From positions 56,815 through 116,174 of the forward strand of contig WHTT01000007.1 in assembly GCA_009377605.1 (NCBI GenBank): a stretch of DNA of 59,360 nucleotides. The letters run 5' to 3'. The position numbers and the translations under genes were made by a program. The stretch comes from Luteitalea sp. (GTDB lineage: Bacteria > Acidobacteriota > Vicinamibacteria > Vicinamibacterales > Vicinamibacteraceae). The notes under the pieces were generated by a model, which saw only the letters and a program-made list of their open reading frames with translations, ran no database searches and was not told the origin of the DNA. Below, one piece after another: positions 1 through 59,360 of the stretch (position 1 is its first letter; each line of letters starts with the position of its first letter).

Positions 1-717
1 ACTGATATCGAATCGCTGACGTTCGCCCGAGGCACGCAGGACCGCTGTCGTCAGCGGGGTAAGCCGCTGCCGAATCGTGAGGTCAACGCCTTCGACACGG
101 CGATTCAATTGCTCCTCGAGCCGCGTCCCCATGAATACGGCGTCACCAGCGAAGTCGACGGTGCGTCGGCGTGCGGCCAGCTCCACGCTGGTCCTGCTGA
201 GCGCGCGAAGCTCGACGCCGGCCGTGACCGTGCTCTCGAGCCGTCGGGCCCGCGCGTCGATCTCATAACCGGGCCGGGCCCGAGTGTTGAGCACGGTGAC
301 CGAGGCAAACGGCCTGAGCTTGTTGAAGGCATACTCATATTGCGCTCGGCCGAAGCCGTTGACGGATCGCTCGGACTTGAATTGCCCGAAGTACACGAAG
401 TCGAGTCTCCCGTTCACGCTCAAGAGACCATCGGCGGTGCGCAGCCACAGGTCCGTCTCCGGGCTCAGCGTGGCTGTGAAGTCCGAATCGGACTCCGATG
501 CTTGGTGGAAGACGTTCGTGTCGACGCCGAGGTTCGTAATGGCAATCGTTGGGGCGAGCCCCACGGGGCCGAGACGTACGGGCGCGCTGGCAACCGGATC
601 CTCGTCCTCCTGCGCATGCACGACGGGAGCAACGAGCATCATCATCACTGGCGACGCGACGAGCGCGCCGTACCTGAGCCTACGGAGTTGCCGGCGGCGC
701 GAAAACGCCATTCCCAT
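1..717 (-). CDS. Outer-membrane beta-barrel protein, 3' end outside window
   Basis: Reading the minus strand from 717 to the window edge gives 239 open codons with no stop, so the gene is cut at its C-terminus. The product starts with a basic N-region and a hydrophobic stretch ending in VVHAQ, a good signal peptide (about residues 1-36). It continues with alternating polar/hydrophobic segments rich in aromatic ends (for example VNGRLDFVYFGQF and RAQYEYAFNKLRPFASV), the pattern of outer-membrane beta-strands. It resembles the beta-barrel proteins found beside exopolysaccharide clusters, and the upstream NusG-like, secreted and lipoprotein genes fit an envelope export locus. The start overlaps the end of the upstream lipoprotein gene by 38 nt; I chose the ATG at 717 because a GAGGTGG Shine-Dalgarno lies about 7 nt before it. 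The ATG at 711 is possible. Substrate unknown. Confidence 0.72.
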   Translation of the reverse strand, partial: MGMAFSRRRQLRRLRYGALVASPVMMMLVAPVVHAQEDEDPVASAPVRLGPVGLAPTIAITNLGVDTNVFHQASESDSDFTATLSPETDLWLRTADGLLSVNGRLDFVYFGQFKSERSVNGFGRAQYEYAFNKLRPFASVTVLNTRARPGYEIDARARRLESTVTAGVELRALSRTSVELAARRRTVDFAGDAVFMGTRLEEQLNRRVEGVDLTIRQRLTPLTTAVLRASGERQRFDIS

Positions 718-1345
718 CCTGATCCACCTCGAGACGATCGAAGCTTCCGTCGGCGTTGTACTGAATCCGGCGCCGCGGACGGCCGTGCTCATCTGGGTCG
801 AACGCGACGCTTCGCAGCAGGGGCGATTGCCCTTCGTCGGAGGGTGGATCGAACGTTTCCCACTTGTCGACTCGCCCGTCACCATCGCTGTCCGATTCGA
901 CACGCGTCAGCCGCCCGTTCTCGTAGAACTCCATCCGGTCGGCCGTCCCATCGCGCGTAGTCGAAAGGTCTCGGCGGCTGACGCCGCCGTTCGCGTCTCG
1001 ATACGTCCACGTGTCGACCACGCCATCTTCGGCGCGAGACGAGCCCACTTTCTCGAGCACATTGCCGGCCGTGTAGTACTCCCAACGATCGAGCGTGCCG
1101 TCGCCATCGGTGTCGCTCTCGATGCGCTCGACCTGCTCGCCATCCATGTACGTCCAGGTGTCCACCCGACCGTCTTTGTCGAGATCCACTTCGAGCCGGC
1201 GCAGTCGTCCCGTGCTCTCGTCGTACTGAGCGGCAATACCGGCTTGTTCGACGCGGAACCGCGCTTCGCGCGGAGGTGGACTGTTCTGACAGCCAACCAG
1301 GGGAGTGCTACCGACCAGGACAATCGCGAGGAGACGTCCGGCCAT
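680..1345 (-). CDS. Lipoprotein with repeated D-x-D-G-x-x-D aspartate-rich motifs
   Basis: A 221-residue protein. The N-terminus MAGRLLAIVLVGSTPLVGC is a lipoprotein signal with lipobox LVGC, which fixes the start at 1345; an upstream extension to 1468 would bury the signal. The mature part holds about five units of the form D-x-D-G-x-x-D-x-W-x-x-Y/F spaced about 25-30 residues (DKDGRVDTWTY, DTDGDGTLDRWEY, DSDGDGRVDKWETF and variants). Such aspartate loops resemble the calcium-binding loops of EF-hand/thrombospondin type-3 repeats, with a following beta-strand-like segment. Binding of calcium is inference. It lies between a secreted protein gene and an outer-membrane beta-barrel gene in the same direction, and probably acts at the outer membrane in that locus. 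Confidence 0.8.
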   Translation of the reverse strand: MAGRLLAIVLVGSTPLVGCQNSPPPREARFRVEQAGIAAQYDESTGRLRRLEVDLDKDGRVDTWTYMDGEQVERIESDTDGDGTLDRWEYYTAGNVLEKVGSSRAEDGVVDTWTYRDANGGVSRRDLSTTRDGTADRMEFYENGRLTRVESDSDGDGRVDKWETFDPPSDEGQSPLLRSVAFDPDEHGRPRRRIQYNADGSFDRLEVDQDGNGVFAPPATP

Positions 1346-1512
1346 GCGACCTCGCAAGGCACAAAAACGAACGCGAGAGAAAGCTTCGCCCCCTGACTTA
1401 CAGTCGTGGGGTGGAGACTGTAAGCCCCCTCCAGTAGGGAACCGGAGGGCTAGCGGGGACACGTCCAACTCCTACGGGGTTCCTGGAGCGGAGCGGGGCC
1501 CGGACGTTGTGG
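1346..1512 (-). promoter_or_regulatory. Structured 5' leader of the lipoprotein/beta-barrel transcript
   Basis: About 165 nt of noncoding leader on the minus strand. It can form three hairpins: acgtcc (1461-1466) with ggacgt (1502-1507); ccctcc (1427-1432) with ggaggg (1444-1449); and a perfect 9-bp stem between 1397-1405 and 1416-1424 with a 10-nt loop, about 50 nt before the start codon. I cannot match it to a known riboswitch; it does not show the c-di-GMP-I core. A target for the NusG-like antiterminator or a translational control element are both possible, but unproven. Confidence 0.35.
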
Positions 1513-1517
1513 AGGGC

Positions 1518-1546
1518 ATCTTAGCGCAGAACTGCTCTTAAGCAAA
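1518..1546 (-). promoter_or_regulatory. Candidate sigma70-type promoter for the lipoprotein gene
   Basis: On the minus strand a TAAGAT hexamer (complement of 1518-1523) lies 16-17 nt after a weak TTGCTT/TTTGCT -35. The same TAAGAT hexamer serves as a candidate -10 in front of the CHAD gene. The -35 match is poor. Confidence 0.35.
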
Positions 1547-1590
1547 CAGTGGAAGCGTAAACTCAACATTGACTTAGCCCGAACACACAA

Positions 1591-1624
1591 CAAAACGGCC
1601 GGTCCGGTGTGCCGGACCGGCCGT
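1591..1624 (-). terminator. Rho-independent terminator
   Basis: A perfect 13-bp GC-rich stem (1595-1607 with 1612-1624, 4-nt loop) followed on the minus strand by TTTTGTTG. It lies 33 nt after the stop of the secreted-protein gene at 1658, in the right orientation to end that transcript. It implies that the downstream lipoprotein gene needs its own promoter or readthrough. Confidence 0.8.
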
Positions 1625-1657
1625 GAAGAGCCGGGATGGGAGAGCGGGCGATCTGCG

Positions 1658-2209
1658 CTAGGTCGAGGGGCTCACGTCATCGTCATCGTCTGCGACGACG
1701 ATGGCCACCACGATTGCCGCCGCTGCCGCCGCGCCGAGGACGGCCCACAGGAGGGCTTTGTTACGCCCCCCGACCGGAGCGCCAGCGGCCGGCTCGGGAT
1801 CTTGTGGTGCTTGCGTGCTTTCGGGGGTCTGACCCACGCCGCTCGGCAACGGTGCCATCGCGGTCACCGCCACATTGCCGACGGCCATCGAGGTTGGGGA
1901 CAACATCACGGGTGCGCTCGTGCCGAGCACACGGCCATCAGCACCTACCAGCTCGACGATGTAGCTGCCCGCCGAAAGGCCTTGGAAATCGAACCCGCCC
2001 TGCCAGTCGGACGCGGTCGTGCCGACGAGCTGGCCGGTCATGAGGCTCCGTAGGCGCGCGGCCGCGTTGGGCGCCGGTTGACTGTTCAGGACCGCTGTGC
2101 CGGAAATCCTCCCGGCGTCGGTGCCCCATGCGGGCGCCGCCGCCACGGGAAGCGGCTGATAGGCAAGCACCATTGCGACGATCAAGGCGCGGGATACAAA
2201 TCGCTTCAT
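1658..2209 (-). CDS. Secreted carboxypeptidase-regulatory-fold protein with C-terminal membrane anchor
   Basis: A 183-residue protein. Residues 1-25 form a signal peptide (MKRFVSRALIVAMVLAYQ, then AAA). Residues about 33-115 look like a carboxypeptidase-regulatory/CNA-B-like beta-sandwich: GRISGTAVLNSQPAPNAA, then the typical GGFDFQGLSAGSYIVELV turn. A Pro/Ala/Gly-rich linker leads to an Ala-rich transmembrane helix (about 155-173) and a poly-Asp tail (DDDDD) near the end. It probably sits in the inner membrane facing the periplasm, or in the envelope, as part of the exopolysaccharide-type locus. A GGAG ribosome site stands before the ATG. The 196-nt gap to the NusG-like gene holds a small GCC/GGC hairpin and only weak promoter-like hexamers. 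Exact role unknown. Confidence 0.72.
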   Translation of the reverse strand: MKRFVSRALIVAMVLAYQPLPVAAAPAWGTDAGRISGTAVLNSQPAPNAAARLRSLMTGQLVGTTASDWQGGFDFQGLSAGSYIVELVGADGRVLGTSAPVMLSPTSMAVGNVAVTAMAPLPSGVGQTPESTQAPQDPEPAAGAPVGGRNKALLWAVLGAAAAAAIVVAIVVADDDDDVSPST

Positions 2210-2405
2210 GGTGAACTCCTAACATCTGCCATGTCGCAGTCGACTTCTAAGACTCGCCAATGGCTGAGCCGGCAAGATACCGTACCGGAGAAGCCATGGA
2301 TAAAAACCGTCCCTAGGATCTCGCCGCCGGCCAGGCCTGTCAAGCTCGAGCGCGAAAATTAGGCAAGGAAAACGTAACGAGTCGGCGGCGTCGCCGCGAG
2401 ATTCC

Positions 2406-2915
2406 TCACAGCACTCTCACATCCGCGGCGTCCACTTGAACACTGGCGCCGTGCCCGATGAGGTCCACGGCAATCAGGAGCCGCGCGTGCGAGCCCTTCC
2501 GGATCAACCGCCCGACAACGCCCTTCAACGGACCGTAGGCCACGACGACCTTTGTCCCCTCCTTGATCAGGGGACAGGGATCGTACAAGAGCTCGCTTTC
2601 GACGAGCTGGCGCACGCCATCAATCTCCCCGTCGGGAATCGGAGAGGGCGCGCCGTGCACGCCGACGATGGTCACCACACCGTCACATTTGAGGATCCGC
2701 AGGCGATCGTCCGCGTCGAACCTGGCGAAGCAGTAGCCTGGAAACAGGGGCCAATCGATCTCCTTCTTGCGGTCCCTCCAACGGCTCCACCGCATGATCG
2801 TGGGGAGGAAGACCTCGACGTCCTTCTCGGCCAGCCGGTCACGCACCACCTTCTCGTGACGAGACCGCGTCCATAGCGCGTACCAGCGCGAGAGCGGAGT
2901 AGGAGTATCCGACAT
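2406..2915 (-). CDS. NusG/RfaH/UpxY-like transcription antitermination factor
   Basis: A 169-residue protein. The N-terminal half is a NusG NGN domain: WYALWTRSRHEKVVRDRL at the start, then VEVFLPTI, PLFPGYCFARFD and the VVTIVG segment. The C-terminal part, after KEGTKVVV, carries the KOW motif GPLKGVVGRLIRKG. Length and sequence are nearer to the specialised paralogues RfaH/UpxY/LoaP that promote elongation through long polysaccharide operons than to housekeeping NusG, which normally sits beside rplK/secE; neither is here. It is the first gene of the leftward envelope locus, which supports a role in elongation of that locus. The start at 2915 gives a normal NGN N-terminus; a much longer open frame upstream runs through a repeat and the rex region and is rejected. 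Confidence 0.85.
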   Translation of the reverse strand: MSDTPTPLSRWYALWTRSRHEKVVRDRLAEKDVEVFLPTIMRWSRWRDRKKEIDWPLFPGYCFARFDADDRLRILKCDGVVTIVGVHGAPSPIPDGEIDGVRQLVESELLYDPCPLIKEGTKVVVAYGPLKGVVGRLIRKGSHARLLIAVDLIGHGASVQVDAADVRVL

Positions 2916-2979
2916 GGTGAGGGTCACAGTGTAGTCCTCCCTGAACCAGGCTGCAATGCCCGCCGGGAACATGCCCGCC

Positions 2980-3046
2980 GGGAAAAGGGACAGGCCCCGT
3001 TTCGACGGCGTTAGTTCCCGGAAAACGGGCCTGTCCCCTTTTTCCC
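2980..3046. repeat. GGGGACAG-type palindromic (REP-like) repeat
   Basis: Inverted repeat: an arm containing aaaagggacaggcccc (2980-3002) and an arm containing acgggcctgtcccctttt (3022-3046). The same GGGGACAG core occurs at 18447-18508 and 29392-29418. On the plus strand the right arm ends in a T-rich stretch. It fills the divergent region between the NusG-like gene and rex. Confidence 0.7.
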
Positions 3047-3056
3047 ACCTTGCCGA

Positions 3057-3062
3057 TAGAAT
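3057..3062 (+). promoter_or_regulatory. Candidate -10 element of rex
   Basis: TAGAAT, 9 nt before the GTG start at 3072, directly after the REP-like repeat. The spacing would place the transcription start at or very near the start codon. No clear -35. Confidence 0.35.
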
Positions 3063-3071
3063 GAATCGCTC

Positions 3072-3734
3072 GTGGCCAAGCGACCGCACACGCGACCGGT
3101 GACCGATCAGATCTCGGAGCTCACTACCGCGCGGCTCTCCATCTATCTGCGGTGTTTGGAGGCGTTGGAGATCTCGGGCGTCAAGACGGTCTCCTCGTTG
3201 GCGCTCGCGGAACAATTTCATCTGAACGCCGCACAGATCCGGAAGGATCTTGCATACTTTGGCGAGTTTGGGATCCGCGGCGTCGGCTATTACGTCAAGG
3301 ACCTCAAACGCCACCTGCGCGAGATCCTGGGATTGGATCGCGCAATCAAGGTCGTCATCCTGGGCGCCGGCAACCTTGGGCTCGCCCTGGCCGATTACGC
3401 AGGCTTCCGCGACGACGGCTTCGACATCGTCGCGCTCTTCGACATCATGCGTGAGAAGATCGGAGGGTACTCGAAATCGGGCGTTCCGATTCGATCCCTG
3501 CGTGACCTGGAGCGCGTCGCGCAGCGAGAGCACGTCGAGATTGCCGTCAACGCGGTCCCTGCCGCCGCCGCGCAAGCGGTCGTCGATCTCGCAATCACGG
3601 CTGGCATCAAGGCCATTCTCAATTTCTCACCGGCGCCGATTCGAGCGCCGCGTGGCGTGAAGCTCAAGAATGTGGACCTGACGGTGTCACTCGAAAGCCT
3701 GTCCTTCTACCTCGCACAAGGAAGAGAAGAGTAG
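3072..3734 (+). CDS. rex: Redox-sensing transcriptional repressor Rex
   Basis: A 220-residue protein of normal Rex length. Residues about 15-80 form the winged-helix DNA-binding domain ([38 protein letters not shown], the recognition region typical of Rex). A Rossmann NAD(H)-binding domain follows, with GAGNLG at 98-103 and the ligand-sensing segment [10 protein letters not shown]. Rex represses respiration and fermentation genes when NADH is low relative to NAD+ and leaves DNA when NADH binds. The start is a GTG at 3072; the nearby ATG at 3061 is in another frame. It is followed by moaC after 22 nt. The C-terminal helix that swaps between subunits is present. Confidence 0.95.
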
Positions 3735-3756
3735 GAATCGGGGAAGGGATGACTGC

Positions 3757-4248
3757 TTGAAGCGCAAGCGACTTAACAAGAGAAGACCGGCCGGCAGCCT
3801 GTCGCACGTAGATGCTACTGGGCGTGTGCGGATGGTCGATGTGACCGAGAAGCGCGTCACAGTGCGTGAGGCGGTGGCGCGCGGGCACATCCGACTGAGC
3901 CCAGAGGCGCTGCGACTCGTCCGGAGCGGCCGCATCGCAAAGGGAGATCCTCTTCAAGTGGCACGTGTGGCGGGCGTGATGGCGGCCAAGCAAACAGCTG
4001 ATCTGATTCCGCTGTGCCACCCGCTGCCGCTGACGCACGCAGCCGTGGAGCTGCGTGCACGCCGGGACGGGTATGAGATCCAGGCGACGGCGCGTACCAC
4101 CGCGCAAACCGGCGTGGAAATGGAGGCCCTGACAGCCGTCGCCGTTACGGCGCTCACAATCTACGACATGGTCAAGGCGGTCGATCGTGAGATGGTGATT
4201 GGCGACATCCGACTCGTCGAGAAACGTGGCGGCACGAAGGACGCGTAG
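3757..4248 (+). CDS. moaC: Cyclic pyranopterin monophosphate synthase MoaC
   Basis: A 163-residue protein. MoaC converts the MoaA product 3',8-cyclo-GTP into cyclic pyranopterin monophosphate in molybdenum cofactor synthesis. The substrate motif [10 protein letters not shown] is at 83-92, followed by [12 protein letters not shown] and the catalytic region DMVKAVD, giving Asp137 and Lys140 as the equivalents of the known catalytic pair. The start is a TTG at 3757 behind GGGAAGGG; MVDVTEK at 3832 is too far inside, because the usual N-terminal [13 protein letters not shown] segment would be lost. No other moa gene is in the window. It may be cotranscribed with rex. Confidence 0.95.
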
Positions 4249-4349
4249 CCGGATTCCTGTTGGCAGAATCGGCAACGGTCTCAGCGGTTGATCGCTGCAA
4301 TCGCTGCGTCTTAGACAGGGCTTCTTGGCTGTTCTCCGCGACAATGGGC

Positions 4350-4366
4350 TGGCACGAATCCTGCGA
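4350..4366 (+). promoter_or_regulatory. Possible sigma54-type -24/-12 element
   Basis: TGGCACG-N4-CTGCG matches the sigma54 consensus TGGCACG-N4-TTGCA at the invariant GG and GC with 10-nt spacing. It lies about 60 nt before the small membrane protein gene. A better-placed sigma70 promoter follows, and no sigma54 activator gene is in the window, so this may be chance. Confidence 0.3.
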
Positions 4367-4383
4367 TACCGTGCGATGCGCGT

Positions 4384-4412
4384 TTGAGAATTCCCCCAGA
4401 CGACGCTATGCT
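4384..4412 (+). promoter_or_regulatory. Candidate sigma70 promoter of the small coiled-coil gene
   Basis: TTGAGA (4384-4389), a 17-nt spacer, then TATGCT (4407-4412). This is one of the few places in the window with both hexamers at ideal spacing. A GGGAGG ribosome site and the ATG at 4427 follow. Confidence 0.55.
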
Positions 4413-4426
4413 ACGGGAGGCGCGGG

Positions 4427-4681
4427 ATGGGTACGCAGCAGGAACGGGTCGCTCACATCGAGGGGCAGATGGTCGAACAGTCACAAACGTTTCTGGACAT
4501 CCGAGCGGACATTCGACATCTGGGCCAGCGGCTGGACCAACGCATGGACCGTGTGGAACAGCGAATGGACGGTCTCCACGACGGTCTCCACGACAAGATG
4601 TCGCGGCACTTCATCTGGATTGTCGGGATCCTTCTCACGACGCTTGTCGCGATCCTCAGCGCGGTCCTCACGCGCGGCTGA
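4427..4681 (+). CDS. Small coiled-coil protein with C-terminal membrane anchor
   Basis: An 84-residue protein. Residues about 1-57 are charged and heptad-like (HIEGQMVEQ, DIRADIRHLGQRLDQRMDRVEQRMDGL), predicting a coiled coil. Residues 63-81 (IWIVGILLTTLVAILSAVL) form one transmembrane helix ending in RG. This is the layout of small tail-anchored haemolysin-XhlA-like or DUF1640-like proteins, often of unknown role. Its own promoter and a GGGAGG site precede it; the acyl-CoA ligase start follows 46 nt later. It is not a fragment of a larger gene as far as I can see. Confidence 0.7.
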   Translation: MGTQQERVAHIEGQMVEQSQTFLDIRADIRHLGQRLDQRMDRVEQRMDGLHDGLHDKMSRHFIWIVGILLTTLVAILSAVLTRG

Positions 4682-4727
4682 CGCGCAGTTTTGCAACGTT
4701 CACGAAATCGCCTGGGACAGACGGAAT

Positions 4728-6638
4728 ATGGCCGCGCCCAGAACCGTCACGACGTCACCATTTGCTGCACCCGACCCTGCGAAGATCCGCACCCTTGCCG
4801 ACGTTCCACGGTATGTCCGGACATACTTCCAGCGGGACGTCTTCATCGGCCGCTGCCGCGAGGCGCGCGACGACACATTCTCCACGACGGAGTTTTCCGA
4901 CCGCGTGCAGGACTTGGCGATCGCCTTGATCGCGCGCGGTGTTCAGCCGGGCGATCGCGTCGCGATCCTCGCACCCAGCCGGCCCGAATGGCTGTTGGCC
5001 GACCTTGCCACGTTGTCGATTGGCGCCGTCACGGTCCCGGTCTATCCGACTCTCGCCCCCGCGCAAACGCGATACATCCTCGAGCACAGCCAGTCGCGCT
5101 TCGTGTTCGCGTCGGATCTCGCGCAAGCGGCCAAGGTGCAGAGCGTGCGCCACCTCTTGCCGGACCTCGAAGGCGTGGTGATATTCGACCTCGACGATCC
5201 CGCGGGCACGGGCGCCGCGGGACCCGCTGCCGTGACGGGGTCCCTGATCACATTGGCCGATCTGGTGACGCGAGGACACGAGCTGCTCGCCTCGACCGCC
5301 GATCGTCGCATCGAGCTCGAGCGCCGCACCGATGCCGTGCAGCCCGATGATCTCGCCACGATCATCTACACGTCGGGCACGACAGGTGAGCCAAAGGGTG
5401 TCATGCTCAGCCACCACAATGTCGTGTCCAACGTCGTGTCCTGCGGTCGCATCCTGGGATGCTCGCCGGCCGACACCGCGCTCTCGTTCCTTCCCCTCAG
5501 CCACGCCTTCGAGCGCACGATTGCCTACATCTACCTCTACGAGGGCGTGAAGATCGTGTTTGCGGAGTCGCTAGACACGCTGGCCCGCGACCTGAAGCGA
5601 ACGCGGCCGACGGTCATGACCGGCGTGCCGCGCGTGTTCGAAAAGCTGTACGCGCGCGTGATGGAGACCAGGGCCGCCGCTTCGGCACCGCGGCAGAAGT
5701 TGTTCGACTGGGCACTGGCATGCGGGTACGCGCTGGCGCGCGTGCGCCTGGAGCGCAGGCAGCGGCCGCCGCTGCCGCTACGGCTGCGCCACGGCATCGC
5801 CGACCGGTTGGTGTTGGCCAAGATCCGATCGCGCACCGGGACGGACCGCGCCCGTGTGCTCGTCTCTGGGAGCGCACCGCTGTCCCGCGAGGTCTGCGCC
5901 TTCTTTCACGCGGTCGGCCTGCGCCTGATTGAAGGCTACGGTCTGACGGAAACGGCGCCGGTGCTCTCGGTGAACCCGCTCGACGCGCCACGCCTCGGCA
6001 CGGTTGGTTGTGCCGTGCCCGGCGTCGAGCTCACCACGGCCGAAGACGGCGAGATCCTCGCGCGCGGTCCAAACGTCATGCTGGGCTACTACAAGCAGCC
6101 GGAGTCGACCAGCGATGTGCTACGTGACGGCTGGTTGTACACGGGAGATATCGGGACGGTGAGCGAGGATGGCTATCTCACGATTACCGATCGCAAGAAG
6201 GATCTGCTGATCACCTCCGGTGGCAAGCATGTGGCGCCGCAGCCCATCGAAGACTTGCTCAAGCGACACCCGCTCATTGCAGAAGCCATGCTCATCGGCG
6301 ATGGGCGACAGTTCATCGCCGCGCTCATCGTGCCGGACTTTGCCGTGCTCGCGCCACGCCTGGCCGCCGCCGGTCTGCCCGCGCTGAGTCGTGACGCCAC
6401 GTGCGAGCGCCCAGAAACGCAGGCGATCTATCAGGAAATCGTCGACGGTGTGAATGGTGATCTCGCACAGTACGAGCGCGTCAAACGGCTAGCGTTGCTC
6501 CCAACCGAGTTCACCGTCGAAGGTGGTGAGCTCACGCCAACATTGAAAGTGAGACGCAGTATCGTCGTTGCCCGTTGGCAAAATGTCATCGACGCGTTAT
6601 ACAGGGATAGTGCGTACACGCCGAAGCCGTCTAACTGA
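4728..6638 (+). CDS. Long-chain fatty-acid--CoA ligase (AMP-forming)
   Basis: A 636-residue member of the ANL adenylating superfamily, FadD15/ACSL-like. It activates long-chain fatty acids to acyl-AMP and then acyl-CoA at the cytoplasmic membrane. The P-loop TSGTTGEPKG is at 215-224, the YGLTET motif at 404-409, and the hinge DRKKDLLITSGGKHVAP near 488-504, followed by the small C-terminal domain. No transmembrane segment is evident. The start ATG at 4728 gives a normal family N-terminus; the frame is open further upstream but runs antisense to nothing and across the small gene, so the longer version is rejected. The ferritin gene follows 48 nt later. Confidence 0.92.
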   Translation: MAAPRTVTTSPFAAPDPAKIRTLADVPRYVRTYFQRDVFIGRCREARDDTFSTTEFSDRVQDLAIALIARGVQPGDRVAILAPSRPEWLLADLATLSIGAVTVPVYPTLAPAQTRYILEHSQSRFVFASDLAQAAKVQSVRHLLPDLEGVVIFDLDDPAGTGAAGPAAVTGSLITLADLVTRGHELLASTADRRIELERRTDAVQPDDLATIIYTSGTTGEPKGVMLSHHNVVSNVVSCGRILGCSPADTALSFLPLSHAFERTIAYIYLYEGVKIVFAESLDTLARDLKRTRPTVMTGVPRVFEKLYARVMETRAAASAPRQKLFDWALACGYALARVRLERRQRPPLPLRLRHGIADRLVLAKIRSRTGTDRARVLVSGSAPLSREVCAFFHAVGLRLIEGYGLTETAPVLSVNPLDAPRLGTVGCAVPGVELTTAEDGEILARGPNVMLGYYKQPESTSDVLRDGWLYTGDIGTVSEDGYLTITDRKKDLLITSGGKHVAPQPIEDLLKRHPLIAEAMLIGDGRQFIAALIVPDFAVLAPRLAAAGLPALSRDATCERPETQAIYQEIVDGVNGDLAQYERVKRLALLPTEFTVEGGELTPTLKVRRSIVVARWQNVIDALYRDSAYTPKPSN

Positions 6639-6686
6639 GCGTGTGAAGCGAGCGCGCTGAAGACAATTTTCCAGGAGGCAAAGAGC

Positions 6687-7187
6687 ATGGTTCAGACCGT
6701 CATCGACGCAATCAATCAGCAGATCAACAACGAGCTGTGGGCATCCCACTCCTATCTGGCGATGGCGGCGGCATGTGAGCAGTTGAACTTTCCCGGGGCC
6801 GCCACGTGGCTTCGCATCCAGAGTGACGAGGAGCGTGGACACGCGCTGCGGCTCTTCGACTTCGTGATTGCCAGGAACGGCCGCGTCATGTTGACGAACA
6901 TCGATGCGCCGAACCACACGAAGGCCAAGAGCCTCGGTGAGGTATTCAAGGGCGCGCTCGAGCAAGAGGAAGAGGTCAGCCGCCAGATCGACACGCTCTA
7001 CGAGCTGGCACACACCAACAGAGATTTTGCCTCCGTCGTCGAGCTCCAGTGGTTTCTCACCGAGCAAGTCGAGGAAGAAAAGATGGCGCGCGACATCGTG
7101 GCCAAGTTGGATCTGGCCGGATCGGATCCTGCGGCGTTGCTCGAAGTCGATCGAGAGCTCGCAGCGCGAGTGGCACAAGCGAGGTAG
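6687..7187 (+). CDS. Bacterial non-haem ferritin
   Basis: A 166-residue four-helix protein of FtnA length. The ferroxidase residues are visible: Glu16 (NNELWASHSYL), Glu49 and His52 (QSDEERGHALR), and the C-site region around Gln127 and Glu130 (EQVEEEKMA). It stores iron as a 24-mer shell in the cytoplasm. No haem-binding methionine of bacterioferritin type is apparent. A strong CAGGAGG site precedes the ATG. The TAG stop (7185-7187) is the first part of the intergenic repeat TAGGGCCGCC, so the C-terminus ends where the repeat begins. Confidence 0.92.
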   Translation: MVQTVIDAINQQINNELWASHSYLAMAAACEQLNFPGAATWLRIQSDEERGHALRLFDFVIARNGRVMLTNIDAPNHTKAKSLGEVFKGALEQEEEVSRQIDTLYELAHTNRDFASVVELQWFLTEQVEEEKMARDIVAKLDLAGSDPAALLEVDRELAARVAQAR

Positions 7188-7275
7188 GGCCGCCCCGCCG
7201 AGGTGGCCGCAAGACGGCGCGTTCGGCGAACGCGCCCTACCAGAGACGATGGTAGGGCCGCCTCGCCGAGGCGGC
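7185..7275. repeat. TAGGGCCGCC-type palindromic repeats
   Basis: Two copies in the same orientation of a TAGGGCCGCC(T/C)CGCCGAGG unit (about 7185-7211 and 7253-7275) surround an inverted CGCGTTCGGCGAACGCG core with a GCGCCCTACC end. Related units lie at 17743-17812, 47985-48008 and 58535-58600. They begin at or within 1-3 nt of a stop codon in three of four cases. Confidence 0.75.
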
Positions 7276-7294
7276 CGCAAAGGGAGCTGAGAGT

Positions 7295-9382
7295 ATGACG
7301 AGGCGCAGTGTGGCTCGTGGCGTTGTCCTGATTGCACTGCTTGTCGCGTGGCCGGCAAGAGCGCAGAGCCCACGGCCGATGACGATGGTGGATCTGCTGA
7401 ACATGCCACGCATCAGCGACCCGCAGTTATCGCCGGACGGCCAAGAGATACTGTTCGTCAAGAGCGAGGCCGATTGGAAGGCCAACAAGCGCATCGACCA
7501 CGTATGGCGTGCCAGCGCGGACGGCTCGAATCTGCGGCAGCTGACAAACGGCGCACAGGGCGAGGGGCACCCTCGCTGGTCTCCAGATGGGAAGACGACA
7601 GCGTTTATCGCCAAACGAGGCGAGGGGGAGGGAGAAGAGAAGGAGGAGGAGGACGCCCAGTCGCAGATTTGGTTGATCCGGAACGACGGGGGAGAAGCAC
7701 GTCGGTTGACGTCGCACGAGACATCGGTGTCGGCCGTGGCCTGGGCGCCGGACGGCAAGAGCCTGTACTTCATCGCGGAGGATCCGAAATCTAACGATTT
7801 GAAGGCGCGCGAAAAGCTAAAGGACGACGTCTACGCGTTCGACGAGGATTACAGGCAAGCGCATCTGTGGAACATCGACGTCGCGGCACAGAAGGAGGCG
7901 CGGATCACCCAGGGAGACTTCTCGATCCTCGCCTACGAGCTGTCGCGCGACGGCACCCGGATCGTGTGTCACCGAGGTCCGAGCCCGCTCATCGGCGATA
8001 ACGAGCGACGGGAGATCTGGGTGATGGACGCCGATGGCAGCGACGCGACCCAAATGACGAAGAATAGCGCCATCGAGAGCAATGCCACGCTGTCGCCGGA
8101 CAATAGCCAGATCCTCTTCCTCGCCGGTGCCGACGCGCAACTCGAATCACCCTATAACCACAACATCTTCGTCGTGCCCGCCGCCGGCGGCGCGCCACGC
8201 ATCCTCACTGCCGACCTGCGCTACGAGGTGCAGCGTGCAACCTGGTCGAAGGATGGCAGCGCCATCTACTTCAGCGCGAACATGGGCCTGCACTCGGAGC
8301 TGTTTCGGCTCGAGACCGATGGCGGCACACCGGAGCAATTGACCGACGGCGAGCATGCGCTGAGCGGCTGGCACTACCTGCCGGAGCTTGACCGCCACCT
8401 GTTCATCGAAGACGAGTCGACCAATCCGGGGGAGATCTGGACGCTCGGCGAGGGCAGCACGGCGCCGCAGCGCGTGACGCATCTCTTCGACGACCTGACG
8501 CAGACATTCAAGCTGCCCAAGCAGGTCCGGATCGAATGGAAGGGCGCTGACGGGCAGATGGTTGAAGGGTTGCTGTACTATCCGCTCGACCATCAGCCGG
8601 GCGCGCGCCATCCTCTGATCGTGCAGACGCACGGCGGGCCCCATGCCTCCGACAAGTTCGGCTTCGGCGGCTGGAGCAGCTATGTGCAGGTGTTGACGGC
8701 GAAAGGGTATGCCGTGCTCAAGCCGAACTATCGCGGCAGCACGGGCTATGGTGATGAGTTCCTGCGGGACATGGTGGGCCACTACTTTCAGAACGCCCAC
8801 CTGGACGTGCTCGCCGGCGTCGATGCCGTGATCGAGATGGGGCTGGCCGATCCAGACCGGCTCGCCGCGATGGGGTGGAGCGCTGGCGGCCACATGACGA
8901 ACAAGCTCATCACCTTCACGAACCGCTTCAAGGCGGCCGCGTCGGGAGCGGGCGCGTCCAACTGGGTCTCGATGTATGGCCAGAGCGATGTCCGCTCGTA
9001 TCGTACGCCCTGGTTCGGCGGCACGCCGTGGGAGAAGGAGGCGCCCATCCAGGCCTACTGGGACAACTCGCCGCTCAAAGATGTCGCGAACGTCAAGACA
9101 CCAACCATCTTCTTGGTCGGCGAGCGCGACGTGCGTGTGCCGCCGCCCCAGTCGGTCGAGATGCATCGCGCGCTCAGAGCGAATGGCGTGCCCACGCATC
9201 TCTACATGGCGCCTCGTGAACCGCACGGCTGGGCGGAGCTGCGCCACGAGCTCTTCAAGATGAACGTCGAGCTCGCCTGGTTCGAACAGCACGTGACCAA
9301 GCGCGAGTACACATGGGAAAAGGCGCCAGGCGGGGAAGAGAAGGAGAAGGAGGAAACCACAAACGGCACGAGCGACAGGTAG
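7295..9382 (+). CDS. S9-family prolyl oligopeptidase / acylaminoacyl-peptidase, secreted
   Basis: A 695-residue serine peptidase. Residues 1-24 are a signal peptide ending in ARAQ, so it is probably periplasmic. A TolB/WD40-like beta-propeller follows (about 30-390), with repeated SPDG units (SPDGQEILFV, SPDGKTTAFI, APDGKSLYFI, SPDNSQILFL). The C-terminal alpha/beta-hydrolase domain (about 410-680) carries Ser529 in GWSAGG, Asp612 in GERDVRVPP and His644 in EPHGW, the full triad. It would cleave short peptides; specificity (dipeptidyl or acylaminoacyl) cannot be read from sequence alone. The insert REGEGEGEEKEEEDAQ near residue 110 and the C-terminal EEKEKEE tail are very acidic low-complexity additions. 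Confidence 0.9.
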   Translation: MTRRSVARGVVLIALLVAWPARAQSPRPMTMVDLLNMPRISDPQLSPDGQEILFVKSEADWKANKRIDHVWRASADGSNLRQLTNGAQGEGHPRWSPDGKTTAFIAKRGEGEGEEKEEEDAQSQIWLIRNDGGEARRLTSHETSVSAVAWAPDGKSLYFIAEDPKSNDLKAREKLKDDVYAFDEDYRQAHLWNIDVAAQKEARITQGDFSILAYELSRDGTRIVCHRGPSPLIGDNERREIWVMDADGSDATQMTKNSAIESNATLSPDNSQILFLAGADAQLESPYNHNIFVVPAAGGAPRILTADLRYEVQRATWSKDGSAIYFSANMGLHSELFRLETDGGTPEQLTDGEHALSGWHYLPELDRHLFIEDESTNPGEIWTLGEGSTAPQRVTHLFDDLTQTFKLPKQVRIEWKGADGQMVEGLLYYPLDHQPGARHPLIVQTHGGPHASDKFGFGGWSSYVQVLTAKGYAVLKPNYRGSTGYGDEFLRDMVGHYFQNAHLDVLAGVDAVIEMGLADPDRLAAMGWSAGGHMTNKLITFTNRFKAAASGAGASNWVSMYGQSDVRSYRTPWFGGTPWEKEAPIQAYWDNSPLKDVANVKTPTIFLVGERDVRVPPPQSVEMHRALRANGVPTHLYMAPREPHGWAELRHELFKMNVELAWFEQHVTKREYTWEKAPGGEEKEKEETTNGTSDR

Positions 9383-9406
9383 CGGCACCGCCGGGGAGAC
9401 GCTCGA

Positions 9407-10210
9407 GTGCGCATTTGGTTGGGAATCGACCTATTTCTCACGGACTGGAAGCGATGGAAGAAGCGTGTTCGCAATGCGCCCTGGAAGCTGAAATTGGCGG
9501 GGGCGCAGCTCGGCGACAGGAGCTTGGTGTCACGGCGGCCGAAGGACTGGCGCGCACACTTCTCACGTCGGCTCAGCGGATCGGGGATCGAGATTGGTGC
9601 GCTTTCCAGGCCGCTTCAGACGCACCCAGGGATGACGGTGCGCTATGTGGACCGCCACGATCTCTCCGAGTTACGGGCGGAGTACCACGAGCTCCATTTG
9701 TTTCCCTTCACCGCGCCAGACATCGTTGACGATGCCCATACCCTCGGCACGCTGCCGGACGCGTCCGAAGACTTCCTGATTGCCGCCCACCTCCTCGAGC
9801 ACATGCGCGATCCCCTCGGGGCGCTCGCGGCCTGGTGCCGTGTGGTGCGCCCCGGCGGGTTGGTCTACTTGATCCTGCCGGACAAGCGGGCGACCTTCGA
9901 TCGCTTTCGGGAGCGCACACCGCTCGAGCACATGATCCGGGACTACCGGGAGCCGTCTCGAGAGAGGGACGCCGAGCACTTCCTGGACTTCGTCATCACT
10001 GTCCTCTCGAAGCAGGGACAGGCTGCGATCGATGAAGCGAGGCGGCTGGAACGGATCGACTACAGCATCCATTTCCACGTCTTCCAGCCGGCCGACATCG
10101 TCATGCTGATCCGCTGGTTCGCGCGACACGTCCGCCCGATCGAGATCGTCGAAGGTCCAGTGAGCTATCCCTTCTCAGACGAGTTCCACACGCTGCTACG
10201 GGTGCTATGA
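9407..10210 (+). CDS. SAM-dependent methyltransferase (type 11-like)
   Basis: A 267-residue protein. The central Rossmann methyltransferase domain shows GIEIGALSRPL as motif I (about 60-70), the acidic VDRHDL strand, and LIAAHLLEHMRDPLGALAAWCRVVRPGGLVYLILPD (about 125-160) for motifs II-III. A distinct C-terminal region ends FHTLLRVL. It resembles methyltransferases of polysaccharide and natural-product clusters, but the substrate is unknown. It starts with GTG at 9407, 24 nt after the S9 peptidase gene, and converges on the radical SAM gene across a hairpin repeat. Confidence 0.78.
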   Translation: MRIWLGIDLFLTDWKRWKKRVRNAPWKLKLAGAQLGDRSLVSRRPKDWRAHFSRRLSGSGIEIGALSRPLQTHPGMTVRYVDRHDLSELRAEYHELHLFPFTAPDIVDDAHTLGTLPDASEDFLIAAHLLEHMRDPLGALAAWCRVVRPGGLVYLILPDKRATFDRFRERTPLEHMIRDYREPSRERDAEHFLDFVITVLSKQGQAAIDEARRLERIDYSIHFHVFQPADIVMLIRWFARHVRPIEIVEGPVSYPFSDEFHTLLRVL

Positions 10211-10226
10211 CGTGCAAACGACAGCC

Positions 10227-10296
10227 GTAGCGCAGGCCTTTAGGCCTGCCGTGGTACGGCCGACCTGCTGATGGCAGGCCTAAAGGCCTGCGCTAC
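10227..10296. repeat. GCAGGCCTTTAGGCCTGC hairpin repeat pair
   Basis: Two 24-bp copies in exact inverted orientation (10227-10250 and 10273-10296), each with a near-palindromic aggcctttaggcct core and a gtagc outer end. They lie between convergent genes and could form a bidirectional transcript end. The same unit occurs as a tandem array at 54754-54960. Confidence 0.85.
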
Positions 10297-10318
10297 AGAA
10301 CCTCTCGCCACATACTGC

Positions 10319-11608
10319 TCAGGTCGGGCGCCGGGGCTGACACTGTCTCGACAGGGCGCGAAAGAAGGGGACCGGATCATCCAGGGCGTTGATGTTGACC
10401 CGCAGCGCGTCCTCCGCGCCCCCGACGAACACGGTGCCGTCGGGGCGCACGCGGAGACCGAGCGGCCTCAGGAGCCGCAGATAGGCTGGATCGCCCGTTG
10501 GGCCCTGGAACTCGTAATAGTTCTGCGAGGGCAGCGTTTTCTCCTCGTAGTCCTCCTCGGGCGGATACGAGATGAGCACCGGGTAACCAGTTCGGTGGAG
10601 CCGATCCGTGAGCAGATCCCAGTCGTCCTTGTGCAGATATTCTCGGCGGCGAAAGTCGTCGGTGATGTGCGCGACGTTGAACGTATAGCGAATCTCGTTC
10701 TCGCTCGCCAGCCAATGCTCGCGCGAGTGCCGAACGATTTCCGGAAGCTCGTCGACGTTCGATTTGAACGCCATGGTGATGTAGCGCAGCGGCGGCGCAC
10801 CAGGCGTCTGCCGAAACACCGACGTCATCAGATCGAGATTCTTCTTGAAGACCTCGATGCGCCCGAACTTGCGTAGCACGGCGAAGCGCTCGGCGTCGAG
10901 CGTATCGAGCGAGACGTTGATGTGGTGGAGCCCGGATCGCGCCCAGGATCTGAAATCGGCCTCTCCGAGTGGTCTCGCCAGATTCGTCGTGAAGAACACC
11001 TTCTTACGCGCGTCGTCGGGAACGAGCTCGAGAAACTGGCTCAGTCTCGGGTGCAGCGTGGGCTCGTGCAGGCACGAGAGAAAGAACTGCCCATCGGGCA
11101 CGCACCGGATCAACCGCAGCACGGCGCGGTATGTCTCCTCGGTCATCAGCTCCGTCTTCGTGACGGCGCTGTAGTCCACAACGCAGAAGGGGCAGCGCAG
11201 ATTGCAGTTGTTGACGACGTCCGCAGCCACGAACCAGAGGAACTCGCTCATGTCGACCGGGACCTCGGAGCCATCCTGGTGCCGTAGCCATGTCTCCGAG
11301 CTCTGGATGCGGACGCGAACGTGAAGGTCGCGAATGTCTGCGCAGCTGTCGGGTAGGCTGCAATTGAATCCGTGTGCGCCATCGCCAACGCCGGCAGCCC
11401 TGAGATCCTCACGGAACTCGTTGGCAACGCCCGAGACGAGCACTCGGCCATTGTGGCAGCATTCGACGACCAGCCGGCGGCCCGCGTGCCCTAGGTCGGC
11501 AGCCCATCCAACGATCGCGCCGGAGTCGACACGGTCGATGTGACCGACGAGCCGCGACCGGAGACGCACGTGCCGCAGGAGCCGATCGGGGAGAGAGCCG
11601 AGCGTCAT
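10319..11608 (-). CDS. Radical SAM protein with an N-terminal GWA-type accessory domain
   Basis: A 429-residue protein from the ATG at 11608. Residues about 18-95 form a compact beta-rich domain (GHIDRVDSGAIVGWAADL, then GVGDGAHGFNCSLP). From memory this domain recurs beside glycosyltransferase and sulfotransferase domains, and I cannot name it. The radical SAM domain follows, with the cluster motif C135-x3-C139-x2-C142 (CNLRCPFC) and a TIM-barrel-like remainder (about 120-420). It may modify a peptide, sugar or lipid; no precursor peptide gene is evident. An upstream GTG at 11638 would add residues encoded by a short palindromic repeat, so 11608 is preferred. It is 3' of signal peptidase I on the same strand. 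Confidence 0.85.
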   Translation of the reverse strand: MTLGSLPDRLLRHVRLRSRLVGHIDRVDSGAIVGWAADLGHAGRRLVVECCHNGRVLVSGVANEFREDLRAAGVGDGAHGFNCSLPDSCADIRDLHVRVRIQSSETWLRHQDGSEVPVDMSEFLWFVAADVVNNCNLRCPFCVVDYSAVTKTELMTEETYRAVLRLIRCVPDGQFFLSCLHEPTLHPRLSQFLELVPDDARKKVFFTTNLARPLGEADFRSWARSGLHHINVSLDTLDAERFAVLRKFGRIEVFKKNLDLMTSVFRQTPGAPPLRYITMAFKSNVDELPEIVRHSREHWLASENEIRYTFNVAHITDDFRRREYLHKDDWDLLTDRLHRTGYPVLISYPPEEDYEEKTLPSQNYYEFQGPTGDPAYLRLLRPLGLRVRPDGTVFVGGAEDALRVNINALDDPVPFFRALSRQCQPRRPT

Positions 11609-11634
11609 TTCAGTGGTCAGTGACGAGTGACTCG

Positions 11635-12336
11635 TCACTCAAAGATCCGCGCATGCCCAACCGGCCACCAGCGCAACTGCACCTTCCCGATGACATACTT
11701 CTTTGGCACCCAGCCCCAATGGCGGCTGTCTGAGCTGTTGTTGCGATGGTCGCCGAGCACGAAGTAGTAGCCATCCGGAATCAGCTCGGGACCCCAATCG
11801 TCGTGCCCTCGATACTCTCGGGGCACATAGTCGTCCCGGACTGGCACCTTGTTGACGAAGACATGGCCGTCGACCACCTGGACCTCATCACCCGGGCCGC
11901 CGATGACGCGCTTGACGAACGACTTTTCTGGGTTCTGCGGAAACCAGAGCATCACGATGTCACCCGGCTCGGGATCGTGCATGCGGTAGACCAGTTTGTT
12001 GACAATGAGCCGATCCTGGTCTGCCAGCGTGGGCGCCATGCTTTGCCCTTCCACCCGCGCCACCTGCAATCCAAAGGTGACGATGAGCGTGGCGTAGACG
12101 GCGGCTGACGCGAGGGTCTTGAACCAGGTGAAGACCTCGTCCGCAAAGCGCTTCCAGAACTGGGAGGCGCCGATGGATGCGCCTGCAGCGCGCCCTGTCT
12201 GCGTCGCGTCAGCGACAGGGGGGAGCGCGCCAGGTTGGATGTCGCCGCTGTACGAGGGCTCGATGGGCAACGGGGCGGGCACCGCCCAACCGGACTGGAC
12301 GTCGGCAACCGCCGCGTCAGGAGTCCGCGCCGCCAC
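11635..12336 (-). CDS. lepB: Signal peptidase I
   Basis: A 233-residue S26 peptidase that removes signal peptides from exported proteins at the periplasmic face. One transmembrane helix lies at about 73-92. The catalytic Ser99 sits in GQSMAPTL and the general base Lys142 in FVKRVIGGPGD; the conserved GDHRNNSSDSRHWG box follows. The N-terminal 60 residues are Pro/Ala-rich and cytoplasmic. The start is GTG at 12336; an ATG two bases upstream is in another frame. The TGA stop lies inside a short palindrome (gtgacgag/ctcgtcac) that also begins the next gene region. Confidence 0.93.
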   Translation of the reverse strand: MAARTPDAAVADVQSGWAVPAPLPIEPSYSGDIQPGALPPVADATQTGRAAGASIGASQFWKRFADEVFTWFKTLASAAVYATLIVTFGLQVARVEGQSMAPTLADQDRLIVNKLVYRMHDPEPGDIVMLWFPQNPEKSFVKRVIGGPGDEVQVVDGHVFVNKVPVRDDYVPREYRGHDDWGPELIPDGYYFVLGDHRNNSSDSRHWGWVPKKYVIGKVQLRWWPVGHARIFE

Positions 12337-12395
12337 ATGTGGAGCCTCGAGCGCGACGCCCTGCCCGCTCGGCGGGCCGGGCGCCGGATCTCCGG

Positions 12396-13178
12396 CTACA
12401 GCTTCAGATACTCCCGGAGCCGTTTGGTCTGCGTGCGGCTGACCGGAATCTCCGTCGCCTTGGCGTCTTTCATCCTCAGGATAAAATTCCGACTGAACCA
12501 GGGGACGATCTCCTTAATCTTATTTATATTTACCAGATACGAGCGATGGACGCGCCAGAAAACATCTGGGTCCAGTTGAGCTTGTAGCTCATCCAGCGTA
12601 CGGCAGCTCGCCGTTCCGCTGAGAGAGCTGGCTACGATAGTAACCACTTCGTTGGCCAGCGACGCGTAAATGACCTCGTCGGCTTGTGTGAGCACGAAAC
12701 GCTCGCCCACACGGACGGCAAGCTGGGGGCTGGGGCGCGACTGTCGACCCGTCACCATTTGGACGAGCCGTTCCAGCTCCTGGTTCGCCAGCCCCGGCGA
12801 CCCTCGATCCGACGCGACACGCCGCTTCGCGCGCCCGACCGCCTGCTCGAGCCGCGCGAGATCGACCGGCTTGAGTAAGTAGTCCACGGCGTTCACCTGG
12901 AAGGCGTCGAGCGCGTATTGGTCGAACGCCGTGACGAAGACGATCTCGGTCGGCGCCTCACCCTGGAGGATGCGCCGAGCTACTTCGAAGCCGTTCATAC
13001 CCGGCATCTGGACGTCGAGGAACACGACGTCCGGCGCCAGCGTTTGGAGCATGCCCAACGCTTCGAGACCATTGGAGGCGAGGCCGACGACCTCCACGTC
13101 ATCCAGGCCACGCAGGAGGAAGCACAGCTCCTCACGCGCGAGCTCCTCATCGTCGACGACCAGTGCGCGAACCTTCAT
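12396..13178 (-). CDS. LytTR-family response regulator
   Basis: A 260-residue protein. The receiver domain (1-120) has the acidic pair Asp9/Asp10, phospho-acceptor Asp55 in FLDVQMPG and Lys of YLLKPV. The C-terminal LytTR DNA-binding domain (about 155-258) shows the FWRVHRSYLVNINKI motif. It is the partner of the sensor kinase encoded 3 nt upstream. Members of this pairing control autolysis, exopolysaccharide or natural-product genes; targets here are unknown. The stop is 59 nt before the signal peptidase gene. Confidence 0.93.
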   Translation of the reverse strand: MKVRALVVDDEELAREELCFLLRGLDDVEVVGLASNGLEALGMLQTLAPDVVFLDVQMPGMNGFEVARRILQGEAPTEIVFVTAFDQYALDAFQVNAVDYLLKPVDLARLEQAVGRAKRRVASDRGSPGLANQELERLVQMVTGRQSRPSPQLAVRVGERFVLTQADEVIYASLANEVVTIVASSLSGTASCRTLDELQAQLDPDVFWRVHRSYLVNINKIKEIVPWFSRNFILRMKDAKATEIPVSRTQTKRLREYLKL

Positions 13179-13181
13179 CGC

Positions 13182-14531
13182 TCAAGCGCTCCGGCGATCG
13201 GGCAAGACGGCCTCTGGAATCTCGAGCCGCAGGAGCGTGCCTTCACCCGGGATACTGTGAATCGAGAGCCGGCAGTGCGCACCGTAGATCACGTGCAACC
13301 GCTCGTTCACGTTTTGCAGGCCGATACCACGCCCGCCACGCGTGAGGGCGCTGTCGATCTGCTCCCGCGTCATCCCGAGCCCATTGTCGATGACTTCAAC
13401 GACCGTTTGTCCTCGATAGCGACTGCTCCGGATGAGCACGCGCCCGCCGCCAATCTTGTTCGCCAGCCCGTGCTTGATGGAATTCTCGACCAGGGGCTGG
13501 AGGATCATGCTCGGCACGACTTGCGCCAGCGTGTCCGGCGCGATGTCCTTGTCGACCTGCAGGCTCGCGCCGAAGCGCACGCACTCGATATCGAGGTATT
13601 CGTCCACGGCCGACAGCTCGTCGCGAAGCGTGACGAAGTGATCCTGGCTGCGAAGCAGCCGGCGCAGCAACATCGAGAGACGAATGATCAGGAGCCGCGC
13701 GGTTTCGGGCTGCGATCGAATCAACGACGAGATCGAGGCGAGCGTGTTGAAGAGGAAATGGGGGTTGATCTGGTTGGTCAGTGACTGGATGCGCGCTGCC
13801 ATCAGCAGCTTTTCCTGCTCCTCCAGCTTGTGCTCGATCCGCGCATTGTTCCAAATCTTGATGGGGATCGCGACCGAGAGCATCGTGCCCACGAGTACCA
13901 GCACCAGGAGCCATGGCGAATCCGCCGGCAGGTAGAAGAGACGCTCCTCGCCGAAGCGCCGCCCGAGGGCTTGGCGCAGCAGCTCCAGACCGATCGGCGC
14001 GGCGATGAGGGCGATCTGCCAGTCGACCTCGAATCGGCGCAGCGCCGCCCAGAGGTACCGCAGCACGCGCGTGAAGACGAACGGTGAAAAGTGCCAGATC
14101 GCTTCTTTGGGACAAAGCTCACGCAAGCCACCGCCGGCAAAGCCACAACCAACGGCGAACGGCACCGCAATGATCTCATGCGCGGCGAAGGCAGGGAGGC
14201 CGACCATGACGCCCACGAGCGCGCCAGCGTAGGGGCCCGCGATGAGGCCGGCCAGAAACGGGCCTGCCAGCGACACGTCCGCCGCATTGTACCCAAGCAA
14301 GAGACGCGAGACGACGCCGAGCGACAGCGGCACACCCAGCGCGACGGCAAAGACCAGGCGGTCGGACCACGGCCGCCGCTCGGACAAGAGGATGCGACGG
14401 AACCGCCAGAATCGCACCAGCATCGTGGCGACCACGGCCACAACGGCGAGCTGGACGAGCAGCGTGGTCAGCAGGACCTGATTGGCCGAGAGAAACGTGG
14501 GCCCGTGCGGCACTCTAGGCGAGTCTAACAT
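13182..14531 (-). CDS. LytS-like sensor histidine kinase
   Basis: A 449-residue membrane kinase. Residues about 15-235 hold six or more hydrophobic segments, with a region like the 5TM sensor fold (LAGPFLAGLIAGPYAGALVGVMVGLPAF). The His_kinase domain follows with phospho-acceptor His258 in NQINPHFLFNTL, then the HATPase region with LVENSIKHGL (N-box) and the glycine boxes DNGLGM and GRGIGLQNV. It lies 3 nt upstream of its response regulator. The divergent NuoI gene shares a 35-nt promoter region with it. The signal sensed is unknown. Confidence 0.93.
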   Translation of the reverse strand: MLDSPRVPHGPTFLSANQVLLTTLLVQLAVVAVVATMLVRFWRFRRILLSERRPWSDRLVFAVALGVPLSLGVVSRLLLGYNAADVSLAGPFLAGLIAGPYAGALVGVMVGLPAFAAHEIIAVPFAVGCGFAGGGLRELCPKEAIWHFSPFVFTRVLRYLWAALRRFEVDWQIALIAAPIGLELLRQALGRRFGEERLFYLPADSPWLLVLVLVGTMLSVAIPIKIWNNARIEHKLEEQEKLLMAARIQSLTNQINPHFLFNTLASISSLIRSQPETARLLIIRLSMLLRRLLRSQDHFVTLRDELSAVDEYLDIECVRFGASLQVDKDIAPDTLAQVVPSMILQPLVENSIKHGLANKIGGGRVLIRSSRYRGQTVVEVIDNGLGMTREQIDSALTRGGRGIGLQNVNERLHVIYGAHCRLSIHSIPGEGTLLRLEIPEAVLPDRRSA

Positions 14532-14566
14532 GGGCTCGTGATATTCTGCTGGGCGGAGGACCGTGC

Positions 14567-15016
14567 ATGATTCGCCCCTTCATCATCGGGTTTGCGACCA
14601 CGCTCAAGCACATGTTCAAGAAGCCAGTGAGCGTGAACTACCCTGACCAGAAGGTCCCAATGTTCCCCCGCTGGCGTGGCAAGCAGGTCTTGATGCGCGA
14701 CGAGGACGGCCTCGAGAAGTGTGTCGCCTGCGGGCTCTGCGCCGTCGCGTGTCCGGCGGATGCGATTTACCTCGAGGCGGCCGAAAACGATGGCACCGTC
14801 ATGGCGGGACCTCGGTACGCGAAGGTTTATCAGATCCACAACACGCGCTGCATCTTCTGCGGATACTGCGAAGAGGCCTGCCCGGTTGGCGCCATCTTCA
14901 TGGGCAAGGACTACGAGCTCGCCGTCTACAGCAAAGACGACTTCATCTGGGACAAAGAAGACCTTCTGATCCCGCCTGCCGAGCACGATCCAAAGATGCC
15001 TGTCGCGGCCCGATAA
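14567..15016 (+). CDS. nuoI: NADH-quinone oxidoreductase subunit I (solitary)
   Basis: A 149-residue ferredoxin-like subunit that carries the two 4Fe-4S clusters N6a/N6b of complex I. Cluster cysteines are C52, C55, C58, C62 (CVACGLCAVACP) and C95, C98, C101, C105 (CIFCGYCEEACP), with the usual crossed ligation. The N-terminal TTLKHMFKKPVSVNYP is typical of NuoI. No other nuo gene is nearby, so complex I must be encoded elsewhere, or this is a second copy. GGAGG precedes the ATG. The methyltransferase/reductase gene begins 12 nt after its stop. Confidence 0.92.
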   Translation: MIRPFIIGFATTLKHMFKKPVSVNYPDQKVPMFPRWRGKQVLMRDEDGLEKCVACGLCAVACPADAIYLEAAENDGTVMAGPRYAKVYQIHNTRCIFCGYCEEACPVGAIFMGKDYELAVYSKDDFIWDKEDLLIPPAEHDPKMPVAAR

Positions 15017-15027
15017 CAGAGATCTCG

Positions 15028-16965
15028 ATGCAGAGCTTCCGCGAAGCGCTCGAGGAGCGCGTGCTCATCTGCGATGGCGCGATGGGCACGGAGCTCTACG
15101 CGCGCGGGGTGTTCCTCAATCGTTGCTTCGACGAGCTGAACCTGACGCGTCCGGACTTGGTTGCGGACGTTCACAAGGAGTACGTCCGCGCGGGCGTCGA
15201 CCTCATCGAGACGAACACATTTGGCGCCAACCGTGTCAAGCTGGCATCGTTTGGCCTGGTCGAGCGGCTGCGCGAGATCAACGTGGCCGCGTCGCAGCTC
15301 GCACGCCACGCCGCGCACGGGACCACCTTCGTTGCCGGATCGGTGGGACCGCTCGGCATTCGCGTGGAGCCGTGGGGGAAGACGGGGCTCGACGAGGCGG
15401 AAGAGTACTTTCGCGAGCAGGCGGAGGCGCTCGCCGAGGGCGGTGTCGATCTGTTCATCCTCGAGACGTTCCGGGACGTCAATGAGCTCGGCGCCGCCGT
15501 CAGGGCGGTCGGTCGCGTGTCCCAAGCGCCGGTCGTGGCGCTGCTGACAACCGGTGAGGACGGCAGCACCCACGACGGCGTCCCCCCCGAGGAGTTCACA
15601 CCGCAGCTCGAGGCGTTTGGCGCGGACGTCATCGGCGTGAACTGCGGCGTAGGACCCGCGGCCATGCTGGACACCATCGAGCGCATGGCGGCACTGACCG
15701 GGCGCCGGCTCGCCGCGCAGCCCAATGCCGGCAGGCCGCGCGACATCGAGGGGCGCAACATCTATCTCTGCTCGCCAGAGTACATGGCGTCCTACGCGAG
15801 CCGGTTCGTCCAGGGCGGCGTGCGCCTCGTGGGCGGCTGCTGCGGCACGACGCCTGAGCACGTGCGCCAGATTCGGGCGGCGGTGCACCATGCTTCGGTA
15901 GCGCGGGCGGTCAGGCCGGCCGACTTGTCCGCCGAAGCGCGAAGCGCGAAGGCGGAAGCGCGACACGCGAAGGCGGGAGGCGCGCCCTCCGGCAGGGCCG
16001 CTCGACCCTCGGTGACACCGGTGCCACGGGCCGAGAAGTCACGCGTGGCCTCCGCCTTTGCGCGTGGCGACTTCGTGGTCGGCGTTCAGCTGGTGCCGCC
16101 TCGCGGCCATGCGTGTACCGCCCTTTTGGACGCGGCTCGCACGGCGAAGGCCCGCGGCGCCGACTTCGTCTACGTACCGGAGCATGGCAACGGCGTCGCG
16201 CGCATGAGCGCGATTGCCGCCGCGCTGTTGGTGGAGCAACAGGCGGGTATCGAGACACTGCTGCAATACGCCTGTCGGGACCACAGCTTGCCCGCCATTC
16301 AGGCGGACCTCCTGGGTGCGCACGCGATGGGACTGCGCAACGTCCTGCTCGTCACCGGCGAGCCCATCAGACATCATGATTATCCCGATGCCACCCTGGT
16401 CTTCGACGTCGACTCGATCGGGCTGACCAATGCCGTCGCGAGGCTCAATCAGGGAGAAGACGTCGGCGGCCAGCCCATCGGCCCCCCCACCGGCTTCCAT
16501 ATTGGCGTCACCGCCAATCCCACAGCCGTCGTGCTCGAACAGGAAGTCCGCCGTTATCGCTACAAGGTCGAGGCGGGTGCCGAGTTCCTGGTCCTGCAGC
16601 CAATCTTCGATGTCGAGAATCTGACTGCGTTCATGGAGCGGCTCGGTCGGCCGCGCCTGCCGGCCGTTGCAACGGTTCAGCTGCTCGGGAGCGTGCGGGA
16701 TGCCGAAGAGCTTGCACATGAGGTGCCGGGCGTGCATGTGCCGGCGCGCGTTCTCGAGCGCATGACGGCTGCCGAGGCGGCGGGCTCGGAGGTCGAGACA
16801 GGGCTCGAGATTGCACGCGAGCTCGTCGACGCGCTTCGACCCCTCACGCAAGGCGTGCTGATCGCGCCAGCGCGCGACCAGGTCGAGCACGCCCTCGGCC
16901 TCTTGGTCGAAGGGCGCTCGCATCGTGGCGCAGCAGGTTGCTCGCAGGTGCGCAGCACTGTATAG
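15028..16965 (+). CDS. Bifunctional homocysteine S-methyltransferase / methylenetetrahydrofolate reductase
   Basis: A 645-residue fusion of the YitJ type. Residues 1-295 are the homocysteine methyltransferase barrel with zinc ligands Cys206 (GVNCGVG) and Cys271/Cys272 (GGCCGTTPEH). Residues about 345-645 are a MetF-like barrel (GVQLVPPRG, VTGEP, FHIGVTANP, QPIFDVE). It could reduce methylene-THF and pass the methyl group to homocysteine for methionine synthesis. Between the domains lies a linker made of the near-repeat AEARSAKAEARHAKAGG, encoded by GC-rich repeat DNA (about 15930-15990). The linker does not resemble either domain and looks inserted. Start chosen at MQSFREALEE, the normal family N-terminus. 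Confidence 0.92.
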   Translation: MQSFREALEERVLICDGAMGTELYARGVFLNRCFDELNLTRPDLVADVHKEYVRAGVDLIETNTFGANRVKLASFGLVERLREINVAASQLARHAAHGTTFVAGSVGPLGIRVEPWGKTGLDEAEEYFREQAEALAEGGVDLFILETFRDVNELGAAVRAVGRVSQAPVVALLTTGEDGSTHDGVPPEEFTPQLEAFGADVIGVNCGVGPAAMLDTIERMAALTGRRLAAQPNAGRPRDIEGRNIYLCSPEYMASYASRFVQGGVRLVGGCCGTTPEHVRQIRAAVHHASVARAVRPADLSAEARSAKAEARHAKAGGAPSGRAARPSVTPVPRAEKSRVASAFARGDFVVGVQLVPPRGHACTALLDAARTAKARGADFVYVPEHGNGVARMSAIAAALLVEQQAGIETLLQYACRDHSLPAIQADLLGAHAMGLRNVLLVTGEPIRHHDYPDATLVFDVDSIGLTNAVARLNQGEDVGGQPIGPPTGFHIGVTANPTAVVLEQEVRRYRYKVEAGAEFLVLQPIFDVENLTAFMERLGRPRLPAVATVQLLGSVRDAEELAHEVPGVHVPARVLERMTAAEAAGSEVETGLEIARELVDALRPLTQGVLIAPARDQVEHALGLLVEGRSHRGAAGCSQVRSTV

Positions 16966-17034
16966 TCCTTGCGTCCCAAGAGTTTGAGATCCGGTGCGAA
17001 CAGCCTGGTCCTCACGGAACGGAGTACAAAAGTG

Positions 17035-17742
17035 ATGACGTTGTTTCCCCGTGAGAGGGCCAGTCGCGACGATGACGTTTTGACCAGCTCGGATGCGGCG
17101 ACGCGGGCGCTTTCAGTCACCGTCGTCGAAAACGAGTTCGTCGAAGGCGTCTACGAGAAGCTCGCCTCGGTGTACGACCTGACCTTCGGCCCCGCGCTCC
17201 AGCCTGGCCGCATTCGCGCCATCCAGCGCATGGGGATCAAGCCCGGTGACGCCATCCTGGAAGTAGGCGTCGGTACTGGCAGCAACCTCTCGCTCTATCC
17301 GCGGTACGGTGACGTGGTGGGCATCGACTTCTCTGGCTCGATGCTGGAGAAGGCACGCGAGCGGGTCTTTCGCGAGCGGATGTCTCACGTCCGGCTCCTC
17401 CAAATGGACGCTGCCGATCTGAGGTTTGCCGATCGACGCTTCGATATCGTCTATGCGCCGTACCTCATTAGCGTCGTCCCGGATCCGGTGCGCGTCGCCC
17501 GCGAGATGCGCCGTGTCTGTCGGCCCGGTGGGCGCATCGTCTTCCTGAACCATTTCCTCAGCAGTAACCCCATCCTGTCCCGTGTGGAGCGGATTTTGTC
17601 GCCGCTCACGGTCCACATCGGCTTTCGAGCAGATCTCGATCTGGCGGCGTTCCTTGCGCAAGCGGAGCTGACGCCGAGCTCGATCGAGAAGGTCAACGTT
17701 CCGCGCATCTGGTCTCTCGTGACCTGCGTCGAGGACCATTGA
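17035..17742 (+). CDS. Phosphatidylethanolamine N-methyltransferase, Rhodobacter PmtA-like
   Basis: A 235-residue SAM methyltransferase. It contains the sequence pattern of Rhodobacter-type PmtA: ENEFVEGVYEKLASVYDLTFG near the start, motif I ILEVGVGTGSNLSLYP, then VGIDFSGSMLEKARER and the NHFLSSNP segment. It would methylate phosphatidylethanolamine stepwise toward phosphatidylcholine at the membrane. The start at 17035 follows a GGAG site; an in-frame upstream extension is less likely. A repeat follows the stop directly, then a second, unrelated phospholipid methyltransferase gene. Confidence 0.82.
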   Translation: MTLFPRERASRDDDVLTSSDAATRALSVTVVENEFVEGVYEKLASVYDLTFGPALQPGRIRAIQRMGIKPGDAILEVGVGTGSNLSLYPRYGDVVGIDFSGSMLEKARERVFRERMSHVRLLQMDAADLRFADRRFDIVYAPYLISVVPDPVRVAREMRRVCRPGGRIVFLNHFLSSNPILSRVERILSPLTVHIGFRADLDLAAFLAQAELTPSSIEKVNVPRIWSLVTCVEDH

Positions 17743-17812
17743 GGTAGGGACGCCTCACCGAAAAAGGTAGGGACGGGCCACCCCAGCGCCTCGCCGAGGC
17801 GTTCTCATCACC
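17743..17812. repeat. TAGGGACG/CGCCTCGCCGAGGCG palindromic repeat
   Basis: Two GTAGGGACG half-units (17745 and 17766 regions) and a perfect CGCCTCGCCGAGGCG palindrome near 17787-17801. Related to the 7185 family. It fills the 70-nt gap between the two methyltransferase genes. Confidence 0.6.
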
Positions 17813-18448
17813 ATGCCACGCAAGCTGGCCGGCTACGGCGTCTTCCTCCGGCAGGTCATTCGACGGCGCCACACGACCGGCGCGGTGGTGCCGAGCGGCC
17901 GCCCGCTCGCCTCTGCGCTCTGCCGCTACGTCGGCGTGGCTCCCACGCCGCAACGGATCCTGGAGGTCGGACCAGGCACCGGTGCCGTCACCACGACGCT
18001 CGTCGAGCGCCTGCGCGCCGACGATGATCTCTGTCTGGTGGAGGTCAACGAGACGTTCGTGGCGTACTTACGAGCGACCTTCAGCGAACGCGGGACGTTA
18101 CGGTCCAAGGCAACCCGGATTGCCATTGTTCATGGTCGCGTCGAGGATCTGGTGGGTGAGCGCTACGATGTGATTATTTCCGGCCTGCCGTTGAACAACT
18201 TTGCTCCGTCCGAGGTCGATCAGATCCTCCAGGGATTTGGACGGCTGCTCAAGCCGGGCGGCGTGCTTTCCTTCTTCGAGTACATCGCGGTGCGCTCGGC
18301 AAAGGCGTGGGTAAGCTCGCGGAGAGAACGCGATCGGCTGCGCGCAATCGACGGGACCCTGCGGCGGACGCTCAATGAGGGCGAGTTTCGGCGCGACTGG
18401 GTCTGGGCCAACGTCCCGCCGGCCTGGGTTCACCACATTCGATTCTGA
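17813..18448 (+). CDS. Phospholipid N-methyltransferase, Sinorhizobium PmtA/COG3963-like
   Basis: A 211-residue SAM methyltransferase related to rRNA adenine dimethylases. It shows the COG3963 pattern: FLRQVIRRRHTTGAVVPSGRPLA, motif I ILEVGPGTGAVT, VEVNETFVAYL, then IISGLPLNNF in place of the rRNA-methylase NLPY motif, and a LKPGGVLSFFEY strand. The Sinorhizobium PmtA family methylates phosphatidylethanolamine to phosphatidylcholine. The product is soluble with no membrane helix. The TGA stop abuts a hairpin repeat shared with the convergent glycosyltransferase gene. Confidence 0.8.
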   Translation: MPRKLAGYGVFLRQVIRRRHTTGAVVPSGRPLASALCRYVGVAPTPQRILEVGPGTGAVTTTLVERLRADDDLCLVEVNETFVAYLRATFSERGTLRSKATRIAIVHGRVEDLVGERYDVIISGLPLNNFAPSEVDQILQGFGRLLKPGGVLSFFEYIAVRSAKAWVSSRRERDRLRAIDGTLRRTLNEGEFRRDWVWANVPPAWVHHIRF

Positions 18449-18508
18449 GAAAACGGGGACAGCCTCCGTTTTCCAACATACGAAAAACGAGGGCTGTCCC
18501 CGTTTCTC
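18447..18508. repeat. GGGGACAG inverted repeat between convergent genes
   Basis: Arms 18447-18474 (gaaaacggggacagcc...) and 18482-18508 (...ggctgtccccgtttctc) pair over about 20 bp. It lies exactly between the stops of the two convergent genes, with T-rich arms on both strands, so it may work as a bidirectional terminator. Same family as 2980-3046. Confidence 0.75.
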
Positions 18509-19614
18509 TACAAAAACGTGGCGATCATGCCTGCGGCGACCTCTGCGCCGTTGACGAGCGGGCGTTCCTGGGGTCTCTGCAGACCGAGCACATGGGCAAC
18601 CTCGTCATCCCACCGGCGCGAGGTGACGACGTCGTTCTCCATGTGCGCGCATCGGAGCACACGCGGCATGTGATCAACCAGGACGCCGTACTCGCGAAAT
18701 CGGCCGCGGTCCGTGTAGAGGAGGGCGGTGTTGTTGGCAACCGCGGCCGCGATGATTCCGTAGCCTGGCTTCGTCACGACCACATCGACGGCGCGGACGA
18801 GATCCTGGTAGTCCAGCCCGCACGCGTGCAGATGCGCCTCGCGCACGAAGTGAACATGAGCGCTCGAGTCGTCTTGCGGAACACCGCTGTTCTCGGCCGC
18901 GACGAGGGTGTACGGCGCATCGCGGTGCTGGGCGAGCTGCAAGCCCGTCACGCCATAGTGGCCCAGATAGAGCAGCACAGCGGTGCGCTCGATAGGCAAG
19001 CCAAGTCGTTTGCGGGCCTCCACGCGATCATGTCGTGAGCGCTGTGCAATCCAAGGGAGATCGACGACGAGAGCGAAGCCGTCGAAGCCGCCAGCCATCG
19101 GTAGCCGCCAGGCGGCGGACGCCGGGGAGTAGGTCTCGCGCAGCGCGGCGGGTAGATCAGCGTACTCGGGGAAGTCAGCGGCGTAATCCTCGTAGATCCA
19201 GTCCCAGGTGAAGTTGGCAATTGCCACCGACGGCACGCCCGCCCGCGCAGCCGCCGCGAAGGCCAGCGGTGGCACGTCTCCGACGACGAGGCGGGCTCGG
19301 CTGGCCGTGAGCTCCCGCGCCTCCTGGTCGGCGAGCTTCGAGAGCGATTGGTGAAAAGCCGCAGCCGCGCGGAGCGTGGCCAACCCGTCCTGCGCGAGGC
19401 TGCCGCGCTGCATCGCACCCGTATCGCATTCGAGGACCGTGAGCTGCGCCGGTACTTGTAGCGTGTGCTCGACGAGCCATGCGGGAGCCGCCGTCCGTAT
19501 CTCGACGCGAACATCGGGCCGGATGCGGCCCAGCGCATTGATGATGGCGATCTGTCGTGAGGCGTGACCGAGCCCGTGTCCGGAAATGTAGAACGCAACC
19601 GCCGACACCGGCAC
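18508..19614 (-). CDS. GT-B glycosyltransferase-like protein, similar to the L-arabinokinase N-terminal domain
   Basis: A 368-residue protein. The N-terminal FYISGHGLGHASRQI (about 8-22) is the glycine/histidine loop of MurG/MGT-like GT-B folds. The C-terminal half has DVVVTKPGYGIIAAAVANNTALLYTDRG (about 280-307), the nucleotide-sugar or acceptor region. The overall sequence resembles the N-terminal part of plant L-arabinokinase, which carries a GT-like domain in front of a GHMP kinase; no GHMP kinase domain or gene is here. No signal peptide. The substrate is unknown and it may not be a true transferase. Confidence 0.65.
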   Translation of the reverse strand: MPVSAVAFYISGHGLGHASRQIAIINALGRIRPDVRVEIRTAAPAWLVEHTLQVPAQLTVLECDTGAMQRGSLAQDGLATLRAAAAFHQSLSKLADQEARELTASRARLVVGDVPPLAFAAAARAGVPSVAIANFTWDWIYEDYAADFPEYADLPAALRETYSPASAAWRLPMAGGFDGFALVVDLPWIAQRSRHDRVEARKRLGLPIERTAVLLYLGHYGVTGLQLAQHRDAPYTLVAAENSGVPQDDSSAHVHFVREAHLHACGLDYQDLVRAVDVVVTKPGYGIIAAAVANNTALLYTDRGRFREYGVLVDHMPRVLRCAHMENDVVTSRRWDDEVAHVLGLQRPQERPLVNGAEVAAGMIATFL

Positions 19615-19712
19615 ACGTTAGCACATACGGGACGAGGGGCTACGACGTGATGATTTGGCCGAGACGATGTGATGATGTGGGCGCAGCCCCGTGATGTCGC
19701 GCAATTGAGCGC

Positions 19713-19718
19713 TATCAT
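19713..19718 (+). promoter_or_regulatory. Candidate -10 of a leaderless transcript (M20 peptidase)
   Basis: TATCAT, 7 nt before the ATG at 19726, which would put the transcription start on the start codon. No ribosome site is visible between them. Confidence 0.4.
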
Positions 19719-19725
19719 ACCGAGC

Positions 19726-20886
19726 ATGATTTGCTTGCTGGAGCACTGCCGCGCGCGGGAGGAGTGGCTGATCGCGACGATCGAAGATCTGGCGCGAAAT
19801 GAATCGCCGAGTGTCGACAAAGGTGCCGCCGATCGCTGCGGCCGTCAGCTCGTCGCCCACCTCCGGTCGCTCGGCGCCCACGTCGACATTGTCGCGCAAG
19901 AGACCGTGGGAGATATCGTGATGGCGGACTTCGGTGCCGGCTCGCGCCAAGTGCTGCTCCTGGGCCATTACGACACGGTATGGCCGGTCGGCACGCTGGC
20001 GCGGATGCCGGTCGATCGGAGCGACGGGCGATTGTTCGGTCCGGGCGTGCTCGACATGAAGGCGGGTCTTGGCATTGCCATGCTCGCCGCGTGTGCGGTG
20101 GTGCAGTGTGGCGCCGCCAGTGGGACGCGGCTGCGTCTGTTGATCACGAGTGATGAAGAGATTGGCAGCGACGCGTCGCGGGCGCTCGTCGAACGCGAGG
20201 CGCGAGAGAGCATCGCAGTGCTGGTTCTCGAGCCCTCTCTATCCGGCGGCGGCCTCAAAACGAGCCGCAAGGGCGTGGGAGAGTTCGTGATCGAGGTCGC
20301 GGGCGTCGCGGCGCACGCCGGCGTGGACCCAGGCGCCGGAGCGAGCGCGATCACCGAGCTCGCCCATCAAATTCTCTCCGTGCAGCGCCTGGCGGATCCC
20401 TCGCGCGGGACGACTGTCAACGTCGGAGTGATCGACGGTGGTACTCGCGCGAACGTCGTGGCCGAGCGCGCTCGGGCGATCGTGGACGTCCGCGTGACGA
20501 CCGCGGCAGAAGCGGAGCGGATGAGCCGCGCCTTGGCCGAACTGGCCGCCTTCGTGCCCGGTACCAGCGTGACCGTGAGTGGTGGCTTGAATCGTCCCCC
20601 GATGGAGCGCGGACCGCATATCGCAGAGCTCTTCGCGACAGCCTTGGAAGCCGCTTCCGAGCTCGGGCTCACCTTGACCGAGGGCTCGACTGGCGGCGCG
20701 TCGGATGGCAACTTTACGGCGGCGCTTGGCGTCCCCACACTCGACGGGATCGGTGCAGTGGGGGAGGGTCCTCATGCGCGGCACGAGCACGTCATCTTGG
20801 ACGCATTGGTTCCGCGCGCCGCGCTCGTGGCGGGAGTGATTGCACGAGTGGTTGGCGCATCGGCGGAAGGGCCTGACGGGCCCTAG
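19726..20886 (+). CDS. M20-family zinc peptidase/deacylase, carboxypeptidase G2-like
   Basis: A 386-residue di-zinc hydrolase. Ligands and catalytic residues appear as His81 (GHYDTVWP), bridging Asp110 (VLDMKAG), Glu144/Glu145 (SDEEIGS), Glu in LEPS, and a C-terminal His in HARHEHV. The lid dimerisation domain includes AHAGVDPGAG. By sequence it is nearest to glutamate carboxypeptidase-type enzymes, which remove N-acyl groups or C-terminal Glu. Next to an N-acylamino-acid racemase-like gene and a GNAT gene, a desuccinylase role is attractive. Start at 19726 gives the normal length; upstream codons include part of a gatgatgtg repeat. Confidence 0.85.
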   Translation: MICLLEHCRAREEWLIATIEDLARNESPSVDKGAADRCGRQLVAHLRSLGAHVDIVAQETVGDIVMADFGAGSRQVLLLGHYDTVWPVGTLARMPVDRSDGRLFGPGVLDMKAGLGIAMLAACAVVQCGAASGTRLRLLITSDEEIGSDASRALVEREARESIAVLVLEPSLSGGGLKTSRKGVGEFVIEVAGVAAHAGVDPGAGASAITELAHQILSVQRLADPSRGTTVNVGVIDGGTRANVVAERARAIVDVRVTTAAEAERMSRALAELAAFVPGTSVTVSGGLNRPPMERGPHIAELFATALEAASELGLTLTEGSTGGASDGNFTAALGVPTLDGIGAVGEGPHARHEHVILDALVPRAALVAGVIARVVGASAEGPDGP

Positions 20887-20984
20887 GGGTAGGCGCCGGC
20901 GGCCTCGGCGCGCTTACGCCCGGTCGCTGGCCCCATGTCTGGCGGCATGTCCGACACGCTGTGGTCTAATGCGCTTTATCGCGT

Positions 20985-21016
20985 CGTGACCCTGTCACCC
21001 CGTCACCGGTCACCCC
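20985..21016. repeat. GTGAC-type short array at the racemase gene end
   Basis: Units of the form GGGTGAC (read on the minus strand) repeat about four times and include the TGA stop of the enolase-superfamily gene (21010-21012). Same family as the arrays at 29922 and 37532. The rest of the 123-nt convergent gap holds a ggcgccggcggcctc GC-rich stretch with no clear terminator. Confidence 0.6.
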
Positions 21017-22182
21017 CGCACGCGCCTCTGCCGCCCGACTTCTAGACGGTCGACCATTTGCGACTCGATGTAGTCGGTGTCGATTTCCACGCCGATGCCG
21101 AGACCGGCAGGCACATCGACGGTCCCGTCCGGCGCGACCTCGATGGGCTGCGCCAACACGTCGCGGGCATAGTAGCGGCGGCTGGCCGAGATGTCGCCCG
21201 GCAGCGTAAACCCCTGCAAGCTGGCGAGCGCAAGGTTGTGCGCGCGTCCGATGCCGGTTTCCAGCATGCCGCCGCACCAGACCGGCACGCCTCGTGCGAC
21301 ACACAGGTCGTGGATTGCGAGCGCCTCGCGGTAACCGCCCACGCGACTCACTTTGATGTTGATGATGCGACAGCTTCCGAGCTCCAGCGCGTGCTGCGCC
21401 ATCCGTTGATTCGTGACGCTCTCGTCGAGGCAGAGCGCAGTGTTCACCCGGCGCTGGAGAGCCGCGTGATCGACCAGGTCATCGTGCGACAGCGGCTGCT
21501 CGATCATGAGTAGGCCGTGCCCGTCGAGCGCCGCCAGGTGATCGGCATCCGCGAGCGTGTACGCGGCATTCGCATCGACCGAGAGGAGGATGTCCGGGAA
21601 CCGAGCGCGGAGCGTGGCCACGATGTCGAGGTCCCATCCTGGCTTGATCTTCACCTTGATGCGCCGATAGCCTTGTGCGAGATGCTGCGCGACCAGGTCC
21701 GCCAGCAAGTCGACGGTCGCCTCGATACCAAGGCTCACGCCCACGTCCACACGCGGGCGAACCCCGCCAAGCAGCTGTGCCACTGACTGGCCGCTTGCCC
21801 GTGCAATGAGGTCGACCCACGCCAGCTCCAGCCCTGCACGTGCCATCGGGTGACCTCGAAAGCGGCGCAGCGCAGTGCCGAAGTCGTCGAGCGTCCGGAG
21901 CGGGGTACCGAGCAACGCGGGTGCGAAGTGCTCTTCGACCACCAAACAGGCTGTGCGAACCGTCTCGTAGTTGAAGAGTGGCTCTTCCAAGGCGACAATC
22001 TCGCCCCAACCTGTGAGGCCGTCGGCGTGAAGCAAGACGAGGGGGACCAGCCGGGACGCGGTTGATCCAAAGCTGGTCTCGAACGGACGAACGAGCTCCA
22101 GCCGGAGCATGCGAAGCTCGACCCGATCGATCGTCAGAGGCGCGGAAAGGGCAAGCGAGCGGGCTGGGGCGGTAACGGTCAT
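21010..22182 (-). CDS. Enolase-superfamily N-acylamino acid racemase / o-succinylbenzoate synthase
   Basis: A 390-residue enzyme of the NSAR/OSBS family. The catalytic KxK is Lys176/Lys178 in RIKVKIKPGWD; metal ligands come in VDANAAYT, IEQPL and LDES; the second general base is Lys277 in NIKVSRVGG. The segment GGMLETGIGRAHNLALASL, then LPGDISAS, is diagnostic of the family. It can racemise N-succinylamino acids and often also makes o-succinylbenzoate for menaquinone. No men gene is in the window, while an M20 deacylase and a GNAT gene flank it, so racemisation is favoured. A GGAGAGAT site 5 nt before the ATG at 22182 fixes the start. Confidence 0.88.
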   Translation of the reverse strand: MTVTAPARSLALSAPLTIDRVELRMLRLELVRPFETSFGSTASRLVPLVLLHADGLTGWGEIVALEEPLFNYETVRTACLVVEEHFAPALLGTPLRTLDDFGTALRRFRGHPMARAGLELAWVDLIARASGQSVAQLLGGVRPRVDVGVSLGIEATVDLLADLVAQHLAQGYRRIKVKIKPGWDLDIVATLRARFPDILLSVDANAAYTLADADHLAALDGHGLLMIEQPLSHDDLVDHAALQRRVNTALCLDESVTNQRMAQHALELGSCRIINIKVSRVGGYREALAIHDLCVARGVPVWCGGMLETGIGRAHNLALASLQGFTLPGDISASRRYYARDVLAQPIEVAPDGTVDVPAGLGIGVEIDTDYIESQMVDRLEVGRQRRVRG

Positions 22183-22252
22183 ATCTCTCCGTGCGGAAGG
22201 CGAAATCGGCGCCGTACGTTGACACACTGTAGATCAGGAATCAGGAATCGGG

Positions 22253-23131
22253 ATGAGTACAATCAAGTGTGCGGGAACGCCAGTCGTTATGAACAATACC
22301 CAAGACGTGACAGCTTGCCACACGGCCGTCGAGTTTCGTGTGCTCGGCAGCGCCGAGGAGTTGTCCCAGGTCAGTGCGCTGGAGCGAGCGGTCTGGCGGT
22401 ACGATGATGTCGATCTGATTCCCGTGACGATGCTCGTCGCGACGATCAAGTGCGGCGCGCTGGTGCTGGGAGCGTTCGACGAGGACCGCATGGTCGGGTT
22501 CGCGTACTCGATGCCGGGTCGTCGTCTTGGGCGCTGGATCCACTGGTCGCACATGCTGGGCGTATCGCCTGCGCATCGCGGCGTCGGTCTCGGTTATCGG
22601 CTCAAGATGGAGCAGCGTCGTCTCGTCTCCGAAGGTGGATTTGCCGAGATCCACTGGACTTTCGATCCGCTGCAAGTGGCGAACGCTCACCTCAATTTGA
22701 ACAAGCTTGGCGCGGTTGCGGCCGAGTTCGTCGAGAATGCGTACGGCGAGTCTACGAGCCCGTTGCATCGCGGTACCCCAACCGACCGGCTCATCGTGCA
22801 CTGGCCGGCAACCCGTGAGCCTGTGGTCCCACGCCCTGAGGATGCAGGAGACCTACACGACGTTCCGGTAGTGAACCCCGTGTACATCGAAGGAGGATGG
22901 CCGACGTGCCATGACGTGGCCGATCGACCCCTTGGAGCCGATCGCCTGTTGGTGTGCGTGCCGGACGACTTCTCGCGCATGCTGTTGGAGGCTCCGGAGC
23001 GCGCGCTCCGGTGGCGTCTGGCGACGCGTCCTCTGTTCGCGCGGATCCTCGTTGCCGGCTATCGCGGCGTCCAGTTGGTACGATGGCCCGACGTACGAGC
23101 CGGTGCCTATCTCTTCGTGCGAGGGACCTGA
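22253..23131 (+). CDS. GNAT-family acyltransferase (COG3375-like)
   Basis: A 292-residue protein. The acetyl-CoA-fold core lies at about 28-170, with LGVSPAHRGVGLGYRLKMEQR (about 102-122) as the CoA-binding motif and a WTFDPLQVANAHLNLNKLG strand-helix after it. The C-terminal 120 residues are a family-specific extension. Proteins of this group are often encoded beside N-acylamino acid racemase genes, where a CoA-dependent N-acylation of amino acids would fit. The start may be at 22289 (MNNTQD), since a TACAAT hexamer lies at 22258-22263; the longer form starts inside a tcaggaa repeat. Its 3' end overlaps the convergent lon gene by 25 nt. Confidence 0.78.
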   Translation: MSTIKCAGTPVVMNNTQDVTACHTAVEFRVLGSAEELSQVSALERAVWRYDDVDLIPVTMLVATIKCGALVLGAFDEDRMVGFAYSMPGRRLGRWIHWSHMLGVSPAHRGVGLGYRLKMEQRRLVSEGGFAEIHWTFDPLQVANAHLNLNKLGAVAAEFVENAYGESTSPLHRGTPTDRLIVHWPATREPVVPRPEDAGDLHDVPVVNPVYIEGGWPTCHDVADRPLGADRLLVCVPDDFSRMLLEAPERALRWRLATRPLFARILVAGYRGVQLVRWPDVRAGAYLFVRGT

Positions 23132-25716
23132 TTCCGGCCTTCGCTCGCCTTCGGCGCGCTTCTCGCCCCGGATTCCTGACCCCTTGCTGGGGCAGGCATA
23201 GCGACCTTCAGCACTTCCTCGAGCGTGCCAACCGGCACGAACGTCATCTCGTCGCGCGCCTCGGCCGGCAGCTCGTCGAGGTCCTGTCGGTTGTGGTCCG
23301 GCATGATGAGCGTCTTGATCCCATGGCGCTTTGCGGCGAGAGCCTTTTCACGAATGCCGCCAACCGGGAGGACCAGCCCAGAGAGCGTGATCTCGCCGGT
23401 CATCGCCACGTCGTCGCGAACGGAGATATTGGTGGCGGCCGACACGATGGCCGTGGCCATGGTCACGCCGGCCGACGGGCCGTCCTTGGGAATTGCGCCG
23501 GCCGGCACGTGCACGTGAATGTCGTGCTTGCGCAGAAAGTCCGTGGGAATCCCGAGTCCGGTAGCCGATGCGCGCACATGGCTGAGCGCGGCCCGGGCGG
23601 ATTCCTGCATCACGTCGCCGAGCTGCCCGGTGAGCACGAGCTGACCGCTGCCGCCGGGCACGAGGGTCGCTTCGACGAACAACACGTCGCCACCGGCCTC
23701 CGTCCAGGCCAGGCCGGTGGCGACGCCCGGTCTGGACGTTCGGAACGCCGTCTCCGACCGAATCCGTGGTGGGCCGAGATAGCCAGGGATGTCGTCGGCG
23801 TCCACGGTCCAGTGCTGCGGAAGGCTTGGCGATACGGTGTTCTCCGCGTCCGTGCTTCGCACTTCGGCAGACGAGGCGACGATGGTCGCCTGTGGCGCTG
23901 CACTCGAGGGCGTCTGGTTTGCGACGCGCGCTTCGATCCGACCGACCGCTTCCGACATCGGCGAGGCTGTCGTGTTGGGGCGGGCCGTTGTCCCCTCCGG
24001 CGATCGCTCCTGCTCAGGGAGCACGCCGGCAATGCGCGCGGCAATCTTTCGCGCGACGGTTCCGATCTGTCGCTCGAGATTGCGTACGCCGGCTTCCCGC
24101 GTGTACCCCGTGATGATCCGCCGGAGCGCCGGCTCGGTGATTTCGACGCTCCCCTCGGCGAGGCCATGTTCCTGCACTTGGCGCGGAATGAGGTATTGCC
24201 GCGCAATGTGGACCTTTTCCCCTTCCGTGTAGCCACCCAGCGTGATCACTTCCATACGATCCTGCAGCGCCGGATGCACGGGACCGAGCTGATTGGCGGT
24301 CGTGATGAATAGCACACGCGACAGGTCGAACGGGACCTCGAGATAGTGATCACGAAATGTGTTGTTCTGCGCGGGGTCGAGCACCTCGAGCAGCGCGGCA
24401 GCGGGGTCACCCTGGAATCCGGCGGCGAGCTTGTCGATCTCGTCCAGCATGAACACAGGATTCGCCGATCCCGCCTGCTTGAGCGCCTGGATGATGCGGC
24501 CCGGCATGGAACCGATATAGGTTCGGCGGTGGCCTCGGATCTCCGCCTCGTCACGCACGCCACCGAGGGAGATGCGCACGAACTTGCGGTTCATCGCACG
24601 CGCAATCGACTGGCCCAGCGACGTTTTGCCCACGCCGGGAGGGCCTACGAAGCACAAAATGGGTCCCTTGAGGTCGCCCTTGAGCTTTCGAACGGCCAAG
24701 TATTCGACGATGCGCTCTTTGACTTTCGCCAAGTCGTAGTGATCCTCGTCCAACACCTGTTGCGCCGCGACGGGGTCGAGGCGGTCTTCAGTGGTCACGG
24801 ACCATGGAACTTCCAACACCCAGTCGAGATAGGTGCGGATCATCTGGTAGTCCGGCGAGGCGGGAGGCATACGCTCGAGCCGATCGATCTCGCGGCCAAC
24901 CGCCGACGCCACATGCTCGGGCAGCTTCGCCTCCTCGACGCGCTGGCGGAGGTCCTGCACCTCCTCGCCTTCGGTTTCGCCCAGCTCCTCTCGAATCTTC
25001 TTCAACTGCTGACGCAGGTAGTACTGCCGCTGTTGATCCGACATCTCTTGCTGCGCCTCGGACTCGATCTTGCCCTTGAGCGCGAGCAGCTCGACCTCGC
25101 GGCTGAGCGACTGCGTGACGGCTCGGACCTTGACCAACAGGTCATCTTCCTCGAGGAGGAGCTGCTTGTCCTCGGCTTTCATGTCGAGCATCGAGGCCAG
25201 GACGTAGCAGAGGCGTAGCGGCTCCTCGATGCTTTCGAGCAAAGGCCGCAGATCGGACGGAATACCCGTCGCGAGCGAGAGCGCGCGCTCGGTGAGCTCG
25301 CGGAGGCGCCGCATGTATGCTTCGAGCTCGAGGGACGGATCGACCGGCTCAGGCGCGGGTGTGATGCTCGCGCGCAGGTGGTTGTCTCCGGTCATGTAAC
25401 CGGTCACTCGCACGCGCGCCAGCCCCTCCACGAGGACTTGCAGCCCAGCTTGGCCCTTGGCCATCTGGCGAATGACGCCGACCGTGCCGACGCGGCGCAA
25501 ATCCTCTTCGCCGGGCTGCGCCGCATCGCCCCGCTGCAGGGCGAGCAGGATCATGCGGTCACCGGTGAGCGCACGATTCACGGCTTCGATCGAGTGCGGC
25601 CGGTCGACGGCGAGCGGCTGGATGGTCAGCGGCAGCACCACCGTGTTGCGCAGCGGGAGTGCTGGCAGCTCGGCTGGCAGCGTTGAATCGGTGGACCGGG
25701 TCGTCGTGTCGGACAT
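23107..25716 (-). CDS. lon: ATP-dependent Lon protease
   Basis: An 869-residue LonA protease for damaged and regulatory proteins. The N-terminal LAN domain (about 15-210) begins LPALPLRNTVVLPLT; a coiled region follows; the AAA+ module has Walker A GPPGVGKTS and Walker B VFMLDEIDK; the protease domain has the dyad Ser748 (PKDGPSAGV) and Lys791 (REKALAAKR). About 60-70 extra residues (EGTTARPNTTASP to DAENTVSPS), low in complexity, are inserted between the AAA+ lid and the protease domain. The last 20 residues (GQESGARSAPK...) are encoded by repeat-like DNA that overlaps the GNAT gene. No heat-shock CIRCE element is seen upstream. Confidence 0.95.
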   Translation of the reverse strand: MSDTTTRSTDSTLPAELPALPLRNTVVLPLTIQPLAVDRPHSIEAVNRALTGDRMILLALQRGDAAQPGEEDLRRVGTVGVIRQMAKGQAGLQVLVEGLARVRVTGYMTGDNHLRASITPAPEPVDPSLELEAYMRRLRELTERALSLATGIPSDLRPLLESIEEPLRLCYVLASMLDMKAEDKQLLLEEDDLLVKVRAVTQSLSREVELLALKGKIESEAQQEMSDQQRQYYLRQQLKKIREELGETEGEEVQDLRQRVEEAKLPEHVASAVGREIDRLERMPPASPDYQMIRTYLDWVLEVPWSVTTEDRLDPVAAQQVLDEDHYDLAKVKERIVEYLAVRKLKGDLKGPILCFVGPPGVGKTSLGQSIARAMNRKFVRISLGGVRDEAEIRGHRRTYIGSMPGRIIQALKQAGSANPVFMLDEIDKLAAGFQGDPAAALLEVLDPAQNNTFRDHYLEVPFDLSRVLFITTANQLGPVHPALQDRMEVITLGGYTEGEKVHIARQYLIPRQVQEHGLAEGSVEITEPALRRIITGYTREAGVRNLERQIGTVARKIAARIAGVLPEQERSPEGTTARPNTTASPMSEAVGRIEARVANQTPSSAAPQATIVASSAEVRSTDAENTVSPSLPQHWTVDADDIPGYLGPPRIRSETAFRTSRPGVATGLAWTEAGGDVLFVEATLVPGGSGQLVLTGQLGDVMQESARAALSHVRASATGLGIPTDFLRKHDIHVHVPAGAIPKDGPSAGVTMATAIVSAATNISVRDDVAMTGEITLSGLVLPVGGIREKALAAKRHGIKTLIMPDHNRQDLDELPAEARDEMTFVPVGTLEEVLKVAMPAPARGQESGARSAPKASEGRNQVPRTKR

Positions 25717-25740
25717 GTGTGGACGCAGAAGATTACCGTC

Positions 25741-25790
25741 TAGGTAGGGGGAAAAGGAACCGGGTACCCTTTTTCCCCCCTTCCACTTCT
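25741..25790. repeat. GGGGGAAAAGG inverted repeat
   Basis: Arms tagggggaaaagg (25743-25756) and cctttttccccccttcc (25768-25785) face each other around gaaccgggtac. It lies in the divergent region between lon and the zinc-ribbon gene. It resembles the GGGGACAG family at its A-rich arm only. Confidence 0.55.
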
Positions 25791-25889
25791 ATCACATGCC
25801 CGGCGGTCGACCGAGACCCGCCCGCGGACGGCGTCCGCCGGGAGGCCGCCCGCCAGGTGGTTTACAAATGATGGAGACAGTCCACTAAA

Positions 25890-26177
25890 ATGCTTCGAAG
25901 CGATATGGCGATTCCAGAGCGTGAGTTCTTCCGCGAGCAGACCGAGCGACGACCCATGCAGCTCACCTGCCCCCGATGCCGGCATCGAGGGGATTATCAG
26001 GTCCGTTGGGTGAGACGTGTTCGTAAGGATCGCCTGCCGGCAGGGGCAGACGAGCGCGACCGCGCGCTGTTCGCGAAGCTGCGCGATTATCTGCTGCGTA
26101 TCGATGACGAGGTGGTGTGTGCGCGCTGCCGGGGACGCTTCGAGATTCCGTCGCAGCACTCGCTCGTCTTCCTGTAG
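25890..26177 (+). CDS. Small zinc-ribbon protein
   Basis: A 95-residue protein with two CxxC pairs: CPRCRHRG (about residues 27-30) and CARCRG (about 79-82), the spacing of a four-cysteine zinc ribbon. The linker between them is basic and helical. No catalytic motif; it could bind nucleic acid or a protein partner. Starts at 25905 or 25956 would keep both pairs, so the N-terminus is uncertain. Its stop is 3 nt from the convergent membrane methyltransferase gene. Confidence 0.65.
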   Translation: MLRSDMAIPEREFFREQTERRPMQLTCPRCRHRGDYQVRWVRRVRKDRLPAGADERDRALFAKLRDYLLRIDDEVVCARCRGRFEIPSQHSLVFL

Positions 26178-26180
26178 CCC

Positions 26181-26912
26181 TCAGTAAATCCCGGGAACGA
26201 CCCGCCACCGGACCTGGCTGCGATAGCGCAGATACGGCTCGCCGTGCTCCGCAATGAGCGAGCGCTCTTCCCAAGGAATCGCAGCGAGAAGATATGCCGA
26301 GCTGACTACGCCAAACACGAGACGGGTTCCCGTCAAATGAGGCGTGCCGAGGGTCATCAGCATCCACCCGAGATAGAGGGGATGTCGCACGAAACCATAG
26401 ACGCCGCGCGAGAAGGTCTTGTGCCCCTCGCCGACCTCGTGGGTGGTGGCCTGAAGGGCCTGACGAACGCCCGCCAGCTCAGACCAGCTCAGAATCGACA
26501 CGCCGGCGGCCGTCAGCAGCACACCCGCTGCCTGTAGCGCGACGGCCGCCACCGCCGCCAGGCTCTCGAGGCGGTACACCTCGCCTCCGACCGGCCGCCA
26601 CAATCCACACACCATCAGGAACAGCAGGCTGGCAATCCAGACATACGTGGAGCGCTCGAGGTGGCTCGGCAGGATAGACTTGATCCACGCCTTGGCACGC
26701 CCACGGGCCATGACGCTGTGATGCGCGGCAAAGAGCGTGAAGAGCCCGATGTTGATGGCGATGGCTTCCGCTTCGTCGGGCCAGGCTCGCAGCGGGATCG
26801 GGCGTCCAAACGGTCCTAGATATGACGCGACACCAAATGCGAGGGAGATGAGAAAGCTGACGGCACCGCCCCAGGCGAGCAGCCTGTCAGCTCCACGGGT
26901 GCGGACGGCCAT
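26181..26912 (-). CDS. Isoprenylcysteine carboxyl methyltransferase-family membrane protein (1)
   Basis: A 243-residue integral membrane protein with about five to six helices. The C-terminal half carries the ICMT/NnrU-type SAM motif RHPLYLGWMLMTLGTP (about 176-191) and the ending EERSLIAEHGEPYLRYRSQV. Members methylate thiols, prenylcysteines or isoprenoid/polyketide hydroxyls; the middle resembles methanethiol S-methyltransferase-like proteins. A far longer open frame continues upstream antisense to the ketosynthase gene and is rejected. It is divergent from the ketosynthase gene, with 27 nt between the starts. Confidence 0.78.
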   Translation of the reverse strand: MAVRTRGADRLLAWGGAVSFLISLAFGVASYLGPFGRPIPLRAWPDEAEAIAINIGLFTLFAAHHSVMARGRAKAWIKSILPSHLERSTYVWIASLLFLMVCGLWRPVGGEVYRLESLAAVAAVALQAAGVLLTAAGVSILSWSELAGVRQALQATTHEVGEGHKTFSRGVYGFVRHPLYLGWMLMTLGTPHLTGTRLVFGVVSSAYLLAAIPWEERSLIAEHGEPYLRYRSQVRWRVVPGIY

Positions 26913-26939
26913 CGTGCGTCTATTATAAGAAGGTAAATC

Positions 26940-28229
26940 ATGCCTCCCGCCGCGCCGCGCATTGCGATCACCGGAATCGGCGTCGTCTCGCCGTATGGCG
27001 TCGGTCGCGAGCGGTTCTGGGCTCAGGTTGTCCGGGGCGTCAGCGGAACCCGCCGCGTCGAGGACTTCGACCCGTCCCTCTTTGCGTGCCAGGTGGCGGC
27101 GCCGCTCCCGGCGTTGTCGGTTGAGGATGCACCGACGGTGGCAGCGAGGCACGACGCCGACAATGGACACGGCGCCACAGCCGAGCGTGCGGACGCGCGG
27201 CGCTACTCGCGTGCGTCGCTGGCTGGCGTCATAGCGGCGCGCGAAGCCTGGGCGGATGCGGGCCTCTGCCTGGGCGAGTCGGAGGCCGGCGTGCTCATCG
27301 GCAGCGGTGGCGGTGGCATCGAGCTCGGCGAGCGACAGTACCGCGAGTTCTTCGCCGGACGCGGCCGCCGCGTCACCCCTTACGCGATTCCTGTTTCCAT
27401 CGTGGGGATGCTTTCGAGCGAGATCTCGATTGCGTTGCAGCTCCGCGGTGTCAGCCATGTCCTGTCCACCGGCTGCACGAGCTCGACCGACGCCGTCGGC
27501 TATGCGATGGCGCAGCTGCGGAGCGGGGAGGCTGGCGTGTTGCTCTCCGGTGGCGTCGACGCCTGTGTCACCCCCGGCATGATGTACGGCTTTTCGCGGA
27601 TGGGTGTGATGGCCACCCGATACAACGACGCGCCCGAGACCGCGTCGCGTCCGTTCGACCGGGGCCGAGATGGCTTCGTCCTGGGCGAGGGCGCCTGGAT
27701 GGTCGTCCTCGAGTGCGAGACGCGCGCCCGTGCCCGCGGCGCCCATATCTACGCATGTCTCGACGGGTACGGCTCGACCTGCGACGCCTACCATCGCGTG
27801 CAGATGGATCCCAACGGTGACGAGATCGTGCGAGCCATGCAGCTCGCGCTCGAGCGCGCCGGCCGTCGGCCGCAGGAAATCGGCTACGTGAACTTTCACG
27901 GCACGTCGACACCGCTCAACGATACCGTCGAGATGCGATGTGTCCGTCGGCTCTTCGGGCGCGGCGCCGCCGACGTGTGCGGCTCCTCCACCAAGTCGAT
28001 GATCGGCCATCCGCAGGGTGCCAGCGGCGCCTGTGGCATCGTGACGGCAGCGTTGGCACTCGAGCGGGGCTTCCTGCCGCCGACGATCAACCAATTCGAG
28101 CCGGATCCCGAGTGTGATCTCGACGTCATCCCCAACGTCGGCCGTGAAGCCTCCGTCGAAGCCGCCCTGTGCAACTGCCTCGGCTTTGGATCGAAGAACA
28201 GCGCTGTTGTCTTGGGACGGGCCTCCTGA
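26940..28229 (+). CDS. Beta-ketoacyl-ACP synthase (FabF/KAS II-like)
   Basis: A 429-residue condensing enzyme. The catalytic Cys179 (STGCTSSTDAVG) and two histidines, His320 (NFHGTST) and His357 (MIGHPQGASG), are all present. It has a 30-residue insertion near 60-90 (AARHDADNGHGATAER) compared with FabF. No acyl carrier protein, malonyl transferase or reductase gene is adjacent, and a FabF of primary metabolism would usually sit beside acpP. It is followed by a flavin reductase and an ICMT gene on the same strand, suggesting a lipid or polyketide tailoring set. TATTATAAGAAGG lies before the ATG (TATTAT -10-like, AAGAAGG ribosome site). Confidence 0.88.
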   Translation: MPPAAPRIAITGIGVVSPYGVGRERFWAQVVRGVSGTRRVEDFDPSLFACQVAAPLPALSVEDAPTVAARHDADNGHGATAERADARRYSRASLAGVIAAREAWADAGLCLGESEAGVLIGSGGGGIELGERQYREFFAGRGRRVTPYAIPVSIVGMLSSEISIALQLRGVSHVLSTGCTSSTDAVGYAMAQLRSGEAGVLLSGGVDACVTPGMMYGFSRMGVMATRYNDAPETASRPFDRGRDGFVLGEGAWMVVLECETRARARGAHIYACLDGYGSTCDAYHRVQMDPNGDEIVRAMQLALERAGRRPQEIGYVNFHGTSTPLNDTVEMRCVRRLFGRGAADVCGSSTKSMIGHPQGASGACGIVTAALALERGFLPPTINQFEPDPECDLDVIPNVGREASVEAALCNCLGFGSKNSAVVLGRAS

Positions 28230-28254
28230 GGGCTGGCGTGACGGGTCTTGAGGC

Positions 28255-29418
28255 ATGATTGACGCGCTCGTCGTTGGAGCGGGACCTGCGGGGGCGATCG
28301 CGGCCAAGGTGATGGCCGAGCGTGGCATGCGCGTGCTCGTGCTGGATCGTGCACGCTTCCCGCGACACAAGCTTTGCGGCGACGCGCTCAATCCTGGTGC
28401 GGTGGCCATCCTCCGGCGGCTTGGCCTCGCGGACGCGGTCGAGCACGCCGCACTGCGCATCGACGGTATGCGCTTGACCGGGCGCGGGGTGTCCATATGT
28501 GCTCGCTATCCTCCGTCCTCTCACGGGTTGTCGATCGCGCGGCGCAATCTCGACATGCGATTGGTCGAGGCGGCCGCCCGAGCCGGTGCGCGCATCGAGG
28601 AGGGTGTTGTTGTTCGCGCACCGCTCGTCGAGACCCGCGACGGAAAGCCGTGGGTCCGTGGCGTGGTGCTGTCGGCAGCAGACGGCCGACCGCTGCGCGT
28701 CGCCGCACCGGTCACGATCGCTGCCGATGGGCGCCGATCGACGATGGCGTTGGCCTTGGGCTTGACGCGTCACCCGAAACAGCCACGCCGCTGGGCCATC
28801 GGCGGGTACTTCGAGGGCGTCGTGGGTCTCGAGCCGTTCGGTGAGATGCACGTACGGCCGGATCACTATCTGGGTGTAGCCCCGGTTCCAGGGGGGCTCG
28901 CGAACGCCTGTCTGGTCACCGCAGATCGCCGAGGCTTCGCCAGTCCGACCAGCCGGCTCGTCGAAGCCGTGCGGCAGGATGCTCTGCTCGGCCCTCGGTT
29001 TGCTGGGGCGCGGCTGGTCGCAACCACGACCACGCTGGGCCCCTTGGCTGTGGAAGGCGGTCGGGCAGGCGTGAACGGTCTCTTGCTTGCAGGTGATGCG
29101 GCCGGCTTCGTCGACCCGATGACCGGCGACGGATTGCGGCTGGCGTTCACCAGCGCGCTGCTCGCGGCGGAGACAGCGCTCGAAGTGTGGGCCGGTCGGG
29201 CTGACGACAGAGCGCACGAGCGTCTCGCTCGTCGCCGGCGCACGCAGCTGTCCGGCAAGCTGCGGTTCAATCGTGCCGTGCGCACGCTGGTGTCGTCGCC
29301 GTGGAGCGTGCGGATGAGCGAGCACACTGCGTCGATCGCTCCCAGTCTCATCGAGCGCCTCATCCTCTTTGCGGGCGACCTGCCTTGGAGAAAGGGGACA
29401 GGCCCATTCTTCCCCTGA
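28255..29418 (+). CDS. Geranylgeranyl reductase-family FAD oxidoreductase
   Basis: A 387-residue flavoprotein. The N-terminal GxGxxG (VVGAGPAGAIAA, about 6-17) binds FAD; ARFPRHKLCGDALNPGAV follows as in the geranylgeranyl reductase family; the second FAD motif is LLLAGDAAGFVDPMTGDGLRLA (about 280-301). It may reduce isoprenoid double bonds or hydroxylate/halogenate an acyl product. The last eight residues, KGTGPFFP, and the stop are encoded by a GGGGACAG repeat (29392-29418). The stop overlaps the next start as TGATG, implying coupled translation. Confidence 0.82.
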   Translation: MIDALVVGAGPAGAIAAKVMAERGMRVLVLDRARFPRHKLCGDALNPGAVAILRRLGLADAVEHAALRIDGMRLTGRGVSICARYPPSSHGLSIARRNLDMRLVEAAARAGARIEEGVVVRAPLVETRDGKPWVRGVVLSAADGRPLRVAAPVTIAADGRRSTMALALGLTRHPKQPRRWAIGGYFEGVVGLEPFGEMHVRPDHYLGVAPVPGGLANACLVTADRRGFASPTSRLVEAVRQDALLGPRFAGARLVATTTTLGPLAVEGGRAGVNGLLLAGDAAGFVDPMTGDGLRLAFTSALLAAETALEVWAGRADDRAHERLARRRRTQLSGKLRFNRAVRTLVSSPWSVRMSEHTASIAPSLIERLILFAGDLPWRKGTGPFFP

Positions 29419-29936
29419 TGCTTCCCCTCGTCACACTCCTGCTGGTAGCCGTTCCCATGTTGATCGAGACGCGCCGGTCGCGCACGAACGAGCGGTCCTT
29501 GCGCGCAGCCGGCGCGTCCGAGCCGCGAGGCGACGTGTATCCCGTGATGCAGATCGTGTATCCGACGATCTTCGTCGCCATGATTGTGGAGGGCGCGCTG
29601 CGGCACGTGACCTGGTCGGGCATGGCGGCCGCCGGACTCCTTCTCTTCGTCTTTGCGAAAGCCCTGAAGTATGCGGCGATCGCAACGCTCGGCCCGCGTT
29701 GGACGTTCCGCGTGCTCGTGCCTCCCGGCAGCGTGCCGACAAGACGAGGCATCTACCGTTGGCTGCGTCATCCGAACTATATCGGCGTCATGGCTGAGAT
29801 CATTGCCATAGCGCTGATGATGTCGGCGCTCGTGGCGGGCCTGGTATCATCCGTGCTATTTGCCACGATCCTGCGGCGGCGAATTGCCATTGAGGAACGG
29901 GCGCTCGGTGAAACGGGGGACAAGGTGGCGGGGTGA
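29418..29936 (+). CDS. Isoprenylcysteine carboxyl methyltransferase-family protein (2)
   Basis: A 172-residue membrane protein with four to five helices. The signature RHPNYIGVMAEIIAIAL (about 117-133) and the terminal IEERAL segment mark the ICMT fold that binds SAM at the membrane face. The N-terminus begins MLPLVTLLLVAVPMLIETRRSRTNER, as in the type found beside type III polyketide synthases. It overlaps the flavin reductase stop (TGATG). The final residues GDKVAG and the TGA stop are part of the GGGTGACA repeat array. Confidence 0.78.
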   Translation: MLPLVTLLLVAVPMLIETRRSRTNERSLRAAGASEPRGDVYPVMQIVYPTIFVAMIVEGALRHVTWSGMAAAGLLLFVFAKALKYAAIATLGPRWTFRVLVPPGSVPTRRGIYRWLRHPNYIGVMAEIIAIALMMSALVAGLVSSVLFATILRRRIAIEERALGETGDKVAG

Positions 29937-30235
29937 CAGGGTGACGGGGTGACGGGGTGACGGGGTGACGGGGTGACAGGGTGACAGGGTGAGGGGTGAG
30001 ACGGGGGCAGGACGACAGGGTGACAAGTGTGCCAAGGGACAAGGTAAAGAGTGACAATGCACAGCAGCCCGCCCGTGCGCCCGATACGGAGTCTTCCGAT
30101 CGAGCGCAGAACGAGCAATCCGGTTCGACGTCCACCCCGATTACCGAGCCACCCCCTCACCCTGTCACCGTGTCACCGAGTCACCCCCTCACCCCCTCAC
30201 CCCCTCACCCCATCACCCCGTCACCGTCCCACGCC
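29922..30235. repeat. Paired inverted arrays of GGGTGACR octamers
   Basis: Left arm (about 29922-30055): eight or more 8-bp units of GGGTGACG/GGGTGACA, then degenerate units. Right arm (about 30151-30230): the complementary CCCCTCAC/CCCGTCAC units. About 90 nt separate the arms. The left arm contains the stop of the ICMT gene. The right arm is translated in the next gene as a Pro/His/Ser-rich tract. Same family at 37532-37770 and 20985-21016. Confidence 0.85.
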
Positions 30236-31741
30236 CTTCCACGCTGGGCACGAGCGCTCGACGTCATTTCCGCGCTCCTCCTCGTCGTGCTCTGTTCGGC
30301 CGTCCTGCACAACGGCTTTCGGTTGACGATCGCCGATACCCGGATCTCGGCCACGTCGGTGTGGCGAGTGGTGATCCTGTTGCTCGTGGCGGTTGGCGTT
30401 CGGCACGCGATCGTGCGCCGGCCGTCCTGGCTCGCCGACGCACGCGAGCGCGCGCAGCGCTTCTGGCGCGATCCGGCGACCCTGGCAGCCTGGCCAACCT
30501 GGTGGAGCACGCGCTTGACGGTGCTGGTGGCCGCGTACTTCGCCACGCTGATCATTGGGTTCCCCCGAGGTGAGGCGCCGGTCCGGGTGAGCGAGCACGA
30601 GTGGCTGAACTTGCCGGCACGCTGGGATGCGATGTGGTATCTCGGCATTGCCAAGAACGGCTACGAGTACGACTCCGCCACCGGAGGCTACCAGAACGCC
30701 GCCTTCTTTCCGGCATACCCCATGCTCATGCGCGTTGGCGGCGCGTTGCTTGGTGCCGCCGGACGACCAGCGTCGAACGAGTCGTACCTGACGCTGAGCG
30801 AGCGCAGCGATTCGAGCTGGTTGTGGGCTGGCGTCGTGATCTCGCTGTGGAGCTTCTTTCTCGCGCAGCGCTACTTGTTCCGCCTCGGTCGCGAGCTCGT
30901 TCCACGCATGCCGCCCGGAAGCCACGCGCCCGTGACTGCGGCGGGCACCTCTGGCGGCGACGGCAACGAGGCCACCGCGCGCGCGCTCGTACTGCTGGCG
31001 ACGTTCCCGTTCGCGCTGTTCTTCAGCGCGGTTTACACGGAGTCGCTGTTTCTCCTCGGTTCGCTCGGGGCGTTCTATCACTATCGTCGACGGGAGTGGA
31101 TCCAGGCGGCGTCCTGGGGCGCGCTGGTTGGGCTCGTGCGGCCGAACGGCTGCTTCCTGAGCGTGTCACTTGCCCTCATCGGCCTCGCGCTCGCGAAGCA
31201 GATGCGCGCGGAATCGCCTGGGCGCGGATGGGACCTGCGAACGTTGGTGCCCGGCGGCCTCGTCGCTGCCGTGCCAGGCGCGGCGATGCTGGCGCACACG
31301 GCCTGGCTGTACGCCTTGACGGGACAGTGGTTCGCCTGGGCAGAGGCCCAAGAGGCGTGGGGACGCGAATACCTTGGAATCCAGGAGAGCCTAGGACAGT
31401 TCTTCTACGTGTTGCAGTTGCGAGGCGTCGACACGCTGACGCAAAACTCACCTTACGCGTTTCTCAACGCCGCGGCCGCGCTAGGAGCTCTGGCGTGCGC
31501 CTGGCCGGTCGGGCGATGGCTTGGTCTTCCGTATGCGGCGTTTATCTTGCTGAACCTTGGCCCGCCGCTGTTTGCTGGCGGCTTCATGTCCACTGGCCGA
31601 TTGGTGGCAACGCTCTTCCCGGTGTTCCTCTATCTCGGCTGGCGATTGTCCCCGGCAGCATGCCAGCAGTGGGCCACGGTCGCGCTGCTCTTGCAGGGTG
31701 CCTTTGCCGCGATGCACTTCACCTGGCGTCCGCTCGTCTGA
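29996..31741 (+). CDS. PIG-V-like mannosyltransferase (GT-C fold) with repeat-encoded N-terminus
   Basis: A 581-residue polytopic membrane protein with about 9-11 helices after residue 85. It matches the bacterial PIG-V/COG5542 group: WDAMWYLGIAKNGYEYD (about 212-228) corresponds to the aspartate-containing luminal motif, and FFPAYPMLMR and LVRPNG follow. It probably transfers mannose or another sugar from a polyprenyl-phosphate donor on the periplasmic side. The first 83 residues, including a PHPVTVSPSHPLTPSPPHP tract, come from the inverted repeat array. No alternative ATG/GTG exists between the tract and the first helix, so the tract is probably translated; the exact start (GTG 29996 used) is unsure. 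Confidence 0.78.
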   Translation: MRRGQDDRVTSVPRDKVKSDNAQQPARAPDTESSDRAQNEQSGSTSTPITEPPPHPVTVSPSHPLTPSPPHPITPSPSHALPRWARALDVISALLLVVLCSAVLHNGFRLTIADTRISATSVWRVVILLLVAVGVRHAIVRRPSWLADARERAQRFWRDPATLAAWPTWWSTRLTVLVAAYFATLIIGFPRGEAPVRVSEHEWLNLPARWDAMWYLGIAKNGYEYDSATGGYQNAAFFPAYPMLMRVGGALLGAAGRPASNESYLTLSERSDSSWLWAGVVISLWSFFLAQRYLFRLGRELVPRMPPGSHAPVTAAGTSGGDGNEATARALVLLATFPFALFFSAVYTESLFLLGSLGAFYHYRRREWIQAASWGALVGLVRPNGCFLSVSLALIGLALAKQMRAESPGRGWDLRTLVPGGLVAAVPGAAMLAHTAWLYALTGQWFAWAEAQEAWGREYLGIQESLGQFFYVLQLRGVDTLTQNSPYAFLNAAAALGALACAWPVGRWLGLPYAAFILLNLGPPLFAGGFMSTGRLVATLFPVFLYLGWRLSPAACQQWATVALLLQGAFAAMHFTWRPLV

Positions 31742-31775
31742 CGCGCTCGTCTCGAGAGGTGGAACATCCGACGCC

Positions 31776-31849
31776 GCCCGAACGCCGAACGCCGAACGCC
31801 GAACGCCGAACGCCGAACCAAGAACCAAGAACCAAGAACCAAGAACCGC
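31776..31849 (+). repeat. Heptamer arrays AACGCCG and CAAGAAC
   Basis: About six units of AACGCCG are followed directly by four units of CAAGAAC, ending at 31849. The array stops one base before a TATAAT hexamer, so it occupies the position of the -35 element of the following operon. The same AAGAACC unit, inverted, occurs at 39674-39712. Confidence 0.85.
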
Positions 31850-31855
31850 TATAAT
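31850..31855 (+). promoter_or_regulatory. Candidate -10 of the MoxR/Bat operon
   Basis: Perfect TATAAT, 18 nt before the ATG at 31874, and the first operon gene follows. The -35 region is heptamer repeat with no TTGACA match. Confidence 0.5.
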
Positions 31856-31873
31856 GGATGCCCAACGTGCTCA

Positions 31874-34642
31874 ATGTTCTCCGAAAAAGTGAGATCGGAA
31901 ACCACGCCGGCAGCGGCGACCGCGTCGAGCATCACGTTTGTTCTGTGTGCATGTCTCGGCCTTGCGGCCCTGCTTAGTTCTAGCGCGGCCGCTCACGCGC
32001 GCACCATACAACCTGCCCCCGCACAGCCCACACCTGCGTCTACGTCGCCCACCAGCGCCGCACCTGGAGACGAGCCTCGACAACAGGCAGCACCCGAGAG
32101 CAAAGAGCCTGCACAGTCCGCGCCTTCCAAGCGCACCCCTGTCGAGGTACATCCAGCCGAGCGCGCGCTACTCGAAGGGCGGTTGGACGAGGCGCTGTCG
32201 CTGGTGGCCGACCGGGGGCCCGACGATGCCCTCGGTCTCGTCGTCCGCGGGCGCGTCGCCAAAGCCCGAGGCCGCTTGGATGAAGCGGAGCAGTTGTTCA
32301 CCAGGGGTGCGAAACGTACGCCGGAGGGGGACGCCGCGCTTGAGCTCGGCCTGCTCCTCCTCGCACGTGGCCGGCGCGCCGATGCGGAGGTGGTGCTCGA
32401 TCGCTTGGTTGTCGCCGTCCTCGAGGGTGGCCGCGACGGTCTTGCGCTCGCGCGCGCCGGACGCGCCCGAATGGCGCTGGGTGAGCCACGGCAGGCCAAC
32501 GCGTTGTTTCGGGCGGCGGCGCAAGTAGTCCCTGATCATCCTGCGGTTCATACAGACTGGGGCGAGCTCTTTCTCGAGACGCATAACACGGCCGAGGCCG
32601 TCGGCTCGTTCCAGACTGCGCTGAAGCTCGATCCGCGCTGGAGCCCAGCCATCCTCGGCCTGGCTCGTGCGCACGCCGACGAGAATCCGTCTGCCGCACG
32701 AGAGGCCGCAGCGAAAGCGCTCGCCATCCATCCGTGGCTCGTAGATGCCCATCTGCTGCTCGCGACGCTCGCGATTGACGAGGACGATCTGGAGGGTGGA
32801 CGCGACGCGCTCCGGCGCGCGCGCGTACAGGATTCGACCAACGTCGAAGCGGCGGCGCTCGCAGCGGCCATTCAGTTCATCGAGGATCGAACGAAGGAGG
32901 GGGAGGCCGACCTTGCGCGCGCCCTGGCCGTCAACCCGCAGAACGGCGACGTTCCCCGCATGGTCGGCGAGCGCCTCGCGCGCCAGTACCGGTTCGATGA
33001 GGCGGTTGCGTTTCTACGGCGCGCCGTCGAGCTCGATCCCGAGAACGCACGGGCGCACGGGGCGCTCGGGCTCCACCTGATGCGGACGGGCGACGAAGAC
33101 GCGGCGCGCGCTGTGCTCGAGCGCGCCTTCGAGCTCGATCCCTACGACGTCGTCACGTACAACCTGCTGGGACTGTTGGACACGTTGGCCGGCTTCCAGA
33201 CGGTCCGCGAAGGCGAGCTCCTCGTGCGCATGGACCCCCGTGACCTGTCGGTCCTCCGTGGGTATCTGGTGCCGCTCGCGGAGGAGGCGCTGTCGACGCT
33301 CTCGGCACGGTACGGGTTTACGCCGCAAGGCCCAATTTTGATTGAGGTCTTCCCCAGACACGACGACTTTGCTGTTCGGACGCTGGGCTTGCCCGGGCTC
33401 ATCGGTGGCCTGGGGGCCTGCTTCGGGCGGGTCGTGACCATGGACTCGCCTCGGGCGAGGCCGGCCGGGACGTTCAACTGGGCCGCCACGCTGTGGCATG
33501 AGCTCGCCCATGTCATTACGTTACAGCTCTCGCGGCAGCGGATTCCACGCTGGCTGAGTGAGGGCGTGTCCGTCTTCGAAGAGTCACGCGCGCGGCCCGC
33601 TTCTGGCGGGCCGCTTCGGCGAGGCTCGCCGGAGCGCGAAGCGCAGCAGGGGCAGACTGCTTGGGGTGGCGAGGCCCAGCTCGAGTTCGCGGAGGCGCTC
33701 TCGAAAGGAGAGCTCCAGCCGATCAAGGAGTTGCGCGCCGGGTTCTCGAACCCGAAGACCATTACGCGCACCTATTTCCAGGCATCGCTGGTGGTGGCCC
33801 GGATCGTCGAGAAGTATGGCGACAAAGGGCTTCAGGCGTTCATCCGCGCGTTTGGCGACGGGCTCGACGAGGAGACGGCCTCGCAGCGAGCCTTCGGGGT
33901 CGGCCTGGACGAGCTGCAGCGCGATTTTGACGCGTATGTACAGCGCCGATACGCCGCGGTGCTGCCCGCCCTGCGGTCGCCGGAGGCGAAGCTCCCCATG
34001 AACGGGAGTCCGCAAGGGCTTGCGGCCTTCGCAAATCGGTACGCCGGTCACTATTTTGTCCAGATGGCGATTGCCAGACGTCTGATCAAGAACGACCGTC
34101 CGAATGAGGCGGGGCCGTTGCTCGAGCGCGCCGCCCGCCTGGTTCCGTTTGCAGGCGGCGAGGACGGCCCTCAGGCGCTCTTGGCGAATCTCGCGGCGAA
34201 GGCAGGGCGAAAAGACGCGGCGCTGAAGCATCTCGACGAGCACCTGGTGCGGGACCACACGAGCATCGAGCCGGTACGGCAGTTGCTTCAGATCGCGCAA
34301 GAGCAGGGCGATGAGGCACGGCTCGATCGGGCGGCCAGCCGGCTCATCGAGATCGCTCCGTTCGATCCAGAGCTGCACTCGACCCTCGGTCGTCTCGCCC
34401 TCGGCCGAGGTGACTTCCAGACGGCGGTGCGCGAGCTGCAGACGGCAATTGACGCCGGTCCGTCGGACGTTGCCGCGGCGCATACGGAGCTGGCGGAGGC
34501 GTACTGGCAGGCGGGCCGCCCCGCCGAGACGAAGAAGCACGTCATTGCGGCGCTCGAGGTGGCGCCGCGATTCGAGCGGGCGCAGGAGCTGTTGCTCGCC
34601 GTGGTCGATGGTGAGGCGCCCAAGAAAGAGGTTAGGGAGTAG
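31874..34642 (+). CDS. TPR protein with embedded gluzincin metallopeptidase (peptidase MA-like)
   Basis: A 922-residue protein. A signal-peptide-like N-terminus (hydrophobic about 20-42) is followed by a Pro/Ala/Ser linker and about nine tetratricopeptide repeats to residue 430. The protease domain has His542-Glu543-x-x-His546 (WHELAHVITL) and the third ligand Glu563 (WLSEGVSVFEE), the gluzincin arrangement of peptidase MA. More TPRs run from about 735 to 915. An insert SGGPLRRGSPEREAQQGQ after residue 575 looks repeat-derived. First gene of an eight-gene operon; the TPRs probably hold partners in the periplasm while the zinc site cleaves or clamps a substrate. Its target is unknown. Confidence 0.85.
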   Translation: MFSEKVRSETTPAAATASSITFVLCACLGLAALLSSSAAAHARTIQPAPAQPTPASTSPTSAAPGDEPRQQAAPESKEPAQSAPSKRTPVEVHPAERALLEGRLDEALSLVADRGPDDALGLVVRGRVAKARGRLDEAEQLFTRGAKRTPEGDAALELGLLLLARGRRADAEVVLDRLVVAVLEGGRDGLALARAGRARMALGEPRQANALFRAAAQVVPDHPAVHTDWGELFLETHNTAEAVGSFQTALKLDPRWSPAILGLARAHADENPSAAREAAAKALAIHPWLVDAHLLLATLAIDEDDLEGGRDALRRARVQDSTNVEAAALAAAIQFIEDRTKEGEADLARALAVNPQNGDVPRMVGERLARQYRFDEAVAFLRRAVELDPENARAHGALGLHLMRTGDEDAARAVLERAFELDPYDVVTYNLLGLLDTLAGFQTVREGELLVRMDPRDLSVLRGYLVPLAEEALSTLSARYGFTPQGPILIEVFPRHDDFAVRTLGLPGLIGGLGACFGRVVTMDSPRARPAGTFNWAATLWHELAHVITLQLSRQRIPRWLSEGVSVFEESRARPASGGPLRRGSPEREAQQGQTAWGGEAQLEFAEALSKGELQPIKELRAGFSNPKTITRTYFQASLVVARIVEKYGDKGLQAFIRAFGDGLDEETASQRAFGVGLDELQRDFDAYVQRRYAAVLPALRSPEAKLPMNGSPQGLAAFANRYAGHYFVQMAIARRLIKNDRPNEAGPLLERAARLVPFAGGEDGPQALLANLAAKAGRKDAALKHLDEHLVRDHTSIEPVRQLLQIAQEQGDEARLDRAASRLIEIAPFDPELHSTLGRLALGRGDFQTAVRELQTAIDAGPSDVAAAHTELAEAYWQAGRPAETKKHVIAALEVAPRFERAQELLLAVVDGEAPKKEVRE

Positions 34643-34698
34643 CCGTAGGTAGCGGGCGTACGAGCCCTAAGAGCTCCCGACCTCTCCGAGGTTCTTCT

Positions 34699-35532
34699 AT
34701 GTGGCATCGGGTCGAGAGGTCTGGGCCCTGGTTGCTGACACTTGCAGCGGCGCTATGGCTGTTCGCAACGGGCGGCTCGGTGCGGCTGGCGGATGCGCAA
34801 GAGCCCAGCTCCCTCACGACCGACCTGGAAGTGCCGGACGCGCGTTTTGCTGGGTTGCGGTGGCGCTTCACGCGCCTTCGTTACAACTCGCACCACATGG
34901 ACACTGCGATGTACCGCGCTCGCTACTGGAGCGATCCCTGGTCCGTCGATGGTCCCGCCTCCGAACAGAACCTCTCGCGGCGCATTCGTACGGTGACGGC
35001 AATCCAGGTGGATGAGCCCACGGTTCTCACGTTGGAGGACCCGGAGCTTTGGAACAATCCCTGGGTCTACATCGTCGAGCCCGGGACGCTCAGGCTGCAG
35101 GAGAGCGAGGTGCCGATCCTCCGTGAGTTCCTCCTGCGCGGCGGCACGGCCGTGCTCGACGACTTCCACGGGCCCATGGAGTGGGAGAACGTCGAGAGAG
35201 AGCTGAAGCGCGTGTTTCCGGACCGGCCCATCGTGGAGCTGCCGCCGGAGCATCCCGTGTTTCATTGCTTTTACGACTTGGACGAGTATCCCCAGGTGCC
35301 CGGCATCGGCTCCTTCATGCGAGGGCGGATGTGGGAGAAGGGCGGCATCGAGCCGAAGCTCCGCGCCGTCGTCGACGACTACGAGCGTGCGATGGTGCTG
35401 ATCAACTGGAATACGGACATGGGCGATGGGTGGGAGTGGTCGAATGCCGAGGAGTGGCCCGGCTACCTCGTCCACACCGCGAACGCCTACAGGATGATGA
35501 TTAACGAAGTGATCTACTCGCTGACGCATTGA
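34699..35532 (+). CDS. DUF4159 secreted protein
   Basis: A 277-residue protein. Residues 1-34 are a signal peptide (hydrophobic LLTLAAALWLFATGG, then ADAQ). The rest matches DUF4159: RFTRLRYNSH, LTLEDPELWNNPWVYIVEPG, LLRGGTAVLDDFHGPMEW, VELPPEHPVFHCFYDL. The fold is thought to resemble class I glutamine-amidotransferase-like domains, but I see no catalytic triad. DUF4159 genes regularly travel with MoxR, DUF58 and BatA genes, as here. Function unknown; probably a periplasmic partner of the membrane complex. Confidence 0.88.
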   Translation: MWHRVERSGPWLLTLAAALWLFATGGSVRLADAQEPSSLTTDLEVPDARFAGLRWRFTRLRYNSHHMDTAMYRARYWSDPWSVDGPASEQNLSRRIRTVTAIQVDEPTVLTLEDPELWNNPWVYIVEPGTLRLQESEVPILREFLLRGGTAVLDDFHGPMEWENVERELKRVFPDRPIVELPPEHPVFHCFYDLDEYPQVPGIGSFMRGRMWEKGGIEPKLRAVVDDYERAMVLINWNTDMGDGWEWSNAEEWPGYLVHTANAYRMMINEVIYSLTH

Positions 35533-35560
35533 TTGACGGAAGCCGGAAGCCCGAGAACGT

Positions 35561-35584
35561 GTAGGCCCGACCTTCAGGTCGGGC
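35561..35584. repeat. GTAGGCCCGACCTTCAGGTCGGGC hairpin (single copy)
   Basis: A 7-bp stem cccgacc/ggtcggg with a short loop, preceded by gtagg. It has the same plan as the other palindromes here (GTAG end, then self-complementary core) but a different core sequence. It lies between DUF4159 and moxR. Confidence 0.6.
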
Positions 35585-35611
35585 GGACGAATCTGGAGAT
35601 GGAGCAGCTGG

Positions 35612-36633
<1,022 letters not shown>

Positions 36634-36637
<4 letters not shown>

Positions 36638-37554
36638 GCGACCATGCCGCGCCCTCGTCACGGTTTCTCCTGCCAGCCGTGGTGGCCGGCCTTGGCACGC
36701 TGGATCTCAAAGCACGAACAGTCGTCGAAGGTCTGATGCAGGGACTGCACCGGAGTCCCTTCCGCGGGTACAGCGTCGAGTTCGCAGAGTACCGCCAGTA
36801 CCTGCCGGGCGACGACCTCGCGACCGTGGATTGGAAGGTGTACGCACGTACGGACCGTCACGTTGTACGAAAGTACGAGGACGAGCGGAATCTCGACTGC
36901 CACCTGCTCGTGGACGTCAGCGCGTCGATGGGCTACGGTGGTCGTGCTGGCATGACGAAGCTGCAGTATGCCTCCTGCTTGGCGGCGTCGGTAGCGTATC
37001 TGTTGCAGCGACAGCACGATGCCGTCGGCCTGGTGACCTTCGATCATCGGATAGTCACACGCATCGCTCCCAGCGCGAGACGTGGCCACGTCCATACGCT
37101 CCTCGTCGCGCTCGAACGTGCGCAGGTGGGGACGCAATCGAATCTCGCGGGCCCGCTCGAGGCGCTCGCAGCGTCGATCGCTCGCCGCGGCCTCATCATG
37201 ATCTTCAGCGATCTCTTGCACGAGCCGACTCCAGTCCTCCGATCGCTGAGGTATGTCCGCTCGCGCGGGATGGAGGTCGTCGTCTTCCAGGTGCTCGATC
37301 CAGACGAGCTGACGTTTCCCTTCGAAGGGGCGGCGCGCTTTCACGATGTCGAGTCGGCTGACGAGGTCCTTGCTGATCCGGGGCGGGCGCGGGAGGGATA
37401 TTTGCGGCAGATGGACGAGCTGACCCGCACCTATCAACGAGAGTTGCGCGGGGCGGACATCGACTACCAGCTCGTCGACACATCGCGACCCCTGGACGTG
37501 ACGCTCTTGAGGTATCTGGCGAGCCGCGGAGGTGGTGACAAGGTGACAAGGTGA
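36634..37554 (+). CDS. DUF58 protein (VWA-like)
   Basis: A 306-residue cytosolic protein. The DUF58 signature YRQYLPGDDLATVDWKVYARTD (about 53-74) is present, followed by the VWA-type metal site motif DVSASMG at 94-100. It probably binds the MoxR ATPase and its membrane partners. The C-terminal residues GGDKVTR and the TGA stop are repeat-encoded; the normal family C-terminus ends near LLRYLASR. Note that ICMT 2 ends in the very similar GDKVAG for the same reason. Confidence 0.92.
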
Positions 37555-37770
37555 CAGGGTGAAAGGGGTGACAGGGTGAGAGGGTGACAGGGTGATGGTG
37601 GTGACTAGGTCGTCGGGGTGAAAGGCCGGGCTGCTGTGGGGCGACGGCACCGCCTCTATTGAGGCTGGTGCTATCCACCGAAGCGCCAAGGGTGCAAGAC
37701 GCAGGCTACGGATGGTGAAATCACCCCTTCACCCTGTCACCCCGTCACCTTGTCACCTTGTCACCCGTGA
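37532..37770. repeat. Paired inverted arrays of GGGTGACA octamers
   Basis: Left arm 37532-37605 (units GGTGACAA, GGTGACAG, some with GAGA/AAAG variants), right arm 37714-37770 (TCACCCCT, CACCCTGT, CACCTTGT). A 105-nt unique spacer separates them. The left arm contains the stop codon of the DUF58 gene; the right arm ends 25 nt before the BatA start. No gene fits in the spacer. Confidence 0.88.
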
Positions 37771-37794
37771 CGTACTGCCCGAGTCTTAAAAGCC

Positions 37795-39672
37795 ATGCTG
37801 TCGTTCCTGTCCCCGTGGTTCTGGCTTGGCGCGCTCGCCGTCGCGGTGCCGTTCGTGCTGCACCTGCTCCGGCGAGAGGAAGCGCGGCGCCTGCGGTTCA
37901 CCGCCGTGCGGTTCATCGAGCGGACGCCCGTGCTGTTCCGCGCACGCCGACGTCCATCGGACTGGCTGTTGCTCGCGCTTCGAATGGCTGCCGTGCTGTT
38001 GCTGGCAGTGGCGTTCGCACGACCGTATCTCCAGGGACAATTCGCGGCGACTCCGGCGACCATCGTGGCTGTGGACGTTTCATACAGTATGGACGCACCG
38101 GGTCGCTTCGAGGCGGCGCGCAAGCGGGCGGCCGAGGCCATTCGTGACGTGGCGGGAGGGAGCGCGGTTGGCCTGGTTGCATTCGATGACCGCGCGCGGA
38201 CCGTTGTGGAGCCGATCGACGACCGCAGTGTCGCAGTCGCCGGTCTCGACCGGCTGCGCGCGGGCGCTCGCGGCACCAACTATCGCGGCCTCTTGGATCA
38301 CGTGGATTCGCTCCTGGCTGGCCGGCCCGGACGACTCGTCGTGGTGACGGACTTGCAGCGGGAAGGGTGGGCAGCCGGCCACGCGACCACGAGAAGCGAG
38401 CTACCGGTGGCGGTCGAGGATGTCGGGGGGCCCGTCGAGAACGTCGCCATTACCGCGGCCGAGCGCACGGCCACCGGCGTACGAGCGATCGTCCAAAACT
38501 TTGGGACACGTCCGCGTGAGACGGTTGTGCAACTGACGGTGGAGGATGGGGAGGTGCTCGGTGACCGAGCCGTCACCGTTCCGCCGGGGCGCGCTCTCCC
38601 TGCTGAGATTCGGGCGTCGGTGCCGGCACGGGGTGTCGCCCGCGTGGCGCTCGAAGATCTCGAAGGGCTGCCTGCGGACGATGAGCGAGTGTTTCTCCTC
38701 GACGGCCCGGCCCCAGCGCGTCTCCTGGCGATCGTCGGCGGGACGGGCACCTCGTCGCGCGTGTTCTATCTCCAGCGTGCGCTCGAAGCGGCATCGGCGG
38801 GCGGCGAATCGGGGCTCGAGGTGTTGGGTGCGACTGCAGCGCGGGAGCTCAGCGCAGAAAAGCTTCAGGACGCCGACGTGGTGTTGCTGCTCGGGACAGC
38901 CGGTGTCGATCGTGGCTTGGGCGGGCGCTTGCGCGACTACGCGAGCCGTGGTGGCCGCGTGCTGATGGCCATTGGCCCCGACGCCGATGCGGGCGTCGTG
39001 TCGAGCTTGCTCGCCGCCGCAGGCGCCGCTGTCACCCCGGGCGATCCCGATCGCTTTCCTGTGACACTGGCACCGCTCGATGCACGCCATCCTGTCTTCG
39101 AAGCGTTTGGTGAGTCGGCGGGGGGGCTCATGCGCGTCCGGTTCGACCGGGCGGCGCACGTCGAGGCCAATGGGTCGGCGCGCGTGTTGGCCCAGTTCAC
39201 CAACGGATGGCCCGCCTTGGTCGAGCTGCCACTGGGCGACGGGCGGGTGCTGCTCTTTGCCTCGGACTTGAACTTGGCGTGGAACGACTTCCCGGTACAC
39301 GCCGCGTTCGTCCCGTTCGTGCACGAGATCACGCAGTATCTCGCACGCGAACGACGAGACGAGTCCGACTGGCTGCTGCGAGATGTGCCACCCGAGCAGG
39401 CGGATCGGCCGGGGGCGTTCGCCATCGGGCCGCGCGGCCGCCGCGTGGCCTTGAACGTCGACGTGAGTGAGTCACTGCTGGATCGTGAGTCGATCGAGGG
39501 CTTTCAGTCTCATGTGCGGCAGGCGCCCGGAGCCCGGGAAGCGGCGGTCGGTCGGGCCGAGCGCGGCACCGAGTCGAGCCAAGCGCTCTGGCGCTATGTG
39601 CTCATACTGCTGGCCGGGTTGTTGGTGGTCGAGAGCCTGGTCGCACGCCGGCGCGTGACGTATCAAGGGTAG
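37795..39672 (+). CDS. BatA-type membrane protein with VWA domain
   Basis: A 625-residue protein. The N-terminal helix pair with LSPWFWLGALAVAVPFVLHLLRREEARR and LRFTAVRFIER is the aerotolerance BatA N-terminal domain; a second helix lies at about 57-76. The VWA metal site DVSYSMD is at 94-100. Then come a CARDB-like beta region (about 195-290) and a class I GATase-like region (about 300-520). A last helix lies at about 598-618. It is anchored in the inner membrane with the bulk in the periplasm. Part of the MoxR operon. Confidence 0.88.
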   Translation: MLSFLSPWFWLGALAVAVPFVLHLLRREEARRLRFTAVRFIERTPVLFRARRRPSDWLLLALRMAAVLLLAVAFARPYLQGQFAATPATIVAVDVSYSMDAPGRFEAARKRAAEAIRDVAGGSAVGLVAFDDRARTVVEPIDDRSVAVAGLDRLRAGARGTNYRGLLDHVDSLLAGRPGRLVVVTDLQREGWAAGHATTRSELPVAVEDVGGPVENVAITAAERTATGVRAIVQNFGTRPRETVVQLTVEDGEVLGDRAVTVPPGRALPAEIRASVPARGVARVALEDLEGLPADDERVFLLDGPAPARLLAIVGGTGTSSRVFYLQRALEAASAGGESGLEVLGATAARELSAEKLQDADVVLLLGTAGVDRGLGGRLRDYASRGGRVLMAIGPDADAGVVSSLLAAAGAAVTPGDPDRFPVTLAPLDARHPVFEAFGESAGGLMRVRFDRAAHVEANGSARVLAQFTNGWPALVELPLGDGRVLLFASDLNLAWNDFPVHAAFVPFVHEITQYLARERRDESDWLLRDVPPEQADRPGAFAIGPRGRRVALNVDVSESLLDRESIEGFQSHVRQAPGAREAAVGRAERGTESSQALWRYVLILLAGLLVVESLVARRRVTYQG

Positions 39673-39673
39673 A

Positions 39674-39712
39674 CGGTCCTTGGTCCTTGGTCCTTGGTCC
39701 AAGAACCTAGAG
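39674..39712 (+). repeat. GGTCCTT heptamer array
   Basis: Three to four units of GGTCCTT followed by an inverted ccaagaacc end, directly before the AGAGGGAG ribosome site of the DUF4175 gene. Confidence 0.7.
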
Positions 39713-39718
39713 GGAGCG

Positions 39719-42700
39719 ATGAGCAATCGCGGGCCTACATTTCTGACGGTGCTAGAGGAGGTCCGACGCCGCTGGCGGCGCGTCGCCTGGCTGCGTCTGT
39801 CGACCCAGCTGCTGCTGCTTGCCGCGGGAGCCCTTCTCCTGCTGGCAATCATCGACCGGCTGCTTGCGCCGACCAGCGGTCGTTTGGTCGTGCTGGCCGC
39901 CGTGATTGCCATGAGCGCGGCCGTTGTCGGCGCATACCGCGCCTGGCCGCTTCGGCGCCAGCCAGCCGATCGCGACGTCGCACGCCTCGTCGAGGAGCGC
40001 TGTCCAGGCTGCGAACAACGCCTCGTGAGCGCGATCGATGCCGGAACGAGCCCTCTTCGACCACTGTTGGAGAAAGATGCGACGCGAGTTGCAGCGGCGC
40101 TCGACCTCGAGCAGGTGGTGCCCCGAGCGCGCATGCGGACAGCGGCACGCGGTCTCGCGCTGGCGCTGGTAGCCGTGGCTGCAATTGGGCTCCTGTCGCG
40201 AGATGCCGTGATTCGTGCCGGGCGTGCGGCGTGGTTCGTCGTGCGGCCGCCTGTGATCACGGTGACGGTCACCCCGGGTCATGCGCGTATCCCTCTGAAC
40301 GATCCTCTGACCATTCGAGCCCAGATCAGCGGTGTGCCGCGTGGAGTAGATCTCCCCATGCCAGAGCTCCGCGTGAGCGCCGGCACCGAGCGCCGGGCCG
40401 AGCGCATGAAGCGATCCGACGGAGGCCGCTTCGAGCTCCATCTCCCAAAGGTGACTCGCGGTTTCACCTACCAGGTGGCTGCTGGCTCCATCGCGTCAGG
40501 TGAGTACCGCGTCGAGGCGTTACCGCGCCCGCGCGTAACCCGCGTCGTCGTGGACTACACGTATCCGTCGTTCACCGGCCTCGCGCCCCGGGTCGTTGAC
40601 GACAGTGGCGACGTGTACGCGCCCGCGGGCACCGAGATTCGCCTGCGCGTGCATACGAACAAGTCTCTTGCGGCGGCGACGTTTGTGAGAACTGATGCAA
40701 AGCGGACCACGCCCATGCGCGTGGTGACGGATACCGTTGCCGAGACGGCCTTCACGCTCGATCGGAACGGTGCGTATCGCGTCGCCTTGCGTGACCGTGA
40801 TGGCTTGTCCAGCCCTGGGGACACCGAGTTCTTCCTGCGGGTGGTCGACGACCGTCCGCCCGAGGTCCGCATCGTTCGTCCAGAGGGAGACCGCACGGTG
40901 ACGCGGCTGGAGGAAGTGGCTATCGAAGCGCGCGCGGATGATGACTACGGCATTGACGAGTTCGAGCTCGTGTACGCGGTCCGCGGCGAGAAGGAGCGGC
41001 GCATTGCGCTCGCAGGCGCGAAAGACGACGCCGACTCGGCGGGCGACCGGCGAGGCGCGTCGGTGACCGGCGGCCACACGCTCTTCCTCGAGGAGCTGGA
41101 CGTTCAACCAGGTGACTTCGTCTCCTACTACGCGCGCGCGGTCGATGTTGGCCGTGGGAAGCGGCCGACCGAGGCACGCAGCGATATCTTCTTTCTCGAG
41201 GTCCGGCCGTTTGCCGAGGAGTTCGCGGCTGCGCAGAGTCAGGCCATGGCGATGGCCGGTGGTGGTGGCGGGCTCAAGGATCTCGCGGCGGCGCAGAAGG
41301 ATCTGATCATTGCGACCTGGAAGCTCGAGCGCCGGGCAAACGGCGGCCAGTCGACGCAGGACATCCGCGCCTTGGGACGCGCACAGGCGGAGCTGCGCGA
41401 CCAGGCGGCGCAGCAGGCGGCACGCGCGAGCTTCGGCGGGCTTCGCCGCCAACGGGATGGCGATGATGACGATGACCAGGCGGGCGCGCGGCTGCCCATT
41501 GCACGGGCGGTGGAGGCGATGTCACGCGCTGCCGAGGCGCTGAGCAAACAGCAGACATCCGCAGCGCTCCCGCACGAGATGGAGGCGTACAACCAGTTGC
41601 TGCGAGCGGGCGCCGACGTGCAGCGCCGGCTCGTGGCACGCCAACAGGGGGGCGGTCGCGGCGGTGGCCGCAGCGGGACCGAAGATCTCTCGGCATTGTT
41701 CGACCGTGAGCTGCTGCGCGAGCAGACCACGAACTACGCGCAGCAGAGCACGGCGAGTCAGGCGTCCGAGTCGCGCGAGTCCTCGGCGCTCGAGCGCCTC
41801 CGCGAGCTCGCGCGCCGCCAGGATGATCTGGCTCGAGCCCAGCGAGAGCTCGCACGCAATCGGGCGCGCACCAACGATGAAGAGGTCAAGCGGCACCTCG
41901 AGCGGCTCACGCGCGAGCAAGAAGAGCTCGAGCGCCAGGCCAGGGAGCTTGCGCGTGAGCTGGACGAGCAGCGGACCGGTGGAGAGGGGCAGGAGGCGGG
42001 TCAGAGCGCTGAGGAGCAGGAGTCCCCTTCTGCGTCTGGTGGGAGGGCGGCGGACGACAGCGCGGCGCGGCGAGGTGAGAGGGGCGAGCCGGACGGTGAC
42101 CAACGGCAGGCGGACGCCACACGTGATGCTCGCGCTGGCGCCGGCGGTCTCACCGAGGCCATGCGACGCGCGCTCGAGGACATGCGGCAGGCGACACGTG
42201 GTTTGCGAGACGCCGATGTCGGCGCGGCGGCGAGTCGGAGCGAGCGGTCGCTCGCCCGGCTGCGGGAGGCCGAGCGTGCGCTCGGTGGTTCGTCGCCGCG
42301 CCGAGACGAAGCGTCCGAGAAGCTTTCCGAGCAGCTCGCCAGGGCACAGGACCTGCGGAAGCGGCTCGCGGAGATCGATCAACGTCTGTCGGCGGAATCA
42401 GGCTTGCCTGGCCGTAGCTCGCCGGGCCGTGGCTCGCCGGAGGCGAGCGAAGGCCGGCAGTCCGGTGGCTCCAATGGCGGCGCCCGCGACAAGCTGGCGG
42501 CGCTTCGTGCCGAGCGTGATCGCTTGCTGCGCGAAGCGCAATCACTGGTGGACAATCAGGGCCGAGGCAGTCAGGAGGGGGCGGCTGGCGGCGGGACACC
42601 GGAGCGCCAGGAGTTCAGTCGATCCGCGCCGGGCACTGAGGCCTTCAAGCAGGACTTCTCCGAATGGGACGCCCTCCGCAAGGATGTCATCACCGCGCTC

Positions 42701-42856
42701 GAGGCGCTCGAGCTCTCGCTGTCCGAACAGCTCGCCGAGCGCGATGCTCGAAACCGGCTGAACGCAGGCGGCGATGAGCGCACACCGGAGCGCTATAGCG
42801 AGTCGGTGGCACGCTACTATCGGTCGATCGCACGCAAGCCGGGGCCCGGAGAATGA
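39719..42856 (+). CDS. DUF4175 membrane protein with long coiled coil
   Basis: A 1045-residue protein. Two helices lie near residues 25-75 and another at about 140-160. A beta-rich periplasmic region (about 175-500) follows. Residues about 500-1000 are Glu/Arg/Ala/Gln-rich coiled coil and low-complexity segments (LERLRELARRQDDLARAQREL, then EELERQARELARELDEQ). This is the DUF4175 architecture found in MoxR operons. It may form a long periplasmic or cytosolic scaffold. The start at 39719 follows AGAGGGAGC; an upstream in-frame ATG lies in the repeat. Stop and next start overlap (ATGA). Confidence 0.87.
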   Translation: MSNRGPTFLTVLEEVRRRWRRVAWLRLSTQLLLLAAGALLLLAIIDRLLAPTSGRLVVLAAVIAMSAAVVGAYRAWPLRRQPADRDVARLVEERCPGCEQRLVSAIDAGTSPLRPLLEKDATRVAAALDLEQVVPRARMRTAARGLALALVAVAAIGLLSRDAVIRAGRAAWFVVRPPVITVTVTPGHARIPLNDPLTIRAQISGVPRGVDLPMPELRVSAGTERRAERMKRSDGGRFELHLPKVTRGFTYQVAAGSIASGEYRVEALPRPRVTRVVVDYTYPSFTGLAPRVVDDSGDVYAPAGTEIRLRVHTNKSLAAATFVRTDAKRTTPMRVVTDTVAETAFTLDRNGAYRVALRDRDGLSSPGDTEFFLRVVDDRPPEVRIVRPEGDRTVTRLEEVAIEARADDDYGIDEFELVYAVRGEKERRIALAGAKDDADSAGDRRGASVTGGHTLFLEELDVQPGDFVSYYARAVDVGRGKRPTEARSDIFFLEVRPFAEEFAAAQSQAMAMAGGGGGLKDLAAAQKDLIIATWKLERRANGGQSTQDIRALGRAQAELRDQAAQQAARASFGGLRRQRDGDDDDDQAGARLPIARAVEAMSRAAEALSKQQTSAALPHEMEAYNQLLRAGADVQRRLVARQQGGGRGGGRSGTEDLSALFDRELLREQTTNYAQQSTASQASESRESSALERLRELARRQDDLARAQRELARNRARTNDEEVKRHLERLTREQEELERQARELARELDEQRTGGEGQEAGQSAEEQESPSASGGRAADDSAARRGERGEPDGDQRQADATRDARAGAGGLTEAMRRALEDMRQATRGLRDADVGAAASRSERSLARLREAERALGGSSPRRDEASEKLSEQLARAQDLRKRLAEIDQRLSAESGLPGRSSPGRGSPEASEGRQSGGSNGGARDKLAALRAERDRLLREAQSLVDNQGRGSQEGAAGGGTPERQEFSRSAPGTEAFKQDFSEWDALRKDVITALEALELSLSEQLAERDARNRLNAGGDERTPERYSESVARYYRSIARKPGPGE

Positions 42857-45165
42857 CATTCGCGTGGCCGCTCCCGTGGTGGGTCATTGCCGCCTGGATC
42901 GTTGTCGCCGTGGCAGTGGCGCTGGTGACCTACGCGCGTGTGGTACCGCCACTGTCGCCGGCGCAACGTGCCGGCCTCATCGCGCTGCGGATCGCGGCGC
43001 TGGTGCTGCTCCTCGTCTTCATCCTCCGACCGGTTGTCGCGCGGCAGGAGCCTCCCGGCACGGGCCGACGTGTGGCGGTGCTGCTGGACACATCGCGCAG
43101 CATGGGATTAGCCGACGCCGGCGACGGCGTGACGCGCCTGGCTGCCGCGCAGGCGCTCGTGCGCAAGGCGCTCCTCCCGGCCCTTCGAGACCGCTACGAC
43201 GTCGAGCTCTTCGGCTTCGATCGCACGCTGAGACGCCGTTCGCTCGAGGAGCTGACGGCCGCGGGTCCACTGACGGACGTCGTCGGCGCCGCCCGCCTCG
43301 TGAGAACCAGAACCGGCGACGCTCAGCCGGTGGCGATGGTGGTCGTCTCCGATGGCGGCCAGACGGGTGACCCGAGTCTCCGTCGGCTCATCGAGCCAGG
43401 CGCGCCCGTCTTTGCGGTGCCCATCGGGGCCAGCCGTATCGCGCGCGATCGCGAGATCATGGCGGCCAGTATCGGTGAGGCGCGGGTCGAGGGCGCAATC
43501 GTGGAGCTCTCCGCGACGCTCGTGAGCCGTGGCTTCGGTACACGCCCTGTGGAGCTCCGTGTTCTCGAAAACGGCCGGCCCACTCAGGTTCGGCGGGTTG
43601 CACCACCGCAGGACGGCGCGGCGACGACCGAGCTCTTTCGTGTGTCACCGGCGCGGGACCGACCGACCGTCTACACGGTCGAAGTGCCGCCGGCCGATGG
43701 TGAGCTGACCGATGCGAACAACCGCCGCAGTGTGATCGTTCCGCCGGCGGGCAGGCGGCGCTCTGTGTTGCTCGTCGAGGGCGCGCCTGGGTTCGAGCAC
43801 ACGTTCTTGAAGCGTGCCTGGTCGCACGACCCGGCTCTGGAGCTGGACTCGGTCGTGCGCAAGGGTCGCGACGACAACGGAGCCGCGACCTATTACGTGC
43901 AGGCTCGTCCTCCACGTGTCGCCGCGCTCCGCTCCGGCTATCCCACCTCACTCGAAGCGCTGTTTGCGTACGACGTCATCGTGCTCGCCAACATGACCGC
44001 GAGTCAGCTGACACGAAACGAGGCAGAGTGGACCGCCGCGTTCGTGGAAAAGCGTGGGGGCGGCCTGCTGGTGCTGGGCGCGCGCGCGTTCGCGGCGGCG
44101 GGCCTTCGGGGCACGCCCGTCGAAACGGTGTTGCCCGTGGACTTTTCGGGGCGTGTCGCGGCGCCCGGAGAAGTCAGCGCGCGTGCGCCTGGCCCGGTTC
44201 GACTCACGCCTGCAGGCGAACGGCATCCAGTCACGCAGCTCGCGGCGTCGCGCGAGGCGAGCCAACGCCAGTGGACGGAGCTTCCACCGCTGTCTGCGGC
44301 CGCTGGGATGGGACAGCCGCGGCCCGGCGCTCAGGTGCTCGCCCTCGCCGAAGGCGCGGGGGGCGACGAGCGCCCGCTCGTCGCGGTGCAGCACTACGGG
44401 CGGGGACGGACGCTGGCCTTCGGCGGCGAAGCGTCATGGCGGTGGCGAATGCAGTTGCCGTCCAGCAATCGAGCTTACGAGACCTTTTGGCGTCAGGTAG
44501 GGCGATGGCTGGCCACTGGGGCGCCCGATCCTGTCTCGGTGACCGTGACGCCGGTATCGCCGGGGGTTGCAGCGCCGTTGACGGTGCAGGTGTTCGACGC
44601 TCGGTTCGAGCCGGTCGCTGATGCGGTCGTTCGCATTCGAATTACGGGCCCCGACGGTCTGTCACGAGAGCTCAGGGCCGTTCCCGCCGAAGCGTCGGCA
44701 GGCGTGTACAGGACGAGCTTCATCCCGACGACATCCGGCACATACGACGTCCGTGTGGTGGCGGAGCGTGGTTCTGGGGCCTCTGGTGAGAAGGCAGGGT
44801 CGGCCGAAGCGGATCAGCCGACGATCCGTCGAGCTCGCTCGGAGACGCAGGCCGATGTCGACGAGAAGACCGATAGCTCCCGATTGGGTGAGGCGCGCGA
44901 ATGGCTGCTGGTAGGCGGAGCAGACCCAGAGATGGCAGACCCGCGGCGCAATGATGCGGTGCTCGAGCGGCTCGCCGAATCGACTGGAGGGCGCCTGCTT
45001 GGTGCCAACGAGCTGGCGCAGTTGCCGGCGTTGATTGCCGCGAGCACTTCGTCGTCCGGCGTGTGGGTGCAGCGCGAGCTGTGGCACAACCCGTGGACGT
45101 TCTTGCTGGTCGCGGCGCTGCTGTGCACCGAATGGGCATTGCGACGCCGTTGGGGGCTCCGGTGA
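42853..45165 (+). CDS. Membrane VWA protein with glutamine-amidotransferase-like domain
   Basis: A 770-residue protein. Helices lie at about 8-28 and 42-60. The VWA-like domain begins at LLDTSRSMG (Asp79-x-Ser81-x-Ser83) and continues to about 220. A beta-sandwich region (about 225-310) and a class I GATase-like region (about 310-530, with VEKRGGGLLVLGARAF and YGRGRTLAFGGEASWRW) follow, then another beta domain and a final helix (about 748-764). No catalytic Cys of true GATases is visible in the nucleophile position, so the domain is probably structural. It overlaps DUF4175 by 4 nt and the caspase-like gene by 4 nt (GTGA). Confidence 0.86.
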   Translation: MTFAWPLPWWVIAAWIVVAVAVALVTYARVVPPLSPAQRAGLIALRIAALVLLLVFILRPVVARQEPPGTGRRVAVLLDTSRSMGLADAGDGVTRLAAAQALVRKALLPALRDRYDVELFGFDRTLRRRSLEELTAAGPLTDVVGAARLVRTRTGDAQPVAMVVVSDGGQTGDPSLRRLIEPGAPVFAVPIGASRIARDREIMAASIGEARVEGAIVELSATLVSRGFGTRPVELRVLENGRPTQVRRVAPPQDGAATTELFRVSPARDRPTVYTVEVPPADGELTDANNRRSVIVPPAGRRRSVLLVEGAPGFEHTFLKRAWSHDPALELDSVVRKGRDDNGAATYYVQARPPRVAALRSGYPTSLEALFAYDVIVLANMTASQLTRNEAEWTAAFVEKRGGGLLVLGARAFAAAGLRGTPVETVLPVDFSGRVAAPGEVSARAPGPVRLTPAGERHPVTQLAASREASQRQWTELPPLSAAAGMGQPRPGAQVLALAEGAGGDERPLVAVQHYGRGRTLAFGGEASWRWRMQLPSSNRAYETFWRQVGRWLATGAPDPVSVTVTPVSPGVAAPLTVQVFDARFEPVADAVVRIRITGPDGLSRELRAVPAEASAGVYRTSFIPTTSGTYDVRVVAERGSGASGEKAGSAEADQPTIRRARSETQADVDEKTDSSRLGEAREWLLVGGADPEMADPRRNDAVLERLAESTGGRLLGANELAQLPALIAASTSSSGVWVQRELWHNPWTFLLVAALLCTEWALRRRWGLR

Positions 45166-46490
45166 CGGAGGTTCGAGGTACGAGGTTCGAGGTACGAGGT
45201 TCGAGGTACGAGGTACGAGGTTCGAGGTACGAGGTTCGAGGTTCGAGGGGACAGGGGCGAGGTGCGAGGTCGGGGGTTGGAGGCGCGACGTACGCGGCAC
45301 GACAGGCGGGCTTTACAGAACATGGCCGAAAGCTGTGTCTTTCCACACTTCTGGCCGTGGCTTCGTGCCTGTTCGTACCGGCAGACGGCCGTTCGCTAGT
45401 CGTTGGTCCTGGCCCTGCGGATCCCCAAGCTGAAACCTCGAATCTCCAACCTCCACCCTCCGACCTCGACCCTCAAGCCACCGACCAACCTCCAGCCTCG
45501 AACCTCGAACCTCGAACCTCGAACCTCGAACCTCGAACCTCGAACCTTGAACCTCGAACCTCGAACCTTGAACCTCGAACCTCCGTCCCCTCTTCGCATG
45601 CATTGATCATCACTGGTGCCCCAGGGAGCGAGGAGCATCGGGGACAACAGCGCAAGTGGCGCGAGGCACTCGTGAAAGCGCTCGGTGAGCGTCACGGGAT
45701 GCCCAGCGAGCGAATCATCGCGCTCTCGGCAGATGCCCCAGAGGCCGAGATGCGGTCCACCCGCACGGCCGTGCGCCGTGTGCTCGGTGACCTCGCGTCG
45801 CGGGTGAGCGCTACAGACGTGCTGCTTATCGTATTGATGGGGCACTCCAGCTTCGACGGCGTGGATGCAAAGTTCAATCTCGTGGGTCCGGACTTGGAGG
45901 CTCACGAGTGGAACCGATTGTTGGCGCCAATCGCCGGCCGCATCGTCTTCGTGAACACCACAGGCGCGAGCTCCCCGTTTCTCGCGAGGTTGGCAGGGCG
46001 TAACCGGGTGATCATTGCTGCGACGCACACGCCGGCCCAGAAGTACGACACGGTGTTCCCGGAGTTCTGGGTGGAGGCGCTCGGGAACGCGGGAACCGAT
46101 CTGGATCGTAACGGCCGGATCTCCATCTGGGAGGCATTTGCTCGAGCGAGCAGCGGCGTGAGGCGTTGGTACGATCAGCAAGGGCAGCTTGCGACCGAGC
46201 GCGCCGTGCTCGACGATACCAATGACGGTACCGGGCGCGATGTTGCGACCGAAGGCGAGGATGGGCTGTTGGCAAGCCGCACGTTCCTCGATGCTGAACC
46301 GGCCATGGCCAGCGGTGATCCGACGGTGGCGGTACTAGTGAGCCGGCGCGATCAGCTCGAGTTGGAGTTGGACGAGCTGAAGCGCAAGCGCAGCTTCATG
46401 CCTCCAGGAGACTACGAGCAAGAGCTGGAGCGCGTCCTCATCGACATCGCACGCGTGTCACGGGAGATTCGGAGGAAGGCAAAGAGTTGA
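45162..46490 (+). CDS. Caspase-like fold protein with repeat-encoded tracts, catalytic Cys not evident
   Basis: A 442-residue protein. Start GTG at 45162 overlaps the upstream stop as GTGA. Residues about 3-30 (EVRGTRFEVRGSRYEVRG) and about 110-145 (NLEPRTSNLEPRTS) are translated repeat arrays of opposite orientation; a hydrophobic segment LSTLLAVASCLFVPADG lies between them like a displaced signal peptide. Residues about 148-400 look like a caspase/legumain-type fold: HALIITGAPGSEEH, DVLLIVLMGHSSFDG with His228, then IVFVNTTGASSPF where a catalytic Cys would be expected near Thr267. The usual Cys is replaced, so it may be a pseudo-enzyme. A basic coiled-coil tail ends it. Last gene of the MoxR operon. 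Confidence 0.7.
   Translation: MTEVRGTRFEVRGSRYEVRGSRYEVRGSRGQGRGARSGVGGATYAARQAGFTEHGRKLCLSTLLAVASCLFVPADGRSLVVGPGPADPQAETSNLQPPPSDLDPQATDQPPASNLEPRTSNLEPRTSNLEPRTSNLEPRTSVPSSHALIITGAPGSEEHRGQQRKWREALVKALGERHGMPSERIIALSADAPEAEMRSTRTAVRRVLGDLASRVSATDVLLIVLMGHSSFDGVDAKFNLVGPDLEAHEWNRLLAPIAGRIVFVNTTGASSPFLARLAGRNRVIIAATHTPAQKYDTVFPEFWVEALGNAGTDLDRNGRISIWEAFARASSGVRRWYDQQGQLATERAVLDDTNDGTGRDVATEGEDGLLASRTFLDAEPAMASGDPTVAVLVSRRDQLELELDELKRKRSFMPPGDYEQELERVLIDIARVSREIRRKAKS
45168..45592. repeat. Paired inverted AGGTTCG/AGGTACG arrays inside a gene
   Basis: Left arm 45168-45250: about ten 8-9 bp units of gaggttcg or gaggtacg. Right arm 45431-45592: about fifteen units of cctcgaac, the complementary sequence, less regular at its start. 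The 180-nt spacer is part of the caspase-like gene. Both arrays keep the reading frame open. Confidence 0.88.
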
Positions 46491-46497
46491 AACACTG

Positions 46498-46680
46498 ACA
46501 GGGATCAAGGGGTCAAGGGGTCAAGGGATCAAGGGATCAAGGGATCAAGGGGTCGAGGGGTCGAGGGATCAAGGGGGATTGGCTGCTCGGTGATAGGGGC
46601 AGATCCGCCGAGATTTCGCCTTCTTACGACGTTTACTGCTACCCGTGACCCCTTGAGCCCTTGATCCCTTGATCCCTGCG
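46498..46680. repeat. Paired inverted CAAGGGATC/CAAGGGGTC arrays
   Basis: Left arm 46498-46575: nine 9-bp units of tcaagggat/tcaaggggt. Right arm 46645-46680: units of cccttgatc on the plus strand. A 70-nt spacer lies between. The right arm encodes the C-terminal [13 protein letters not shown] of the rhomboid protease (minus strand). Confidence 0.88.
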
Positions 46681-47310
46681 ATTGAACATCTTGACGGTGA
46701 GCATCCCCGCGGCGAAGCCACCAGTGTGCGCCCAGAACGCCACACCGCCCACATCCTGCGCGCGAACGGACGCGAGCGTGCCGACGCCAACGAGTAGTTG
46801 GTACAGAAACCACAGGCCAAGTAGGATCACGGCCGGGATCTCGACAAACGTGACGAAGACGAACAGTGGCACGAGCGTGAGCACGCGCGCGCGTGGGAAC
46901 AGAACCAAATACGCGCCCAGGACACCCGAGATTGCACCGCTCGCGCCCACCATTGGAATGAGCGAGTCTGGCTTGATGATCGTCTGGACGAGCGCCGCCA
47001 TCGTGCCGCACAACAGATAGAACACGATGAAGCGAACATGCCCTATCCGGTCTTCGACGTTGTCGCCGAAGATCCAAAGGTACAACATATTGCCGAACAG
47101 GTGTGCAAGCCCACCGTGCACGAACATCGACGTGAGCAACGATTCGATGGTGAAATATTGCGGTACCAGGCCGTAACGGTGGAGAAACAGCTCCCCGGTG
47201 GGCGAGTCGAGGCTCGGTGTGACGAAGTACACGAGCACGTTGGCGGCTAGAATCGTCCAGGTCACCCACGGCGTCGTTTGAGTGGGGATGAGGTCCCGGA
47301 TCGGGATCAT
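46639..47310 (-). CDS. Rhomboid-family intramembrane serine protease
   Basis: A 223-residue protein with six or seven transmembrane helices. His65 and His70/Asn74 (MFVHGGLAHLFGN) form the oxyanion and loop region, Ser124 in GASGAISG is the nucleophile and His195 in FWAHTGGF its base. It cleaves transmembrane substrates in the inner membrane. The last 13 residues ([13 protein letters not shown]) are repeat-encoded; the usual family end is near MLTVKMF. TACAAT lies 6 nt before the ATG. It converges with the caspase-like gene across the repeat. Confidence 0.92.
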   Translation of the reverse strand: MIPIRDLIPTQTTPWVTWTILAANVLVYFVTPSLDSPTGELFLHRYGLVPQYFTIESLLTSMFVHGGLAHLFGNMLYLWIFGDNVEDRIGHVRFIVFYLLCGTMAALVQTIIKPDSLIPMVGASGAISGVLGAYLVLFPRARVLTLVPLFVFVTFVEIPAVILLGLWFLYQLLVGVGTLASVRAQDVGGVAFWAHTGGFAAGMLTVKMFNRRDQGIKGSRGHG

Positions 47311-47316
47311 TTGCTC

Positions 47317-47322
47317 ATTGTA
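47317..47322 (-). promoter_or_regulatory. Candidate -10 of a leaderless transcript (rhomboid)
   Basis: TACAAT on the minus strand, with GAGCAA (6 nt) between it and the ATG. The same TACAAT-N6-ATG arrangement precedes yacG. Confidence 0.45.
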
Positions 47323-47397
47323 TGCAAAAAGGAAATCGGCCCTCGTGCAGGTAGGCTGCGTGTCATGACGGGGGCGCCAGACGGAGGGGCAATCGCA

Positions 47398-47985
47398 ATG
47401 CGGAGGGTGTGTGTGTTTTGTGGGTCGAGCAGAGGTCAGCGGCCCCGCCATGCCGCATCGGCTCGTCAACTGGCGCAGGCGCTGATCGCACGCGAGCTTG
47501 GACTGGTCTACGGGGGCGCACACGTGGGCCTCATGGGTGAGCTCTGCGATGCAATGCTTGCCGCTGGAGGCGAGGTCATCGGGGTGATTCCACAGACGCT
47601 CGTCGATCGCGAAGTGGCTCACACGGGCATCGCCGACCTGCGGATCGTCGAAGGCATGCACGCGCGGAAGGCGCTCATGGCGGAGCTCGCCGACGCCTTT
47701 CTCGCGTTGCCCGGCGGCATCGGCACGCTCGAGGAGCTATTCGAGGTGTGGACATGGTTCACCCTCGATCTGCATCGGAAGCCATGCGGACTGGCGGACG
47801 TCGATGGCTTCTATCGGCCGCTCGTCGACTTCCTCGACCATGCGGTCGTCGAGGGATTCGTACGGCAGGAGACGCGTGCGACGCTGCTGGTCGACGAGGA
47901 CATCGAGCGGTTGCTCGATCGGCTCGTTGCGGCCATGCCACCAAGTGAGGGTGCTCAAGCGGGCGTGGCAATGGATCAGCTCTAG
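47398..47985 (+). CDS. LOG-family nucleotide 5'-monophosphate phosphoribohydrolase
   Basis: A 195-residue protein. The signature [17 protein letters not shown] (about 107-123) with PGGxGT and the catalytic Glu is intact, as is the N-terminal VFCGSSRG and [16 protein letters not shown] enzymes cleave ribose 5-phosphate from cytokinin or other purine nucleotides. In bacteria many act on AMP or nucleotide derivatives in housekeeping roles. Start at 47398 follows GGAGGGG; 47365 would add 11 residues. The stop is followed at once by a TAGGGCCGCC repeat. Confidence 0.92.
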
Positions 47986-48008
47986 GTAGGGCCGCCTCGC
48001 CGAGGCAT
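47985..48008. repeat. TAGGGCCGCCTCGCCGAGGC repeat, single copy
   Basis: One unit directly after the TAG of the LOG gene, ending 20 nt before the zinc-ribbon gene. Same family as 7185-7275. Confidence 0.65.
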
Positions 48009-48029
48009 CCTCCTCTCAGCATCGTATGT

Positions 48030-48302
48030 ATGTTCTGTAAGAATTGCGGTACGGAAATTGCCGACAAGGCGCTCATTTGCTACAAGTGTGGCCGTGCCAC
48101 GTTCGAAGCGCAGCGTCAGCCGCCCTTGCCTCGAGCGAGGCTCGGCCCGCTGCTCTCGGTGCTCGCGCTGATAGCGCTCGTCCTCGCCGCGTTGTTCCTC
48201 GGCGCGACACAGACCGATGAGGTGCCTTGGTGGGTGCCGTGGGTCATCGGAGGCATAGCCTTCCTTCTGCTGCTCTGGCGCGCAGCGCGGTGGCGGAAAT
48301 GA
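48030..48302 (+). CDS. Zinc-ribbon membrane protein
   Basis: A 90-residue protein. The N-terminus [23 protein letters not shown] carries two CxxC pairs (Cys3/Cys6 and Cys17/Cys20), a zinc ribbon of the zinc-ribbon_2 type. Two helices follow (about 39-56 and 66-83). The stop overlaps the LeuA-like start (ATGA), so the two are probably cotranslated. Role unknown. Confidence 0.82.
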
Positions 48303-49549
48303 CGACCAGCTCACGCGTCTACGATTGGAACGCCGTCGACGATGCCAGCGGGACGTTGCCCGTGTTGCTGGACGATGAGACGCTGCGCGATGGGTTGCAG
48401 TCGCCGTCGATCGAGACCCCTGCTATCGAGAAGAGGATCGAGATCTTGCGGCTCATGGAGTCGCTCGGCATCGAGTGTGCGGATATCGGTTTTCCAGCTG
48501 CCAGCGAACGAGCCGCCAGGGATACCGAGCGAATCGCACGCGAAATCGTGACTGCCGGCATGCGCATCCAGCCGAATTGCGCGGCGCGCACCGTCGTGGG
48601 CGACATCCGACCGATCGTGGAGATCTCACAGCGCGTGGGCACTCCGATCGAGGTCGCCGCCTTCATCGGCTCCAGTCCCATTCGTCAGTTCGTGGAGGAT
48701 TGGACCATCGACGATCTCGAGCAGCGGACGGAGGCGGCCGTGTCCTTCGCCGTCCGCGAGCGCCTACCAATCTTTCTGGTCACAGAGGACACGACGCGGG
48801 CCGAGCCGCAGAGCCTTCGCCGGATCTATGGTGCCGCGCTGCGAGCCGGCGCTCGTCGCGTCTGCGTTGCGGACACCGTCGGTCACGCAACACCCGAGGG
48901 CGCGCGTGCAGTCGTGCGGTTCGTGCGGACGATTATCGACGAGTGTGGCGTCGACGCGGGCATTGACTGGCACGGTCACGACGACCGAGGACTGGCGGTT
49001 GCCAACTCGCTGGCCGCCATCGACGCGGGTGCCACGCGGGTGCACGCGACCGCCCTTGGCATTGGCGAGCGCGTGGGCAACACGCCGATGGAGCTGCTCC
49101 TCGTCAATCTCGTGCTCCTCGGTTACATGGACCGTGATCTGACCGACCTCCATCGGTACTGCGCCGCGGTGTCGGAGGTCTGCGAGCGGCCCATCCCGGT
49201 CAACTACCCGATCTTCGGCCGTGATGCGTTCCGGACGGCCACCGGCGTGCACGCGGCCGCCATCATCAAGGCCTTCCGCAAGGGCGCCCCGGAGCTCGCA
49301 GACGCGATCTATTCGAGCGTGCCCGCTCATCTCGTCGGCCGAGAGCAGGAGATTGAGATTGGTCCCATGTCGGGCCGTTCCAACATCGTCTATTGGTTGG
49401 AGCACCGAGGTGTCGACGTGCAGGACACGCTCGTGGATCACATCTTCACCGCGGCCAAGCAGGCGTCGAGGGTGCTGCGCGAAGACGAGGTCTGGGTGCT
49501 GGTAAGTGATCAAGGGATCAAGGGGTCGAGGGACCAAGGGACCCCTTGA
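48299..49549 (+). CDS. 2-isopropylmalate synthase/homocitrate synthase-family enzyme lacking the regulatory domain
   Basis: A 416-residue protein. The catalytic TIM barrel shows [14 protein letters not shown] (about 25-38) at the N-terminus, DWHGHDDRG (metal ligands, about 225-233) and [14 protein letters not shown] (about 248-261). The C-terminal LeuA allosteric dimer domain is absent. It condenses acetyl-CoA with a 2-oxo acid; which one cannot be told from sequence alone (2-oxoisovalerate, oxoglutarate or pyruvate). The usual leu genes are not here. The end [13 protein letters not shown] and the stop are repeat-encoded. It converges with citrate synthase. Confidence 0.8.
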
Positions 49550-49555
49550 CCCCTT
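49504..49555. repeat. CAAGGGATC/CCCTTGACC inverted array, short
   Basis: Four CAAGGG(A/G)TC-type units meet their inverted copies (cccttgacccctt) without a spacer. They encode the C-terminal tail and stop of the LeuA-like gene and lie 23 nt from the citrate synthase stop. Confidence 0.8.
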
Positions 49556-49577
49556 CGTCGCCCTGCCCCAGACGCTC

Positions 49578-50861
49578 CTACCTTTCTCCAATGCGCACAT
49601 AGTCGCGCGGTGAAGAGCCGACGTAGATCTGCCGCGGCCGGGCGATCTTCTGTTCCGAGTCCCCCAGCATCTCCTCCCACTGTGCGAGCCAGCCGGCGGT
49701 GCGGGGAATCGCGAAGAGCACGGAGAACATCTCGAGGGGGAAGCCCATCGCCTGATAGATCAGTCCAGAGTAGAAGTCGACGTTCGGATAGAGCTTGCGG
49801 CTGACGAAATAATCGTCCTCGAGCGCGATCCGCTCGAGCTCGAGGGCGATGTCGAGCAACGGGTTCTTCCCCGTCACCTCGAACACCTCGTCGGCTGTTT
49901 GCTTGATGATCTTCGCGCGCGGGTCGTACGACTTGTAGACGCGGTGGCCAAAGCCCATGAGCCGTGTATCGCCTGCCTTCACTCGCTTGATGAAGTCTGG
50001 CACGTTGGCCACTGATCCGATCTGTTCCAGCATGCGCACGACCGCTTCATTCGCGCCGCCGTGCAAGGGGCCGTACAGTGCCGCCGCAGCGCCCGCCATC
50101 GCCGAGTACGGGTCCGCTTGCGAGCTGCCGATGCTCCGCATCGCGTTCGTGCTGCAGTTCTGTTCATGATCGGCGTGCAAGATGAACAAGACATCGAGCG
50201 CATGCTCCAGCACGGGATTCGGTTGATACTTCGCCTCCGCCATCTTGAACAGCATGTTCAAGAAGTTGCCGGTGAAGCTCAAGTCGTTGTCCGGATACAC
50301 ATAGAAGCGCCCAGTCATGTGGCGGTAGGCGTAGGCCGCAATGCTCGGCGTCTTGGCGATGAGCCGTCGGATATGAGTCTGACGTAAGCCCTGGTCGAAG
50401 ATCTGTTTGGCGTCGGGATAGAAAGTCGAGAGCGCGCCGACCGTGCTCAGAAACACGCCCATCGGATGCGCGTTGTAGCGAAACGCCCGCATGAGCTGCT
50501 TGATGTTCTCGTGGAGCATCGTGTGCAGCGTGACTTCCCGCGTCCAGGCCCCCAGCTGCTTCGCGGTCGGAAGTTCGCCATGGAGGAGCACGTACGCTGT
50601 TTCGAGATAAGTGCTGTGCTCCGCGAGCTGCGCGATCGGATAGCCGCGGTACATCAGCACGCCGCGCTCGCCGTCGATGAACGTCACGGCACTGCGGCAC
50701 GACGCGGTGTTCTGAAGCGCCGGGTCGTAGGTCATCATGCCGAAATCGTTCTCGTCCACCTTGATCTGACGAAGATCCATCGCGCGGACGGTCCCATCGG
50801 CGACGGGGATCTCATACTGCTTGCCGGTGCGGTTGTCGGTGATGGTCAGCGTGTTGGGCAT
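49578..50861 (-). CDS. gltA: Citrate synthase
   Basis: A 427-residue type II (hexameric, NADH-sensitive class) citrate synthase by length and sequence. The catalytic regions are YGPLHGGANE (His), GFGHRVYKSYDPRA (His and substrate Arg) and NVDFYSGLIYQAMG (Asp), all intact. It opens the TCA cycle by joining acetyl-CoA and oxaloacetate. The start at 50861 (MPNTLTITDN) is the normal N-terminus; the longer frame is rejected. No ribosome site or TATA-like element is clear upstream. Confidence 0.96.
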   Translation of the reverse strand: MPNTLTITDNRTGKQYEIPVADGTVRAMDLRQIKVDENDFGMMTYDPALQNTASCRSAVTFIDGERGVLMYRGYPIAQLAEHSTYLETAYVLLHGELPTAKQLGAWTREVTLHTMLHENIKQLMRAFRYNAHPMGVFLSTVGALSTFYPDAKQIFDQGLRQTHIRRLIAKTPSIAAYAYRHMTGRFYVYPDNDLSFTGNFLNMLFKMAEAKYQPNPVLEHALDVLFILHADHEQNCSTNAMRSIGSSQADPYSAMAGAAAALYGPLHGGANEAVVRMLEQIGSVANVPDFIKRVKAGDTRLMGFGHRVYKSYDPRAKIIKQTADEVFEVTGKNPLLDIALELERIALEDDYFVSRKLYPNVDFYSGLIYQAMGFPLEMFSVLFAIPRTAGWLAQWEEMLGDSEQKIARPRQIYVGSSPRDYVRIGER

Positions 50862-50945
50862 ACGTGCTCTGCGCTCCAGCGGCGGACGAGGAACTTGCTG
50901 GGGATCGTCGACCCGGGGGCGATCCAATCACTTCCAGTCGGATCG

Positions 50946-51149
50946 TCAGTCGGAGGCCTCGCCAGTCTCGTCCTCGTCTGGGATCAGCGCGGCCTCCGGA
51001 TCTTCGGCCGAGTCGGGGGGCTCCGGGTCGGGGATCCGGTAGCTGCCGTCAAGCCAGCGGGAGAGATCCAGCCGTTTGCAGCGCTCGCTACAGAACGGCC
51101 GCCACCGCTCGCTCACGGGCTGCCGGCGACAGTATACACAGACCGGCAT
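50946..51149 (-). CDS. yacG: DNA gyrase inhibitor YacG-like zinc protein
   Basis: A 67-residue protein. The four zinc ligands are Cys4, Cys7, Cys20 and Cys24 (CVYC and CSERC), and the [15 protein letters not shown] motif matches YacG. YacG in Escherichia coli binds GyrB and blocks DNA binding by gyrase. The acidic C-terminal tail ([13 protein letters not shown]) is typical. TACAAT sits 6 nt before the ATG. Confidence 0.88.
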
Positions 51150-51155
51150 CCCTCT

Positions 51156-51161
51156 ATTGTA
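51156..51161 (-). promoter_or_regulatory. Candidate -10 of a leaderless transcript (yacG)
   Basis: TACAAT on the minus strand, AGAGGG, then ATG. The AGAGGG could also act as a weak ribosome site, so the case is less clear than for rhomboid. It begins 9 nt after the edge of a repeat array. Confidence 0.4.
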
Positions 51162-51170
51162 CTTACGCTG

Positions 51171-51346
51171 TCAGGGATCTAGGGATCTAGGGATCTAGGG
51201 ATCGAGGGATCGAGGGATCGAGGGATCGAGGGATCTAGGGGGCAAGGGAATGCGGGCGACATGCGAGTCTCCCGCCCCGAGAGCCGTTAGCCGGAATGCT
51301 CAAGTTACCCCTGGATCCCTTGGGCCCTAGATCCCTCGATCCCTGA
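51171..51346. repeat. Paired inverted AGGGATCTAGGGATC arrays
   Basis: Left arm 51171-51248: eight to nine 9-bp units of gggatctag or gggatcgag. Right arm 51307-51346: the complementary units (tagatccct, tcgatccctg). Spacer about 58 nt. The arrays fill the gap between yacG and the end of phoU. Confidence 0.87.
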
Positions 51347-52060
51347 CTATTCGCGCTCGCCCGCGTGGTGTCGCACGTCCTGCGCCGAGACCATGAAGAT
51401 GACGTCTTCGGCAATATTCGTGGCGTGATCGCCGATGCGCTCCAAGTGACGCGAAATGAGGATGAGGTCGAGCGCCGGCTCGATCGTGCGCGGATCCTGC
51501 AGCATGTAGGTCAGCAGCTCGCGGAACACCTGCGTCTTGAGGGCGTCCAGCTTGTCGTCTTCGTTGAGCACGTGCCGCGCCAGCTCGAGGTCGCGCCGGA
51601 CGTACGCGTCGAGCGCATCGCGCAGCATCGCCTGCGCGATGGTGGCCATCCGTGGGATATCGATGAGCTCCTTCACCGGCGGGTGGAGCAGGTAGCGCTG
51701 CGCCGCCTCGGCAATGTTGACCGCGAGATCGCCGACGCGCTCGAGGTCGGTATTGATCTTGACCGCTCCGACGATCCCGCGCAGGTCGACGGCCATCGGC
51801 TGGTGAAGCGCGAGCATCTTGAAACAGCGATCGTCGATCTCCATGTGGAGCTCGTTCACTGGCTCGTCGCTGGTGCGAATCTTCTCCACCTGCGCGACGT
51901 CACGGTCGACGACGGCTTCGATGACGTGACGGACACGCTCCTCCGCCAACCCCCCCATGACGAGCAACCGTTCCTTGAGGTGCTCGAGCGATTCGTGGAG
52001 TTGCGATACGACGCGTTCGACTGGTTCCATGGGTGCAGACGATGGGTCCATCGGTGACAT
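51347..52060 (-). CDS. phoU: Phosphate-specific transport regulator PhoU
   Basis: A 237-residue protein with the two tandem three-helix PhoU bundles. The metal-binding E/D-rich signatures are DLERVGDLAVNIAE (about 106-119) and HLERIGDHATNIAEDV (about 208-223). It restrains PstSCAB transport and the PhoR kinase when phosphate is ample. It is the last gene of the pst operon, 17 nt after pstB. The start at 52060 could instead be 52051 or 52030 (all in-frame Met). Confidence 0.94.
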   Translation of the reverse strand: MSPMDPSSAPMEPVERVVSQLHESLEHLKERLLVMGGLAEERVRHVIEAVVDRDVAQVEKIRTSDEPVNELHMEIDDRCFKMLALHQPMAVDLRGIVGAVKINTDLERVGDLAVNIAEAAQRYLLHPPVKELIDIPRMATIAQAMLRDALDAYVRRDLELARHVLNEDDKLDALKTQVFRELLTYMLQDPRTIEPALDLILISRHLERIGDHATNIAEDVIFMVSAQDVRHHAGERE

Positions 52061-52077
52061 GGTAACGAAGCTTCGTC

Positions 52078-52938
52078 TCAGCCGAAGCGCCCGGTCACGT
52101 AGTCTTCCGTGAGCTGTTCCCGTGGCGCCGTGAAGATGCGCTCGGTACGGTCGAACTCGACGAGCCGCCCGAGCCAGAAGAACGCCGTGAAATCGGAGAT
52201 GCGCGCCGCCTGCTGCATATTGTGTGTGACGATGACGATCGTGTAGTCGCGTTTGAGCTGGTGCACGAGCTCCTCGATGCGCTGCGTGGCGATCGGGTCG
52301 AGCGCCGATGCCGGCTCGTCCATCAACACGATGTCCGGCTTGACCGCCAGCGCTCTGGCGATGCACAAGCGTTGTTGTTGGCCGCCGGAGAGGGCGAGCG
52401 CCGACTCTTGCAGGCGGTCCTTGACCTCGTCCCACAGCGCCGCCGCGCGCAAGCTGCTCTCGACCAGATCATCGAGCTGTCCCCGACTCGTGATCATGCC
52501 GTTGATACGCGGGCCATACGCGACGTTGTCGTACACCGACTTCGGGAAGGGGTTCGACTTCTGGAACACCATCCCGATGCGCCGACGCAAGCCGACGACA
52601 TCGATGTCGCGGCCGTAGATGTCGACGCCGTCCACCTCGACGGTGCCCTCGACTCGTGCGCCAGGAATGATGTCGTTCATCCGGTTCAGCGTGCGCAGGA
52701 ACGTGCTCTTGCCGCAGCCGGACGGCCCGATGAACGCTGTCACGAGACGCTCAGGGATGCGCATGTCGATGGCATGCAGCACGTGAGCGTCGCCATAGTA
52801 GAAGTTCAGGCTGCGCGCCTCGATCTTCGCGTTCAAGGCAGCCGGATCCGCCTGAGGTCCGGCCGCATCCGCGGCTCCAGGCGACAAGGAAGCCGGGCGG
52901 GGCGAGAGTGACGGCAGCGACGGCGCATTGGGCGTCAT
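52078..52938 (-). CDS. pstB: Phosphate ABC transporter ATP-binding protein PstB
   Basis: A 286-residue ABC ATPase. Walker [11 protein letters not shown]-loop [10 protein letters not shown], signature [15 protein letters not shown], Walker [13 protein letters not shown] and switch His in THNMQQ are all present, and the PstB-specific [11 protein letters not shown] supports the phosphate assignment. A Pro/Ser/Ala-rich extension of about 35 residues precedes the domain. The start overlaps the pstA stop (TGATG). It powers phosphate import with PstCA. Confidence 0.96.
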
Positions 52939-53804
52939 CACATCCTCTGACTTCGATAACGATCGCGCAGCAAGATGGCTGCGGCGTTCAGCGACAGTAA
53001 CAACACGAGCAGTACCAGGATACCCCCGGCTGCGTTCACGAGAAAAGCGGATTGCGGACGCGAGACCCAATTGAAGATCTGGATCGGGAGCACCGTGAAT
53101 GGCGACCAGATACTATCCGGGACGAACGGCACATAGGTCAGCGCGCCAATCGTGATGAGCGGCGCCGTTTCGCCGATGGCACGCGACACCGCCAGGATGA
53201 CGCCCGTCAAGATGCCCGGTGCGGCAACCGGCAGCACCTGATTCCAGATCGTCTGCCACCTGGTGGCGCCGAGCGCGTAGGAGCCCTCGCGCAGCGAGAC
53301 CGGAACCGCCCTCAACGCCTCCCGCGTAGAGAGAATCACGATTGGTAGCAGCAGGAGCGCCAGCGTGCACGCACCGGCAAGTAGGCTCTGGCCCATGGCG
53401 AGCGCGCGCACGAAGAGGCCCAGCCCCAGCAGGCCGTAGATGATCGACGGCACCGCAGCAAGATTCGAGATGTTGAGCTCGATGAACCGCGCGACGCGCC
53501 CCTGTGTCGAGTACTCCTCCAGGTAGATCGCCGCACCGACGCCCACCGGCAGCGCAATGGCAATGGTGAGGAGGATGAGATAGAGGCTCCCGACCAGGGC
53601 CGGCAGCAAACCGGCGTCCGCGGCCCGCCGCGACGGATAGCCAACGAGAAACTGCCACGAGACCCGTCCGGCGCCGTCGAGGAAGACGTCGACCAGGAGC
53701 ACCGCGAGGGCCAGGAGCGCTAGTCCGAGGACGAACAGGCCAGCGAAGGCCAGCGCCTTGTCGCTGAGCCGACGCGTGCGCGTGGCGCTCCGCGGCATCT
53801 CCAT
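52938..53804 (-). CDS. pstA: Phosphate ABC transporter permease PstA
   Basis: A 288-residue permease with six helices. The EAA loop [27 protein letters not shown] (about 172-197) binds PstB; the pore region shows [15 protein letters not shown] and [10 protein letters not shown]. It forms the channel with PstC. Start and stop overlap the neighbours by one nucleotide (TGATG on both sides), so the four genes are tightly coupled. Confidence 0.95.
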
Positions 53805-54694
53805 CAGCGATACACCTCACGGTAGCGGCCCCGCAGCCAGGTGCTGAAGAGGTTCAGCCCAAAGGTGCCGAGGAACAGCAGCATGCCAACGGCAAAGATC
53901 GTCCGGTACTCGATTGTGCCCGTCGGTGTGTCGCCGAGGCTCACCTGGACGATGAACGCGGTCATGGTCTCGACCGGCACCAGCGGATTTGCGGTGAGCC
54001 GCGGCTGCTGGCCCGCCGCAATCGCGACGATCATGGTCTCGCCAACGGCGCGGGACACCGCCAGGATCGCGGCAGCCGAGATACCGGAGAGCGCGGCCGG
54101 TAGCACGACGGTCAGCGATGTTTGGGCTTTGGTCGCGCCAAGCGCGTACGAGGCTTCGCGTAAGCCGCTCGGGACGCTGTGCAGCGCATCTTCGCTCAAC
54201 GAAGAGACGAGCGGCAGGATCATGATGCCCATCACGATGCCCGGGCTGAGCGCGTTGAAGCCGGCGAGCTGTGGCAGAAAGGATTGGAGCAGCGGCGTGA
54301 CGAACAGCAACGCGAAGTAGCCGTAGACCACCGTGGGCACACCTGCGAGCACTTCGAGGACGGGCTTGACGGCCCGCCGCGTGCCCGGCGACGCATATTC
54401 ACTCAAGTACACCGCGCTCAGCAGCCCCGCCGGCAGCGCCACGGCCATGGCGATGGCCGAGACCAGCACGGTCCCTGCAACGAGCGGCAGCACGCCAAAC
54501 CGCTTGTTGAAGAAGAGCGGGGTCCACGTCGTGCCGAACAGGAACTCCGTCACCGCCACTTCGCGGAAGAACCCTATCGTCTCGAACAAGAGCACGCCAA
54601 TGATGCCGAGGGTCACGAACACCGAGAGCGCCGCACAGGCGAAGAGGGCTCGCTCGATCACCGTCTCGAAGCGTTGGCGGAACCGTCTGGTCAT
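53804..54694 (-). CDS. pstC: Phosphate ABC transporter permease PstC
   Basis: A 296-residue permease with six helices. The EAA loop is [27 protein letters not shown] and the pore region has [19 protein letters not shown] and [10 protein letters not shown], typical of PstC. It follows pstS after a 262-nt repeat-filled gap that contains no other gene. No strong ribosome site is seen. Confidence 0.95.
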
Positions 54695-54753
54695 ACGGCT
54701 AGTGGGAGACGATCGGCAGGCTGGCTATCGCGGCATCAACGCTCAGAAGATTA

Positions 54754-54960
54754 CCGTAGCGCAGGCCTTTGGAGCCTGTGAAGAATTCCTCGTAGTAGCG
54801 CAGTAGCGCAGGCCTTTAGGCCTGCCAACGCCGCAATGGCGCAGGCCTTTAGGCCTGCCAACGCCGCAATGGCGCAGGCCTTTAGGCCTGCCAACGCCGC
54901 AATGCGCAGGCCTTTAGGCCTGCCGACGCCGCAATGGGCAGGCCTGAAGGCCTGCGCTAC
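54754..54960. repeat. Tandem array of 33-34-bp GCAGGCCTTTAGGCCTGC units
   Basis: One degenerate copy (54754-54772) and four close copies of a unit made of the 18-bp palindromic core plus a caacgccgcaatg spacer, closed by an inverted copy (54937-54960). The inverted copy carries the TAG stop of pstS on the minus strand. Each core can form a hairpin between pstS and pstC, where it could limit readthrough or stabilise pstS mRNA, as expected for differential expression of the binding protein. Confidence 0.85.
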
Positions 54961-55955
54961 TGGTCAGCGTATAGCTCCTCTAATGGCTTCTTGGCGTCGC
55001 CTCCCTCTGCGGTGAAGACGGTGCCGGTCTTGCGCGTCTTGAAGCGCTGATTGACAAGAGCCTGTAACTCGTCGTTCAGCCGCACATAGCCGACCTCCGA
55101 GACCAGGGTGGGGCCCTGCCGCAAATAGAAGTCGATGAATTGATCGACTTCCGGCCGGTCGAGGCTTGCCACATTCACGTAGATGAACACTGGTCGAGAG
55201 AGCGGAGTATAAGTGCCGTTGCGGACGCTCTCCTGTGACGGTAGAACCGCAGCGCTGGTATCGTCCCCATTGGCAATCGGAACCGCCTTGAGCCGCTCCC
55301 TGTTCTCTTCGTAGTACGCGTACCCAAAGAAGCCGAGGGCCAGTTGATCGCCGGCCACGCCTTGCACGAGCACGTTGTCGTCCTCGCTGGACGTGAAGTC
55401 GCCTCGGCTGGCATCCTCCGTGCCGACGACGGCTTCGGTGAAGTAGTCGAATGTTCCCGAGTCGACGCCGGGGCCGAACAGGTGCACTTCCTGATCCGGC
55501 CACCCCTCGCGGATCTGACTCCACCGCGTCACCTTGCCCTCGGCCTCCGGCTCCCACAGCTTCTTGAGCTCCGCGACTGTCATCGACGAGGCCCACGTGT
55601 TCTTGGGATTCACCACGACGGTGATGCCGTCGTAGGCAACGGGGAGCTCGATGAACTCGATCTGCTGGGAGCGGCACGCGTCGATCTCGGTCTGGCGAAT
55701 AGAGCGGGAGGCGTTGGAGATGTCCAGTTCGCCGCGACAGAACCGCTGAAACCCACCGCCGCTCCCTGAAATTCCAACGGTCACGCGTGTGCCAGACTGC
55801 TCACGCTGGAACTCTTCGGCGACCGCCTCGGTGATGGGGTAGACGGTGCTCGAGCCATCGATCTGGACGGCCTGGTACGAGCCGCACCCGACCGTGCTCA
55901 TGGTGGCCAACGCCAGAGCCGCCGCAGCGTCGGCAGGACGAAGCGCACTTCGCAT
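54957..55955 (-). CDS. pstS: Phosphate-binding lipoprotein PstS
   Basis: A 332-residue periplasmic binding protein from the ATG at 55955. A lipoprotein signal ends in STVGC (Cys near residue 24). The mature protein shows [18 protein letters not shown] (phosphate site), [24 protein letters not shown] and SGTFDYFTE, the PstS signature. It delivers phosphate to PstCAB. The ATG at 55955 is preferred over 55985, because it gives a normal signal peptide and lies 7 nt after a TACTGT -10. The TAG stop lies in the GCAGGCC repeat. Confidence 0.94.
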
Positions 55956-55962
55956 AGGCCCA

Positions 55963-55968
55963 ACAGTA
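55963..55968 (-). promoter_or_regulatory. pstS: Candidate -10 of pstS
   Basis: TACTGT on the minus strand, 7 nt before the chosen ATG at 55955. It lies 32 nt downstream of the candidate Pho box. Confidence 0.35.
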
Positions 55969-55999
55969 ATCGGCGTGGATTTCACACGGGTTTCGCGGC

Positions 56000-56016
56000 T
56001 GTAAATTTCGTGTAAA
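56000..56016 (-). promoter_or_regulatory. pstS: Candidate Pho box upstream of pstS
   Basis: On the minus strand, TTTACA-N5-TTTACA: two identical hexamers with an 11-bp period, matching the PhoP/PhoB direct-repeat layout (TT(A/C/T)A(C/T)A spaced 4-6 bp). It lies about 45-61 nt before the chosen start. A PhoBR pair is not in the window. Confidence 0.55.
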
Positions 56017-56034
56017 CGGCCGGAGATCGGTCGT

Positions 56035-57600
56035 TCACGCTCCGCGGCGCTTCTGCTCGCTGCTCGCCGTGACTTCGAACCTCACTGCCCCCCCGGTCAC
56101 TTCCCGCTCGAACGGCTTACGATGCCGGTTGGCGGCCCAGAGCTCGAGCTCTGCGTCGCCCTGAGCACGCAGGCGGATCACGCACTCGCCATCACGCTCG
56201 ACCACCCGCAGATCCCGGACGATGTGGGCGTGGCTCCGGTCGAGACCTTCGGCCAACCGGAGGCAAGCCGCCAAGACACGGACTGCTTTGCGGGTGTCCG
56301 CCGGAAGCTGTCCGAAGCCATCGTGCGACTTCTTCGGTGTGGCCTGGCGGTGATATCGCGCGACGAGGCCCACGACTTCGATCTCCTCCGGATCGAACCC
56401 GCGGAGATCGCCGTTGCGAATCAAATACTGCGAGTGCTTGTGGTGCGCCTTGTAGCTGATGTGCCCGCCTATATCGTGGAGCAACGCCCCGAAGTCGAGC
56501 CACTCGCGCTCGCGCATCGAGAGCCCGTGCCGCTGGCGGGTCTGGTCGAAGAGACGCAGCGCAAGATACGAGACGTGGCGCGCATGATCAGTCCAGGCTT
56601 GACATCGGTCGGCGAGCTCCACGACGCTCCGCCGCCGCACGTCCGGGTAGTGCTCGATGCTGGCAATCTGGCGGGGGTTCCGCCGAATATAGTCGAGGAT
56701 CAGCCCTTCGCGCAGCGCCAGATCGCAGAGCGTGATCTCGTCGCCATCTAGCTCGCCTAGCAGCGTGTCGAGCAGGACGGCGCCGGCGACGGCAAGATCG
56801 GCGCGTCGGGGATCGAGCCCAGGCACCTGGAGCCGTTCCTCGAGATCGAGTGACACGAGCTGCTTGCGCACGCGGCGGATGGCCTTGGCGCTGACCCGCA
56901 GGTTCCGGAGGTCGCTCGGCGCCGTGCCTGTCGTCTCCATGGCCCCGAGCGTCCCGAGGCTGAGGATGGTGCCGGAGGTGCCGATGACGCGCCCGAACCC
57001 GCGCTCTCGCGCTCGCGCGATGAACGCGCCTGTTTGTTCCTTGACGTACCGGGCGATGCGGCGCTCGTCTCGCCGGCTCAGAGGGTCGCTCCGGACGAAG
57101 CGCTCCGTCAGCCGGATGACGCCTATCTTGAAGCTGCGCGCGAGCCGCACGCGTGTGGCGGAGCCGTGGGTCACCTCGACGCTGCCGCCGCCGATGTCGA
57201 TGACGATGGCTGGACCCCGCCCGACGCCAGTGCCATAGGCGGCTGCGCGATGAATGAGATGGGCTTCCTCCGTGCCGGAGATGACCCGAACGCGAATTCC
57301 TGTCTCGGCGGCGACGCGCCGAAGGAACAGCGCTCCGTTATTGGCTTCCCGCACGGCGCTGGTTGCCGTGGCGATAATCTCATCCACCTCGCGCGAGTCG
57401 GCGAGCCGGCGAAACTTGGCGAGCGCCTGCAACGCTGCGGTCGTGGCGGCTGGCGCAAGAGATCGCCCATCGAGACCGCCCGCGCCCAGCCGCACCATCT
57501 CTTTCTCCCGGTCGACGACCTCGAACGAGAGGTCAGGGCGGACACGGACGACGATCATATGGACCGAGTTCGTGCCAATATCGATTGCCGCAATACGCAT
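56035..57600 (-). CDS. ppx: Exopolyphosphatase / guanosine pentaphosphatase (Ppx/GppA)
   Basis: A 521-residue protein. The N-terminal ASKHA domains begin IAAIDIGTNSVHMIVV (phosphate-binding loop) and contain VIDIGGGSVEVTHG; the HD-like C-terminal half has LLHDIGGHISYKAHHKHSQYLI. It hydrolyses polyphosphate or pppGpp. The start at 57600 is the family N-terminus. It lies upstream of pstS on the same strand, forming a phosphate island. TACAAT is located 11 nt before the start. Confidence 0.93.
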   Translation of the reverse strand: MRIAAIDIGTNSVHMIVVRVRPDLSFEVVDREKEMVRLGAGGLDGRSLAPAATTAALQALAKFRRLADSREVDEIIATATSAVREANNGALFLRRVAAETGIRVRVISGTEEAHLIHRAAAYGTGVGRGPAIVIDIGGGSVEVTHGSATRVRLARSFKIGVIRLTERFVRSDPLSRRDERRIARYVKEQTGAFIARARERGFGRVIGTSGTILSLGTLGAMETTGTAPSDLRNLRVSAKAIRRVRKQLVSLDLEERLQVPGLDPRRADLAVAGAVLLDTLLGELDGDEITLCDLALREGLILDYIRRNPRQIASIEHYPDVRRRSVVELADRCQAWTDHARHVSYLALRLFDQTRQRHGLSMREREWLDFGALLHDIGGHISYKAHHKHSQYLIRNGDLRGFDPEEIEVVGLVARYHRQATPKKSHDGFGQLPADTRKAVRVLAACLRLAEGLDRSHAHIVRDLRVVERDGECVIRLRAQGDAELELWAANRHRKPFEREVTGGAVRFEVTASSEQKRRGA

Positions 57601-57611
57601 ACGCAGGGTCG

Positions 57612-57617
57612 ATTGTA
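57612..57617 (-). promoter_or_regulatory. ppx: Candidate -10 of ppx
   Basis: TACAAT on the minus strand, 11 nt before the ATG. It overlaps the divergent promoter region of the CHAD gene. Confidence 0.35.
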
Positions 57618-57632
57618 GAGGGAAAACGGGAT

Positions 57633-57638
57633 TAAGAT
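57633..57638 (+). promoter_or_regulatory. Candidate -10 of a leaderless transcript (CHAD gene)
   Basis: TAAGAT, CTTGGG, then ATG at 57645. The same TAAGAT hexamer is used in the lipoprotein promoter candidate at 1518. Confidence 0.4.
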
Positions 57639-57644
57639 CTTGGG

Positions 57645-58532
57645 ATGCGCGAGAGGCGGACGCCGGTGGCGGTGGTGGAGCGTCGGTTGCGGGTCCTGGA
57701 TCGGCGCCTGCCGGACGCCATCGCGGGCGACGTCGAGGGCATCCATCAAGCGCGTGTGGCGTCACGTCGCCTGCGTGAAGCGGTCCCGGTCATGGCGGCT
57801 GGCCTGAGCGGCGTCGGGCAGCACAAGCTCGAGCGCCGCCTGCGACGCGTGACCCGAGCGTTGGGCCCGGTGCGCGAGCTCGACGTGGTGCTTGCAGATG
57901 TGACCGTGCTGTGTGAACGCTGGCCCCAGACACGCTCGGCATGCGTCGCGCTCCAGCAGCGGCTTCGGGCCAAACGGCATCGTCTCCTCATCGATGCGCG
58001 AGGTCGGTTGTCCGGACAAAGGCTGCGGCGGCTGCGCGAGCACGTCGGGACGCTCATGGACCGGCTGAGGGCCGCGGGAGACGAGGGCTGGACCGACGCC
58101 TTGGCAGTACACTTGACACGCCAGGCGGAAGGGCTCGTGGCAGCCGTCGATGCAGCGGGTGCGTTGTACGCGGTCGAGGCGCTCCACGCAGTGCGTATTG
58201 CGTGCAAGCGGCTGCGCTACGCCTTGGAGCTCGCCGACGAGACCGGGGCCGCGGCCGTGAGCCGGCTGCTTGGTCGTCTCAAGGGCATGCAGGACATCTT
58301 GGGCCGGCTGCACGACCTCGACGTGCTCGCGTCGTACGCGCGCGAGCTCGAAATCGAGCGGAAGGGGCAGTCTGAGCTCGACGCCGCATTGAGCCAGCTC
58401 GTGCTCGAGGTGACACGCGAGTGTCGGCTCCTGCACGCGCAATATGTTCACCGCGCCCAAGCGCTGATCCGGCTGGCCGGCGAGGTCAGCTCCCGCGTTG
58501 CGTTGCGAGCGGCTCAAGGCGTGAAAGGATAG
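57645..58532 (+). CDS. CHAD domain protein
   Basis: A 295-residue protein made of two four-helix bundles, rich in conserved His/Arg/Lys: GIHQARVASRRLREAVPVM (about 32-50) and AVRIACKRLRYALELADE (about 185-202). CHAD proteins bind inorganic polyphosphate through these residues. It is divergent from ppx and near the pst operon and sixA, consistent with a polyphosphate role. No CYTH domain is fused, in contrast with many CHAD proteins. Confidence 0.93.
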   Translation: MRERRTPVAVVERRLRVLDRRLPDAIAGDVEGIHQARVASRRLREAVPVMAAGLSGVGQHKLERRLRRVTRALGPVRELDVVLADVTVLCERWPQTRSACVALQQRLRAKRHRLLIDARGRLSGQRLRRLREHVGTLMDRLRAAGDEGWTDALAVHLTRQAEGLVAAVDAAGALYAVEALHAVRIACKRLRYALELADETGAAAVSRLLGRLKGMQDILGRLHDLDVLASYARELEIERKGQSELDAALSQLVLEVTRECRLLHAQYVHRAQALIRLAGEVSSRVALRAAQGVKG

Positions 58533-58534
58533 CG

Positions 58535-58630
58535 ATGGTAGGGCGCGTCAGCCTCCCGCGCCGTCACGGCCGCCTCGGCGAGGCGGCCCTACCTAGATCT
58601 CAGAACTCAGAACTCAGAACTCAAAACTCA
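58535..58630. repeat. TAGGGCG-type inverted repeat and CAGAACT array
   Basis: A TAGGGCGCG end (58540) faces GGCCGCCTCGGCGAGGCGGCCCTA (58571-58594), as an inverted pair of the 7185 family. Then four heptamers of CAGAACT/AAAACTC lead into the sixA start at 58633. The heptamer array thus occupies the promoter/ribosome-site region of sixA. Confidence 0.75.
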
Positions 58631-58632
58631 CA

Positions 58633-59136
58633 GTGTCCATCGAGCTATATCTGATTCGACACGCCATTGCCGAGCAGCGGGGACCGGCGTGGCCAGACGA
58701 TAGTAAGCGCCCGTTGACCGACGAAGGTATCGCCCGAATGCGCCGCATCGTCGGTGGCCTCGGCGTGCTGGGCGTCGTGGTGGATGTCATCTTCTCGAGT
58801 CCCTATCGCCGGGCTCGTCAGACAGCGGATCTGATTGCAGAAGGCCTCTCGCCACGCCCGCCGGTCGTGGAGGTGCCGGAGCTCGAGCCGAGCCGGCGCA
58901 TCGGCGACATGCTCGCCGCCCTGCCCGTCCGTCCACGTCACCGCAGTATTGCCCTGGTTGGCCACGAGCCGTCGATGGGGGAGCTTGCAGCCCGGCTGTT
59001 GAAGGCGCACGAAGCTGTCCCGTTCAAGAAAGGTGCAATCTGCTGTATCGAAGTGACGGCGCTTCCTCCTTCCACGCCAGGAACCCTCCGCTGGTTTGCG
59101 ACCCCGAAGATTTTGCGGAAACTCGGCGACTCGTAA
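58633..59136 (+). CDS. sixA: Phosphohistidine phosphatase SixA
   Basis: A 167-residue histidine phosphatase. The RHA motif is LIRHAIAEQ with His10; the second His is in LVGHEPSMGEL, with Arg in SPYRRARQTADLI, the usual SixA/phosphoglycerate-mutase catalytic set. It removes phosphate from phosphohistidine of Hpt-type proteins. Start GTG at 58633; no other start is better. It lies beside CHAD and ppx, so a phosphate-signalling link is possible. Confidence 0.92.
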   Translation: MSIELYLIRHAIAEQRGPAWPDDSKRPLTDEGIARMRRIVGGLGVLGVVVDVIFSSPYRRARQTADLIAEGLSPRPPVVEVPELEPSRRIGDMLAALPVRPRHRSIALVGHEPSMGELAARLLKAHEAVPFKKGAICCIEVTALPPSTPGTLRWFATPKILRKLGDS

Positions 59137-59140
59137 CGAT

Positions 59141-59360
59141 CAAGGGATCGAGGGATCAAGGGATCGAGGGATCAAGGGATCGAGGGATCTAGGGCGCGGC
59201 AGGTTCGAGCGGACGAGGCCGCTTCGGACCAGGCAGGCGAGGTGGACCATGACCTGAGTCCTCCGAGTTACCTCCCTTGACCCCTTGATCCCTTGACCCC
59301 TTGATCCCTTGACCCCTTGATCCCTTGACCCCTTGACCCCTTGACCCCTTGACCCCTTGA
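59141..59360. repeat. Paired inverted CAAGGGATC arrays at window end
   Basis: Left arm 59141-59192: six units of tcaagggatcg/tcgagggatc. Right arm 59272-59360 and continuing beyond the window: ten or more units of ccttgaccc/ccttgatcc. Spacer about 80 nt with no gene. Same family as 46498-46680. Confidence 0.88.

Follow-up and report, generated by a model that had tools for sequence, protein, structure and literature searches.

The window, by which we mean the whole 59,360-nt stretch of Luteitalea sp. DNA that was analysed, carries on its forward strand a run of genes of the MoxR/VWA type that ends with the gene of a caspase-like protein (45162..46490). The run comprises, in this order, genes for a TPR/peptidase-MA protein (31874..34642), a DUF4159 protein (34699..35532; PF13709, 1.6e-40), a MoxR AAA+ ATPase (35612..36637; PF07726, 9e-64), a DUF58 protein (36634..37554; PF01882, 7e-49), a BatA/VWA membrane protein (37795..39672; PF07584 and PF13519), a DUF4175-like membrane protein (39680..42856; PF13779, 5e-11), whose true start probably lies downstream of the listed TTG, and a VWA/GATase1-like membrane protein (42853..45165; PF07090, 1.1e-9). 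The caspase-like gene comes next and is followed by a convergent gene, named rhomboid from inspection of its sequence. With Pfam, the neighbours were recognised as BatA, DUF58, DUF4159 and DUF4175, and no VMAP, inactive STAND, FtsH or beta-propeller domains were found among them; the MoxR gene matched the bpMoxR model at 1.4e-9, against 9e-64 for AAA_3. This neighbourhood is conserved. In 72 of 80 related loci the VWA/GATase gene adjoins the caspase-like gene, and in seven the TPR gene does so. In four distant loci, homologues of VWA, MoxR, DUF58, DUF4159 and TPR lie within 12 kb, arranged in another order. Our literature search retrieved no work joining MoxR, caspase and Acidobacteria.

The caspase-like gene encodes a probably exported protein of 442 aa. 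Its GTG start codon (45162-45164) shares bases with the TGA of the upstream gene (45163-45165), as an earlier note made from this DNA had read it, and an overlap of the same type (xTGA) occurs in 78 of the 88 loci compared, which are those of the orthologues and of the window itself, some of them represented twice. In the listed orthologues the xTG/TGA overlap is followed by a signal-peptide-like stretch. As these genes overlap and leave no intergenic gap, a pair of opposite repeat arrays at the junction falls inside the 5' end of the caspase-like gene. The protein order previously proposed, i.e. array, hydrophobic segment, array and caspase-like fold, was confirmed in the frame of ORF 45162-46490. 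The array pair lengthens the distance between the start and the fold, which is 144 codons in this gene and 68 in the only congener, compared with a median of 32 in the orthologous loci.

The C-terminal part of the protein (residues 145-442; 45594..46490) was modelled with AlphaFold2 from 54 sequences as a caspase/legumain-like fold with a C-terminal helical extension (pLDDT 92.9, pTM 0.88), and this structure prediction bears out the fold suspected in the earlier note. The best solved relatives of the model are metacaspase-4 (Z 21.4, 2.9 A over 212 residues) and legumain (Z 20-21); metacaspases and legumains taken together give Z 17-21 over about 200 residues, which places the domain in the alpha/beta caspase-hemoglobinase fold of clan CD. 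The relationship can also be detected by sequence: the family profile finds metacaspase-4 with an E value of 9e-6, and matches at 9e-18 a group of 15 proteins of the same phylum, found with the C14 family, which have a D-x-C-type motif and whose activity is assumed from that motif. Neither Pfam (E 0.1) nor NCBIfam returned a match for the window protein, which falls short of the cut-offs of the Peptidase_C13 and C14 models, and Peptidase_C13 recognises 21 of 44 family members at E values up to 0.5 (the best being 1e-7). Within the fold lies an EF-hand-like loop (DLDRNGRISIWE, D313-E324; 46098..46133), the first D of which is invariant and the last E 99% conserved in 116 homologues; the EF-hand models of Pfam give weak matches in 12 of the 44 family members.

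The putative catalytic residues were examined in an alignment of 144 homologues, all of them from Acidobacteriota. The catalytic His of clan CD peptidases, located in a GH motif, is present as His228 of GHSSFDG (codon 45843..45845), and its assignment in the earlier note is upheld by strict invariance (144/144). The Cys expected after the fourth strand is absent from the motif NTTGASSPF (residues 265-273; 45954..45980). Two profile alignments place this Cys at G268 and the Ser of the C-x-S-G motif at S270, whereas the strand end in the model would set it at T267, and the register is therefore uncertain by one residue in either direction. (When only two caspases were aligned, the register came out different and gapped; the 15-sequence profile was used in place of it.) No homologue carries a Cys at position 267 or 268 (0/144), and the eight that have one at 269 are distant members with a TxCSG motif; the window protein itself reads T, G and A at positions 267-269. 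The window protein and its near orthologues thus lack Cys in all three registers, which agrees with what had been noticed at NTTGASS. The idea that near orthologues keep a Cys was rejected, as none of them has one. The four loci checked among those of the eight Cys-bearing distant members all have a gene run of this type. L178, which appears among the Cys-bearing members in the tree listing, has Ala at the Cys position. For these two reasons the Cys seems not to be needed for the role of the family. The midpoint-ordered tree of the 144 homologues (in which the window row is omitted as a duplicate of L001) does not unite the Cys-bearing members in one clade and gives no polarity of gain or loss.

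The earlier note had offered two alternatives for the missing Cys: a pseudo-enzyme serving as a scaffold of the MoxR system, or a member of a new Ser/Thr subgroup. The pseudo-enzyme is the better option in view of the fold, the absence of Cys and the operon membership. The other alternative, a Ser-His hydrolase built on the caspase scaffold, in which S270 (or the T/S at 267) would act as the nucleophile together with His228, we consider improbable. It draws on the retention of S270 in 142 of the 144 homologues beside the invariant His, and on three acidic residues (D244, D313 and E346) that are invariant among the aligned orthologues. However, both profile alignments match S270 to the structural Ser of C-x-S-G rather than to the Cys, two homologues have Ala at 270, position 267 varies between T, A, S and G, and G268 varies freely. 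The conservation of His228, S270, D244, D313 and E346 indicates that a polar site has been kept. Since these five residues are almost invariant, beyond what a plain scaffold would need, the site may bind a ligand or support some unusual chemistry.

The two arrays flank a segment resembling a signal peptide. Array 1 (45168..45270; TRF score 127) consists of G-rich heptamers, GAGGTTC/GAGGTAC, which are translated as (EVRGTRF)n, with EVRGTRF/EVRGSRY as the peptide units, and lengthen the n-region ahead of the putative signal peptide core. That core, a hydrophobic segment (KLCLSTLLAVASCLFVPA, residues about 57-74; 45330..45383), is the hydropathy maximum in frame 0 only; the best 13-residue value is 2.32 in the frame of the domain, compared with 0.72 and 0.45 in the other frames. 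Array 2 (45434..45584; TRF score 167) consists of the inverse heptamers, GAACCTC, and is translated as (NLEPRTS)n, a low-confidence linker between the signal peptide and the fold. In the full-length model the pLDDT stays below 60 up to about residue 140, with a short helix (54-67) marking the hydrophobic core. The core lies in the domain frame in both congeners (the window species and L002), and the orthologues carry a comparable hydrophobic stretch; the displaced signal peptide suggested previously is thereby supported. The n-region preceding it, of about 56 residues, is long for a Sec signal peptide; export might not succeed, or the segment might be retained as an anchor.

Translation of the arrays has to be judged with some care. 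As 7 equals 1 modulo 3, a pure 7-mer array gives the same heptapeptide in all three frames; the arrays are thus open in every frame, and their openness alone is no proof of translation. The evidence for translation is provided instead by the position of the start and by the putative signal peptide. Array 1 and the hydrophobic core are not separated by any in-frame ATG, GTG or TTG, so that use of the signal peptide would entail translation of array 1. Adding or removing a single 7-bp unit alters the reading frame; only changes by multiples of three units preserve the protein, and this counts against the earlier proposal that the repeats act as a length-variable linker.

As a pair, the arrays are convergent, and their transcript could fold into a long leader hairpin (45161..45590), as judged from arm complementarity and RNA MFE. 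The arms at 45161-45263 and 45488-45590 are inverted with respect to each other, with 85% complementarity over 103 nt, and the predicted MFE of the hairpin is -280.1 kcal/mol (z -14.3; in the congener, at the same place, z is -4.7). Such arrays are by no means peculiar to this gene. Searching the genome for the exact 21-nt pattern GAGGTNC x3 gave 45 occurrences, and for its reversed control none; the arrays at the locus are far beyond chance. In a sample of about 460 kb (400 kb and the window), the commonest tandem periods were 8 and 7. A reverse-complement partner was located at most 350 bp downstream of the G-rich arm for 33 of 47 G/C-skewed 7/8-mer arrays, and upstream of it for none of the 47; one pair may be counted from both sides, so the 33 arrays represent roughly 20 pairs. 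This polarity is strand-symmetric. By a rough gene caller, about 79% of the DNA is coding, yet about 40 of 51 arrays fall between genes; the caller missed the caspase-like gene (the longest ORF overlaps its neighbour by 102 nt) and scored the two arrays in question as intergenic, while properly they lie inside the gene. The arrays of the locus belong to a class of convergent 7/8-mer pairs that is dispersed and lies mainly between genes, a membership that was overlooked in the earlier note. MITEs were considered and rejected, as the spacers of 12 pairs are unalike, with only short, weak matches and no shared internal sequence.

The repeat units are genome-specific. GAGGTTC x3 is present 29 times in the window genome and once in that of the congener, and GAGGGGC x3 two and eight times, respectively. 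At the junction of the caspase-like gene the congener (a single genome) has the same layout made of different units (GAGGGGC-type arms). No arrays were detected at this place in sister-genus orthologues, and most orthologues have none in the N-terminal stretch; at least three others in the order nevertheless contain short repeats there. In L079 (AAATCCC-type units) and L114 (GAATTC-type units) these form a single array or a local palindrome and not a separated pair, whereas in L069 a convergent octamer pair contributes to the n-region and also provides the hydrophobic core (LFCILAFLHFCIL); the 24-nt inverted arms of L069 score 20, against a maximum of 11 across 20 shuffles. It could be proposed that in these Acidobacteriota spreading convergent pairs have inserted time and again at gene junctions without a gap, where they came to function within an export signal (arm 1 as the n-region, arm 2 as a linker or even, as in L069, the hydrophobic core), ahead of a caspase-fold protein whose Cys chemistry has been replaced by a conserved His/Ser site, but we regard this composite scenario as distinctly unlikely.

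Three further explanations of the repeats deserve attention. According to one of them, the leader hairpin controls operon translation or mRNA stability, and translation of the arrays is incidental. The strong predicted folding in two species with different units and the fixed convergent polarity genome-wide (33 to 0) are in its favour, and it is compatible with the interpretation that we prefer; taken by itself it appears somewhat doubtful, considering that most orthologues have no arrays at this place, that the strand symmetry of the polarity does not tie it to gene direction, and that the spacers have no common sequence. A phase switch, in which slippage by one 7-bp unit would change the reading frame and so start or stop production of the exported protein, might be expected from long, partly perfect heptamer arrays within a coding region, with a unit length not divisible by three and a leader differing in length between the two congeners. 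This is very unlikely, since both species are in frame, similar arrays are mostly intergenic, where the frame is irrelevant, and sister-genus orthologues manage without them. Finally, translation could start after array 1, at the in-frame GTG 45357 (residue 66), giving a cytosolic protein and leaving array 1 as an ordinary intergenic element, which is where most such arrays are found. This GTG, however, splits the hydrophobic core and still leaves array 2 inside the protein, and the orthologues retain both the start overlap and the signal-peptide-like stretch; we therefore give this start hardly any credence.

The interpretation which we consider probable is that the protein is exported, caspase-like and Cys-less, belongs to a MoxR/VWA operon and has received neutral or mildly regulatory repeat insertions. 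On our best reading, the window protein represents, in Vicinamibacteraceae, a family of Sec-exported proteins found across Acidobacteriota, with a caspase/legumain fold and no conserved catalytic Cys, encoded in a MoxR-DUF58-BatA-VWA-DUF4159 run. The protein would serve the MoxR/VWA machinery as a non-proteolytic component, binding a peptide or a protein outside the cytoplasm and possibly in contact with MoxR; binding rather than cutting is suggested by the missing Cys together with the kept polar site. Insertion of an element that was neutral, or had a mild regulatory effect, is the most likely origin of the repeats. Arm 1, between the start codon and the signal peptide core, would then be translated as a long n-region, and arm 2, between the signal peptide and the fold, as a probably disordered linker, while the predicted leader hairpin may damp translation or stabilise the transcript.

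The closest known structures, i.e. the type II metacaspases (Arabidopsis metacaspase-4) and legumain/peptidase C13 of clan CD, share with the window protein the fold, the GH motif with its His and a remnant of the C-x-S-G loop after the fourth strand. Unlike them, the window protein has no Cys at the possible positions, possesses a putative signal peptide and a C-terminal helical hairpin, and is unrecognised by Pfam. Caspase-fold proteins without an intact dyad are already known: 84% of putative bacterial metacaspases keep the Cys-His dyad, and Ser is a common replacement of Cys (Asplund-Samuelsson 2012, PMC3501461). Those substitutions are scattered over groups, however, whereas the present family is phylum-wide, belongs to one gene run and has kept the His while lacking the Cys. 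MoxR and VWA proteins also occur with caspase-like domains in the MoxR-vWA ternary conflict systems, where about 70% of those in the effector position are inactive (PMC7159879); there the domains are fused in variable systems, while the window protein is separate, predicted to be exported, and encoded beside BatA, DUF58 and DUF4159. A phylum-wide Cys-less family in one gene run is a clear target for studies of the role of the MoxR/BatA operon in Acidobacteriota and of non-catalytic functions of the caspase fold.

The type of element to which the opposite arrays belong is known, but its position here is unusual. In Xanthomonas, G-rich heptamers are dispersed, mostly between genes, and form 70 and 75 close convergent pairs in two genomes (Rehm et al. 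2015, PMC4692102). The arrays of the window genome resemble them in their short, G-rich, dispersed units, their mainly intergenic location and their fixed polarity, which equals the convergent orientation reported there; the units differ, and one pair lies within a coding 5' end, around a putative signal peptide. A likeness can also be drawn to the tandem repeats of Borgs, which are translated into disordered stretches and enriched in signal-peptide proteins (PMC9879509), but all coding units of Borgs are divisible by three, as opposed to the 7-bp units found here. The pair illustrates how dispersed intergenic repeats can turn into protein sequence at gene overlaps, and the two congeners, with different units in the same layout, constitute a natural experiment. 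With regard to G-quadruplexes, units such as GAGGTTC contain GG runs only.

In distant homologues of the caspase-like protein (loci L177, L181, L185, L187 and L278-L281), a Cys residue was found directly before the conserved Ser (S270 in the window protein), within a TxCSG motif. These homologues are possibly active, or else the motif may reflect an Ala/Cys exchange. We also observed a second, more distant caspase-like paralogue (~33-42% identity) in many genomes of the order, including G007, G013, G029, G032, G043 and others.

Repeats also occur at the start of some caspase-like orthologues. The signal-peptide core of the orthologue at locus L069 is encoded by a convergent octamer pair (L069:2884-3000; GAATGCA-type and TTCTGCAT-type units), and at locus L026 the end of the upstream gene together with the start of the caspase-like gene is present in approximately three tandem copies (L026:1162-1500; GACGSSLRRVGIAAPVGAAMNRA). 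A further start region with a convergent octamer pair (window 29913-30025 and 30143-30225) is that of window ORF 29996-31741, where the C-rich arm would translate as PHPVTVSPSHPLTPSPPHPITPSPSH, just ahead of a transmembrane-like stretch.

A heptamer array, translated as PEPRTSNLEPQTSPVAPRPSPLAP, lies inside a 7.8-kb ORF of locus L227 (6788-6886), in what looks like a linker. Finally, the window carries a tandem array at 54799-54955 (4.8 copies of a 33-bp unit, 93% matches), whose unit includes the palindrome AGGCCTTTAGGCCT.
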